Origin: an uncultured bacterium
GTDB taxonomy: Bacteria; Bacillota; Clostridia; Oscillospirales; Oscillospiraceae
DNA length: 40,108 nucleotides
Assembly: GCA_949293165.1 (NCBI GenBank)
Contig: CASFCW010000007.1
Span: 1 to 40,108 of the forward strand
Direction of reading: 5' to 3'
Shown here piece by piece: positions 1 through 40,108 of this stretch (its first letter is position 1; every line of letters starts with the position of its first letter). Both the position numbers and the translations under genes were made by a program. The notes below the pieces were generated by a model that was not told the origin of the DNA, made no database searches, and worked only from the letters and a program-made list of their open reading frames with translations.

Positions 1-378
1 CTCTGTGATGGTGCTGGCGCCGCCGGTAATGGCGCCCTGCTTGCCCTCCAGCGCGTCGTCCAGTCCCGTGATTTGCGCGGTGGTGTGGGTGTGGGACGCC
101 GCAGCCGCTCCCAGGGCCGTCCGGGCCGCCGCCGCTGTGGCTGCGCCGGTACCGCCACGGGTAATCGGCAAAGTACCGGATGTAATCTTGCTGGCAGACA
201 ATCCCGGGATCTGGGCAACCGGGATAAGGCCGGAGCTTGTCAGCGTCGCAACCTGAATATTCCCATCCTCACCACCCACAAAAAGCTCCTCGGTGTCGGT
301 GGCGAGGCCGTACTCACCAGGGGCTAAGGTGGGCAATCCCGCCTTGCTGCCCCGTTTAACTTGAATTTTAACTGCCAT
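1..378 (-). CDS. Tail fibre protein, N-terminal part (runs off the left edge)
   Basis: The reading frame opens at an ATG at 378 and stays open to the window edge (126 residues seen). The N-terminus MAVKIQVKRG...LAPGEYGLATDTEELFVGG matches the short N-terminal domain of phage tail fibres and receptor-binding proteins (the major tropism determinant N-terminal type). It is followed by a Gly/Ala-rich stretch with an HTHT motif at about residues 91-94, typical of HxH metal-binding fibre repeats. The start overlaps the stop of the preceding fibre gene (ATGA). The first 45 residues are paralogous to those of the neighbour at 378-1595, so the phage has at least two fibres. Role: host receptor binding (family knowledge). 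Confidence 0.75.
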   Translation of the reverse strand, partial: MAVKIQVKRGSKAGLPTLAPGEYGLATDTEELFVGGEDGNIQVATLTSSGLIPVAQIPGLSASKITSGTLPITRGGTGAATAAAARTALGAAAASHTHTTAQITGLDDALEGKQGAITGGASTITE

Positions 379-1595
379 CAGAATGTCCCCCCGTCAATGG
401 AAGTCAGACTAAGTGTCCCGTCAGAAGCGACGGAGAACCCGGTCCCCGCCTTGATGTGCCCAAGCGCAGAAGCAGACGCCTTTGCGCTGGTGTGGCTGCT
501 GGCCGCCTTGCCGTTGAGCTGGGTCTGAATGGCGGAGGTCACCCCGTCCAGATAGCCCAGCTCCGTGGCGGTGACGGCGGAGATGGACAACTTGCCGGAG
601 CCATCGGACACCAAAGCTCGGCTGGCGGTGAGACCGGTGATATCCGATCTGCCGTGGGTGTGATCCGCCTCAGCAGCTCCGATATCGGAAGGAGCCGTTC
701 CGTGCGGATTGCCACTTTTGATCTGGCTGTGGTCGTAGGCCACCTTACCCCTGTCGCCTCGATAGGCCGTGGAGCTGGTCTCCCCCAGCGCCAGGGATTT
801 GCTGATCTCTACATAGGCAGAGCCGCTCCACCGGTAGGTCAGATTCGTGTCTTTTGCAACATAGATCTTGCCGGTCTCACCAGTTCCGGGGAAAGCGGTT
901 TTGCTGTCATACTCCAGAACGTCGTCCACATAAGACGGGAGCTGATCGGAAGGCACCTTGCCGGAGCTGTCCAGCTCTGCCACTCCGCTGGCCGCCCCCA
1001 GCTTGGACGCCGGGATGGCTCCCACATCTGTGGCACTCAGCGTCACGTTGGCACTCAGCGGCTTTCCATTAATCGTCCGGCTAACCGGGACGTATGTGCC
1101 GGTCAGACTGGGGATCAGAGACACCAGCAGCTTGCCATCCGCCTGTACCACGGGGACATTCCCCTGGGCGGTGCCGGTGTTGACGCTTGCGGCTGTGCCC
1201 AAGCCGGTGATCTTGCTGCTGGGGATGCTGGGAAGGTCAGACACCGCGATGGTTTGCCCGGCAGTCACACGGCCTTTTTGGTCTACCGTCACTTTTGTGT
1301 AGGTGCCCGGCGTCAAAGCGGCAATATCCGCCAACGTAAGTACCAAATTCACGTTTTGCGTTCCGTCAAAGGATACTGCCGGGGCAGTCGCGTCCCCCGA
1401 TGCAGAAAACTTCCGCGCTGTAGCCAACTTTGTTGCGGTGTCGGCCGTACCCCCCTTGGGATTGATATGGACATTCCCGGCCGTGGTGCCAATGTAAACA
1501 TTCCCGGTATCCAGGGCGACAGCCATCTCACCCTGGGCAAGAACCAGGTTAGAAACAGCTTCCTGCAGGCCTCTTTTAATCTGAATGGTTGCCAT
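378..1595 (-). CDS. Tail fibre protein
   Basis: This 405-residue protein starts MATIQIKRGLQEAV, with the same N-terminal module as the next gene (RG..., LAQGEMAVALDTGNVYIG). The body has low-complexity Gly/Ser/Thr/Ala segments and fibre motifs: ITGLGTAASVNTGT near residue 130, PHGTAPSDIGAAEADHTHG near 305, and further ITGLTASRALVSD-type segments. These resemble trimeric phage fibre shafts with HTH metal-binding triplets. A segment near residue 225 (VDDVLEYDSKTAFPGTGETGKIYVAKDTN) is a small domain common in Clostridia phage fibres. The ribosome site lies upstream of 1595. It probably sits on the baseplate and binds host receptors. Confidence 0.8.
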   Translation of the reverse strand: MATIQIKRGLQEAVSNLVLAQGEMAVALDTGNVYIGTTAGNVHINPKGGTADTATKLATARKFSASGDATAPAVSFDGTQNVNLVLTLADIAALTPGTYTKVTVDQKGRVTAGQTIAVSDLPSIPSSKITGLGTAASVNTGTAQGNVPVVQADGKLLVSLIPSLTGTYVPVSRTINGKPLSANVTLSATDVGAIPASKLGAASGVAELDSSGKVPSDQLPSYVDDVLEYDSKTAFPGTGETGKIYVAKDTNLTYRWSGSAYVEISKSLALGETSSTAYRGDRGKVAYDHSQIKSGNPHGTAPSDIGAAEADHTHGRSDITGLTASRALVSDGSGKLSISAVTATELGYLDGVTSAIQTQLNGKAASSHTSAKASASALGHIKAGTGFSVASDGTLSLTSIDGGTF

Positions 1596-1615
1596 TATCT
1601 ACGTCTCCTTCGCTT

Positions 1616-1951
1616 TTACTGCCCGGCGTTTCCATCAATGATCAGGTTTTGGTGGGCACTGGGATTTGCCATGTGTTCCTCCAGCGTCTCTGAGCTGTCC
1701 ACCGCCTCCGTATTGTTCCCGTCCACAAGGAGCATGGTATGGGCAGTAGTCGTATAGTCATGGGCAGACACCGGATCTGTGTCCCACATACCGCAGTCAA
1801 TGTCTGGAATCTGGTCCTTCCGCACTTTGCCTGCGCTGTCCAGGCCGGCCGCCATTTTATCAAGCGTGTCCCAGTTTTCATTAAGCTGGCCGACATCGGC
1901 AATATCATTGTAGTCCGGCTTCTTCAGCTTAAAGTTTTGCGTCTCCGTCAT
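1616..1951 (-). CDS. Tail-associated protein, fibre/baseplate linker type
   Basis: This 111-residue protein starts MTETQNFKLKKPDYNDIADVGQLNENWDTLDK, a signature seen in small Clostridia and Bacillus prophage tail proteins that sit between the XkdU-type baseplate gene and the fibres. The middle (AGKVRKDQIPDID) resembles the short linker peptides in the fibre genes. The ATG overlaps the stop of the upstream baseplate gene (ATGA), which implies translational coupling. No enzyme motif is visible. It may be a fibre adaptor. Confidence 0.65.
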   Translation of the reverse strand: MTETQNFKLKKPDYNDIADVGQLNENWDTLDKMAAGLDSAGKVRKDQIPDIDCGMWDTDPVSAHDYTTTAHTMLLVDGNNTEAVDSSETLEEHMANPSAHQNLIIDGNAGQ

Positions 1952-2490
1952 GGTAATTGCCCCTCTCTCAAATCAGCCCAGGTATTCCCCGACAGCTGAC
2001 CCCACGTGTAAGCCTGCAGCTGCCCCCAGGTGCGATAGGTGTACTGGTAGTCAAAAGTCAGGTGCGCCGGCTTGATCTCCAGGATGGCAGCGGTCAGGTC
2101 CTGGATGTTGGGTGGGACGCCGATGATAGATACAAACTTCACGGTAAACGAATACTGTCCACTGTGCTCTATCACCTCCACATCCCCGTTGACAAACGCG
2201 GCGGCCACTACACGGATCATTTCCAGCGTGGTTGTTCCCTGCCCCCGGATTTTCGAGATAATTCGAGTCCGGCGGAATTGCTCATCCTTCTCCCGTTCCA
2301 CTGAGATTCCAAATGCTCGTTCCCACAGCTCCAGTCCCCATCCCGACGCGGTGGACGGGAAAAGCTGTGCCATGGTGAGATCTACCGACGCTTCCGCCTC
2401 CGCTGCAAGCAACGACAGTACCCTCTGCAGCTCAGCATCCGGGGCGCTGGCCCGGTAGTGCAGCGGCAGCTCCCGGATCAGCTCTCTCAT
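1948..2490 (-). CDS. Baseplate/tail protein, XkdU-like (DUF2313, Mu gp48 family)
   Basis: The 180-residue sequence fits the DUF2313 family: the N-terminus RELIRELPLHYRASAPDAELQRVLSLLA, then FPSTASGWGLELWERAFGI, a motif of phage tail wedge proteins. The C-terminus holds three short WGQL-like repeats (TWGQLQAY, TWGQLSGN, TWADL). The gene lies directly after the baseplate J homologue and overlaps it by 4 bp, the same order as xkdT-xkdU in PBSX. The family belongs to the inner baseplate that attaches fibres. Confidence 0.85.
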   Translation of the reverse strand: MRELIRELPLHYRASAPDAELQRVLSLLAAEAEASVDLTMAQLFPSTASGWGLELWERAFGISVEREKDEQFRRTRIISKIRGQGTTTLEMIRVVAAAFVNGDVEVIEHSGQYSFTVKFVSIIGVPPNIQDLTAAILEIKPAHLTFDYQYTYRTWGQLQAYTWGQLSGNTWADLREGQLP

Positions 2491-3578
2491 CTCAGGGTCA
2501 CCTCCCCCAGCTCAGGAACCTGTCCGGGCTGAAATTGCAGGTCGTTTGTTCCCCCGTTTACCAGCAGGCTGTCCAACGTATCCACTCCGGGGATCGTCAT
2601 CAAGATGGACAGCACCCGGTTATAGTACAGGATGTAGGGCAGATCCTCCTCCGGGCCGTAATAGACCTTTCCGTATTTTGACTCCACCAGCTGCTCCAGG
2701 TAATCCTCCATAGCCGATATAAAGAGGGTCTTTACCTCCTCCAGCGTAGAGCTGGACAGATCCACCTCCGCAGAGATGGAAAGCTCCAGGGCATCCGCCG
2801 TCTCCACGGTGACCGACGCGCCGATGGGGCGGCTGGCCGCGATATTATCCTTCACCGCCTGCAGGATCTCATCCCCCACCGGACTATAACTGCCATCCAC
2901 CACGGTGACGCCCACAGTGCCAGGCCCCTGGGCCAGCTCTACGACCTTGGCCTGGCCCACGCCGTCCACCTCCATGGCCCACTGGCGGTAGTCCCAGCCG
3001 TTGCCGGAGGTCCTGGGCCGCTGCCGGGCTTCCGCGATCCGGGCATAAAGGGCGGCGTCGCTCTCCCGATCCGTCCCTCCGGTGGCCTGGTCGTTGACGT
3101 AGCCGTCCAGCCCTGGAAGATTGACCTGCATCCCGGTGAGGGAGCCGAGCGGAATGTTGTAGGCGCTGCCTGCAGCCTGGGCAGTCAGATGTCCCACCGC
3201 GCTGCCACTGTCCCCAATGGTTACCTCGGTGTCCAAATTGAACACCAGGGCATCCTTTGTCAAAAACCGGGTCCCCTGTGGGATTCGGGTGCCCGGGGTA
3301 CCGGTAAAGGTCACGCCACAGCTCGCTTTAGTTCCCTCAAGTCTGGTCAGGCCCAGGTAATCCCCAGCCACCAGATCCAGGAAAGGCCCGCTGCTGGCAT
3401 CTACAAACAGCATAGACAGCACCCCTGGCAGGGCCTTATACAGGCTGCTGACCATTTGACAGACAGGCCCCACTACGCCGTCGGCATAGGAGCCTGCCAT
3501 GGTGGACACCCCCAGCCCCTCATTGATTTGGGCTAATGTTTCTTTCTTCAGATTTTCCGTGGTGCGATCCTCAAACAC
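2487..3578 (-). CDS. Baseplate wedge protein J-like (XkdT / Mu gp47 type)
   Basis: A 363-residue protein beginning at a GTG at 3578. Longer versions of this frame start at 3641, but GTG at 3578 has a GGGGAGGT ribosome site about 9 bp upstream and overlaps the previous stop by only 6 bp. Baseplate J features are present: the region GTKASCGVTFTGTPGTRIPQGTRF, then YNIPLGSLT, and GTDRESDAALYARIAEARQRPRTSGNGWDYRQWAMEVDGVGQAKVVE, which is the most conserved stretch of the family. It forms the baseplate wedge that opens during sheath contraction. It lies between XkdS-like and XkdU-like genes. Confidence 0.92.
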   Translation of the reverse strand: MFEDRTTENLKKETLAQINEGLGVSTMAGSYADGVVGPVCQMVSSLYKALPGVLSMLFVDASSGPFLDLVAGDYLGLTRLEGTKASCGVTFTGTPGTRIPQGTRFLTKDALVFNLDTEVTIGDSGSAVGHLTAQAAGSAYNIPLGSLTGMQVNLPGLDGYVNDQATGGTDRESDAALYARIAEARQRPRTSGNGWDYRQWAMEVDGVGQAKVVELAQGPGTVGVTVVDGSYSPVGDEILQAVKDNIAASRPIGASVTVETADALELSISAEVDLSSSTLEEVKTLFISAMEDYLEQLVESKYGKVYYGPEEDLPYILYYNRVLSILMTIPGVDTLDSLLVNGGTNDLQFQPGQVPELGEVTLR

Positions 3579-3987
3579 GCATGTCCACCTCCCCATAGAC
3601 GGTAGCGATCCGGACATCCAGGTGGAGGGTGTCTCCCTCAAACCGGCTGTCCGTCACCTGCACCTCCCGGATGTAAGGGCTGACCAGCAGGGCCTCCTCC
3701 ACATACCGGCGGGCCTCCGCCAGCTTTGTGTCGGCGGTATATGGGTGCCCCACCAGAGCCTCCAGCTCGCAGCCGTAGCTCCAGGAAAAGGAGGGGTAAC
3801 GATACCGGGCGGTCATGATGCACCGCCAGGCCCATCCCTTCACCGCCTCCAGGCCGCTGACCATCACCGGACTGCCTCCCGACCAGACTGGCGTACCGCT
3901 GCCATAGTCCATTTTGACATCCTGATAGACGGGCAGCCCTGCCGCCGTTTCACCCTGGCCGGCGGTGAACATGGGAAACAGGCTCAT
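3571..3987 (-). CDS. Baseplate protein XkdS-like (DUF2634, gp25-like wedge)
   Basis: A 138-residue protein with the pattern of the XkdS/gp25-like wedge family: a central YRYPSFSWSYGCELEALVG followed by EARRYVEEALLVSPYIREVQV and an ending with a beta-rich DTLHLDVRIATVYGEVDMRV. Its ATG overlaps the stop of the XkdR-like gene, so translation is probably coupled. Gene order (XkdR, S, T, U) supports the assignment. Confidence 0.88.
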   Translation of the reverse strand: MSLFPMFTAGQGETAAGLPVYQDVKMDYGSGTPVWSGGSPVMVSGLEAVKGWAWRCIMTARYRYPSFSWSYGCELEALVGHPYTADTKLAEARRYVEEALLVSPYIREVQVTDSRFEGDTLHLDVRIATVYGEVDMRV

Positions 3988-4361
3988 AAGCTCACCACCT
4001 TACAGATCAGAGCGAATGTCTGCCAATCCTGGGTGGCCAGCACCACCAGATCCCCTGCAGCCAGGCCAAAGCCACTGCGGCTCAGATCTCCGGGATCTAC
4101 CTCCACCGTAACAGAGCCGCCCCGACTGTCCGTCCCGGTGAGCGTGCCGCCCAGGCCGTAGTCATACCCTGCCAGCAGGGCGGGGTTGATCCGGATGTCC
4201 CGTGCCGTCAGCTCCAGGCCGCCGCACCGCACCCGTAAGCCCTGGGGGCTGCCTGTGGTCAGCACCTGGCCCATCGCAATCTGGGCGGGCTGCTGTCCCC
4301 GATCGTTCACCCGGAACATGGAGTCCAGGATGACGCCGGCGCTCTCCTCCAGTGATTTCAT
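3984..4361 (-). CDS. Baseplate protein XkdR-like (DUF2577)
   Basis: A 125-residue protein chosen to start at the ATG at 4361 (MKSLEESAGVILDSMF). The frame is open further upstream, but that part lies antisense-frame inside the XkdQ-like gene. The stop of XkdQ overlaps this start as ATGA. The content fits DUF2577: a helix, then the beta-rich segment GQVLTTGSPQGLRVRCGGLELTARDIRINPALLAGYDY, and GDLVVLATQDWQTFALICKVV at the end. Members sit in the baseplate between the hub and wedge proteins. Confidence 0.82.
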   Translation of the reverse strand: MKSLEESAGVILDSMFRVNDRGQQPAQIAMGQVLTTGSPQGLRVRCGGLELTARDIRINPALLAGYDYGLGGTLTGTDSRGGSVTVEVDPGDLSRSGFGLAAGDLVVLATQDWQTFALICKVVSL

Positions 4362-5347
4362 TTCAGTTCCCTCCCCGCTGTGGTCTCGTCCATGATGTTT
4401 CGGAAATTCAGGGTGAATTTCCCGTAGTGATTTCCGTTTTTCCAGGTGTGTGTGTCCCCATCCACCCAGAAAAGGCCGCTTACCCCGCTGCCGGTGTCCT
4501 GCAGGATCACCGCTTCCCCGGTGATCAGAGACAGGGGCGGCTCCAGCAGCTCCACAGTCAGCTTTTGCTGCGGCCCATAATCCTCCAGGACGGCCGCCGC
4601 CTCGCTGGACATATCCTCGCCCTGCCCCTGGGTTAAAACCCGCTGCAGGCGGCCGTTGAGGGCCTGGGAGGCCCCGTCCTCCACCACCCGGAGCAAAGCC
4701 CCGGTGTCGGAATAAATGGCCACCCGGTTGCACAGGTTTTCCACGCTCCAGGTGTTGGTCACCGACATGGTCTCCCGGACGGTCAGGGAGGCAGCGGTGG
4801 GCTTCTCCCGCACCTCCAGCTCTCCCCGGCCGGTGAAGCGGATGAAGAACCTCCGCCCCGTCTGTTCCCCCGCCCGGGTGTAGAGATCCATCAGGATCTT
4901 GTCCAGGGCCACGCCGGGGTATTTCCGGCTCACCACCGCGCCGGCGGCAGCAATCGAGCCGGTGGGGATGCCAAATTCCCCGCAAATGGCGGCCGCCGCC
5001 GCCTCCGGGGCTACACCGGCAAAGGAATAAAACCCCTGATTGCCCGCCAGGAACCGCCCGCCGTCCAGGGCGGACAGATCTGCCACCTGGGTCTGGGTGC
5101 TGGTGGTGGTGGTAAGCAGCTGCCCGGTGAATCGCACCTCATCCCCGACGGATAGGATCAGTGCCGCCCCTTCCTCCAGGGGCAGGGGCTCCACGCTGCC
5201 GTCCCTGGGAGCTGCCAGGGAGACGCGCAGCTCCCGGGCAGTCTGCCGGATGTCTCCGATCCAGGACATGGACTGTACCAGCCCGGTCACATCCCGCATA
5301 GCGGAGCCACCCGGCTCCACCAGGCGGAGAGAATAACTGTCAGCCAT
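4358..5347 (-). CDS. Baseplate hub protein XkdQ-like
   Basis: A 329-residue protein. It has the hub protein layout: an N-terminal beta domain (RDVTGLVQSMSWIGDIRQTARELRVSLA), then an insert TGQLLTTTTSTQTQVADLSALDGGRFLAGNQGFYSF, an alpha/beta part with AAAAICGEFGIPTGSIA, and a C-terminal beta domain ending FWVDGDTHTWKNGNHYGKFTLNF. This is the XkdQ/late-control D type of fold known from PBSX and P2-like tails. It lies between the LysM protein and XkdR. No hydrolase motif is visible. Confidence 0.85.
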   Translation of the reverse strand: MADSYSLRLVEPGGSAMRDVTGLVQSMSWIGDIRQTARELRVSLAAPRDGSVEPLPLEEGAALILSVGDEVRFTGQLLTTTTSTQTQVADLSALDGGRFLAGNQGFYSFAGVAPEAAAAAICGEFGIPTGSIAAAGAVVSRKYPGVALDKILMDLYTRAGEQTGRRFFIRFTGRGELEVREKPTAASLTVRETMSVTNTWSVENLCNRVAIYSDTGALLRVVEDGASQALNGRLQRVLTQGQGEDMSSEAAAVLEDYGPQQKLTVELLEPPLSLITGEAVILQDTGSGVSGLFWVDGDTHTWKNGNHYGKFTLNFRNIMDETTAGRELK

Positions 5348-5356
5348 GGGCGCCTC

Positions 5357-6112
5357 CTATCCCGCAAATCTCCAGGACTGGCTCACCGTATCCCAAACCG
5401 TCCCGATGGAGTCGGCCAACGCCTGGCTGGTGCTGGCCGTCCGGGCTGCCGGCAGATCGGACAACGCCGGGATGGTGAGCACCTGGCCGGGATAGATCAG
5501 GTTTGGGTTGGTGATCTGGGGATTGGCAGCGGCAATCCTGGTATAGTAGCTGCCGTTTTGCTGCCCGTAGAATTGCTCGGCGATCCGCCACAGGCTGTCC
5601 CCGGACTGCACGGTGTAGGTTTTGGCGGAGGCCGTTCCGGTCTGGCAGTCCCGTCCCGTCTGGGCGGCGCCGCCGGACACGGCCAGGGCCGGAGCCTTGG
5701 GCTGCACCCACTGGCGCATGACTATGGTCACGTAGAGGTCGTTGGTGCCGTCCCGCTCCCCCTGGCTCACCTCCTCCAGAATCACCGACGCATTGACGGG
5801 GGTGCCGGACACGATCCAGCGGAGCTTGGCCGCCTTGTCGCACCAGGTCTGGAGGGTGTAGAGGTATTCATAGGGGGCGGCCCGTGCGCCGGGCACACAG
5901 AACGGGTACAGCTGGGCGGGCAGCAGCACGTCGGACAGGGTGCAGTCCCCCATCCGGATGCCGCCGGGTAGATTGATCTCCCCCACCTGATCCAGCCGCA
6001 CCGTCTCCACGGCGCTGAGATGCCGCCAGTGGTAGCTGGCCGGGGTCACCGGGAGCACCAGCTCCGTGCCGGTGGCCTCCTCCAGAAAAGACATGATCCG
6101 CAGCGCCATCAT
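5357..6112 (-). CDS. LysM-containing tail protein, XkdP-like
   Basis: A 251-residue protein. The N-terminal 130 residues form a tail-tip domain (TELVLPVTPASYHWRHL...IRMGDCTLSDVLLPAQLYPF). A LysM domain follows at about residues 167-214 (YTVQSGDSLWRIAEQFYG ... IYPGQVLTIPAL), which binds peptidoglycan-type sugars. The tail end has a WDTVSQSWRF motif. It corresponds to XkdP of PBSX, a hub cap/initiator protein that contacts the tape measure. Its start overlaps the stop of the tape measure gene. Confidence 0.88.
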   Translation of the reverse strand: MMALRIMSFLEEATGTELVLPVTPASYHWRHLSAVETVRLDQVGEINLPGGIRMGDCTLSDVLLPAQLYPFCVPGARAAPYEYLYTLQTWCDKAAKLRWIVSGTPVNASVILEEVSQGERDGTNDLYVTIVMRQWVQPKAPALAVSGGAAQTGRDCQTGTASAKTYTVQSGDSLWRIAEQFYGQQNGSYYTRIAAANPQITNPNLIYPGQVLTIPALSDLPAARTASTSQALADSIGTVWDTVSQSWRFAG

Positions 6113-8229
6113 CCACCTCCATATCCCGCCGCCAGTTTGACGGCAATCGCGTCCGCCAGGGCCTCAGCCACCGCCTCCGCCGTCAGATCTGCGCCGAAGG
6201 TATTGCCGCTGACGGTGATCTGGATGGGACGGCTGCTGTCCCTCTCCCGGGCCTCCCGGGCGGTCAGTACACGCTCATCTTCATGGAGGATGGCGGGGTA
6301 GTTGTCATAGGGGACACGGTACAGGCCGAAAGCGTGGCTTCTACCCTCCCGAATGGTCAGGGGTGCACCGTCATATTGTTCATCTGGGGAGTCCAGATGG
6401 ATGAACGGCGCATATTCGAGAAAATCGTTCAGCAGCTTCTCGCCCAGACCGATAGACTGCGCCTGCTCTGTTTCATATTCCTGCATCCACGGGGCATTTT
6501 TCAGTGCAGCGGTGTTCTCACGGATGGCGGTGATCTGATCCAGATTGACATCATGGAGCTGCTGGGCCATGTCGCTGGCGTCATAATTGCTATCCGCCAT
6601 GACCTGGGCTTCCTCCATCAGGGCCTCGATCTGGGCGGCAATTACCGCCTTATCCTCCTCGGTAGCTGTCTGATACTGGTTCACCAGGTCAGTGTACTGG
6701 TTGTGCATAGACTCCAGCTTCGCAGCCTGCCCTTCACTGTACACCGTGGTTTCTGCCCCCTGGGTCAGGGCGGCCATAGCCTCCCTGTCATACTGGCGAG
6801 CCAGGTTTTCCGAAATGGCGCGGCCTTCTCCGATGATGGCGTTAGCCTCAGAAATTGCCTCACCCAGTGTACCCCCATAGGCGTCAATATCAGCCTGGAG
6901 GCCTTCTTTCGACTTTTCGTTGTAGGCGTCGCCCATGGCGTTGTTGATCTCCGTCATGGCGTCCTCCAGCGTGGAGGTTAGGCCGGGAAACGTCTGGGCC
7001 ATGGCCTCCATGGCCCCGCTGTACTGATCCACCATTCCCTGCTGGATAATGTCGACTGCGTCCTGCCCCTTGATCTCGCCTTTGGAGATCATGTCGTAGA
7101 TCTCACCCTGGGTCTTCCCCATGGTCTCGCTCAGCATCTCGATCACGTCCACACCGCGATCCTGGAAGATATTCAAATACTCCAGAGTCGTTTTGCCGGA
7201 GGACTCCATCCGGCTCATAGCCTGGGCCATATACTCCATGTCGGAAGCGGTTACGCCCACTGCGCTGCCCGCATCGCCGATGGCCGTGATCAGCTCCAGC
7301 ATCCGGTCCGGCGCATCTCCAAACCCCGTAGCCAGGGCGCGGGAAATGCCAGTCAGATCCTCGTACTCCATGGGGGTATCTGCCGCAGTCTGACGTAGAT
7401 CAGCCAGAAACTGGTCACCAACCTCATCTCCCAGCAGCCGATTAAAAGCGATTGCGTCCAGCTCCCGCTGGGCGGCGGTGTCACCGCCGCTGCTCAGGCT
7501 ATCGTCGGTAGCTGCGGATGCCGTGTCATACGCCCCGGTATAATAGTTGATGAATGCCTGATCCATCCCCTGAATCATCTGGGTCCCACCTTGGATAAGT
7601 CCCAGGCCGCCGCCGATTATGCTACCAACCACAGATCCTGTTGGCCCAAGAAGAGACCCCATAGCCGCCCCGGACACAGCTCCGCCGATGGCGGAGGAGG
7701 CAATCCCGCCCACGCTGCTGCCCAGGGCGGAGGAGACCGCCGCGTTGGTGATCTCCAGGGCGGCGTCTCCCGCCATATCCAGCAGCCCGGCGGTACCCAA
7801 CGCCCCCAACAAAGAGGAGCCTCCTGTCCCCGCCCGGTTTTCGGCTCTGGTGATCGCTCCCGTACTGTCCAGCAGATCCTGAGTAGTGGCCCGGGCCTGC
7901 TTGCTCACCAGGCTCAGCTGGTTGCGGATATTTTCATAGTTTTTAGACGCCGTTTCAAAGTTGGCCCGGGCTGCCTCCCGATCCGCCTCTGTGGCCGTAT
8001 CCCCCAGCTCCTCCAGCTCCTTTTTGGCCTGGGCTAACTGGCGGCGTGCGTCCGTAAGGTCAATGTTCTTCAGCTGAAGCCGGGCATTTTCCAATGTTTC
8101 CAGCCGCTGCTGCAGCCCCTCGGCATCGTCCTTAAACTCAAGCATGGCCGACCGCATTTTCCGGACTGACTCGCTCACGTTGTCAGTCACGGAAAACGCA
8201 ATACTGGCGTCCGTTTTTCTGCCGGCCAT
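6109..8229 (-). CDS. Tail tape measure protein
   Basis: A 706-residue protein that sets tail length. Layout: coiled-coil N-terminus (residues 1-130, rich in Glu/Lys/Leu: LQQRLETLENARLQLKNIDLTDARRQLAQAKKELEEL); a Gly/Ala-rich hydrophobic stretch at about 140-240 that could cross a membrane during DNA ejection; a helical middle; and a C-terminal part HEDERVLTAREARERDSSRPIQITVSGNTF, a motif common near the end of tape measure proteins. The start ATG overlaps the end of the chaperone frameshift product (ATGA). It is the longest tail gene, as expected, but short for a myophage, so the tail should be short. Confidence 0.93.
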   Translation of the reverse strand: MAGRKTDASIAFSVTDNVSESVRKMRSAMLEFKDDAEGLQQRLETLENARLQLKNIDLTDARRQLAQAKKELEELGDTATEADREAARANFETASKNYENIRNQLSLVSKQARATTQDLLDSTGAITRAENRAGTGGSSLLGALGTAGLLDMAGDAALEITNAAVSSALGSSVGGIASSAIGGAVSGAAMGSLLGPTGSVVGSIIGGGLGLIQGGTQMIQGMDQAFINYYTGAYDTASAATDDSLSSGGDTAAQRELDAIAFNRLLGDEVGDQFLADLRQTAADTPMEYEDLTGISRALATGFGDAPDRMLELITAIGDAGSAVGVTASDMEYMAQAMSRMESSGKTTLEYLNIFQDRGVDVIEMLSETMGKTQGEIYDMISKGEIKGQDAVDIIQQGMVDQYSGAMEAMAQTFPGLTSTLEDAMTEINNAMGDAYNEKSKEGLQADIDAYGGTLGEAISEANAIIGEGRAISENLARQYDREAMAALTQGAETTVYSEGQAAKLESMHNQYTDLVNQYQTATEEDKAVIAAQIEALMEEAQVMADSNYDASDMAQQLHDVNLDQITAIRENTAALKNAPWMQEYETEQAQSIGLGEKLLNDFLEYAPFIHLDSPDEQYDGAPLTIREGRSHAFGLYRVPYDNYPAILHEDERVLTAREARERDSSRPIQITVSGNTFGADLTAEAVAEALADAIAVKLAAGYGGG

Positions 8230-8785
8230 CAGATCTCCCCCTTTCTCCGGCGGCTGCGGTCAATCATCAGCGCACAGATCACGGCCCGCTCCCCCGGCGG
8301 CCTGCGGAGGAAGTCCCCCGGCAGGGCGCCGCAGCGGGCCAGCAGGTTGGCGGCCGCCGCCAGATCCGGCCGCCTGGTCAGTTTTTTTCCAGCTCCTCCA
8401 CGGCGGCGTCGATGGCCTGGGCCTGGCGGCTGTCCTCCTCTACGGCCATCACCGATCCGGCGCCATAGCCGTGCAGCAGGTCAATGGCCCGGCAGATCTT
8501 CTCCACCTCGCCTTTCCGCAGCACCTTTTTCAGCGCCTCCGCCGGGGTGGGGCAGTTCATGCGATCCTGATACCAGGCCGGATCTTTCAGCTCCGGATGG
8601 TTGACCGTGGCGGCCAGGATCAGCTGCAGGTTGGCCTCCCGCTCCCGGCACAGCTTCACCAGCCGGTCGTAAGGCAGCTCCCGCAGCTGCAGCTCCAGCC
8701 CCAGCCGGGGCAGGCGGACGGTGCGCTCCTCCGGCTCAAACTCCGGCAGGTCCAGCAGGGAATTGATGACCTGTCCCTTTTTCAT
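8229..8785 (-). CDS. Tail assembly chaperone, long form made by -1 frameshift
   Basis: The 135-codon upstream gene (8378-8785) ends with a slippery heptamer A_AAA_AAC at 8387-8381, in the correct frame, directly before its TGA. Moving to the -1 frame at the C of 8381 gives 50 further sense codons, without a stop, to a TGA at 8231-8229 that overlaps the tape measure start. The extension (TRRPDLAAAANLLARCGALPGDF...AVICALMIDRSRRRKGEI) is helical and basic. The product is 185 residues. In phages of this kind both forms coat the tape measure protein during tail assembly (lambda gpG/gpGT principle). Confidence 0.87.
8349..8387 (-). promoter_or_regulatory. Programmed -1 ribosomal frameshift signal
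   Basis: On the minus strand, heptamer AAAAAAC (8387-8381) is followed by a 6-nt spacer (8380-8375) and then a perfect 8-bp GC-only stem: GGCGGCCG at 8374-8367, a 10-nt loop, and CGGCCGCC at 8356-8349. Slippery site, spacer and stem have the standard geometry. The stop codon of the short form lies in the spacer. Confidence 0.85.
8378..8785 (-). CDS. Tail assembly chaperone, short form (XkdN-like)
   Basis: A 135-residue protein starting MKKGQVINSLLDLPEFEPEERTVRLPRLGLELQLRELPYDRLVKL, which resembles XkdN of PBSX and other tail chaperones that precede the tape measure. Its ATG overlaps the end of the tube gene. The zero-frame ending is ELEKN. It lies exactly where the tail chaperone is expected: after the tube gene and before the tape measure. 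Confidence 0.88.
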   Translation of the reverse strand: MKKGQVINSLLDLPEFEPEERTVRLPRLGLELQLRELPYDRLVKLCREREANLQLILAATVNHPELKDPAWYQDRMNCPTPAEALKKVLRKGEVEKICRAIDLLHGYGAGSVMAVEEDSRQAQAIDAAVEELEKN

Positions 8786-9225
8786 CCCTGCACCTCGATC
8801 TCATCCAGCAGCTGCATCCGGGTAAAGGTGAACGCTGCGGTGATCTGTCCCACCGTGGCCGCCTTCCAGTCGGCCAGGGTCAGATCGTCAAAGCTCACGT
8901 TATACAGGGCAATCCTCTCCGCCCCGTAGCTGTCGGGGTCTTTCAGTGCGGAAAGCAGGGTGAACCGACGATCCACACCATCCTGCATCCCCTCCAGCCG
9001 CTGGAGCATCCCGCTGTCCACGTGGTACATGGTGATGCTGCCGGAGCCCTCGCCGTTGGTGGCCTTGTGGTCGGTCATAAACTGGCCGCACAGGTTGATC
9101 TTGCTTTTGCTCTGGCTGATCTTGGCCTGGAAGCCGGTGGTTTCCGCCACCTTCTCCCCGTCCAGGTACAACTCGCCCCAGGTACCGTTAATCACCCGCT
9201 TGGCGCTGTCGATATTTCTTGCCAT
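8782..9225 (-). CDS. Tail tube protein, XkdM-like (DUF2001)
   Basis: A 147-residue protein starting MARNIDSAKRVINGTWGELYLDGEKVAETTGFQAKISQSKSKINLCG. This INGTWGELYLDGE...GFQAKI pattern marks the XkdM family of contractile-tail inner tube proteins. The rest is beta-rich. It sits directly after the sheath gene with a 12-bp gap, as in PBSX. It forms the inner tail tube that passes DNA. Confidence 0.92.
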   Translation of the reverse strand: MARNIDSAKRVINGTWGELYLDGEKVAETTGFQAKISQSKSKINLCGQFMTDHKATNGEGSGSITMYHVDSGMLQRLEGMQDGVDRRFTLLSALKDPDSYGAERIALYNVSFDDLTLADWKAATVGQITAAFTFTRMQLLDEIEVQG

Positions 9226-9237
9226 TCTGATTCCTCC

Positions 9238-10341
9238 TTACAGACAGGAAACGCTCAGGGAGAAGCTCTCCATAGCGTCCAGCAGCCGGCCTCCGCAGGA
9301 AATGCCCACCCAGTCTCCGGTCTGATACTCCTTGATCTCCTGATCCGTCATGGCGGAGGTGTCCACCCCATGCTCCGCCAGCCACTTTGTCTGGGCGTCC
9401 AGGTCGATCTCCGCGTAGGATTCTCCGGGGTTCAGCACCCCGGCCCCCTCCAGATAGGTGAGATAACTCTGGATGGCCGTCACCAGCACCAGCTTATTCT
9501 CGTAGGTGTTGGGGTACTGGCCCACATACTCATTCTGGATGGTGGTGCGGAGGTAGTAGGAGATGAGATCCATCCCCTCCACAATTTTGATCTTCCGCCA
9601 ATCCTCCCCCATCCCGGGGGCCACGGTGGTCAGGGAGTTCACCGCCCGGACGATCTTTGCCTGCTGGCCGTCATGGGTCAGGATCAGCTTGCCGGCGTTG
9701 ATAGCCTCTTCCTGCTCCTCCAGAGTGCGGGGGGTGACGGCGGTCAGCTCAGGCAGCACAGTGTAGGTGCCGCTCATGCTCACCGGCAGACCAGCCAGAA
9801 TCCCGGCCACCCGGCTGAGATACTCCCCGGCGGTGTAGGTCTTGCTCCCGTCGGTCAGGGTGTCGTCCTCCTCGCAGAAATTGACGGCGCCCATGTAATC
9901 GGGAGGCGTGCTAGCGTTGGCCAGCACCACTTTTTCGGTGAAATACAGGTCCCGCCGGTTCTTGACCCAGTTCACCAGCACCGCTTCCTCCCCGGCGGTC
10001 AGGTCGGGAGGGGGCGCGATATAGTCCACCGTCATGGTCTCCACCAGCTTCAGACCTGCCTCCAGGGCGGTGGTGTCGCCGGTAGAGGTACCGATCACCA
10101 CCGCCACCACCTTGCTGGGAGTGCCCCGGTCGGAGCCGGTAAAGGCCCGCTGCAGATAGGCCTGGTTGTCCGCCCCCAGATCCGTGGGGATCATGGCAGC
10201 GGAGGACAGCACGTGCAGGCCCTGAGCCTTTGCGTCCCGCACAAAGACAGCCACGATGCCTTTCTTGCTCCGGCTGGCCGCCGATTTCGCCGCTGCCTGA
10301 AATTGAATGGTCAGGCCGGGCAGTCCGATAGGGGTTGCCAT
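9238..10341 (-). CDS. Tail sheath protein, XkdK-like
   Basis: A 367-residue protein that matches contractile sheath proteins: an N-terminus IGLPGLTIQFQAAAKSAASRSKKGIVAVFVRD, the middle NWVKNRRDLYFTEKVVLANASTPPDYMGAVNFCEEDD, then AGILAGLPVSMSGTYTVLPELTAVTPR, and a C-terminus with LILTHDGQQAKIVRAVNSLTT and WRKIKIVEGMDLISYYLRTTIQNEYVGQYPNTYENK. These residues are typical of the conserved C-terminal sheath domain. Its presence makes the phage a myovirus-type. It is short for a sheath, close to the PBSX type. Confidence 0.93.
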   Translation of the reverse strand: MATPIGLPGLTIQFQAAAKSAASRSKKGIVAVFVRDAKAQGLHVLSSAAMIPTDLGADNQAYLQRAFTGSDRGTPSKVVAVVIGTSTGDTTALEAGLKLVETMTVDYIAPPPDLTAGEEAVLVNWVKNRRDLYFTEKVVLANASTPPDYMGAVNFCEEDDTLTDGSKTYTAGEYLSRVAGILAGLPVSMSGTYTVLPELTAVTPRTLEEQEEAINAGKLILTHDGQQAKIVRAVNSLTTVAPGMGEDWRKIKIVEGMDLISYYLRTTIQNEYVGQYPNTYENKLVLVTAIQSYLTYLEGAGVLNPGESYAEIDLDAQTKWLAEHGVDTSAMTDQEIKEYQTGDWVGISCGGRLLDAMESFSLSVSCL

Positions 10342-10356
10342 TTTTCCATCATCCTT

Positions 10357-10803
10357 TCATTTCCAATTCATTTCGATTTGCTTCATGGGGGGAGCCGTCT
10401 CCCCCGCCTCCATCCCCGGCCGCACGTCCAGCCACCGGGAGGAGAACACTACATAGGCCTCTCCGGGGCCGGGGGCCGTCCCCTGGACGGTCAGGCCGAT
10501 AAACCGGTCGCCCACCTGGATGGCGGGGCCGCCGAACAGGGACAGCACAGTCAGCTGATCCCGGCGCAGGGCCTCGGTACTCTGGATATCGTAGGCGTCC
10601 GTGGCGGCAAACAAAGTCAGCTCCGCCGAAAAATGCCACTCCACCAGGCCCAGGTTGGCGTCCTCATAGTCCGCCTGCGTCACGTAAAGGTAGAAGGAGG
10701 GCCGCTGAAAATCCGTGGGACAGAAATCCCGGTAGATCATCCGCTCCGGGAATTGCCCGGCGATTTTTTCCGCGATTGCCTCCATCAAATCCTGATAGGT
10801 CAC
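10357..10803 (-). CDS. Tail terminator-like protein (XkdJ position)
   Basis: A 148-residue protein: MTYQDLMEAIAEKIAGQFPERMIYRDFCPTDFQRPSFYLYV... The opening helix, the IYRDFCPTDFQRPSFYL segment and the beta-rich rest fit the small proteins that lie just before the sheath gene in PBSX-like phages, which are thought to cap the tail. The start overlaps the stop of the gp10-like gene. The identification rests on position and general pattern rather than a strong motif. Confidence 0.7.
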   Translation of the reverse strand: MTYQDLMEAIAEKIAGQFPERMIYRDFCPTDFQRPSFYLYVTQADYEDANLGLVEWHFSAELTLFAATDAYDIQSTEALRRDQLTVLSLFGGPAIQVGDRFIGLTVQGTAPGPGEAYVVFSSRWLDVRPGMEAGETAPPMKQIEMNWK

Positions 10804-11444
10804 AAGTTTCCCTCCAATCCCGTTTGGATCAGCTCCATCAGGGCCTCCACCTCCCGGTCATCCAGGCCGTCCAGCCGCTGCCGGACGGTCTGGTAAAACC
10901 ACCGTCCGGGAACGGCGGCCTTTTCTGCCCGGGATCGGTATCCCTTCGCCCCCCGGACGGCCGGGGTTCTGACCCTGTGGCCATTTTCAATGGCGTTGGT
11001 CACATAACCCACGGCGTACCGTTTGCCGCCCATCGTGGTCTGATAGGTCTTTGCCGCTGCCCGTATGGCCACATAGCCGCCCCGACTGCCCATGTGTTTC
11101 TCCTGCCATCCGGCCACCTTTCCCTCCCCGCCGATCTCCCGGCGGACGTCGGCCAGCAGCTGCTGCCCCATTCGTTCCAAAAACTCCCGTCGCTTGGCAG
11201 GAAATTCCTTCAGCAGCTTGTCCCAGCTTTTCGCGATGCGATCTAGCCCTTCAATTTTTACATTCGGGGCACCTCCCGAGCTTATCTTTGCCGCCGGGCT
11301 TGTACTATTTGAGACATGATATCCATTCGCCATTGTCCGTCCGGATGATGCGGTCCTAGACTGACTTGCCGTTTTGGTGGCAGAAGTTGCATTCATTGAG
11401 ATATCACGCCAGTACATTGCGGCATGGAGGGCATTAGATGCCAT
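10800..11444 (-). CDS. HK97 gp10-like head-tail protein with N-terminal extension
   Basis: A 214-residue protein. Residues from about 60 on (NVKIEGLDRIAKSWDKLLKEFPAKRREFLERMGQQLLADVRREI) match the gp10-like family, with a C-terminal segment RSRAEKAAVPGRWFYQTVRQRLDGLDDREVEALMELI. The first 60 residues are rich in Ser, Thr and Ala and are not typical of the family. The start at 11444 is supported by a GAGGAGG site 7 bp upstream, so the extension is probably real. The role is joining or sizing of the tail end (family knowledge). Confidence 0.78.
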   Translation of the reverse strand: MASNALHAAMYWRDISMNATSATKTASQSRTASSGRTMANGYHVSNSTSPAAKISSGGAPNVKIEGLDRIAKSWDKLLKEFPAKRREFLERMGQQLLADVRREIGGEGKVAGWQEKHMGSRGGYVAIRAAAKTYQTTMGGKRYAVGYVTNAIENGHRVRTPAVRGAKGYRSRAEKAAVPGRWFYQTVRQRLDGLDDREVEALMELIQTGLEGNL

Positions 11445-11456
11445 AGATCATCCTCC

Positions 11457-12083
11457 TCACACATCCTCCGCCCGATTGATTTCAACCTCTCCCCGCCAGG
11501 GATCCAGGGGGTGGGCGACGGTCACGTGATACACGCCCTGCCCCAGCCCCTCCTCCACAGTCACCAGATCCCCCGCCTGGAGAGAAATGGCCTTGGGGGT
11601 CACCAGCACATACCGGATCTGCCCCGTGTCGTGGGTTTCCTCCCGCTCATAGCGGGCATACTTTTGGGACAGGATCCCCGGGAATTGTACCCGCATGGTC
11701 TCCGCCTTTGTGGGGCGGCCGGCGGGGCCTACCGTGTCCTCTGTCCTGGTGGCCAGGCAGGTGCAGGGGCGCACCGTCGCCGCCTGGACGGCCAGGTGCA
11801 TCCGGCCCATAGGCGTGATAGACGCCGGGGCCAGATGCCACAGGGTTCCGGTACAGTCCCGCCACCTCAGGGCGTGGTGCAGATCCAGCGCCCGCCGGCG
11901 GATGACCACCTCCACCCCTGGGGCGGAGGCGGCGTGGGGGGCAAATACCGCATTTTTCCCGGTGGTTACCCGTCCCCAGGTCCGGCACGTGGTTGTCCAC
12001 TCAAATACCCCCGGGCTGGTCTCCGCCAGCTCCAGCAGCTCCAGCCGCTGATCCAGCGTCCCGGCGTCAATGGATTCCGCCAT
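11457..12083 (-). CDS. Head closure / head-tail adaptor protein
   Basis: A 208-residue protein beginning with LDQRLELLELAETSPGVFEWTTTCRTWGRVTTGKNAVFAP, the pattern of head closure proteins (SPP1 gp16 / HK97 gp9-like: a strand, then EW...WAEV). The C-terminus YVLVTPKAISLQAGDLVTVEEGLGQGVYHVTVAHPLDPWRGEVEI forms an SH3-like barrel end. It follows the capsid and connector genes after the inserted hicAB cassette and precedes the gp10-like gene. Confidence 0.78.
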   Translation of the reverse strand: MAESIDAGTLDQRLELLELAETSPGVFEWTTTCRTWGRVTTGKNAVFAPHAASAPGVEVVIRRRALDLHHALRWRDCTGTLWHLAPASITPMGRMHLAVQAATVRPCTCLATRTEDTVGPAGRPTKAETMRVQFPGILSQKYARYEREETHDTGQIRYVLVTPKAISLQAGDLVTVEEGLGQGVYHVTVAHPLDPWRGEVEINRAEDV

Positions 12084-12097
12084 CTTATCCCTCCTCT

Positions 12098-12124
12098 CCG
12101 GTGTCCAATTTGGACACCGGCTCT
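12098..12124. repeat. 17-bp palindrome, copy A, and left copy of direct repeat around hicAB
   Basis: GTGTCCAATTTGGACAC at 12101-12117, extended by CCG and CGG to a 23-bp palindrome. Together with the following CTCT it forms a 27-bp sequence repeated identically at 12935-12961 on the other side of hicAB. Confidence 0.9.
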
Positions 12125-12175
12125 TGCATCAGATTTCCTTGCCTGTTCGTGTCCGGCCACGCCCACGCGCCTTTT

Positions 12176-12201
12176 AGAAATACGTATTTTTACGTATTTC
12201 T
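12176..12201. promoter_or_regulatory. Inverted repeat upstream of hicAB promoter
   Basis: Perfect 11-bp arms AGAAATACGTA and TACGTATTTCT separated by TTTT, immediately upstream of the -35 box of hicAB. It is a candidate operator for HicB or for the HicAB complex, which is known to autoregulate. It could also act as a hairpin that limits read-through. Confidence 0.6.
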
Positions 12202-12202
12202 A

Positions 12203-12231
12203 TTGACACACGTACAAACACGTGTTATAAT
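12203..12231 (+). promoter_or_regulatory. Sigma-A promoter of hicAB
   Basis: TTGACA at 12203-12208 and TATAAT at 12226-12231 with a 17-bp spacer, both boxes matching consensus. The spacer contains an inverted repeat ACACGT-N6-ACGTGT, which places a likely repressor site between the boxes. Confidence 0.9.
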
Positions 12232-12256
12232 AGAACCATAGAAAGGACGTGGTTCC

Positions 12257-12445
12257 ATGCCGATGAAACCCAGGGAGATGATCAAACTCCTGGAAGCAAA
12301 CGGATTCCAGTTGATTGATTCAAACGGCTCCCATCACAAGTACCGAAACAAAACCACAGGCAAGCAAACCATCGTCCCGGTTCATGCCAAGGAATTGAAA
12401 AAGGGACTGGAACAAGCGATTCTCAAACAGGCGGGGCTGAAATAA
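12257..12445 (+). CDS. hicA: HicA-like toxin
   Basis: A 62-residue basic protein: MPMKPREMIKLLEANGFQLIDSNGSHHKYRN...TIVPVH. The GSHHKYRN segment holds the conserved His of the HicA mRNA interferase (double-stranded RNA binding fold), and the length is typical. The start at 12257 follows an AAAGGA site. It is transcribed against the surrounding late phage operon from a consensus promoter. hicB begins 29 bp downstream. HicA would cleave mRNA when free of HicB (family knowledge). Confidence 0.93.
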   Translation: MPMKPREMIKLLEANGFQLIDSNGSHHKYRNKTTGKQTIVPVHAKELKKGLEQAILKQAGLK

Positions 12446-12474
12446 GCCCCGCCCCCCAAAAAGGAGGTTTTACT

Positions 12475-12870
12475 ATGGAAAAGGTCTTCTATCCTGTCAT
12501 CTTCCATCCGGAGGAGACCGGCTTCTCCACCTTTGTCCCGGATCTTGACGGGTGCTTCTCCCAGGGCGACACGATGAATGAGGCAGTGGCCATGACCCAG
12601 GACGCCATCGGACTGGTGCTGGAGGACTACTTCTCCTCCGCTCAGCCCATCCCCGCCCCCTCTCAGCCCGGCTCCCTCCATCTGGAGGGCAACGACTTTG
12701 TGGCCATGGTGGAGTTTGACGAGCTGGCCTACCGCAAGCGCCACGAAACGCAAGCCGTAAAGAAAACCCTTACCATTCCCAGCTGGCTGAACCATATGGC
12801 GGAAGAACAGGGCCTGAACTTCTCCCGCATCCTGCAAAACGCCCTCAAACGGGAACTGAATGTCCAGTAA
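12475..12870 (+). CDS. hicB: HicB-like antitoxin
   Basis: A 131-residue protein: an N-terminal HicB domain with degenerate RNase H fold (FYPVIFHPEETGFSTFVPDLDGCFSQGDTMNEAVAMTQDAIGLVLEDY, residues 5-53) and a C-terminal DNA-binding segment (KKTLTIPSWLNHMAEEQGLNFSRILQNALKREL, about 96-128). The DLDGCFSQGDTMNEA motif is diagnostic. An AAAGGAGG site precedes the ATG. It neutralises HicA and should bind the palindromes at the promoter. Confidence 0.95.
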   Translation: MEKVFYPVIFHPEETGFSTFVPDLDGCFSQGDTMNEAVAMTQDAIGLVLEDYFSSAQPIPAPSQPGSLHLEGNDFVAMVEFDELAYRKRHETQAVKKTLTIPSWLNHMAEEQGLNFSRILQNALKRELNVQ

Positions 12871-12881
12871 CCCTCTCCCCT

Positions 12882-12921
12882 CCGCCCCGCCGCTCCGGCT
12901 TCATGCCGGGGCGGTTTTTTT
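12882..12921 (+). terminator. Rho-independent terminator of hicAB
   Basis: Arms CCGCCCCG and CGGGGCGG enclose a 17-nt loop and are followed by seven T. It lies 12 bp after the hicB stop. It ends the plus-strand hicAB transcript before the right-hand copy of the repeat. Confidence 0.9.
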
Positions 12922-12927
12922 ATGGGT

Positions 12928-13257
12928 TCAGGGTCCGGTGTCCAATTTGGACACCGGCTCTGAGAGCTTCAGTTGGGTAATAAGCCGCCGAAAGAACGGG
13001 TTATCCGTCACGATCGTGCCGGTAATCGTCATGCTCCGGCGGTCGTAGCTATCCAGCACCAAGTAGTTGACACACAGGTCGTACTGGGCGGCCCGGGGTG
13101 TGCCCTCCCGGGGCTGGGCCACCCCGGCCTGTTCCATGTAGCTCACCGCCGCCTCGTAATAGACGGGGATCAGTGCCTGCACCTCCGGATCATCTGCCAT
13201 GTCGCTCAGCTTGCAGTAAGCCAGCAGTGCCTCCCGCCGCTCCTCACTCAGGGCCAC
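12928..13257 (-). CDS. Head-tail connector (gp6-like)
   Basis: A 109-residue protein: MALSEERREALLAYCKLSDMADDPEVQALIPVYYEAAVSYMEQAGV, the helical pattern of gp6-like head-tail connector proteins, with CVNYLVLDSYDRR as a second conserved helix. It directly follows the capsid gene, the standard place. Its C-terminal tail is encoded by repeat copy B, which suggests that the original end was altered when hicAB was inserted. Confidence 0.85.
   Translation of the reverse strand: MALSEERREALLAYCKLSDMADDPEVQALIPVYYEAAVSYMEQAGVAQPREGTPRAAQYDLCVNYLVLDSYDRRSMTITGTIVTDNPFFRRLITQLKLSEPVSKLDTGP
12935..12961. repeat. 17-bp palindrome, copy B, and right copy of direct repeat around hicAB
   Basis: Same 27 bp as at 12098-12124, including GTGTCCAATTTGGACAC at 12938-12954. 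This copy codes for the last residues (SKLDTGP) of the head connector gene, so the repeat is partly coding. Confidence 0.9.
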
Positions 13258-13272
13258 AGGTCACACCTCCGA

Positions 13273-14472
13273 TCAGTCGCCGCCTCCGATGGTACCCACC
13301 ACAAAGCCCTTGTCCACAATCAGGTTGCCGCCCACAAAGGCGTCGCCCAGGATGGCCACCATGCGCTCCACCGCCTTGACAAACTCATCCAGGCGGATGG
13401 TGTAGGGGCCGAAGATGCCCAGCTCATAGTTAAAGGGATCGCCGTAGAGGATCTTGCCGTCCCCTACCGCCTTCACCAGGTCGTAGGGCAGCACCACACC
13501 GCCGTCCCGGATGGTACCGCTGTTGGGGTTGTTGGGGTCAGGGGCGATCTCCAGCAGCCGGCGCTTCTCGTTGGTACCACGCAGCTGCCCCAGGGTCTTC
13601 AGGTTGGTCTTGGTCAGCAGCAGCCGGGCGCCGGCGCCCATGGCCTCATCGGAGCCATAGGCAAAATACAGGCTGTCCAGGGTGTTGACGTCAATGGCGC
13701 TGCCCAGGGCGGCCTCAGCATAAATACTGGCAGCGGCCTTGTTTTTGGCGTTGGTGATGCCGTAAAAAACGGGGGTAGCGGGGTCATCGCCGTTGACAAT
13801 CAGGTCAGCCAGCTTCCGGCGCATGGCCCGCATAGCCATGCCGTAGATCTTGTCGTAGTAGCTGGCGGGGCTCAGGCGGCTGATGTTTCGATCCACAAAG
13901 GTGGTCACGCTCAGCTCATAGGGTTTGATTTCCGCCACACCGAAGGTGGGGTCGGTAGAAGCGGTACGGGAGGTACCGGCGGTGGTCTCGACCTTGCCGC
14001 CCTTGGCGTCCAGCTCCGTGATCACATAGGGCTCCTGGAAGGCCCCCATGCCGGTCATATCCATCACCCGCACCCGATCCACAATAGAGGGCACCACGTT
14101 GCCCAGGGGATCGTGGATGGTGCTGCCGGTGCCGGTGGGCTGTACAATGGTTCCGGTGGCCACAGTGGTCTGGTTGCTCAGGGCCCGGCGCACCTCGGCG
14201 GCGTCAAAGGTCACGCTGTCTCCCCGCATCAGGGCGGACACACGCTCCGCCGCCATGTCCTCCAGCTCAGAGCCGGTGGGGGCGGGGGCCTCCATCATTC
14301 TGCGATCCTGTTCCGCCACCAGGGCCTGAATCTGCTGGATCTCCCGGTTCAGGTTGGTGATCTTCTCCATGGCGGCGTCATAGGCCGCCTGGTCGCCGGA
14401 GGCCAGGGCCTCCTCTGCCTGGGTGAGGGCGGCCCCTCTCTGGTGAATCAGGTTGTAAAGTTTCTCTTTCAT
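13273..14472 (-). CDS. Major capsid protein, HK97 family
   Basis: A 399-residue protein. The first about 105 residues are a coiled-coil delta domain (KLYNLIHQRGAALTQAEEALASGDQAAYDAAMEKITNLNREIQQIQALVAEQ), removed by the prohead protease in this family. The capsid domain follows (VQPTGTGSTIHDPLGNVVPSIVDRVRVMDMTG) and continues to the end, with FVDRNISRLSPASYYDKIYGMAMRAMRRKLADLIVNGDD and GDPFNYELGIFGPYTIRLD. It lies between the protease and the connector. Confidence 0.95.
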   Translation of the reverse strand: MKEKLYNLIHQRGAALTQAEEALASGDQAAYDAAMEKITNLNREIQQIQALVAEQDRRMMEAPAPTGSELEDMAAERVSALMRGDSVTFDAAEVRRALSNQTTVATGTIVQPTGTGSTIHDPLGNVVPSIVDRVRVMDMTGMGAFQEPYVITELDAKGGKVETTAGTSRTASTDPTFGVAEIKPYELSVTTFVDRNISRLSPASYYDKIYGMAMRAMRRKLADLIVNGDDPATPVFYGITNAKNKAAASIYAEAALGSAIDVNTLDSLYFAYGSDEAMGAGARLLLTKTNLKTLGQLRGTNEKRRLLEIAPDPNNPNSGTIRDGGVVLPYDLVKAVGDGKILYGDPFNYELGIFGPYTIRLDEFVKAVERMVAILGDAFVGGNLIVDKGFVVGTIGGGD

Positions 14473-14484
14473 GTCGTCCCTCCA

Positions 14485-15186
14485 TCAAAATCTGTGTTTT
14501 TCCAGTTCCAGACGGGCGGAGATCCGCCAGTCCGGGGTGGTGTGGTTCTGTCCCTGCTGAGCGGCAGGGTTGGCCCGCTCATAGGCCGCCCTCAGAGCGT
14601 CAATGTCCGGCAGTCCGAACGCATTGACCAGGCTGCCGGGGCTGGGGCTGTCGCCATCCTGGCCCAGAATTTCATCCGCCAGCCCCAGCCCCATGGCGTC
14701 CTGGGCGCTGAGCCAGGTCTCCGCACTCATCATCCGCCGCAGGCTGGGCCGGTCGCTCTTCACCCCCGCCTTCAGCTCATAGGCATTGAGGATGGCCTCC
14801 CGGGTGGTGTCCAGCATCTGGATGCTCCGCTGGTGGGCCGTCCGGTCTCCCTGGGTTCCCGTGGTGGGCAGATGAATCATCATCTGGGCCACCGGAGAGA
14901 TGGCCACCGTGTCACAGCCCAGGCACAGATAGCTGGCCGCGCTGGCCGCCAGGCTCTGGATCTCCGCCCGGGTGGGGGCGCTGCAGGCACGCAGCACACT
15001 GTAGATCTCCGCCCCCGCAAACACCGATCCGCCAGGGCTGTTGATCTCCAGCACCAGTTCCTCCCCCTCCGGATTCTCCGCGATGGCGTCCCGCACCTGC
15101 TGGGGGGAGAAGGCGGTATAGCCAAACCACTCATACACCCACTTGTCATCATCTGCCGAAACAATCCCATTCAGGGTCACTCTCAC
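14485..15186 (-). CDS. Prohead protease, ClpP-like
   Basis: A 233-residue protein with a ClpP/S14 fold: LVLEINSPGGSVFAGAEIYSVLRA (residues 45-67), the serine motif SLAASAASYL (likely nucleophile Ser82), MMIHLPTTG with His105, and MSAETWLSAQDAMGLGLADEI later. The C-terminal 70 residues are a linker. It lies between portal and capsid, the normal position, and overlaps the portal stop. It would mature the capsid delta domain. Confidence 0.94.
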   Translation of the reverse strand: MRVTLNGIVSADDDKWVYEWFGYTAFSPQQVRDAIAENPEGEELVLEINSPGGSVFAGAEIYSVLRACSAPTRAEIQSLAASAASYLCLGCDTVAISPVAQMMIHLPTTGTQGDRTAHQRSIQMLDTTREAILNAYELKAGVKSDRPSLRRMMSAETWLSAQDAMGLGLADEILGQDGDSPSPGSLVNAFGLPDIDALRAAYERANPAAQQGQNHTTPDWRISARLELEKHRF

Positions 15187-16469
15187 TGTCTCTCACCTCC
15201 ATTCCGATTTACGCTCAAATCCCTCCACAGGGAGAGGGGTACATAGTTCAGAGAGGCCAGGCGCTCGTCCCCGCCCTCCACATCGGGAAGATCCTCCAGG
15301 CGGTTAATGTCGTTGACGGAAAACACCCCGATCTCCCGCATGTTTTTGTACCAGGCAGACCGGGCGGCATTGTCCCCCCGCAGCTCCGCCATCATGTTGA
15401 TCCGCAGCTCCAACCCGCTGGCCACCTGGTCGCTGAACAGCAGCCGGTAGGTCTGTTCCTCCTCGTACTGGGTGACAATGGGGTGCAGGGTACCCACCAC
15501 ATACTCGATGGCGTTCTGTTCGTTGGAGTTGTAGCTCTGCTTCCCTTCCTGCAGCTTGTAGAGGGGGACGCCGAAGTACCGGGCAATATCCCGGATGGCC
15601 ACCTCCTGGCTCTCAATGAACTGGGCGTCCCGATTGGATACTGAGATGGCCTTATACTCCAGCCCGCAGTCCAAAATGGCCAGACGGTTGGCGTTGGTGG
15701 GGCCGGCATGTACCCGCTCCCATTCTTCCCGCAGTCTGTCCTTCAGGGTAACAGCGCTCCCGTCCGCCCGGCGCAGGACGGCCCCGCTCTCGTCTTTGGC
15801 GTAGCCTCTCAGGTCGGCGTCGGTTCTCAGCACACCGGAGGGCTGGCCCCCGTGTTCGTAATAGCTCAGGTCGTGCTGCTGCCTGGCCCGGGCAACGGTG
15901 ATGACCTCACTGGCCCGGCGGAGCACGCCCATCCCGGTCAGCCCGTCCCGGGTAGCGCCCCGGTAATGGCAGATGTCCGGTCCGGAAAGGACAAAGGCCT
16001 CCCCGCTGTAGGGGTTGGTCACCCGATAGTAGACGTGGCCCATGATGTCCCGCACCGGCTGCACCAAATGTCCGGGGATAGGGATCAGCTCCCGCACCTC
16101 CGCGGTATAGGTATCCCGGATCACCCAGTCATAGGCGTTCCCCTGGGTCAACCGGCTGCTTTCCAGCAGCTTTTTCCGCACCGCCGGGGTCATGGCCTCA
16201 TTGGGCCGCACATTGAGCAGCGTCAGGATAGGCAGCTCCACCCGCTCCCGGCTGACCCGATCCACGCAGTAGGTGGGCAGCTTTGCCATGGAGTCGGACA
16301 GGATCTCGATGCACCGATCCACCGCGGACAGCTTTCTGGCGTAGGTCTCCCCCGCCTCCTCTCCGGTCACCGTATGACCAGCAGCGGCCAGCGTCTCCAC
16401 GGTGATGGCGTTGGTTATCGGCCGGGAGGGGGATCGTGCCACCGCCCGCAGGCCGTCTTTGATGCTCAA
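15183..16469 (-). CDS. Portal protein, HK97 family
   Basis: A 428-residue portal. It starts at TTG 16469, preceded by GGAGGAGG; the stop of the small membrane gene overlaps this start. Conserved segments: ARKLSAVDRCIEILSDSMAKLPTYCV, RLTQGNAYDWVIRD, CHYRGATRDGLTGMGVLRRASEVITVARARQQHDLSYYEHGGQPSGVL, RDIARYFGVPLYKLQEGKQSYNSNEQNAIEYVVGTLHPIVTQYEEE. It forms the dodecameric ring for DNA entry and exit. Confidence 0.95.
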   Translation of the reverse strand: MSIKDGLRAVARSPSRPITNAITVETLAAAGHTVTGEEAGETYARKLSAVDRCIEILSDSMAKLPTYCVDRVSRERVELPILTLLNVRPNEAMTPAVRKKLLESSRLTQGNAYDWVIRDTYTAEVRELIPIPGHLVQPVRDIMGHVYYRVTNPYSGEAFVLSGPDICHYRGATRDGLTGMGVLRRASEVITVARARQQHDLSYYEHGGQPSGVLRTDADLRGYAKDESGAVLRRADGSAVTLKDRLREEWERVHAGPTNANRLAILDCGLEYKAISVSNRDAQFIESQEVAIRDIARYFGVPLYKLQEGKQSYNSNEQNAIEYVVGTLHPIVTQYEEEQTYRLLFSDQVASGLELRINMMAELRGDNAARSAWYKNMREIGVFSVNDINRLEDLPDVEGGDERLASLNYVPLSLWRDLSVNRNGGERQ

Positions 16470-16645
16470 TGCTTACCCCCTCCTCCCATGCAGGCCAGCA
16501 CAGCCCCGGCCAGGATAAATCCGCCGGCGGCGATCAGCCCGGCCGGAAGGGAATACATCCCCACCCCCAGGCTCACCAGTCCGGCCCCAAGCCCCATGGC
16601 CAGCTCTGTGGCGTAGGCAGCCACCGCCGTCTTCAGGTTCTTCAT
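16466..16645 (-). CDS. Small membrane protein of unknown function
   Basis: A 59-residue protein starting at ATG 16645 after GGAGGA (an upstream GTG at 16678 lies in the palindrome repeat and is less likely). Two hydrophobic segments (about residues 10-31 and 34-52: TELAMGLGAGLVSLGVGMYSL and GLIAAGGFILAGAVLACM) suggest a two-pass membrane protein or hairpin. It is coupled with the portal gene (its TGA overlaps the TTG start). I do not recognise a family. Holins look similar in size, but this lies between terminase and portal rather than in a lysis module. Confidence 0.6.
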   Translation of the reverse strand: MKNLKTAVAAYATELAMGLGAGLVSLGVGMYSLPAGLIAAGGFILAGAVLACMGGGGKH

Positions 16646-16661
16646 GTCGTCTCCTCCCCCG

Positions 16662-16678
16662 GTGTCCAAATCGGACAC
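16662..16678. repeat. 17-bp palindrome, copy C
   Basis: GTGTCCAAATCGGACAC with CCG and CGC flanks, in the 35 bp between the terminase stop and the start of the small membrane gene. Confidence 0.85.
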
Positions 16679-16680
16679 CG

Positions 16681-18435
16681 CTACAGTGTGAATCCCGGAC
16701 TTGCCAGGGCCTCCGCCAGGCCCTCCGGCTGGGTGCGCCGGAGCATGGCCACGGCTATGGCGATAATCCAGGCCACCGTCATATCAATCCGCCCAATGGA
16801 TTTGTTCTTCATGGGCTTCACGTTTTCGTTTCCATCCACGGCGCAGCGCACGTTGCCGAAGCACCACCGGCCGGCTGTGTTGTGTTCATGGAGCATCTCC
16901 CGGCTCCGCAGCAGCCGCTCCAGCTCCTTCATGGCGGGGGACATCTCCTTCATGGTCTGGGGGATCTCGATCACCGGCACCCCCGCTTCCATCAGCCGGG
17001 GGGTGAGGGTGCGGCTCATGTATGGGTCAACCCCCAGGGTGTCCAATTCGAACACATCCCGGCACCACAGGACGGTCTCCTCCACCATGGAGAAGTCCAC
17101 CATATCTCCGGGGCACAGGGTGATAAACTCCGCCCTGGCCCAGTCCCGGTATGGGACATGATCCCGCTGTTCCGCCTCCACCGCGCCATCCTCCGGCCGC
17201 CAGGCCCAGAACAGGGCCACCCAGGTGTCCAGGCCCTCCTGGGGCGGGAACACCAGGGTCAGGGCGGTGAGGTCGGTGGTTGTGGACAAGTCCAGGCCGC
17301 CATAGCACGTTTTCCCAGCCAGCATGTCCCGGATAGCCTGGCGGCGGGCCATCACGTTCATCCCCTGCCACTCCGGCCGGCTGTACTGGGTCTTGTCGTA
17401 GATGCCTAAAGGTACCCAGCCCACCGCCTGGGTGGCGATCCACTGGTTCAGCCGCAGCCAGCGGAACAGCCGCTCCGCCGCTTCGCTCTGCCTGGCCGCC
17501 CGAGCCTCCGCCCGGAACTTCCGCAGGCTCAGGTTGCTGCCCAGGGCGGGATTGCAGGCCCTCCATACTGCCTCATCCCAGATGTCCAGGGCGGCGATCC
17601 TGTCCGGATCGTCTCCCGTAAGGACGGATATGCCATACATGATGGGGCACCAGGCCGGGTCGTCTGTGTCCAGTTCCCGCTCCGGCTCTCCCCTCCTCCA
17701 GGCCAGGATCCGGCGGCATTTTTCATGGATCTCCCAGCCGATGCTCTTCCGGTCCGGATCGTCCCCGGCGGTGGTCAGCACGATCACCGCCTGCTGCCGC
17801 CGGGCGGCATCCGATCCGGCGGTGAGCACATCCCACAGCCGCCGGTTTGGCTGGGCGTGCAGCTCATCAATGATGATGGCGGAAAAGGAATACCCGTGTT
17901 TGGTGTCGGCATCTGCGGAGTAAACCTTCATCACACCGCCCATCCGGCTGCGAATCTCCCGCACACTGTCCCGGCAGTACACCAGGGGATTGCCTTCCGG
18001 CTGACTCAGGGCGGTGTGTTCCACCATGTATTTGGCGCACTGATAGATGATGTCGGCGTTGGCCCGATCGGCAGCAAAGATACCAACCTGGGCCCTGGCC
18101 TCCCCATCCATCAGCAGATGGTACAGACCCAGCCCGGCGGCAAATTCGCTCTTGCCGTTTTTCTTGGGGATCTCCTCGTAGAGAAAGCGCCGGTATCGCA
18201 CCCAGCTGCCGTCCTCATCCTGCTGCAGCACGCCGTAAAACTGCCGGATGGCCTCCAGCTCCCAGTCCGCCAGCACAAAGGGCTTGCCCGCCCACTCATT
18301 CTGGCCGAAACACAGCAGAGAGAAGAAGTCCTCCACATCCTGGACCGCCTGCTGGCTGAACCGTAGGGCGGTATCGTCCTCCGGCTCTACCACAGGGACA
18401 GGCCAGCCCTCAATCCGTTCAGGCACGGCGCTCAC
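16681..18435 (-). CDS. terL: Terminase large subunit
   Basis: A 584-residue packaging motor. ATPase part: Walker A-type PKKNGKSE at about 90-97, Walker B AIIIDELHAQP at 186-196, then a coupling motif VLTTAGDD. The nuclease domain (RNase H-like) has YGGLDLSTTTDLTALTLVF and DTLGVDPYM with acidic residues. It belongs to the Terminase_1/HK97-like group. The gene overlaps the small subunit by 17 bp. An internal copy of the palindrome (17039-17055) codes for VFELDT, between the nuclease motifs. Confidence 0.96.
   Translation of the reverse strand: MSAVPERIEGWPVPVVEPEDDTALRFSQQAVQDVEDFFSLLCFGQNEWAGKPFVLADWELEAIRQFYGVLQQDEDGSWVRYRRFLYEEIPKKNGKSEFAAGLGLYHLLMDGEARAQVGIFAADRANADIIYQCAKYMVEHTALSQPEGNPLVYCRDSVREIRSRMGGVMKVYSADADTKHGYSFSAIIIDELHAQPNRRLWDVLTAGSDAARRQQAVIVLTTAGDDPDRKSIGWEIHEKCRRILAWRRGEPERELDTDDPAWCPIMYGISVLTGDDPDRIAALDIWDEAVWRACNPALGSNLSLRKFRAEARAARQSEAAERLFRWLRLNQWIATQAVGWVPLGIYDKTQYSRPEWQGMNVMARRQAIRDMLAGKTCYGGLDLSTTTDLTALTLVFPPQEGLDTWVALFWAWRPEDGAVEAEQRDHVPYRDWARAEFITLCPGDMVDFSMVEETVLWCRDVFELDTLGVDPYMSRTLTPRLMEAGVPVIEIPQTMKEMSPAMKELERLLRSREMLHEHNTAGRWCFGNVRCAVDGNENVKPMKNKSIGRIDMTVAWIIAIAVAMLRRTQPEGLAEALASPGFTL
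17039..17055. repeat. 17-bp palindrome, copy D (inside terL)
   Basis: GTGTCCAATTCGAACAC on the plus strand, within the coding sequence of the large terminase nuclease domain. Confidence 0.7.
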
Positions 18436-18904
18436 GCTCCCGCATCATCCGCTCGAAGGGGTTCTCCTCCTGCCGCTTACCACTGTCCGGCAGCACCAGG
18501 CGGCACCGGCTGGTAATGGTCATGCCCAGGTCGTTGGCGCAAGCCCTGGCCTGCTTGAAGTAGGCGTCCTGGGCCTTTGTCCACTTGCCTGCCAGCTCCG
18601 CATCCTGTTGATCCAGGGCGTCTTGAACCATGCACATGGCGGCGGTGAACTGGCGCTGGGCCACAAGATACCGGCCCAGCGTGTCCCGATCCAGCTGAGC
18701 GGCGCCCATATCGGCGTCCAGCAGCTCCTTGGCCAGGGCCCGAAAGTCCGCCTTCAGATACTCCGGCAGCCACTTGGGCACCCGCATCCTGGCCGGCTTG
18801 GGCAGCGCCACCTCCTGGGCGGCCCGCTGGGCCTTCTCGCTTTTGGACAGGTGCTTTTTCCCTCTGCCCTCCAGCACGCTCAATTTCTGTCTGGGGCCCG
18901 GCAT
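18419..18904 (-). CDS. terS: Terminase small subunit, P27-like
   Basis: A 161-residue protein starting at ATG 18904 with an AAAGGAGG site 8 bp upstream; a longer open frame to 19069 has no ribosome site. The content is P27-family: basic N-terminus (MPGPRQKLSVLEGRGKKHLSKSEKAQR), then VPKWLPEYLKADFRALAKELLDADMGAAQLDRDTLGRYLVAQRQF, a helical bundle, ending with KRQEENPFERMM. It recognises phage DNA for packaging and precedes terL. Confidence 0.88.
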   Translation of the reverse strand: MPGPRQKLSVLEGRGKKHLSKSEKAQRAAQEVALPKPARMRVPKWLPEYLKADFRALAKELLDADMGAAQLDRDTLGRYLVAQRQFTAAMCMVQDALDQQDAELAGKWTKAQDAYFKQARACANDLGMTITSRCRLVLPDSGKRQEENPFERMMRERERRA

Positions 18905-19197
18905 TCCGGCCGCCTCCTTTCTCGCATCGGTGATTGTTTTCCTGTTCTCTGGCTCAATCTTCGCCGCCTCCGCCCATAATCCCCGTCCATAGGTCAAGCC
19001 TCCAATCTCCGCCCCCAACCTCCCCATGGGGAAAAAATCCCCCATGGAGGGAGGCCTGCGGTCTTGCATGGCTCAGAGGTAAACTTATTTGCCCCGGGAG
19101 GAGGAGTACGCAGGCCTATGGCCTGCCCTGCGCGCCCGGATGAGCGTGCCCGTGCCCGCCTGCGCCCAAGCATCCGGCCGTAATGCCCTCCAGCGGA
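18905..19197. other. Non-coding gap between HNH gene and terS
   Basis: No gene with a credible ribosome site was found here. It holds a hairpin-forming sequence at about 19018-19056 (arms around CTCCCCATGGGG and its complement with an A/T loop). A cos or pac site for packaging would be expected near terS, but none can be identified by eye. Confidence 0.5.
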
Positions 19198-19560
19198 TCA
19201 TGATTTGCGCCGTCTTTCGGCCATTTCCAGGGCCGTTTTCCGGTTGTGACAGCGGGCGCACAGGCTCTGGTGGTTGCGGGAGTCGATGAACAGCGCCCAG
19301 TCCCCACGGTGGGGCGTGATGTGATCCACCACCGTAGCCCAAGTGCGGACGCCCCGCCGGGCGCACTCCGCACAGAACGGCTGGCGGAGCAGCTGCGCCG
19401 GGCGGAGTTCATCCGTCCAGACGTCCAGGGAGTACCAGTCATGCCACTGGGCCGACTCCCGGCGGGGCGCTTTCTTTGGCTTGTGTGCCGGACAGTACCC
19501 CTCCCTGGTCAGGGCGCTGCATCCCGGTTTCCGGCAGGGCCGGAGCGGCTTGACGGCCAC
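19198..19560 (-). CDS. HNH endonuclease
   Basis: A 120-residue protein with an HNH motif: CAECARRGVRTWATVVDHITPHRGDWALFIDSRNHQSLCARCHNRKT, with two CxxC pairs that bind zinc. The N-terminus also has CRKPGCSALTREGYCPAH, a further Cys/His cluster. HNH proteins next to terS take part in DNA cleavage during packaging in HK97-like phages (family knowledge). It precedes terS. Confidence 0.92.
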   Translation of the reverse strand: MAVKPLRPCRKPGCSALTREGYCPAHKPKKAPRRESAQWHDWYSLDVWTDELRPAQLLRQPFCAECARRGVRTWATVVDHITPHRGDWALFIDSRNHQSLCARCHNRKTALEMAERRRKS

Positions 19561-19579
19561 GGGCTATCACCTCCGGGCA

Positions 19580-19640
19580 AAACAAAAAGCCGGTGCCGAC
19601 ACCCCCCGCAATCTCGGGAAGTTATCGGCACCGGCTTACT
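19580..19640 (-). terminator. Terminator after the zinc ribbon gene
   Basis: On the minus strand, 13-bp arms (AAGCCGGTGCCGA and TCGGCACCGGCTT) enclose about 25 nt with a small inner stem (CCCG/CGGG) and are followed by a T-rich run TTTGTTTTG. This should end the replication transcript before the HNH/packaging genes. Confidence 0.75.
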
Positions 19641-19822
19641 ACGAAGCACTGGCCACGTTGGATATTTACTCGAAATTCTGCCTTGCAGCTTCGGCACCAG
19701 AGGATCAGATTTGAGGCATCGGTCTCAGCGTCCGCCTTCTGGTTGGTCAGCTGCTTGCAATTAGGACAGACATAGCGTCCGTTCTTTACGATTATTTTAG
19801 CATATGCCGTTGGAGTTTTCAA
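19622..19822 (-). CDS. Small zinc ribbon protein (Com / cysteine-rich KTR-like)
   Basis: A 66-residue protein with two CxxC knuckles: VCPNCKQLTNQKADAETDASNLILWCRSCKAEFRVNI (Cys20/23 and 43/46). The spacing and the hydrophobic NLILWCRSCK resemble the cysteine-rich KTR family and the Mu Com-type regulators. The precise role is unknown. It overlaps the start of a strong terminator hairpin, which may be linked to its function. Confidence 0.65.
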   Translation of the reverse strand: MKTPTAYAKIIVKNGRYVCPNCKQLTNQKADAETDASNLILWCRSCKAEFRVNIQRGQCFVVSRCR

Positions 19823-19893
19823 CTTTTTTGCCCACTTTCTTTTGAAAAACTAAGAAGATATAGTTACCCCCAAGCCAGAAAGAATAGAAAGTC

Positions 19894-20655
19894 CTATTCT
19901 CGCTTCCGCCTGCGCCGCACTCGCCGCCGCTGCCGCGGCTGATAGGGCAGCATGTACTTGATCCAGGTAAATTCTCCGTACCCATTGACCACCGGCCCCT
20001 CCCGGGCCAGCACCACCGCATCCGGCGGAGCTGTCAGAGTAAGGTAGTCCGGCACGGTCTCTGTCTCCGGCTCCGGCCTGGCCAGTCCCAGAGACGGTGT
20101 CCAGGTGCGCTCCCCCACCTGAGGGTGGCCCCACTCCCGCGGCTCTTTTGTGAGATAGCTGGCCAGATCCTCATAAGTATAGCCCTGGTGGAAGGTCAGC
20201 CTCTGCACCTCCACATCATCGCCGTAGATCCAAAGCCGCCGGATCTCCTCCAGGTCGGCCCCGGTACTATCCAGCACCAAGTGGTGGTGGAGGCGGCCGC
20301 CCGGGTGACAGCCCTCGGTCACATAGATATACCGCAGCCCCTCACCCCGCGCTTTACGCGCCGCTTTCAATTTGGCCAAAAAAGAGCGGATACGCCGGAC
20401 GGCCTTGTCACGGCTGTCCGGCAGGTGTTTATCGTCATAGGTCAGGGCCACAAACAGATCGCCATTATCAAAATTTGCTGCCAGCGTGCGCTCCAGCTTT
20501 TGGAACGATGTCCGGGCGTTCAGACGCTCCCGGGCAGCGGTGCTGGCCTTCATCTTTTGCCGCCGTGCCTTTGGAGCGTCCCCGGCAGACGGCATGGTAT
20601 AAACCACCGCCGTGACTACCCGCCCGGCCCGGATCCGGCGCAGGGTCTTACTCAT
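19894..20655 (-). CDS. HUH-type replication initiator-like protein (Rep)
   Basis: A 253-residue protein with the three rolling-circle Rep motifs: FVALTYDDKHLP (residues 68-79), GRLHHHLVLD with the HUH-type histidines (120-129), and YEDLASYLTKE with the candidate catalytic Tyr161/Tyr167. The C-terminus is very basic (RQRRRVRRRRKRE). In the family this cleaves one DNA strand and stays attached through Tyr. It lies in the replication module, overlapping the upstream small gene by 8 bp. An HUH protein in a tailed phage could nick DNA for replication or recombination; the function is inferred. Confidence 0.8.
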   Translation of the reverse strand: MSKTLRRIRAGRVVTAVVYTMPSAGDAPKARRQKMKASTAARERLNARTSFQKLERTLAANFDNGDLFVALTYDDKHLPDSRDKAVRRIRSFLAKLKAARKARGEGLRYIYVTEGCHPGGRLHHHLVLDSTGADLEEIRRLWIYGDDVEVQRLTFHQGYTYEDLASYLTKEPREWGHPQVGERTWTPSLGLARPEPETETVPDYLTLTAPPDAVVLAREGPVVNGYGEFTWIKYMLPYQPRQRRRVRRRRKRE

Positions 20656-21061
20656 CCGCTGCCACCGCCTTATTCAATGCCGTCCCGATTGCCCGCCAGT
20701 CTTCAATAGGCAGCTTCAGGGAGCCATCTGCCACACCCCTCAGCGTTTCCACCGTAAAAATCCGACCGCCGCCGCCAAATTCGTTTACTAACGCAGCGTA
20801 GGAGCCCAGACCGTGTCTCTCGCGGTATGCTTTTAGGTTTTTCAGGATCATCCGCTTTTCTTCCGCTGCAGTAATCTTCGGGACGATGTCATTTTCTTCG
20901 CTGTGTTCGATTTGGACACCGGCCAACGGCATTTGCTCCAGCTTGTACGACATATCCGCTGGGAGCACCAGGACGCCTACGCCCAAGGATTCCACCACAT
21001 AATCCCGGATTTTCGTTAGATCCTCCATACTGCCCGCTGGCGACCTGACCACAAGGATCAT
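20648..21061 (-). CDS. Phage protein of unknown function with HTH-like C-terminus
   Basis: A 137-residue protein. I chose the ATG at 21061 because it overlaps the preceding stop (ATGA) and gives the N-terminus MILVVRSPAGSMEDLTKIRDYVVESLGVGVLVLPADMSYKLEQMPL. The second half (EKRMILKNLKAYRERHGLGSYAALVNEFGGGGRIFTVETLRGVADGSLKLPIEDWRAIGTAL) looks like a helix-turn-helix or DNA-binding helical domain. A palindrome copy lies inside (20903-20919; residues GVQIEH). The name is unknown to me. Confidence 0.6.
   Translation of the reverse strand: MILVVRSPAGSMEDLTKIRDYVVESLGVGVLVLPADMSYKLEQMPLAGVQIEHSEENDIVPKITAAEEKRMILKNLKAYRERHGLGSYAALVNEFGGGGRIFTVETLRGVADGSLKLPIEDWRAIGTALNKAVAADE
20903..20919. repeat. 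17-bp palindrome, copy E (coding)
   Basis: GTGTTCGATTTGGACAC within the gene at 20648-21061. Confidence 0.7.
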
Positions 21062-21270
21062 CGCACCTGACAAAACCGATTTCTGATCCATCCCATATCA
21101 ACCCCTTCCTTCTTTTTAGCGTCGCCCCCCTCGCCCTCATAGGGATGCTCCAGGTCTTTCAGTTTACACAGCGCCCCGTAAACTTGGGGCGGCAGGTGGG
21201 TCATGGCCTTCCAGTCCACCCCCTTCAGACCCCAGGTCCCGTCCGGGTTTTTATAGGTCAATGTGCCCAT
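21058..21270 (-). CDS. Small phage protein of unknown function
   Basis: A 70-residue protein starting MGTLTYKNPDGTWGLKGVDWKAMTHLPPQVYGALCKLKDLEHPYEG. The YKNPDGTWGLKGVDW...LPPQVYGALCKLKDLE pattern occurs in small Clostridia prophage genes. The gene overlaps neighbours on both sides by 4 and 13 bp, which suggests an operon with coupled translation. Confidence 0.55.
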   Translation of the reverse strand: MGTLTYKNPDGTWGLKGVDWKAMTHLPPQVYGALCKLKDLEHPYEGEGGDAKKKEGVDMGWIRNRFCQVR

Positions 21271-21590
21271 TCGCCTTGTCCCCCCTCCAGTTTTTTCCGG
21301 ATAAACTCCAGCTCCAGCAGCTTTTGCCGGCAGCCCTCCACCGTGGGCCAGTCATTACGGCCCTGGGCGGCGTCCATACCCCGTTGGCAGCGTTCGATCC
21401 ACTTCTCCACCCGGGCCCTTGCCCTTTTGGCGGTGTCCCGGTCGGGGCGGTGGAGTTCTTCCACCTTCTCCCGCACTCGCTCCGCCACCTCCAGGGCGTT
21501 GATGGCAGTGATCAGCGCCTCCCGGTAGCTGGGCAGCGCTGCGTTGTTGGCGATGGGAGTGAGATACTCCATCGCCTCTCGATAGGTCAT
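21258..21590 (-). CDS. Helical phage protein of unknown function
   Basis: A 110-residue protein: MTYREAMEYLTPIANNAALPSYREALITAINALEVAERVREKVEELHR. It is almost entirely helical with charged heptad-like stretches (ALEVAERVREKVEELHRPDRDTAKRARARVEKWIERCQ). It follows the structured 102-nt element after ssb. No family is recognised. Confidence 0.55.
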   Translation of the reverse strand: MTYREAMEYLTPIANNAALPSYREALITAINALEVAERVREKVEELHRPDRDTAKRARARVEKWIERCQRGMDAAQGRNDWPTVEGCRQKLLELEFIRKKLEGGQGEWAH

Positions 21591-21609
21591 CGGTCAACTC
21601 TCCTCTCTG

Positions 21610-21711
21610 TTCCGGCCCTCTGCCGGGCGCAAATCCACAACAGTAGGATTTGCACCCGGCAAGTCAAAGGCAAAAGCAGGGCGTGTACGATCGCCCGGCA
21701 GAGGGCCGGAA
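21610..21711. repeat. Structured element between ssb and the next gene (20-bp perfect closing stem)
   Basis: Positions 21610-21629 and 21692-21711 form a perfect 20-bp inverted repeat (TTCCGGCCCTC... and its complement). The 62 nt inside include a second stem CAAATCC-N9-GGATTTG at 21630-21652 and unpaired GC-rich sequence. The element lies in the 130 bp between the ssb stop (21721) and the next start (21590). Possible roles are a terminator, a processing site, an origin hairpin or a small mobile inverted-repeat element. Confidence 0.7.
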
Positions 21712-21720
21712 TTTTCAAAA

Positions 21721-22143
21721 CTAGCGTGCAGTATCGAACGGCAGCGGCTCATTATCGTCGATCTCGGTAAACTGTCCTGGCTGAGCTGCGGTCTGAGGCA
21801 GCTCACCGTCCCCCGCTCTGGTGCCCTTGGGCCCGGCAAAATAGATCTGTTCAGCCACTACCTCAGCAGTGCGGCGCTTATGCCCGTCGGCGTCCGTCCA
21901 GTCCCGGATCTGAAGCCGACCCTCCACCACAGCTGTCTGGCCTTTGGTAAAGTAATCTCTCACAAATTTTGCCTTTGCGTCCCAGGCCACTACATCGACC
22001 CAGTCCACACCACGCTCTCCGCCTGCTCCCTTATAGTCACGATCGACGGCCAGAGTCAGGGAAGCCACCGGCTTCCCTGACTGCGTGAATCTGACCTCTG
22101 GGTCTCGGGCCAATCGGCCCATCAGGATGATTTTATTCAGCAT
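21721..22143 (-). CDS. ssb: Single-stranded DNA-binding protein
   Basis: A 140-residue SSB. The OB fold is clear: MLNKIILMGRLARDPEVRFTQSGKPVASLTLAVDRDYKG...VDWVDVVAWDAKAKFVRDYFTKGQTAVVEGRLQIRDWTDADGHKRRTAEVVAEQIYF. The C-terminus is short and ends NEPLPFDTAR, so the usual DDDIPF-type tip is followed by four extra residues. It lies between ParB and the small replication genes. Confidence 0.96.
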   Translation of the reverse strand: MLNKIILMGRLARDPEVRFTQSGKPVASLTLAVDRDYKGAGGERGVDWVDVVAWDAKAKFVRDYFTKGQTAVVEGRLQIRDWTDADGHKRRTAEVVAEQIYFAGPKGTRAGDGELPQTAAQPGQFTEIDDNEPLPFDTAR

Positions 22144-22156
22144 TTCGTCACTTCCT

Positions 22157-23593
22157 TCAAACAGGCTCCCTCACCCATGCCATAGCCTCTGGGAGTTCCG
22201 GACATTCCATCCATAAAACCGGTGAGATATTGACATCCAGCGCAAATTCTGATGCCTCCCAGTAACCCTGATTCTGATTCCACCAGTAGAGGCTTCCACC
22301 CCCGTGCAGGGGGCCAGTAACAACCCAGTAGAATCCACTTTTTTTCGGTGCTTCCGGCCACCAATGCCACCCACCCAAATTATCACTGAGGCCTAAGATG
22401 TAATCGCTAGAGCATTTAAGACACCTTGAAATTTTGGCAATTAAATCAAAATCGCTAGACGACAAATCATTACCGTAAAAGTAACGATCTCCAAAATCCC
22501 CAGCAGCATAAGCCCGAAGTTGTTGGACGCTGATCTCAGGGCGATAGCTCCCAAATGGGATAATAACCGAATCATCCAACCCGGCCGCATCGGCCGCCTG
22601 GAGCAAGCGTGCAGCACTGGCCTGGATCTCCTGCTTAATCTTGACTTGCCGCTTCGCCTTTTCGTCTTCCGCCGCTTCCGCCCGCTCATCCCGCTTTTCC
22701 TTCCGCAGGGCCTGGGCCTTGCTGCACATCCGATCACAGGCGTAATACTCCGACTTTGCCTCCTTGCACTCCATGCAGCATTTCTGCCCTTTGCAGACAT
22801 CACAGCTGTGCTCCACATCATGGCGGAGGAACGCATCCCCACGTTTACAAGGACGCCCATCCGGGCAGGTCATGTCCGGCTCCCAGGTCGTCCCAGACTC
22901 CCAAAGGGAGAGAATCCTCTCCGCTGCGTAGCCCACCGGCGGGCTGGGACACACTTTTTTCAGCCGCCGCTGAAGATCTTCCGGCATCCGGGCGATAGCA
23001 TAAGCCGTCTGCTCCGGCAGCTTGTCCGCCTGGAAGAGCACCGCCCATTCCGGGATCAGCTTCGCCTGAATCACCTTCAGCCGGGCCACCTTGGCCCCGG
23101 AGACCTTGCACACCTCCGCCACATGATCCCGCATCCGGCCGGGGAATTCCACGCCCTCCTCCTGGAGCTGGTACAGCAGCAGCTCTGTCCGCTCGATCTG
23201 TTTTGCCTTTTCCGCCGTGGTCAGCTCCCGGGTGGAGGAATTGGCGTAGATCAGCTTCAGCTCCTGCATAGCCGGGCTATCAGCCTGGGCCTCCCGGATG
23301 CAGGGTACCTCCCGCAAATCATTCCGGCCGTCCTGCACCAGTTTGCGAATGGCCGCCCGGCGCCGATGGCCGGAGACGATTACTACGTGATCCCCGTCCC
23401 CATCCCGCACACGGATAGGCTGCTGCAGACCCAACAGCTCGATATTGGCCGCCAGCTCATCCAGGCCGGAGAGCTCGTAAAAATTTCTCGGGTCATCGTC
23501 GATCCGGTCAATGTCGATGTACTCAATCTGCTCCCGGTGTTCAATTTGGACACCGCTCAGCCGCTTGGCAAATTCTCCGATTTCAAACGGCAT
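22157..23593 (-). CDS. parB: ParB-like protein with zinc cluster, HTH and DUF551-like end
   Basis: A 478-residue protein starting at ATG 23593 after GGAGGAGG; it overlaps the ParA stop by 11 bp. Layout: ParB N-terminal domain (about 24-135) with ELAANIELLGLQQPIRV and SGHRRRAAIRKLV; a helical HTH-like section (VAEVCKVSGAKVARLKVIQ); a cysteine-rich part near residues 255-310 (CPDGRPCKRGDAF..CDVCKGQKCCMECKE); a Lys/Glu/Ala-rich helix; a repressor-like stretch CLKCSSDYILGLSDN; and an end GFYWVVTGPLHGGGSLYWWNQNQGYWEA resembling DUF551. A palindrome copy lies near its 5' end (23537-23553). It is much longer than a plain ParB. Confidence 0.8.
   Translation of the reverse strand: MPFEIGEFAKRLSGVQIEHREQIEYIDIDRIDDDPRNFYELSGLDELAANIELLGLQQPIRVRDGDGDHVVIVSGHRRRAAIRKLVQDGRNDLREVPCIREAQADSPAMQELKLIYANSSTRELTTAEKAKQIERTELLLYQLQEEGVEFPGRMRDHVAEVCKVSGAKVARLKVIQAKLIPEWAVLFQADKLPEQTAYAIARMPEDLQRRLKKVCPSPPVGYAAERILSLWESGTTWEPDMTCPDGRPCKRGDAFLRHDVEHSCDVCKGQKCCMECKEAKSEYYACDRMCSKAQALRKEKRDERAEAAEDEKAKRQVKIKQEIQASAARLLQAADAAGLDDSVIIPFGSYRPEISVQQLRAYAAGDFGDRYFYGNDLSSSDFDLIAKISRCLKCSSDYILGLSDNLGGWHWWPEAPKKSGFYWVVTGPLHGGGSLYWWNQNQGYWEASEFALDVNISPVLWMECPELPEAMAWVREPV
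23537..23553. repeat. 17-bp palindrome, copy F (in parB)
   Basis: GTGTTCAATTTGGACAC in the N-terminal coding region of parB (residues GVQIEH), with CCG/CGC flanks. Confidence 0.75.
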
Positions 23594-24377
23594 GATTTTC
23601 CGCCTCCTCCCACGGCCCAAATAGTTCCTGGGCCAGCGCCCGATAGTCATAGCTGGCGGCGGATCGCCAGCTGTAGTCCATCACCGGTTTCTTGACAAAG
23701 GTACTCTCCGGCACCTTGTCCGTCCGGCGGATCACCTGGCGGAAAATGGGCAGGCCTCCCAGCTGCCGGAGCATTCGCTCCCCCTGTTCTACGGCGGGAG
23801 ACTTGTGCCACTGGGTGATCAGCACACCGGCCACCCGTAGGTTGGGGTTGACCTGGCGCATTGACTCCACCTGGCGCACCATTTCCGACATTCCCTCCAG
23901 GGAGAAGCCGTCCATCATGACGGGGATGATCAGCTCTCTGGCAGCCATCAGGGCGGCAGTGCTGGCCGCCGTAAAGCCCGGCGGGCAGTCGAAAAGCACT
24001 GTGTCCACCTCGCCATCCTCCGCCATGGCCTCCACAAACCCTTTCAGCGCGCAGATTCCTGTATGATTTCCCTGGAGAGCCGTCAGATCCATCCGATAGA
24101 GGGAGGCGCTGGCCGGCAGCAGCTGTATCCTGGGCCGTACCAGCTGCATATTGTCCGACCAACAGCATTCCCCGCCGTTCTCCAGCACGTCCGCCACACT
24201 CAGGTCGTCCCCGTCCTGGTAGTCCGGCATGTAAAACCGGGTGAGATTGCACTGGCCGTCGCAGTCCACCAGGGCCACGCTTTTCCCGTACAAATTCGCC
24301 AGGATGCTGGCAAGCTGAATGGTGGTGACGGTTTTCCCCACACCGCCCTTCATGTTGATGATTGCAATCGTTCTCAT
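23583..24377 (-). CDS. parA: ParA-family ATPase
   Basis: A 264-residue protein. The start at ATG 24377 has an AGAAGG site and gives MRTIAIINMKGGVGKTVTT with the deviant Walker A KGGVGKT (10-16). Other ParA motifs: ALVDCDGQCNLT, FDCPPGFTAASTAALMAARELIIPVMMDGFSLEGMSEMV, KVPESTFVKKPVMDYSWRSAASYDYRALAQELF. It would work with the adjacent ParB to segregate DNA or position it. An extra upstream open stretch (to 24452) is not needed. Confidence 0.94.
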   Translation of the reverse strand: MRTIAIINMKGGVGKTVTTIQLASILANLYGKSVALVDCDGQCNLTRFYMPDYQDGDDLSVADVLENGGECCWSDNMQLVRPRIQLLPASASLYRMDLTALQGNHTGICALKGFVEAMAEDGEVDTVLFDCPPGFTAASTAALMAARELIIPVMMDGFSLEGMSEMVRQVESMRQVNPNLRVAGVLITQWHKSPAVEQGERMLRQLGGLPIFRQVIRRTDKVPESTFVKKPVMDYSWRSAASYDYRALAQELFGPWEEAENHAV

Positions 24378-24393
24378 GTAAAAGCCTTCTTTC

Positions 24394-24591
24394 TCAGATT
24401 TTTCCGGGCATCTCCTTGAAGGTCTCCCGGATCTTGTGCCCGTGGACGTCAAATTCCAGGGTGTAGTGCCGGTGGGCCCGGTTGATGTGAATCACCGTCC
24501 CGACCATAGACCGGACGTCCTGCCTGCCCTCGTCAATCCCATAGTGCAGCACAAAATCCGGGATCACCCGCACCTTATCGCCAATCTGCAC
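24394..24591 (-). CDS. Small phage protein with SH3/KOW-like beta fold
   Basis: A 65-residue protein: MQIGDKVRVIPDFVLHYGIDEGRQDVRSMVGTVIHINRAHRHYTLEFDVHGHKIRETF. GDKVRVI and the GTVIHINRAHRHYTLEF pattern suggest an SH3-like barrel. It lies between ParA and the helicase. The function is not known. Confidence 0.6.
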   Translation of the reverse strand: MQIGDKVRVIPDFVLHYGIDEGRQDVRSMVGTVIHINRAHRHYTLEFDVHGHKIRETFKEMPGKI

Positions 24592-24603
24592 TTCCTCACC
24601 CCC

Positions 24604-25911
24604 TCAGAACGGCAGCGGCGTGTCTGCCGGCAGCTCAAACAGTGTGGTCTGCTGGTTGGGCGTCCGGCGTGCCAGGGTGGGCTGCTGGGATGCGCTTAGC
24701 CTGAATCTCTGGTGGGCGCCGTCCAGCACCAGATACAGAATACCACCCGACACCCCGTCCTTGTTTTTCGCCACCTTCAGGCAGCGGCGGCTCTTCGGAT
24801 CATCCGGAACCTCGTTGTACAGCAGCAGTATCCCGTCGGCGTCCTGTTCGATCTGTCCGGACTGCCGCAGAGAATGCATCCCGGGGGCCTTTTCAGATCC
24901 TCCGCTTGTTTTGTCCGGCCTGGTAAGCTGTGACAGTGCTACAATCGTGATCCCGGTGGTCTGGGCCATGGTATGCAGATCCACGGAGATCTGGCTGATC
25001 TGTTCCACCGCCGATCTCTTGCGATCATCCGGAGCGATCAGCTGCAGGTAGTCCACATAGATCACGTCGTACCGCCCGGCCAAAGACATAGATCTAATGT
25101 CGGTCACAGACAGGCCTCCGGCCTGGATGACCTCCATCTTCCGGCCCACAAATCTATCAGACAATGCGCCGCAGGCATCCCAATCCTCATCCGTCAGGGT
25201 GTGGCCCTTGATCCTGGAGAAATTCACATTGCACACTGCCGCCACCAGGCGGTCAATGATTTTTTCCGGCTTGGTCTCCAGGGAGAAGTAACCCACACGG
25301 TAATCTTTGGCCTGATTCCAGGCCAGCTGGAGGGACAGTGCGGTTTTACCTGCAGACGGGTAGCCGCCCAGGATAAAAAAGTCCCCGCCCAGTTCCACCC
25401 GACACACCTCGTCCAGGCTTTCAAAACCCCAGGGGATCAGCTTTGGCTCTTTCACCTGGCGGTCGTAAAAATCCCGGAAGCCCTCCTCCAGCGTCATTCT
25501 CCGCACATCGCTGCGGCTGGCCAGCACCTGGCCCATCTCTGCCAGGATTGCCTGGCAATCTTCCAGGCCTGCCGCCTGCTGCATGGAAAGGGCCAAGCTC
25601 TGGACCCTGGCCTTCCGGGCCTCCTCCACCGTAAGGTTGATATACTCTTCCACGTTGGCGGCTGTGGATGTGTAGTCCATCAGCTGGATGAGAGTCTGGC
25701 TATACTCCGGCCCCAGCTGGGCCCCAACGGTTACGGCATCAATAGGCCTGCCGGCCAGAAACAGCCGCCGGGCAGCCTGGTATACGGTTTTCAGTTCGCC
25801 GGTGAAGTCCTCCTCCCGGGTACCGTGAAATACCATCCCCGCCACATGGGGGGCGTCGATCAGCAGGGAACCCAGCACCCCCCACTGCCCTGTCAGCCTC
25901 TGACTGGTCAT
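24604..25911 (-). CDS. dnaB: Replicative DNA helicase (DnaB-like)
   Basis: A 435-residue protein. The N-terminal DnaB domain (SLLIDAPHVAGMVFHGTREEDF..TVYQAARRLFLAGRPIDAVTV) is followed by the RecA-like domain: Walker A GYPSAGKT (183-190), FSLETKPEKIIDRLVAA, Walker B YDVIYVDYLQLI, and SLRQSGQIEQDADGILLLYNE. The end LFELPADTPLPF resembles the acidic tip of SSB. Its ATG overlaps the initiator stop (ATGA). It unwinds the phage origin. Confidence 0.96.
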   Translation of the reverse strand: MTSQRLTGQWGVLGSLLIDAPHVAGMVFHGTREEDFTGELKTVYQAARRLFLAGRPIDAVTVGAQLGPEYSQTLIQLMDYTSTAANVEEYINLTVEEARKARVQSLALSMQQAAGLEDCQAILAEMGQVLASRSDVRRMTLEEGFRDFYDRQVKEPKLIPWGFESLDEVCRVELGGDFFILGGYPSAGKTALSLQLAWNQAKDYRVGYFSLETKPEKIIDRLVAAVCNVNFSRIKGHTLTDEDWDACGALSDRFVGRKMEVIQAGGLSVTDIRSMSLAGRYDVIYVDYLQLIAPDDRKRSAVEQISQISVDLHTMAQTTGITIVALSQLTRPDKTSGGSEKAPGMHSLRQSGQIEQDADGILLLYNEVPDDPKSRRCLKVAKNKDGVSGGILYLVLDGAHQRFRLSASQQPTLARRTPNQQTTLFELPADTPLPF

Positions 25912-26711
25912 AGCAGGTAAGTACCTCCCTCCTCCTCCACCCTGGCCGGCGCGGCAGAGGGAGCAGCAGCTTGTCCACCCTTCAGGGGGAACAGGCCCTT
26001 CCAGCTACTCTCCACAGACTGGGCCAGCAGCTGCAGCTTCATCTGGCGGTCTCCGCCGGACAGCTTGTCCAGCTTGCCCAGCAGCAGCTGCACCGCCTTG
26101 GCGGAGTTGATAGCCCTAAGCTGAACGCGCACCTCGATGAACGCCCCCAGGGCGGCAGCCAGCTGCCTGTCCTCTCCGACGTAAGCCCGGAGAATGGGCT
26201 TTGCATCCTCGGCCAGGTCGTACTTGCTGCGCCGTCTGGCCCCCTTTGGGGGACTATAGGGGGTATTATATATATCTATATTCTTTATATCTTTATTATT
26301 TTGTGTCGGGATTCCCGTCAACGGTTTTTCCGTTGACGGTTTTTCCCGTTGACGGTGTTTCCGGACAACGGTGGCTTTTTCGGTCTCACCGTTGTCGGGG
26401 TTTCCGGACAACGGTGCTTCATCCTGCAGGACATAAATGTTCCCGCCAAACTTGCCGCCGGAGTCGTGGGATTGTTCCCGGATCAGGTAGCCTACGTCCT
26501 GCAGTTCCCCCAGCAGACGGCGCACCTTATCCTTTCCGCAGCCGGCCTTCCCAGCCAGCCCGGACACGGTAAACTCCCACCCCTCCGGGAGAGAGACCAT
26601 CAGCGCAAACAGGCCCCGGGCCTCCAGGCTCAGTCTCTGATCCTGGGCCACGCCCCGCATCAGGACAACAAACCCCTGCTTTCGGCCAGATCTGATTTTT
26701 TGCTCACTCAT
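25908..26711 (-). CDS. Replication initiator / helicase loader-like protein
   Basis: A 267-residue protein. The N-terminus has a winged-helix pattern (LSLEARGLFALMVSLPEGWEFTVSGLAGKAGCGKDKVRRLLGELQDVGYLIREQSHDSGGKFGGNIYVL), as in DnaD-like and phage O-type initiators. The middle linker is encoded by iteron-like repeats and an AT-rich run (26264-26415). The C-terminus (about 160-240) is helical (LAEDAKPILRAYVGEDRQLAAALGAFIEVRVQLRAINSAKAVQLLLGKLDKLSGGDRQMKLQLLAQSVESSWKGLF). The helicase gene follows. The lambda O gene is a known parallel with its origin inside. Confidence 0.85.
   Translation of the reverse strand: MSEQKIRSGRKQGFVVLMRGVAQDQRLSLEARGLFALMVSLPEGWEFTVSGLAGKAGCGKDKVRRLLGELQDVGYLIREQSHDSGGKFGGNIYVLQDEAPLSGNPDNGETEKATVVRKHRQREKPSTEKPLTGIPTQNNKDIKNIDIYNTPYSPPKGARRRSKYDLAEDAKPILRAYVGEDRQLAAALGAFIEVRVQLRAINSAKAVQLLLGKLDKLSGGDRQMKLQLLAQSVESSWKGLFPLKGGQAAAPSAAPARVEEEGGTYLL
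26264..26304. other. AT-rich tract, candidate DNA unwinding element
   Basis: About 41 bp almost without G or C (TATTATATATATC... ), set in GC-rich DNA next to iteron-like repeats inside the initiator gene. It is the most AT-rich stretch of the replication module. Confidence 0.6.
26315..26414. repeat. Iteron-like repeats, candidate phage origin
   Basis: Six related 10-11 bp units: CCGTCAACGG at 26315, CCGTTGACGG at 26330 and 26346, CCGGACAACGG at 26361 and 26404, and ACCGTTGTCGG at 26388 (opposite orientation). Spacing is mostly 15-16 bp, with one gap of 27. They occupy the linker of the initiator coding sequence and adjoin the AT-rich tract. Confidence 0.7.
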
Positions 26712-26747
26712 ATTGCCTCACCCCCTTGTAAACTGCCCGCATATGTG

Positions 26748-27191
26748 CTATACTACAGATGTTCTCGTGTGAGCCTTTTGGCTCAGCCCGGGTTGGTAGT
26801 CCCCACTGCCGCCCGGGTTTTTTATTGCCTCAAATAGACAGCCAGCGCCAGCAAGAAGGTCACCACAGACAGCCCGCAGAATCCCCATTCCACCGCCTCG
26901 TACAGCTTCGGGTACCTCCGCCGCAATTTCTCCCACATAGTCTGTTCCCCTCCTCATCATCCGGCGCTCCCGGAGCTCCGCCGGCTCCAGTACCACTGTC
27001 AGCTCCGGCGTGATCAGCACCGGCCTGTCCCGCAGCATAGCCAGTCTGGCCCAGCCGCCGATCCATTCCAGGGTGTATGCCCCTCTCTCCCGATCTACTC
27101 GCATCCAGGTCTCTTCGTAGGCCGGGGGCTGTCCATTGTGGGCCCGCACCAGCTGCCACAGCTGCGCCCGGCCCGCCCTAAGTACATTCAC
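26748..27191 (-). CDS. Phage protein of unknown function
   Basis: A 147-residue protein that I start at GTG 27191: an AAAGGAGG site precedes it and the upstream stop overlaps it (GTGA). The first 90 residues (NVLRAGRAQLWQLVRAHNGQPPAYEETWMRVDRERGAYTLEWIGGWARLAMLRDRPVLITPELTVVLEPAELRERR) look like a folded domain. The C-terminal 55 residues have atypical composition because they overlap, in another frame, a small membrane gene at 26822-26938. The true end is uncertain. Confidence 0.5.
   Translation of the reverse strand: MNVLRAGRAQLWQLVRAHNGQPPAYEETWMRVDRERGAYTLEWIGGWARLAMLRDRPVLITPELTVVLEPAELRERRMMRRGTDYVGEIAAEVPEAVRGGGMGILRAVCGDLLAGAGCLFEAIKNPGGSGDYQPGLSQKAHTRTSVV
26822..26938 (-). CDS. Small single-pass membrane protein (overlapping gene)
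   Basis: 38 residues, MWEKLRRRYPKLYEAVEW... followed by a membrane segment (GFCGLSVVTFLLALAVYL). It starts at ATG 26938 after a strong AGGAGG site 10 bp upstream. It lies wholly inside the frame of the longer gene at 26748-27191, in a different frame. The basic N-terminal positive charges and one TM segment suggest an inner-membrane protein, N-terminus in the cytoplasm. Confidence 0.65.
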   Translation of the reverse strand: MWEKLRRRYPKLYEAVEWGFCGLSVVTFLLALAVYLRQ

Positions 27192-27550
27192 GAATATCCT
27201 CCTTTCCAAATTCCGGCGTGTACCAGGGCGGCCACTGCCGCCTCATTCACGCGCTGGTTGATGCTGTCCCACTGGGCTTGGGTAAGCGGGACTTCCCGGT
27301 GCTCCTCCATGGTGACAGAGATCCCGATCTTCGGGCCACGGTCTCCCAGCAGGGAGCAATCCACGTCATACTCCTTATCCCCCAGGATCAGGATGTGCCG
27401 GCCCTTCCACCGACGGCCCTCTCTGGGCACCGGCGGGTCGCTGTAATAGGACAGGGTATGTTGGACAGTCATCTCTACCGGGGGCCATCCATCCACCTCT
27501 TTCCGGCAGCATTTCATGTTTGAATGCTCAAAATATTCGATCCGGCCCAC
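27188..27550 (-). CDS. Phage protein of unknown function
   Basis: A 120-residue protein: MGRIEYFEHSNMKCCRKEVDGWPPVEMTVQHTLSYYSDPPVPREGRRWKGRHILILGDKEYDVDCSLLGDRGPKIGISVTMEEHREVPLTQAQWDSINQRVNEAAVAALVHAGIW. The C-terminal helix looks like a conserved phage motif (PLTQAQWDSINQRVNEAAVAALVHAG). No function is recognised. It is coupled to the following gene (GTGA). Confidence 0.55.
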   Translation of the reverse strand: MGRIEYFEHSNMKCCRKEVDGWPPVEMTVQHTLSYYSDPPVPREGRRWKGRHILILGDKEYDVDCSLLGDRGPKIGISVTMEEHREVPLTQAQWDSINQRVNEAAVAALVHAGIWKGGYS

Positions 27551-27605
27551 GTGACCACCTCCCCCAAACCCTATTCCATCCGGCCTGTCCCCTATGTGGG
27601 GGCGG

Positions 27606-28055
27606 CTATTTTTTTGCGCCGTAGTAGGCGCCCAGCTCCATCCCGTACTGCACCAGACCCTGGATCTCCAGCAGGATGGCCTGGAAATCCGCCTGTTCCG
27701 TCCCGTCGATCCGGTTATCCTCCGCGATCTCCATCAACCGTTCCAGGCTCTTGTTCTGGGAGAAGCGGCGGATCCGGTTGAACAACCGCAAGGTCAACTC
27801 GATCAGGCTCCGCTCCTCCATGGGCGGGATGATTTTACCGGCCAGGGCATTTGCTACCCTTACATGCTGATAGACCAGCATGGGGGCGCCGTAAACTGCC
27901 GCCATCCGCTCCACCGTGTCGTCCCCGGGGAGCCGCTCCCCTGTCTCATACCCCGCCAGCGTCCGGACTGAGATGTCCAGCAGCTCCGCCGCCGCCTCCT
28001 GGGTCAAGCCCCTGGCCTTGCGGGCCTGCTGGTAAATGCTGCAATCGCCGTTCAT
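27606..28055 (-). CDS. HTH (XRE) repressor-like regulator 1
   Basis: A 149-residue protein that starts at ATG 28055 after TAAGGAGGT. HTH at about 8-66: YQQARKARGLTQEAAAELLDISVRTLAGYETGERLPGDDTVERMAAVYGAPML. The C-terminal half (LIELTLRLFNRIRRFSQNKSLERLMEIAEDNRIDGTEQADFQAILLEIQGLV) is a helical domain. A half-palindrome TGACTT...AAGTCA lies upstream at about 28084-28107. Its first 20 codons are duplicated in the next gene (28601). Confidence 0.75.
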   Translation of the reverse strand: MNGDCSIYQQARKARGLTQEAAAELLDISVRTLAGYETGERLPGDDTVERMAAVYGAPMLVYQHVRVANALAGKIIPPMEERSLIELTLRLFNRIRRFSQNKSLERLMEIAEDNRIDGTEQADFQAILLEIQGLVQYGMELGAYYGAKK

Positions 28056-28070
28056 GGTAATCACCTCCTT
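27995..28070. repeat. 76-bp duplicated segment, copy 1 (5' end of regulator 1)
   Basis: About 70 of 76 positions match 28541-28616, in the same orientation, including the AAGGAGGTGATT ribosome site and the first 20 codons. By eye there are six or seven substitutions and no gaps. Confidence 0.8.
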
Positions 28071-28083
28071 ATTCCCCAGTCGT

Positions 28084-28107
28084 TGACTTTGTGATAAGAT
28101 CAAGTCA
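28084..28107. promoter_or_regulatory. Candidate operator between regulator 1 and the divergent small gene
   Basis: Inverted repeat TGACTT-N12-AAGTCA in the 70-bp gap between regulator 1 (minus, start 28055) and the small plus-strand gene (start 28126). Divergent starts and the inverted repeat are consistent with autoregulation. Confidence 0.45.
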
Positions 28108-28125
28108 GAGAAAGGGGGTGGATTT

Positions 28126-28332
28126 ATGCAGAAAACTGTGACTGGATACTGTCCTGAATCAGATGGACAGCAGAGCATATCGGCAACCTATCAGCGAATT
28201 CAGCTTGCGGGTGGCAGCCCGGCAAGCCAAAGATTAGTGTCATACACATGCCGATACGCACAGGAACATGGATGTTCTCACCGCGGAGCAGATGGTCGTT
28301 CCTGTCCACTGCTTCGTCTCGCAAACAATTAG
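28126..28332 (+). CDS. Small cysteine-containing phage protein
   Basis: A 68-residue protein, MQKTVTGYCPESDGQQSISATYQRIQLAGGSPASQRLVSYTCRYAQEHGCSHRGADGRSCPLLRLANN. The start is supported by a GGGGGTGG site. MQKTVTGYCP and the Cys pattern (C...C..AQEHGCSHRGADGRSCP) recall a small Clostridia phage/element family with zinc-like Cys positions (recall, not searched). Its last 4 bp overlap the stop of the opposite-strand gene at 28329. Confidence 0.6.
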   Translation: MQKTVTGYCPESDGQQSISATYQRIQLAGGSPASQRLVSYTCRYAQEHGCSHRGADGRSCPLLRLANN

Positions 28333-28601
28333 TCCTCACGGTACACCTGAGGGAACACCTTGGCGGCCTCGAATACAGGGGCCGCTATTTTTATCCAGTC
28401 CCCCTGGCAGCTGTCCAGGTATTCACATGCTCTGCAAGGCGAACCAAAGTCCACCGGGACTCCGCTGACAGCGCTTTCATGGGCCGCGACGTAATTCCTA
28501 GCGGCGCAGACAACTGCGCTGCGCGGGAGGGTAACCTCCTCCTCCCGGGTCAGGTCCCTGGCCTTGCGGGCCTGCTGGTAAATGCTGCAATCGCCTTGCA
28601 T
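28329..28601 (-). CDS. Small hybrid protein with a duplicated HTH start
   Basis: A 90-residue protein. The first 20 residues (MQGDCSIYQQARKARDLTRE) nearly match those of regulator 1, including its ribosome site, but the rest of the HTH is missing. The remainder (RNYVAAHESAVSGVPVDFGSPCRACEYLDSCQGDWIKIAAPVF) is a different domain with a CxxC...C cluster. It looks like a recombination product; whether it works is unknown. Confidence 0.5.
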   Translation of the reverse strand: MQGDCSIYQQARKARDLTREEEVTLPRSAVVCAARNYVAAHESAVSGVPVDFGSPCRACEYLDSCQGDWIKIAAPVFEAAKVFPQVYRED

Positions 28602-28854
28602 GGCAATCACCTCCTTGCTGGGATAAGATGGTATCAGGGAAACTGTCGGGGACTTGCCCGTCCTGGCCCAGCAGCTGAGCGGCGGTGCAGCCGAAGAAAT
28701 CGCACAGGGCCATCAGATTGCCAAAGGAGGGCTTTCTCGTCCCCAGCTCCCACTGAGCCACCGATGCATTCGAAACACCGATCCGGTCAGCCAATTCCCG
28801 CTGGGAAAGCCCCCTCATGTCCCGATACTCCCGAAGCCGCAGTACATACGACAT
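28498..28854 (-). CDS. HTH (XRE) repressor-like regulator 2
   Basis: A 118-residue protein starting at ATG 28854. A typical HTH fills residues 1-65 (YVLRLREYRDMRGLSQRELADRIGVSNASVAQWELGTRKPSFGNLMALCDFFGCTAAQLLG). After residue about 75 the sequence turns into a Gly/Pro/Gln-rich tail that overlaps the next gene's 5' duplication by 104 nt in a different frame. The original C-terminus was probably lost. It likely binds the operator at 28881-28899, directly upstream. Confidence 0.75.
   Translation of the reverse strand: MSYVLRLREYRDMRGLSQRELADRIGVSNASVAQWELGTRKPSFGNLMALCDFFGCTAAQLLGQDGQVPDSFPDTILSQQGGDCHARRLQHLPAGPQGQGPDPGGGGYPPAQRSCLRR
28541..28616. repeat. 76-bp duplicated segment, copy 2 (5' end of the hybrid gene)
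   Basis: Second copy of the segment at 27995-28070. It lies also within the C-terminal frame of regulator 2, in another frame. Confidence 0.8.
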
Positions 28855-28879
28855 ATTCACACCTCCTCTCTTTTGGGTG

Positions 28880-28908
28880 TTGCTTACAGAATGTAAGCAT
28901 GGTAAAAT
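28880..28908 (+). promoter_or_regulatory. Plus-strand promoter with embedded operator
   Basis: TTGCTT at 28880-28885 and TAAAAT at 28903-28908 with a 17-bp spacer. A perfect palindrome TGCTTACA-GAA-TGTAAGCA (28881-28899) covers the -35 box and spacer, in the divergent gap between regulator 2 and the small gene at 28953. It is a likely repressor binding site. Confidence 0.75.
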
Positions 28909-28952
28909 GGAGAACACATACCATTCTCTGATCTTGGAAGTGAGAGACAATT

Positions 28953-29120
28953 ATGGACACAAAACTCGTTCAGGATGTGCACCGCTTTTTTACGGTCTAT
29001 CAAAGCCGGACTGCAGATCTTATCAGCACGCTCCCCCCTAAAGCCAGAGTTGAGCTGGAGGAGGAGCTGGAATTACTACAAGATGCCGTCCTGAAACGTC
29101 TGCGCGAAGCTACCGTCTAA
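28953..29120 (+). CDS. Small helical phage protein of unknown function
   Basis: A 55-residue protein, MDTKLVQDVHRFFTVYQSRTADLISTLPPKARVELEEELELLQDAVLKRLREATV. It is almost all helix with an acidic LEEELELLQDAVLKRLRE amphipathic stretch. It is the first gene after the operator at 28881-28899, so it may be the first gene on the divergent transcript. Its 3' end overlaps the opposite gene at 29110-29280 by 11 bp. Confidence 0.6.
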   Translation: MDTKLVQDVHRFFTVYQSRTADLISTLPPKARVELEEELELLQDAVLKRLREATV

Positions 29121-29280
29121 GGGAGGGAACCGTCAGCTCCAGCAGCATCCTCTGTGCCTCAGTCAATGCGTCCTCTGCCCTTTGATAGGTGCAGCCGCTG
29201 TCCAGAATGATCTGGACAAGGTTTCCTGCAAGAGCCTTTACCTGCTCATCCGGCTCTTGTATGCGATATGACATTCTCAT
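29110..29280 (-). CDS. Small phage protein of unknown function
   Basis: A 56-residue protein, MRMSYRIQEPDEQVKALAGNLVQIILDSGCTYQRAEDALTEAQRMLLELTVPSLRR. It starts at ATG 29280 after a GGAGAGGTGG site. The sequence is helical with no known motif. Its tail overlaps the plus-strand gene end to end. Confidence 0.6.
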   Translation of the reverse strand: MRMSYRIQEPDEQVKALAGNLVQIILDSGCTYQRAEDALTEAQRMLLELTVPSLRR

Positions 29281-29314
29281 TGTGTCACCACCTCTCCGTT
29301 CAGGCCGGGCATAC

Positions 29315-29626
29315 CTAGAGCGCCAGGCGCAGGATCGTCAGGATCGAGCCCAGCAGCGCGCCGACAAGCGCACTGACCAAAAGGTTTCGGTACTTTCTGC
29401 GGTAATAGGTGCGGTCACCGGCTCTCTCCTTACGCTCCTGGTGGAGCATTCCAGCGAGGTCATAGGCCTGCTGCAGTCGCTGATCGGCTAAGCCCTCCTG
29501 ATAATCGGCCCAAAACCGATGGAACTGATCCAGGTCATAGCCGCCGTCTATCTCCCGCAGCATCCCAGCGTTAATGGCTGCATACAACGCAGCTTCCCGT
29601 GCTGTTGTAGACTGCCTGTGTTCCAT
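29315..29626 (-). CDS. Membrane protein of unknown function (C-terminal anchor)
   Basis: A 103-residue protein. The first 75 residues are soluble and helical (AREAALYAAINAGMLREIDGGYDLDQFHRFWADYQEGLADQRLQQAYDLAGMLHQERKE), and a hydrophobic segment (LLVSALVGALLGSILTILRLAL) at the end forms a membrane anchor preceded by a basic YYRRKYR. This is a tail-anchored layout. The function is unknown. Confidence 0.6.
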   Translation of the reverse strand: MEHRQSTTAREAALYAAINAGMLREIDGGYDLDQFHRFWADYQEGLADQRLQQAYDLAGMLHQERKERAGDRTYYRRKYRNLLVSALVGALLGSILTILRLAL

Positions 29627-29700
29627 GCGATCTCCCCTCTCTGTTTACGTTTCAGGTATCATTTCTTCAAATTTCTGATATGAACGGAGGTGGATTTGTC

Positions 29701-30117
29701 GTGCTTGAACTGCTGGGCATGATCGGACAGGCCCTTCTTTCGAACTTGACTGACATCATTGCCCTGGTTGCGGTACTTGGGCTGATCTTTAACAAGATAC
29801 AAGAACGAGACACCGCACTCTCCAGCGCATATTTCTCACGCATGACCGCCTCATATGAGCAATTTTGGACGGCGTTCACGAAATTTGTCTACGCCCCTAC
29901 AGATGAGGCCCGGGATCAATTTGCCATAGCCGTATATAACGCCGTTCTCTATTCCTCCGAGGACATCGCAAAGGGCATCCAGGTGCTCCATCGCAAAGCG
30001 ATCGAGCGGTCACGTACCGGCCAACGGGACGCAAAGGAACTAGATGAACTTGCCGGTGCGTTGGAGGAGCTGATGCACCAGGATGTTTTGATGTTTCGGA
30101 AACGGGCTCGCCGGTGA
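29701..30117 (+). CDS. N-terminally anchored membrane protein of unknown function
   Basis: A 138-residue protein started at GTG 29701 (GGAGGT site upstream; an ATG at 29680 lacks one). A membrane segment (LSNLTDIIALVAVLGLIFN, about residues 13-31) is followed by a helical soluble domain (YFSRMTASYEQFWTAFTKFVYAPTDEARDQFAIAVYNAVLYSSEDIAKGIQVLHRKAIER). No family is recognised. It is overlapped antisense by the gene at 29897-30247. Confidence 0.6.
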   Translation: MLELLGMIGQALLSNLTDIIALVAVLGLIFNKIQERDTALSSAYFSRMTASYEQFWTAFTKFVYAPTDEARDQFAIAVYNAVLYSSEDIAKGIQVLHRKAIERSRTGQRDAKELDELAGALEELMHQDVLMFRKRARR

Positions 30118-30247
30118 ATTCATGCACGCCCAACGCTCTGGCAAGCATCTTACGAATCACCGCAATATCTCCGCTGACACTTGCCATATCTGTAATTTGC
30201 ATCGTTCCCAGCGGTGGCTCCCGTTTCTCACGCCACAGAATACCCAT
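29897..30247 (-). CDS. Small phage protein, partly antisense to its neighbour
   Basis: The frame opens at ATG 30247 (GGGAGG site upstream) with MGILWREKREPPLGTMQITDMASVSGDIAVIRKMLARALGVHEFTGEPV. The next 65 residues lie antisense to the plus-strand gene 29701-30117 and look unstructured, so the true protein probably consists of its first 50 residues, or the gene was cut by recombination. The function is unknown. Confidence 0.4.
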   Translation of the reverse strand: MGILWREKREPPLGTMQITDMASVSGDIAVIRKMLARALGVHEFTGEPVSETSKHPGASAPPTHRQVHLVPLRPVGRYVTARSLCDGAPGCPLRCPRRNRERRYIRLWQIDPGPHL

Positions 30248-30311
30248 GAATTGGACCTCCCTTCTCTGGTTAAGTTTAATTTTTAGATGTCGCTGAAAGG
30301 TGGTTGCCATT

Positions 30312-30698
30312 ATGAAACTTGATCCAGACTGTGTCCGTTCAATTCTTACGGCCGTGGAGTCGATGGATTACGGGGAAACAACTACACCTGATAAACTTCA
30401 TTCAGAATTGCCCCAGTATTCTGTAGATCAGATTGAATACACCTGTCTCATCCTGGGGGACGGCGACTACCTTGACATATCAACGGTATCCCTTTCCGGT
30501 TTTCCTGCGCCACAGGTAGCGTCCGTCAACTCCCTAACATACAAGGGGCATGAGTTTCTGGGAAACATTCGAAAGGACAATATCTGGGAAGGTATCAAGA
30601 AAATCGCAGAAAAAGTAGGCGTCACTTCGCTGGACTCTTTTGTACAAATCTCTGCAAAGGTAGTTGTGGAATTAATCAAAAAACAGTTTTCCTCTTAA
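30312..30698 (+). CDS. DUF2513-like protein
   Basis: A 128-residue protein started at ATG 30312: MKLDPDCVRSILTAVESMDYGETTTPDKLHSELPQYSVDQIEYTCLILGDGDYLDISTVSLSGFPAPQVASVNSLTYKGHEFLGNIRKDNIWEGIKKIAEKVGVTSLDSFVQISAKVVVELI. The MKLDPDC...L...VE start and the YKGHEFLGNIR motif fit DUF2513. The function of the family is not established. The gene ends in overlap with the opposite gene at 30676. Confidence 0.82.
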   Translation: MKLDPDCVRSILTAVESMDYGETTTPDKLHSELPQYSVDQIEYTCLILGDGDYLDISTVSLSGFPAPQVASVNSLTYKGHEFLGNIRKDNIWEGIKKIAEKVGVTSLDSFVQISAKVVVELIKKQFSS

Positions 30699-30870
30699 CC
30701 CCGAACATCTTGTAAATGATCCTAGTGGTATGTGTCCGCACTTCCTCGTCAGTTGGCGGATCATATCCCCTGGACTTCCAAATAGAGAACAGCGTCGCTG
30801 CCGCCAGGTAGCGCGACCACCACTTGTATGCACACACAATAATTAGGATCGATAGGATAATGGTCAGCAC
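30676..30870 (-). CDS. Small membrane protein of unknown function
   Basis: A 64-residue protein with a GTG start at 30870, preceded by GGGGGGAG. An N-terminal membrane segment (LTIILSILIIVCAYKWWSRYLAAATLF) leads to a soluble tail (IWKSRGYDPPTDEEVRTHTTRIIYKMFGVKRK). It is expressed from the strong minus-strand promoter at 30922-30950. Its 3' end overlaps the DUF2513 gene by 23 bp. Confidence 0.6.
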   Translation of the reverse strand: MLTIILSILIIVCAYKWWSRYLAAATLFSIWKSRGYDPPTDEEVRTHTTRIIYKMFGVKRKTVF

Positions 30871-30921
30871 CCTTCTCCCCCCTCTCGGTTTGTTTTTCGT
30901 GCTTTGCTTACCTGTGGTTAA

Positions 30922-30950
30922 ATAATAATTCTGAAATTGACGATTGTCAA
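30922..30950 (-). promoter_or_regulatory. Strong minus-strand promoter with operator palindrome
   Basis: TTGACA at 30950-30945 and TATTAT at 30927-30922 with a 17-bp spacer on the minus strand. A perfect 8-bp palindrome (AAATTGAC-GATT-GTCAATTT, 30934-30953) covers the -35 box, so a repressor, most likely the XRE protein at 31020, can shut off leftward transcription. Confidence 0.85.
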
Positions 30951-31019
30951 TTTGTTTATCTTCATTTTTAGATTTTTGTCTGAAATACCAGATTCTTTTT
31001 TATATAGGAGTGATTAACA

Positions 31020-31358
31020 TTGGACGCTGCCATTTTTGTGCAAAATATCAAAAAGTATTGCTCGCAGCGAAATGTAGCGCCCACCGTTGCCTGTAAAGAA
31101 AGTGGGGCAGGGAAAGATCTGATAAATCAGATTGAACGGCGTGGGAGCTTACCATCCATAGAAAAAGTCCATCTACTAGCTCAGTATCTGGGGGTCACCA
31201 CAAGCGACCTCTTGGGTGAAAAAAGAGAGTCCACCGTCAATGACGATGGACTCACAGAGGCGGAGCGAACCCTTATTGCTCGCTTCCGGCATCTGACGCC
31301 AGAGGATCAGGACGCGGTTCTGCGGATAGTTCAGTCCGCTGCTGACAAGCTTGGATAG
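31020..31358 (+). CDS. HTH (XRE) repressor-like regulator 3
   Basis: A 112-residue protein with a TTG start at 31020 (GGAG upstream). The HTH spans about residues 5-65: FVQNIKKYCSQRNVAPTVACKESGAGKDLINQIERRGSLPSIEKVHLLAQYLGVTTSDLLG. The tail (LTEAERTLIARFRHLTPEDQDAVLRIVQSAADKL) is the usual helix of small phage repressors. It lies downstream of the palindrome at 30934-30953 and is likely its ligand (inference). Confidence 0.85.
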   Translation: MDAAIFVQNIKKYCSQRNVAPTVACKESGAGKDLINQIERRGSLPSIEKVHLLAQYLGVTTSDLLGEKRESTVNDDGLTEAERTLIARFRHLTPEDQDAVLRIVQSAADKLG

Positions 31359-31440
31359 CCTGGAGTGCAGCGCACATAAGACGGCTGGGGTCTTCGCTGG
31401 TGCGGATCAGATCCAGCAGCATGGCTTCTTTGTCTGTCAT
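31273..31440 (-). CDS. Small phage protein of unknown function
   Basis: A 55-residue protein, MTDKEAMLLDLIRTSEDPSRLMCAALQAIQACQQRTELSAEPRPDPLASDAGSEQ. A GAGGGG site precedes the ATG at 31440. The first 35 residues are helical; the rest is antisense to the regulator's 3' end (86 bp overlap). It has its own promoter (31475-31503). The function is unknown. Confidence 0.55.
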   Translation of the reverse strand: MTDKEAMLLDLIRTSEDPSRLMCAALQAIQACQQRTELSAEPRPDPLASDAGSEQ

Positions 31441-31474
31441 GGTCGCTACCCCTCTCTATGTAGTATGTGTATTT

Positions 31475-31503
31475 ATTTTAGTACGTTTGTTCTATTTGGT
31501 CAA
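31475..31503 (-). promoter_or_regulatory. Minus-strand promoter with a LexA-like box
   Basis: TTGACC at 31503-31498 and TAAAAT at 31480-31475 with a 17-bp spacer. Between the boxes, at 31481-31492, lies GAACAAACGTAC, one base off the Gram-positive SOS box pattern GAAC-N4-GTTC. The small gene at 31273-31440 follows. Confidence 0.6.
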
Positions 31504-31529
31504 GAACATTTTTTCGACAAATAAAAATT

Positions 31530-31546
31530 GTGTCCAATTCGGACAC
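31530..31546. repeat. 17-bp palindrome, copy G
   Basis: GTGTCCAATTCGGACAC, intergenic, 20 bp before the start of the SHOCT-like gene. This copy could be a regulatory site for that gene. Confidence 0.85.
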
Positions 31547-31565
31547 AGGTTCAGGGGTGGTATAA

Positions 31566-32036
31566 ATGGGATTCATGGCGCATGAAATTGCAATCGAACT
31601 CGCATATACAAGGGATGACTGTTACAACGCAGCTAAAGAAGCACTAGTTCAGGTTGGTTTTCCATTGAGGAGTGAAAACGAAACTGCTGGTGTCCTGCAG
31701 GCCAACGTAAAGGCGAAAATCACCTCAACGACATGGGGAGATGTCGTAACGGTGACAGTGTCCAGTATGGATAACGGGATGGCTCGCGTCGTTGTAAATT
31801 CAACAGCAAAAGCCGCCTCTCTTCTCGCCGGACGGCAGCAAGTTAAGAATGTGGATGCATTTACCAACGCCCTTACATCGGCACTCGAAAAATACCAAAA
31901 GATTTCCTCTTCGGCCCCTGCGCCGGCAAACATAAGCGCAGTGGAAGAAATTAAGCAGTACAAAGAGCTGCTGGATATAGGTGCAATAACGCAAGAGGAA
32001 TATGAGGCAAAGAAAAAGCAAATTCTAAATCTTTAA
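31566..32036 (+). CDS. SHOCT-domain-like protein
   Basis: A 156-residue protein. The N-terminal 110 residues are a beta-rich domain (MAHEIAIELAYTRDDCYNAAKEALVQVGFPLRSENETAGVLQANVKAKITSTTWGDVVTVTVSSMDNGMARVVVNSTAK), and the end (ISAVEEIKQYKELLDIGAITQEEYEAKKKQIL) is a clear SHOCT motif (short C-terminal domain, L-G-I-IT-EEFE-KK-LL). SHOCT-containing proteins are often bacterial and of unknown role, some oligomerise. It lies in the accessory region after the palindrome. There is no signal peptide. Confidence 0.75.
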   Translation: MGFMAHEIAIELAYTRDDCYNAAKEALVQVGFPLRSENETAGVLQANVKAKITSTTWGDVVTVTVSSMDNGMARVVVNSTAKAASLLAGRQQVKNVDAFTNALTSALEKYQKISSSAPAPANISAVEEIKQYKELLDIGAITQEEYEAKKKQILNL

Positions 32037-32096
32037 ATACGCCTACCGACTACATTTGTATGCCCAACTCGAACAAAAACTTGGGAGTGGATTATA

Positions 32097-33014
32097 TTGA
32101 CCAGTGATAAGGACTATCGTACATTCACAAAGCCGGCAGAGTTGCATAAAGCCATCAACACCTTGAGAGGTATTGTCGCCGGCATATCTACTGACAAAGA
32201 GATCGGACATGATGAGATTCAAGAACTAGCCCACTGGTGTGAGGTGCATGGTTATCTCAGAGACCGTCATCCGTTCTCTGAGATCCTCCCCATTGTGGAG
32301 TCGTCCTGCGCTGATGGGGTGATATCTGAGAATGAGGCCAAAGACATTTTGTGGGTGTGCAGTAGTTTTGCGGATAGTGGTGCTTATTATGACTCTGTCA
32401 CATCGACAATTCAGTTTCTATCTGGCATGATTCACGGTATTATGGCGGATGGAGAGCTGCAGGACCAGGAGATTGATATGCTCCAGGCCTGGATCAACGC
32501 CAATGATTTTCTGGCAGGCACATATCCATTCGATGAGATCAACAGCTTGCTCAGTACGATCATGGCCGATAGGAAGGTCGATGAAGATGAGCGTAATAGC
32601 CTGCTGGCCTTTTTTAGCAATCTGATTGAGTTCAAAAACTCCTTCAACCTGGTAGAGAAAGACTTTACTGATCTTCGGGAAAAGTATTCTGTGGACGGGA
32701 TCTGTGCCAGCTGTCCAGAAATCACATTCCAGGGGAAGATCTTTTGCTTCACCGGAGAATCCTATCGAGGGACACGGAAAGAGTTGGCCGATGTTGTGGA
32801 GCGGCTCGGTGGTACGTTCCGTGGATCAGTGTCGTCAAAGACAAATTACCTTGTCGTCGGAAATGCTGGTAATCCTTGCTGGGCTTACGCCTGCTACGGA
32901 CGCAAGATTGAGGAAGCCGTCCGCCTCAGAAAAGAGGGGGCTGGTGTCGTAATTGTCAATGAGACAGATTTTTGGGATGCGGTGGAGGACATCTCCGCTG
33001 GAATCACCCAATAA
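32097..33014 (+). CDS. Two TerB-like repeats fused to a BRCT domain
   Basis: A 305-residue protein with TTG start at 32097 after GGGAG. The N-terminal half holds two similar helical modules: residues 20-90 (RGIVAGISTDKEIGHDEIQELAHWC..ILPIVESSCADGVISENEAKDILWVC) and 108-178 (LSGMIHGIMADGELQDQEIDMLQAWI..INSLLSTIMADRKVDEDERNSLLAFF), each with acidic D-x-D/E-like loops as in TerB. Residues 209-297 (ITFQGKIFCFTGESYRGTRKELADVVERLGGTFRGSVSSKTNYLVVGNAG...AVRLRKEGAGVVIVNETDFWDAV) match the BRCT domain of DNA ligases. BRCT binds phosphopeptides or DNA ends. It could act in DNA damage or defence; no experimental role is known to me. Confidence 0.85.
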   Translation: MTSDKDYRTFTKPAELHKAINTLRGIVAGISTDKEIGHDEIQELAHWCEVHGYLRDRHPFSEILPIVESSCADGVISENEAKDILWVCSSFADSGAYYDSVTSTIQFLSGMIHGIMADGELQDQEIDMLQAWINANDFLAGTYPFDEINSLLSTIMADRKVDEDERNSLLAFFSNLIEFKNSFNLVEKDFTDLREKYSVDGICASCPEITFQGKIFCFTGESYRGTRKELADVVERLGGTFRGSVSSKTNYLVVGNAGNPCWAYACYGRKIEEAVRLRKEGAGVVIVNETDFWDAVEDISAGITQ

Positions 33015-33072
33015 CACTATATCTTGTGTAAATTCCGGTGGGCAATGTTGATATATAGAGTCGGCCTGTCCT

Positions 33073-33089
33073 GTGTCCAATTTGAACAC
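33073..33089. repeat. 17-bp palindrome, copy H
   Basis: GTGTCCAATTTGAACAC, intergenic, just beside the terminator at 33088-33121 and after the BRCT gene. Confidence 0.8.
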
Positions 33090-33121
33090 AAAAATCCCCC
33101 ATCCCGAAGGATGGGGGATTG
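33088..33121 (-). terminator. Terminator of the dUTPase-fold membrane gene
   Basis: Arms TCCCCCATCC and GGATGGGGGA with a CGAA loop at about 33095-33118; on the minus strand it is followed by a run of five T. It lies 12 bp past the stop of the gene 33133-33942, so it ends that transcript. Confidence 0.85.
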
Positions 33122-33132
33122 CTCTCAATTCA

Positions 33133-33942
33133 TTACGGCGCCAGGAACAGGATCAGGCCCGACAAAATCAGGCAAAGGATGGGGACGACCCACAGATAGT
33201 CAAACTTGCCTTTGCTGCGGCCCATGACAATGTTCATCAGTGCAGCCAGGAAACCCAATGCTCCCAGCGTAACCACATTATACAGCAGGAACTGCCAGCT
33301 GGACACCGCCTGCTTGGTCAGCTCAATGTTTACATTCAGGATCGTAAAGATCGCCACAAAGATGGTGAGGATGGAGATGACATTCCCGTATACACTCTTC
33401 TCCAGGCTCTTGATATCCTGAACCTTATCCCCCAGGGATTGAATCTGGGCGATATACTGTGACTTATAGTCCGCCATGCCCTTGAAGGAGAACTCCCGCT
33501 GGAATGTCCCATCATAGGGCTGATCCGGCTCCCGGCCCAGATTCTCTATCATCAGGGTCGTATATTTCTCGCCCTTCTCCAAAAGAATCTCATCCTGAGA
33601 AATATTTGTCAGGCGGAAATAGATCATCGTCCTGTGGCCCGGCTGATAAACCGGCGCATCCATGGTAAGCCCCATGCGAATCCGTCCATTTTTCAGCACA
33701 ACATGTCCAACCATGTCGTTGCCCAGCCAGACCTCCTCCATGGAGGAGACAAACACAGATTCTCCGGGGGCGAGGGTGCAGCTGTCCGCCGGCCTTCCAT
33801 CCCGCATAAAACAGTCTGCACGCAAATCATACCCGATGTTGGTGACACAGGTCGCATCCGCATATGCGATATACGGTGGCTGGGGATCCGCGTCCAGGGT
33901 TGTCCGTAACAGTGCCCGTATGTCTCTATCGAGCAACAGCAC
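33133..33942 (-). CDS. dUTPase/dCTP-deaminase-fold protein with C-terminal membrane segments
   Basis: A 269-residue protein from GTG 33942 (GGGAG site 8 bp before it; a GTG at 34002 would add 20 residues). N-terminal domain: IAYADATCVTNIGYDLRADCF (GYDLRA, residues 37-42, is the dUTPase/dCTP-deaminase motif 1), LAPGESVFVSSMEEVWLGNDMVGHVVLKNGRIRMGL, APVYQPGHRTMIYFRLTN, and KGEKYTTLMIENL. The motif around KNGRIRMG lacks the Ser of the RSSLAR box, and the expected catalytic Glu/Asp near PGHR is absent, so it may only bind nucleotides. Then a helical linker (about 154-183) and three membrane segments (about 184-204, 216-239, 248-268). It has its own promoter and terminator next to the integrase. 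It could be a membrane effector with a nucleotide sensor (inference). Confidence 0.75.
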   Translation of the reverse strand: MLLLDRDIRALLRTTLDADPQPPYIAYADATCVTNIGYDLRADCFMRDGRPADSCTLAPGESVFVSSMEEVWLGNDMVGHVVLKNGRIRMGLTMDAPVYQPGHRTMIYFRLTNISQDEILLEKGEKYTTLMIENLGREPDQPYDGTFQREFSFKGMADYKSQYIAQIQSLGDKVQDIKSLEKSVYGNVISILTIFVAIFTILNVNIELTKQAVSSWQFLLYNVVTLGALGFLAALMNIVMGRSKGKFDYLWVVPILCLILSGLILFLAP

Positions 33943-33980
33943 ACAAACCACTCCCTTCCTGTATGACTGTTCTACTTGAT

Positions 33981-34009
33981 ATTTTACCGCACATTTTACC
34001 ACAGGTCAA
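33981..34009 (-). promoter_or_regulatory. Promoter of the dUTPase-fold membrane gene
   Basis: TTGACC at 34009-34004 and TAAAAT at 33986-33981 on the minus strand with a 17-bp spacer. The gene starts 39 bp further on. Together with the terminator this makes an independent monocistronic unit, likely active in the lysogen. Confidence 0.8.
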
Positions 34010-34045
34010 GAACTGTTGCAACCTCCGGTTGAAAGGAGCTGCCCC

Positions 34046-35566
34046 ATGAATCACGAAACCACATCTCTCTCCGGCCTGGACGCCGCCGTCTACCTGCGGA
34101 AGTCCCGCATGGAGGAAGGCATGGCCACCGATGAGGTGCTGGCCAAACACCAGAAAACCCTGTACGACTACGCCGCAACCCAGGGCATCCACATCCTGGA
34201 GGAGTATCCTGAGGTGGTCAGCGGAGAATCTCTCTATGCCCGCCCTCAGATGCTGCGCCTACTCCAGGATGTAGAGGATGGCAAGTATGACGCCGTCCTG
34301 TGCATGGATCTGGACCGGCTCTCCCGCGGCCGCATGAAGGATCAGGGCATCATCCTGGACGCCTTCCGGGAGTCCGGCACCCTCATCATCACGCCGGAGA
34401 AAACCTATGACCTGTCGGATGAGATTGATGAAGAATACGCGGAGCTGAAGACCTTTATCTCCCGCCGGGAGTATAAGATCATCAACAAGCGGCTCCGCCG
34501 GGGACTGAAGCAGACGATCCAGGAGGGCTGCTATGTGGCGAACGCGCCATATGGGTACCGGAATGTGACCATCGACCGGAAGCCCACCCTGGAGATCTAT
34601 GAGCCGGAAGCAAAATTCGTCCGCATGATGTATGACCTCTATCTGCAGGGGTACGGCTGTGACACGATTGCTCACCACATTAACGCCCTGGGCGCAAAGC
34701 CTCACCGCGCGGATGAATTCTCCCGGAATACGGTCCGCCACATTCTGAAAAATCCGACCTTTGCCGGGAAGGTCGTGTGGGATCAGAAAACTCACATCCG
34801 GAAGGGTACGAAAGGGAACCTCAAGCACATCACGATCTACAACCCCAGGGAGAAGTGGACGATCGTGGAGGGCCTCCACCCCGCCATCATCGACCAGGAG
34901 ACCTATGACAGGGTGCAGGCCCGGTTTCTGGGGCGGTATCATCCGCCCAGGAATGACGGGACGGTACGCAGTTCTCTGGCCGGTCTGGTCAAGTGCGCCA
35001 AATGCGGCCAGAACATGCAGCGGATGGTCATGAAGATGGTGCCCTATTTGCTCTGCACCAGGGCGGGCTGCTGCGCCTCCACCAAATTCCCTCTGGTGGA
35101 GGAAGAGATCCTCAATGCCCTGGAGGAGACCATGCACCGGCTTGTCCAGCAGCCGACGAGCGTCCCCGGCGTGGACACCTCAGTGGCGAAGACAGCCCTG
35201 GCCGCTTTGGCCGGGGAACTGGCCGCCGCCGATCGGCAAAAGGCCAGGCTCTATGAGCTACTGGAGATGGGAGAATATGATCTCCCCCTCTTCCGGGAGC
35301 GGATGGCCGTGCTGAAGGAAAAGCGAGCCGGCCTGGAGCGCCGGCAGGCTGAGCTGCAGCGGGAACTGGAGTCCATGCAGATGACCAACCCCTCCGCCCT
35401 GGCCGAACAGATCCGCACCGTCCTGGACGCCTATGGCCCGGCAGACGCCGCCCACCGCAACGCCCTGCTGAAATCCGTCCTTAAAATGGTCTGGTACACC
35501 AAAGAAAAAAAGAGCAAACCCGCTGATTTCCACCTCACCTATGTGTTCCGGTCTGACATCTTATAA
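34046..35566 (+). CDS. Large serine recombinase (integrase)
   Basis: A 506-residue protein from ATG 34046 (AAAGGAG site). Resolvase domain: AAVYLRKSRMEEGMATDEVLAKHQKTLYDYA with catalytic Ser20, then VVSGESLYARPQMLRLLQDVEDGKYDAVLCMDLDRLSRGRMKD. Recombinase domain (about 175-290: APYGYRNVTIDRKPTLEIYEPEAKFVRMMYDLYLQGYGCDTIAHHINALG..ILKNPTFAGKVVWDQ). Zinc ribbon with CAKCGQNM (Cys317/320) and LCTRAGCC. A coiled-coil tail follows. It integrates the phage; its 3' end reaches the junction with the interrupted host gene. Confidence 0.96.
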   Translation: MNHETTSLSGLDAAVYLRKSRMEEGMATDEVLAKHQKTLYDYAATQGIHILEEYPEVVSGESLYARPQMLRLLQDVEDGKYDAVLCMDLDRLSRGRMKDQGIILDAFRESGTLIITPEKTYDLSDEIDEEYAELKTFISRREYKIINKRLRRGLKQTIQEGCYVANAPYGYRNVTIDRKPTLEIYEPEAKFVRMMYDLYLQGYGCDTIAHHINALGAKPHRADEFSRNTVRHILKNPTFAGKVVWDQKTHIRKGTKGNLKHITIYNPREKWTIVEGLHPAIIDQETYDRVQARFLGRYHPPRNDGTVRSSLAGLVKCAKCGQNMQRMVMKMVPYLLCTRAGCCASTKFPLVEEEILNALEETMHRLVQQPTSVPGVDTSVAKTALAALAGELAAADRQKARLYELLEMGEYDLPLFRERMAVLKEKRAGLERRQAELQRELESMQMTNPSALAEQIRTVLDAYGPADAAHRNALLKSVLKMVWYTKEKKSKPADFHLTYVFRSDIL

Positions 35567-35679
35567 GGTGCTATATCTTCCTCTTTGCAGGAGTCAAAAA
35601 TTTTCTTGGTGTGGATGCACACGGCCTCCCGGATGCAGCGCTCCTCGCTCACGGGGCCGGGCACGACCTTTTCCGGCAT
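35539..35679 (-). pseudogene. 5' fragment of an interrupted host gene
   Basis: On the minus strand ATG at 35679 follows AGGAGG, and gives MPEKVVPGPVSEERCIREAVC then IHTKKIFDSCKEE. The segment CIHTKKIFDSCK resembles the conserved start of hypothetical proteins in Clostridia that continue with DKDCxEDLR (recall, not searched). Here the sequence changes after DSCK to phage-derived EEDIAPYKMSDRNT and stops at 35541-35539, inside the end of the integrase gene. The rest of the host gene should lie beyond the left prophage end. Confidence 0.7.
35575..35600. other. Right attachment junction (attR or attL)
   Basis: The crossover lies at the DSCK codons of the interrupted gene: host coding sense (GACTCCTGC on the minus strand) passes to phage sequence within about 10-15 bp. 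Large serine integrases use short cores, often 2 bp, so the exact point cannot be set without the other junction. Confidence 0.6.
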
Positions 35680-35796
35680 ATCCAAAAACCTCCTATTGAA
35701 TGGAATGGCTCAGCGGGCCGCCGCCCGCCCTTTTCTTTGGCTCAACCCATTCTATGACTGGGGGAAAAAAAGGTGCTTGGGCGGGGATAATAGCCA

Positions 35797-35825
35797 TTGA
35801 CAAGGGGAATGGGCCATGCTATAAT
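35797..35825 (+). promoter_or_regulatory. Consensus sigma-A promoter of the ATPase transcript
   Basis: TTGACA at 35797-35802 and TATAAT at 35820-35825, 17-bp spacer, both boxes perfect. Transcription would start near 35832, immediately ahead of the riboswitch. Confidence 0.93.
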
Positions 35826-35835
35826 ACCCGCAGTT

Positions 35836-35924
35836 GAAAAGGGAGTAGTTGAAAGGATACCGTCAACACCACGGTTGGCTTGCTGACCTGGCGGTATGCG
35901 CCCTTTGTGGTAACAAGACTTTTC
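35836..35924 (+). ncRNA. yybP-ykoY manganese riboswitch
   Basis: Starts GAAAAGGGAGTAG, then CCGTCAACACC, GGTTGGCTTGCTGACCTGG, a variable arm (GGCGGTATGCGCC), and AACAAGACTTTTC closing against the 5' GAAAAG. These are the conserved parts of the yybP-ykoY motif, which senses Mn2+ and turns on export genes. Strong promoter upstream and a P-type ATPase downstream fit. The variable regions were matched by eye. Confidence 0.88.
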
Positions 35925-35936
35925 GACAACTGTTGC

Positions 35937-35978
35937 AAGGCCCCAGTGGCCTTGGCGGTTGGCGGGGGGTCTTTTTTT
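35937..35978 (+). terminator. Terminator of the riboswitch expression platform
   Basis: Stems AAGGCC/GGCCTT at 35937-35953 and a GC-rich alternative (GGCCCC with GGGGTC) lie just after the riboswitch and before a run of seven T at 35972-35978. It would stop transcription when Mn2+ is low and be avoided with the ligand. The exact pairing is uncertain. Confidence 0.65.
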
Positions 35979-36042
35979 GTTACCCTCCTCCACCCCAAAG
36001 AATGCGGGGAGCACTGGCTGCCCAAGGAAAGGAACGAGGAAT

Positions 36043-38667
36043 ATGTCACTGCCTTACCACCGGCAAACCCCGGAGCAGGCCCTGGAGGAACAGAGGGTCT
36101 CCCTCTCCGGCCTGTCCGCCCAGGAGGCCTCCCGCCGGGAGGAAGCCTTCGGGCCCAACAAGCTGTCCGAGGGAAAGAAGAAAAGCGTTTTACAGGTCTT
36201 TTTGGAGCAGTTCAAGGATCTGCTGGTCATCATCCTCATGGCCGCAGCCTGCATTTCCGCCGCCTCCGGCAACGTGGAGAGCACCATTGTCATCTTCGCC
36301 GTGCTCATCCTCAACGCCATCCTGGGCACGGTGCAGTATCTGAAGGCGGAGAAGTCCCTGGAAAGCCTGAAGGCCATGTCCTCCCCCACCGCCAAGGTCA
36401 TGCGGGACGGGGTGCGGGTGGAGCTGCCCTCCGTCCAAGTGGTGCCCGGCGACATCGTCCTGCTGGAGGCGGGGGACATGGTGGTGGCCGACGGCCGCAT
36501 CGTGGAAAACTTCTCCCTAAAGGTCAATGAGAGCTCCCTCACCGGCGAAAGCGAAGGGGTGGACAAAACCGCCGACGCCATCGACGCAGAGCAGGTGGCG
36601 CTGGGCGACCAGAAGAATATGGTGTTTTCCGGCTCCCTGGTAACCTATGGCCGGGCCACTGTGGTGGTTACCGCCACCGGCATGGATACCGAGCTGGGCA
36701 AGATCGCCGCCCTGATGAATCAGACCCAGCAGCGCAAGACCCCCCTCCAGGAGAGCCTGGACAACTTTTCGGCCAAGCTGGCCGTGCTGATTATGGCCAT
36801 CTGCGCCGTGGTATTCCTGCTGTCGGTATTCCGCAACGGCATGGGCACCCTGGACGCGCTGATGTTTGCCGTGGCTCTGGCCGTGGCCGCTATCCCCGAG
36901 GCACTCAGCTCCATCGTCACCATCGTGCTGGCTATGGGCACCCAGAAAATGGCCCGGCAGAACGCCATCATGAAGGATTTGAAGGCGGTGGAAAGCCTGG
37001 GCAGCGTGTCCGTCATCTGCTCCGACAAGACCGGTACCCTGACCCAGAACAAGATGACCCCCCAGAAGGTGTACGCCGACGGCTCCCTGCTGGAGGGGGA
37101 CGATTTGGAGCTGGTCAACGACGTGCAGCGGCTGCTGCTGAAGGCCGCCCTGCTGGCCAGCGACGCCACCAATAACGAGGAGACCGGCGCCTCCATCGGC
37201 GACCCCACCGAGGTGGCCCTGGTGATGCTGGGGGAGAAGTTCGGCGTGGACGAGGTCTCTTACCGCTACTATCACCCCCGGCTGGGGGAGCTGGCCTTCG
37301 ACTCCGACCGGAAGCTGATGAGCACCCTCCACGACCTGGACGGCGTGCCCACCCTGTTTACCAAGGGCGCCATCGACGTGCTGCTGGACCGCTCCAAGTG
37401 GCTGCTTACCCGGGAAGGCCGGGTGCCCATGACCCCGGAGCGGAAGGAGGAGATCTCCCGGGTGAATATGGAGCTGTCCATGGAGGGCCTGCGGGTGCTG
37501 GCTTTCGCCTTCCGTACCCTGGACGCCGTCCGGCCCCTCACCCTGGAGGATGAGCAGGACTTTACCTTCATCGGCCTGATCTCCATGATCGACCCGCCCC
37601 GGCCGGAGGCCATCCAGGCCGTGGCCGACGCCAAGCAGGGCGGCATCCGCACGGTGATGATTACCGGCGACCACAAGGTTACCGCCACCGCCATCGCCAA
37701 GCAGCTGGGTATCTTCCAGGAGGGGGACATGGCCCTGTCCGGCGTGGAGCTGGATCAGCTCAGCGACGCCGACCTGGACGAGGTGCTTTCCAGGGTGTCT
37801 GTCTATGCCCGGGTCTCCCCCGAGCATAAGATCCGTATTGTCTCCGCCTGGCAGCGGATGGGCAAGATCGTCTCCATGACCGGAGACGGCGTCAACGACG
37901 CCCCCGCCCTGAAAAAGGCGGACATCGGCGTGGCTATGGGCATTACCGGCACCGAGGTGAGCAAGGACGCCGCCTCCATGATCCTGGCCGACGACAACTT
38001 CGCCACCATCGTCAAGGCGGTGGTCAACGGCCGCAGCGTCTACGCCAACATCCGCAACGCCATCCAGTTCCTGCTCAGCGGCAACACCGCCGGCATCTTC
38101 TGCGTGCTGTACGCCTCCCTGATGGCCCTGCCCGCCCCCTTTGAGGCGGTGCATCTGCTGTTTATCAACCTGCTTACCGACTCCCTCCCCGCCATCGCCA
38201 TCGGTATGGAGCCCGCCCGCCGGGGCCTGCTGAATCAGAAGCCCAGAGACCCCAAGGAGCCCATCCTCAACCGGCCCCTGCTGGCCCGCATCGGTGGTCA
38301 GGGCCTGCTCATCGCCATCGTCACCATGGCCGCCTTCTACCTGGGCTACCGGGACGGGGACGCCGCCCTGGCTTCCACCATGGCTTTCGCTACCCTGACC
38401 CTGGCCCGCCTGTTCCACGGCTTTAACTGCCGGGGCGCGGAGTCCATCTTCCGGCTGAAATTCTCCACCAACCCCTTCTCCATCGCCGCCTTCTTTGCCG
38501 GCGTGGTGCTGCTGACCCTGGTGCTGTTCGTGCCCGGCTTGAAGGATCTGTTCCTCGTCGCCCCCCAGTTCAACCTCACCTGCATGGAGGAGATCGTGGC
38601 TCTGGCCTTTGCCCCCACCCTGCTCATCCAGCTCTGCAAGCTCTTCACCTCCCGCCCGCTTTCTTGA
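36043..38667 (+). CDS. P-type cation-transporting ATPase (Ca2+/Mn2+ type, PacL-like)
   Basis: An 874-residue membrane pump. Start at ATG 36043 (GAGGA site); the longer frame from 35959 would run into the terminator. Motifs: actuator TGES (residues about 167-170), PEALSSIVTIVLAMG in M4, CSDKTGTLTQNKMTP with phosphorylated Asp328, KGA, MITGDHKVTA, TGDGVNDAPALKKADIGVAMG (613-633), and M6 LLFINLLTDSLPAIAIGMEPA with the Asn/Asp ligand pair. It belongs to the SERCA/PacL-type, moving Ca2+ or Mn2+ out of the cell. The Mn riboswitch suggests Mn2+ export. The last residues and the stop come from a REP-like repeat. Confidence 0.96.
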   Translation: MSLPYHRQTPEQALEEQRVSLSGLSAQEASRREEAFGPNKLSEGKKKSVLQVFLEQFKDLLVIILMAAACISAASGNVESTIVIFAVLILNAILGTVQYLKAEKSLESLKAMSSPTAKVMRDGVRVELPSVQVVPGDIVLLEAGDMVVADGRIVENFSLKVNESSLTGESEGVDKTADAIDAEQVALGDQKNMVFSGSLVTYGRATVVVTATGMDTELGKIAALMNQTQQRKTPLQESLDNFSAKLAVLIMAICAVVFLLSVFRNGMGTLDALMFAVALAVAAIPEALSSIVTIVLAMGTQKMARQNAIMKDLKAVESLGSVSVICSDKTGTLTQNKMTPQKVYADGSLLEGDDLELVNDVQRLLLKAALLASDATNNEETGASIGDPTEVALVMLGEKFGVDEVSYRYYHPRLGELAFDSDRKLMSTLHDLDGVPTLFTKGAIDVLLDRSKWLLTREGRVPMTPERKEEISRVNMELSMEGLRVLAFAFRTLDAVRPLTLEDEQDFTFIGLISMIDPPRPEAIQAVADAKQGGIRTVMITGDHKVTATAIAKQLGIFQEGDMALSGVELDQLSDADLDEVLSRVSVYARVSPEHKIRIVSAWQRMGKIVSMTGDGVNDAPALKKADIGVAMGITGTEVSKDAASMILADDNFATIVKAVVNGRSVYANIRNAIQFLLSGNTAGIFCVLYASLMALPAPFEAVHLLFINLLTDSLPAIAIGMEPARRGLLNQKPRDPKEPILNRPLLARIGGQGLLIAIVTMAAFYLGYRDGDAALASTMAFATLTLARLFHGFNCRGAESIFRLKFSTNPFSIAAFFAGVVLLTLVLFVPGLKDLFLVAPQFNLTCMEEIVALAFAPTLLIQLCKLFTSRPLS

Positions 38668-38747
38668 AAGAAAGCTTGGCAAAGAACTTTATACGGCTAC
38701 GCCCGCTTTCTTGAAAGAAAGCTTAGCAAAGAACTTTGTGCGGCTAC
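38654..38747. repeat. Two tandem 47-bp REP-like repeats
   Basis: Copy 1 (38654-38700) and copy 2 (38701-38747) differ at 3-4 positions. Each holds GCTTTCTTGAAAGAAAGC, which can fold as a hairpin, then CAAAGAACTTT. The first copy includes the last codons and the TGA of the ATPase gene. A related inverted copy lies at 38965-39023. Such elements are frequent in Oscillospiraceae-like genomes (general recollection). Confidence 0.8.
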
Positions 38748-39011
38748 ACCCGAAGTCCAACCTGTAACGAAAAAAATTCCACGCAGGAGAGTGATTCCCT
38801 CTTGCGTGGAAATTTTTATGTTCTGTTTCATCCGGCGGGAATGAGCAGCACCCTTTCGTAGGGGCGCACAATGCGCGCCCGCACGGATGGATTCTCTTTC
38901 GTGCTAGAACTTGGAATCCATTCCCAGCTCCAGGCGGCGAGAAGGAAAGCGCAGCTTTCCGACAAGGTTCTTTGCCTACTTTCTTTCAAGAAAGTAGGTC
39001 AAGAAAGTAGA
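38668..39011. other. Intergenic region with repeats and a terminator
   Basis: No gene seen. It contains the rest of the tandem REP-like repeats, a bidirectional terminator (38770-38817), and a GGGGCGCACAATGCGCGCCC hairpin at about 38860-38880, of the REP type seen around genes in this group. Confidence 0.6.
38770..38817. terminator. Bidirectional terminator between convergent genes
   Basis: Stem TTCCACGC and GCGTGGAA, flanked by runs of A on the left and T on the right (AAAAAA and TTTTT), so it can end transcription in both directions, from the ATPase and from the opposite gene. Confidence 0.8.
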
Positions 39012-39023
39012 TTAAGAAAGCGG
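38965..39023. repeat. REP-like repeat, inverted copy, at the end of the minus-strand gene
   Basis: On the minus strand: CCCGCTTTCTT, then CTACTTTCTTGAAAGAAAG and GGCAAAGAACC, related to the tandem copies at 38654. It codes for the last residues (LLPLS) and stop of the gene at 39012-39671. Confidence 0.7.
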
Positions 39024-39671
39024 GAGGAGGGCGGCCTGACGGGCCAGCAGGGCGTCCAGCTCCTCCAGGGAACCGGTGAATTCCGGGCTGGCAAAGTCCC
39101 GGGCCCACAACTGCTCCCCAAAGCCCCCGCTCCCCCGGTGGAAGAAGGCGCTCATATCGTCAAACAGTTCGGCCAGCTCCTCCAACTCCTCCTGGGACAG
39201 TTGAGCCACAACGCTGAAATCACTGAAACACTGGCTCTTTTTCAGCCCCTGTTCCATCTTCACCCGGACGGTTTCCTCCAGCTCCTGATCCCCGTCACCG
39301 TAGACCCGGATAAAATTGCTGTAGATAATGGGCCATGCCGGGCGGCTCCGGGCCATGGCAATGCCCTCCAGCTTGTATTGCAGCTCCTGCCTCAGCTGCT
39401 GGTTCTCCGGCTCCTTTGCCGCATCCTCCGCCAAAACGTACAGATCCCCGTAAAAGACATACATGCTGTCCAGATCATACATCGCCAGCGAATAAACCAT
39501 GCCCTCGTCAGGATCGTACTCCCCCGGCTCCGTCACAAGCTCCTCCACCGCCGCCCTCAATGCCAGGTTCTCCACCCATCCGTAGATGCCAGCCCCGGCC
39601 AGGGCGATGCACAACACAACTAAGATCAGAATCACCAGGTGAGATTTCGGTTCACGAAAACTTTTTTCCAC
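39012..39671 (-). CDS. Membrane-anchored protein of unknown function
   Basis: A 219-residue protein started at GTG 39671, which has AGGAGG 8 bp before it (a GTG at 39680 would be too close). A basic N-terminus leads to one membrane segment (HLVILILVVLCIALAGAGIYGWV, about residues 11-34) and a long helical extracellular domain (AVEELVTEPGEYDPDEGMVYSLAMYDLDSMYVFYGDLYVLAEDAAKEPENQQLRQELQYKLEGIAM... LSQEELEELAELFDDMSAFF). There is no recognised domain. It is expressed from a promoter at 39806-39834 and ends in a REP-like repeat. Confidence 0.75.
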   Translation of the reverse strand: MEKSFREPKSHLVILILVVLCIALAGAGIYGWVENLALRAAVEELVTEPGEYDPDEGMVYSLAMYDLDSMYVFYGDLYVLAEDAAKEPENQQLRQELQYKLEGIAMARSRPAWPIIYSNFIRVYGDGDQELEETVRVKMEQGLKKSQCFSDFSVVAQLSQEELEELAELFDDMSAFFHRGSGGFGEQLWARDFASPEFTGSLEELDALLARQAALLPLS

Positions 39672-39805
39672 AGCCGTCACCTCCTGACCGCTTGATCGGA
39701 CACGTCAACCTGTTTTTCCGTACCATAGCCGTGCGCCGCCGCTGGTCCTGCCTTTCCCCATCTGCCGGGACGGCAGACGGGAAATAGATATCTCTGCACA
39801 GGATT

Positions 39806-39834
39806 ATTTTACCACAAGAATTTGATAGTGTAAA
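39806..39834 (-). promoter_or_regulatory. Promoter of the membrane-anchored protein
   Basis: TTTACA at 39834-39829 and TAAAAT at 39811-39806 on the minus strand with a 17-bp spacer. A leader of about 130 bp follows, with a small GC-rich hairpin (GTCTGCC/GGCAGAT) near 39765-39780. Confidence 0.65.
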
Positions 39835-39929
39835 CAAACAGATAGGATAAAATCCAATATATATAGTGCATATTTCACAAGATATAGGCTGATAGTTCCA
39901 TCGGCCCAGAGGAATTCCGCCTGCGGGCG

Positions 39930-39960
39930 GGTTTCTTTTCTCGGCGGGAGAAAAGAAACC
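39930..39960. repeat. 12-bp inverted repeat hairpin, REP-like
   Basis: Arms GGTTTCTTTTCT and AGAAAAGAAACC with a 7-nt loop. The region 39838-40081 otherwise holds no gene that I can support. Confidence 0.7.
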
Positions 39961-40035
39961 AAAAGACCGCCGGGGGGCCGCGGGGAGCAGAAGTCATGGC
40001 AAGCCATGACTCAGACTGTCGAAAAACTTCCAAAA

Positions 40036-40080
40036 CGCCCCTGCATCTGGTAAAATGGTATCAGATGCGGGGGTGTGTTT
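40036..40080. promoter_or_regulatory. Hairpin with embedded -10 box before the last gene
   Basis: Arms CCCCTGCATCTG and CAGATGCGGGG with a GTAAAATGGTAT loop, immediately before the ATG at 40082. The TAAAAT in the loop resembles a promoter -10. Such hairpins precede some insertion sequence transposases. Confidence 0.4.
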
Positions 40081-40081
40081 T

Positions 40082-40108
40082 ATGGAGCAGTGGAGAAAGG
40101 ATTCACGA
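40082..40108 (+). CDS. Start of a gene running off the right edge
   Basis: ATG at 40082 opens MEQWRKDSR, then the window ends. The hairpin promoter before it hints at an insertion sequence transposase. This cannot be judged from nine codons. Confidence 0.3.

Follow-up and report, generated by a model that had tools for sequence, protein, structure and literature searches.

The window (the whole stretch of 40,108 nucleotides analysed here, from an uncultured bacterium of the family Oscillospiraceae) encodes a protein in which a dCTP deaminase-like (DCD) domain is fused to a membrane part. That such a membrane-fused DCD protein, which we call DCD-TM, is real and has the architecture claimed in the original prediction was confirmed by observation. 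From sequence comparison, we read its DCD domain as a pseudoenzyme that still binds something. Our proposal, to which we give a little less than even weight, is that DCD-TM protects against phages as a membrane protein encoded by a single prophage gene: its dead DCD domain would detect a pyrimidine nucleotide, or a phage DCD or dUTPase, and set off the membrane part. The case for a role in anti-phage defence comes entirely from genomic location, from which we infer protection.

The gene and its relatives

The longest open frame of the DCD-TM gene covers positions 33133-34002 of the reverse strand. Within it, the GTG at 33942 appears to be the best start, because a GGAG motif lies 8 nt upstream, because relatives (e.g. 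L010 and L013) begin at the aligned M-[IL]-L-x-D, and because the alternative start at 34002 would fall upstream of the -10 element. The gene had been predicted to have its own promoter and terminator, and a site scan found both, as a promoter-like and a terminator-like site (Table 1). The scan returned 3 promoter sites (shuffle mean 1.2) and 2 terminators (shuffle mean 0.8), that is, only slightly more than in shuffled sequences; the pair in question flanks the gene at its ends. Between the window copy and its near-copy L014, 7 codons differ synonymously and 2 non-synonymously (dN 0.003, dS 0.038), which argues for purifying selection on the gene.

Table 1. Positions of the DCD-TM gene, its parts and its neighbours in the window
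Feature	Position	Strand	Basis or remark
DCD-TM gene, 269 aa, GTG start	33133..33942	-	open frame, Pfam and 20-row family alignment A2
DCD (dCTP deaminase-like) domain, read as a pseudoenzyme, residues 1-155	33478..33942	-	Pfam PF22769 and position table
Arg110, at the position of the catalytic Glu	codon 33613-33615	-	position table
Helical linker, residues 156-187, heptad-like a/d pattern	33382..33477	-	Y159, E181, Y185 and N187 invariant in 20 rows
Three predicted membrane segments, residues 183-209, 217-241 and 246-269	33136..33396	-	hydropathy
Promoter-like site TTGACC-N17-TAAAAT	33981..34009	-	10/12 matches
Intrinsic-terminator-like hairpin, 3' of the stop codon	33093..33120	-	12 pairs
Serine integrase, divergent neighbour; start 34046 also possible	34016..35566	+	Pfam Resolvase and Recombinase
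TerB/BRCT-like cargo gene, on the other side of DCD-TM	32097..33014	+	phrog_3989; weak match to PADLOC PDC-S48
Phage repressor-like HTH protein, bounding the slot on its far side	31020..31358	+	family searches; look-alikes in some siblings (by eye)

Relatives were collected by a pattern scan, which gave 20 loci from genome contigs (of 198 stretches) and 4 loci from viral contigs (of 52). Alignment A2 consists of 20 full-length rows, namely the window protein and 19 relatives, which are 32-53% identical to it and come from Bacillota (Oscillospiraceae, Lachnospiraceae and others), Actinomycetota (Bifidobacteriaceae and Coriobacteriia) and viral contigs. Two proteins were left out as copies: L014 is a 99% copy of the window protein and L021 shares 255 of 263 residues with L022. 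Further omissions were L011, L012, L013, L034 and L035, which come from the same contigs as L017, L020, L022, L010 and L017, respectively, and the short forms L033 (a frame of 163 aa) and L037 (174 aa).

These two short forms end after the DCD domain, and the other 20 of the 22 distinct relatives carry the membrane part. The frame in L033 (8001-8492, +) lacks membrane segments, and that in L037 (3150-3674, +) is found on a viral contig just ahead of a terminase; by eye, both have Arg at the position of the catalytic Glu. A decoy subunit, a soluble form and a decayed copy are candidate readings of these frames; in the pore reading given below, the helix-free L037 form on its viral contig might poison the trimer as a decoy.

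Full-length DCD-TM is rare in the bacterial family of the window. A search of 300 of its genomes gave 8 matches, of which 4 are DCD-TM, including that of the window's own genome, and the other 4 are ordinary DCD genes. In a tree of the 20 A2 rows, the five Actinomycetota rows are split from the Bacillota rows by a branch with support 100/99, and the Faecalibacterium row L019 groups with the Lachnospiraceae row L024 (94/95). No match was found in a plasmid search; a search of phage records gave 3 matches, each annotated as an ordinary dCTP deaminase; two of the records belong to the same phage. The PADLOC models had no match to the window protein at E<=1, and at E<=0.1 the 20 A2 rows matched only CorA, PDC-S05 and PycTM, in 1-3 rows each (best E = 0.012).

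Domain architecture

The window protein matches the Pfam DCD family PF22769 with 32.1 bits, above the cut-off of 27. A search of the PDB gave a dCTP deaminase as the best match, both with the single window sequence (E = 0.00048) and with a profile of the 20 family rows (E = 1.3e-15). All 20 A2 rows match Pfam DCD (E<=0.01) as well as TIGR02274; the score of the window protein for the latter, 41.5 bits, is below the equivalog cut-off of 92.8 bits. With the dUTPase family PF00692, the window protein had no match at E<=1, and 5 of the 20 rows match it at E<=0.01. It is on the basis of these profile matches that the window protein is predicted to have the DCD fold. The claim of a dUTPase/DCD fold is supported by the profiles; of the GYDLRA motif, YDL alone is shared by all 20 rows.

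The original prediction also included a helical linker followed by three membrane segments, and these are borne out by a heptad pattern and by hydropathy peaks. For the 32 residues of the linker, the heptad pattern on the family-mean hydropathy was matched by 66 of 10000 shuffles. Three C-terminal, non-overlapping hydrophobic peaks are present in each of the 20 A2 rows, which had been picked as full-length; one row, L024, has one extra marginal peak within the DCD domain.

We were not able to assign the membrane part to a known family. No Pfam family was present in more than 3 of the 19 linker and membrane rows, and a comparison with one PycTM protein gave no detectable relation (hhalign probability 0.3%). 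A profile of the linker and membrane part (alignment A3) was searched against 391 genomes of the class at E<=0.01. Six genomes matched, namely the window's own, G066, which has a DCD-TM gene, and four with weak matches (E 0.0025-0.006), one of which (L044) is a chemoreceptor-like protein on reading; L042, L043 and L045 are the remaining three. At convincing scores, no membrane part without the DCD domain was found in the 391 genomes. In the viral contigs, the same profile recovered three loci that were already known.

Catalytic positions and conserved motifs

To read the catalytic columns, A2 was set against four canonical DCDs from the window's bacterial family. We take the catalytic Glu to be Glu138 and the catalytic Arg to be Arg115 of the E. 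coli dCTP deaminase, and the Asp of the DPG motif to be the acidic residue of the third dUTPase motif in bifunctional forms. In the column of the catalytic Glu, all four canonical DCDs have Glu and all 20 A2 rows have Arg. The Asp of the DPG motif is replaced by Gln in 13, by Phe in 5 and by Tyr in 2 of the 20 rows. In the SS pair, every row has Asn in place of the first Ser; the second Ser is kept in 19 of the 20 and is Gly in the window copy. Furthermore, in the final GKYQGQ motif Glu replaces the second Gln throughout. The catalytic Ser and Glu positions had been described as replaced, and the alignment agrees for the Glu and the first Ser in all 20 rows and for the second Ser in the window protein.

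On the other hand, the catalytic Arg (R89) is invariant in all 20 rows, as are N85, R87, H103, T105, Y143, G145 and E150. Of the 29 invariant positions of A2, the DCD domain accounts for 24, the linker for 4 and the membrane part for a single one. Beyond YDL, the invariant residues are mostly found within N-[SG]-R-[IL]-R-x-G-[LF], Y-x-P-G-H-x-T and Y-x-G-[TAS]-[FY]-x-x-E. In the enzymes, the conserved DCD motifs form the pocket.

Since the catalytic Glu and the DPG Asp are gone in all rows while the Arg and residues of the same motifs are invariant, the domain looks like a conserved pseudoenzyme. Its putative ligand need not be dCTP or dUTP, because several pocket residues have changed, and binding itself is not assured, because the SS pair and the last pocket Gln are among the changed residues. 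An ordinary enzyme role was rated low in view of the catalytic positions. Alternatively, the protein might be an enzyme of nucleotide metabolism anchored in the membrane, such as a deaminase, a dUTPase or some other NTP hydrolase, whose chemistry has changed; the retained catalytic Arg would fit, and the change from Glu to Arg could go with a new reaction. We consider this quite improbable in view of the loss of both acidic residues in all 20 rows, the patchy distribution, and the membrane part in most of the relatives, which would be unusual for an enzyme that acts on the nucleotide pool.

Prophage setting

The element that hosts DCD-TM reads as a myovirus-like prophage; genes for terminase, portal, protease, capsid, sheath, tail and replication were recognised in it by eye from translations. 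The gene is found at the prophage end, between the TerB/BRCT-like cargo gene and the divergent serine integrase; the position beside an integrase had been claimed correctly. The repressor-like protein at 31020-31358 (+) matches the PADLOC capH model, a regulator model of a defence system, with E = 2.4e-8.

A related integrase is present, at E<=1e-120, in 23 of 400 genomes of the bacterial family, the window's own included. Its 5' side was fetched for 13 of the other 22 genomes (integrase identity at least 61%), with L079, L080 and L083 shortened by contig ends. The cargo on this side varies between sibling elements. By eye, the repressor-like HTH protein bounds the slot in L072, L074, L075 and L084, and L078 and L079 have different HTH proteins; no such protein was recognised in the stretches in view from the other loci. 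For the cargo scan, which gives raw counts without a background rate, ten proteins were taken from nine loci, namely L014 and eight sibling elements. It found AbiH and PD-Lambda-1 in L072, PD-Lambda-1 in L073, and DEDDh-BRCT proteins that match the PADLOC candidate PDC-S48 in L077 and L084. Other cargo includes BRCT (L074, 5' of the integrase), DUF4236 (L076), vWA-TerF (L080) and HSDR_N (L014); in L082 an AAA_21 protein was scanned, whose place relative to the element is ambiguous. In L014, the stretch with DCD-TM and the integrase is 97% identical to that of the window, and the adjoining cargo differs. The original prediction regarded the side of the integrase as a usual place for defence genes, and known or candidate defence genes do lie beside the related integrase in some sibling elements. 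Window positions 31020-34016 together with the siblings L072-L084 show a slot with changing cargo (AbiH, PD-Lambda-1, DEDDh-BRCT, TerB/BRCT).

Neighbourhoods of the relatives

Outside the window, the neighbourhoods are diverse. Neighbours were named by Pfam for a selection of loci only. DCD-TM lies ahead of a terminase in L010 (by eye), in a region with a terminase and a portal in L027, after a GH25 lysin in L032 and together with a tyrosine integrase in L036; several copies are within phage structural regions (by eye). ToxN is encoded directly upstream in L011, an Oscillibacter ER4 contig (E = 2.1e-45), Abi_2 directly upstream in L031 (Collinsella), and an AAA_21 protein close by in L030. Abi_2 (PF07751) and AbiH (PF14253) both belong to the Abi families that PMC10121019 counts as defence. 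Many copies have no defence gene as company, and about six, e.g. L012, L013, L015, L016, L023 and L024, lie between apparent housekeeping genes (by eye); neither these nor the copies within structural regions are in defence islands.

In an all-against-all comparison of the neighbours in 23 loci, the most recurrent family was the serine integrase, in only 3 loci (the window, L014 and L025), two of which belong to the same element. We were thus not able to find a partner gene common to the DCD-TM loci in this rough comparison. Weakly conserved or short partners could be missed by it, because genes were called by a simple longest-frame method, which gave some wrong frames and missed DCD-TM itself in L023 and L033. 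A consistent tie to lysis or morphogenesis, named at the outset as an observation that would speak against the prediction, did not emerge from the survey, in which contexts varied and some copies lay in structural regions.

These settings bear on another explanation, namely that DCD-TM is a membrane protein for superinfection exclusion or otherwise related to lysogeny, in which the DCD domain is a mere trimeric scaffold or a regulator of prophage decisions and senses no nucleotide. The prophage-borne copy with its promoter-like site beside the integrase, the copies on the viral contigs L010, L036 and L037 and the phage-like neighbours in L027 and L032 would all be expected, and staphylococcal phage dUTPases act as signalling proteins (PMC5593958). 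We find this explanation somewhat unlikely, since the invariant residues cluster in what we understand to be the pocket motifs of the enzymes, which is more than a scaffold needs, and since several copies are on chromosomes amid apparent housekeeping genes.

Gain and loss as a single-gene unit

Two chromosomal sites show the gene as a unit that can be gained or lost, because sister genomes lack it there as a unit. In G066, DCD-TM lies beside a gene read as pcp. The sister genome G202 lacks about 1.03 kb of G066, which hold just the DCD-TM gene, and G907 lacks a larger piece with the same right edge. Both edges of the 1.03-kb piece carry near-identical terminator-like hairpins: in L012 (about 9180-10255 of the G066 locus) DCD-TM lies between the two, and G202 has one hairpin and no gene. 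It looks as if the gene had entered at a terminator. The same locus contains a repeat of about 220 bases (8300-8518), of which there are many copies in G066 and in several genomes of its genus.

At the second site, the gene is present in G046, in a unit of about 955 bases, and in G939. Here G278, G928 and G942 hold 357, 778 and 222 other bases, respectively. Those in G278 and G928 contain skipping-rope RNAs. In L141, a chromosomal site occupied by DCD-TM in a sister genome, two such RNAs (Rfam RF02924; 657-745 and 1216-1313, both -) flank a small PBECR2-type nuclease gene (775-1197, -), the arrangement of G928; it is possible that they form an RNA-protein pair. At this site L142 likewise carries a pair of skipping-rope RNAs, and its frames of at least 45 codons include no PBECR2-type gene.

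Because no conserved partner was found and the gene is absent as a unit of about 1 kb at two chromosomal sites, DCD-TM probably acts alone. A selfish cargo gene, or a toxin-like membrane protein silenced by another factor, would also be gained and lost as a single-gene unit, and ToxN and Abi_2 are neighbours in two loci; an explanation of this kind, with no role in phage defence, seems highly improbable to us, as the rough neighbour comparison showed no recurrent antitoxin-like partner.

Comparison with known systems

DCD-TM resembles the dCTP deaminase and bifunctional DCD-DUT family (PF22769, TIGR02274) in that the domain match runs from M-L-x-D at the start to Y-x-G-x-[FY] at the end. It differs in the Arg at the catalytic Glu, the missing Asp of DPG and the added C-terminal membrane part. 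Defensive deaminases of the AvcID type have an unrelated, zinc-dependent fold. According to PMC10511110 (AvcID) and PMC10121019 (a dCTP deaminase system), such proteins touch the dC/dU nucleotide pool in phage defence, as DCD-TM might, but are active enzymes, whereas DCD-TM lacks the catalytic residues. Pycsar PycTM (PMC11224242) and CRISPR Cam1 (PMC10808066) share with DCD-TM the coupling of a nucleotide-responsive part, here a proposed one, to membrane helices. However, the sensor fold of DCD-TM is a different one, and we found no signal-making partner near its gene.

We know of no membrane part in the signalling dUTPases of staphylococcal phages. Like DCD-TM in our proposal, they are trimeric phage proteins of the dUTPase fold used as a switch; unlike it, they bind the Stl repressor (PMC5593958). 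A dUTPase is listed among predicted, unvalidated defence domains in PMC13092281. A literature search, which included the accessible text of PMC13092281, PMC12487901 and PMC10121019, gave no published description of a DCD domain fused to membrane helices.

Two further DCD fusions were seen. L117 (975-2180, -) encodes a protein of 401 aa with a guanylate-kinase-like domain, a DCD domain, a helix and, by eye, one C-terminal membrane segment. Like DCD-TM, it has a changed residue at the Glu position (Leu by eye) followed by a helix and a membrane segment; unlike DCD-TM, it has the extra N-terminal kinase and a single segment. No full-length relatives of it were found: plasmids, phages and viral contigs gave at most partial matches. 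L118 (1339-2946, -) is a metallophosphoesterase-DCD fusion of 535 aa; of its neighbours, one matches a phosphoribosyltransferase weakly, under the cut-off, and another looks dihydroorotate-dehydrogenase-like by eye.

Proposed function

In the defence reading that we propose, DCD-TM would confer superinfection immunity or cause abortive infection. Its DCD-fold domain would be cytosolic and probably a trimer, as in the enzyme relatives, and would have lost the deaminase and dUTPase chemistry while keeping the conserved pocket. The trigger bound by this domain might be a (deoxy)pyrimidine nucleotide that infection alters in level or chemistry, or a subunit of a phage DCD or dUTPase. The signal would then pass via the coiled-coil linker to a bundle of membrane helices, three per subunit, which would disturb the membrane so that the infection is stopped. 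The trimer, the ligand and the membrane action are all inferred. A more specific form, which we regard as unlikely, is a ligand-gated pore: the DCD trimer would read the pyrimidine deoxynucleotide pool, or a phage-modified nucleotide, and open a nine-helix bundle with no cyclase or second messenger.

Conclusions

The Arg in place of the catalytic Glu, shared by all A2 rows, the conserved motifs and the membrane module are direct and cheap handles for a test of these ideas. Furthermore, the stretch 5' of the integrase is a place to look for new defence genes. If our proposal is true, DCD-TM would be a compact way of coupling the sensing of the nucleotide pool to the membrane within one protein, and gut Bacillota and Actinomycetota would have made a receptor out of a familiar metabolic fold.
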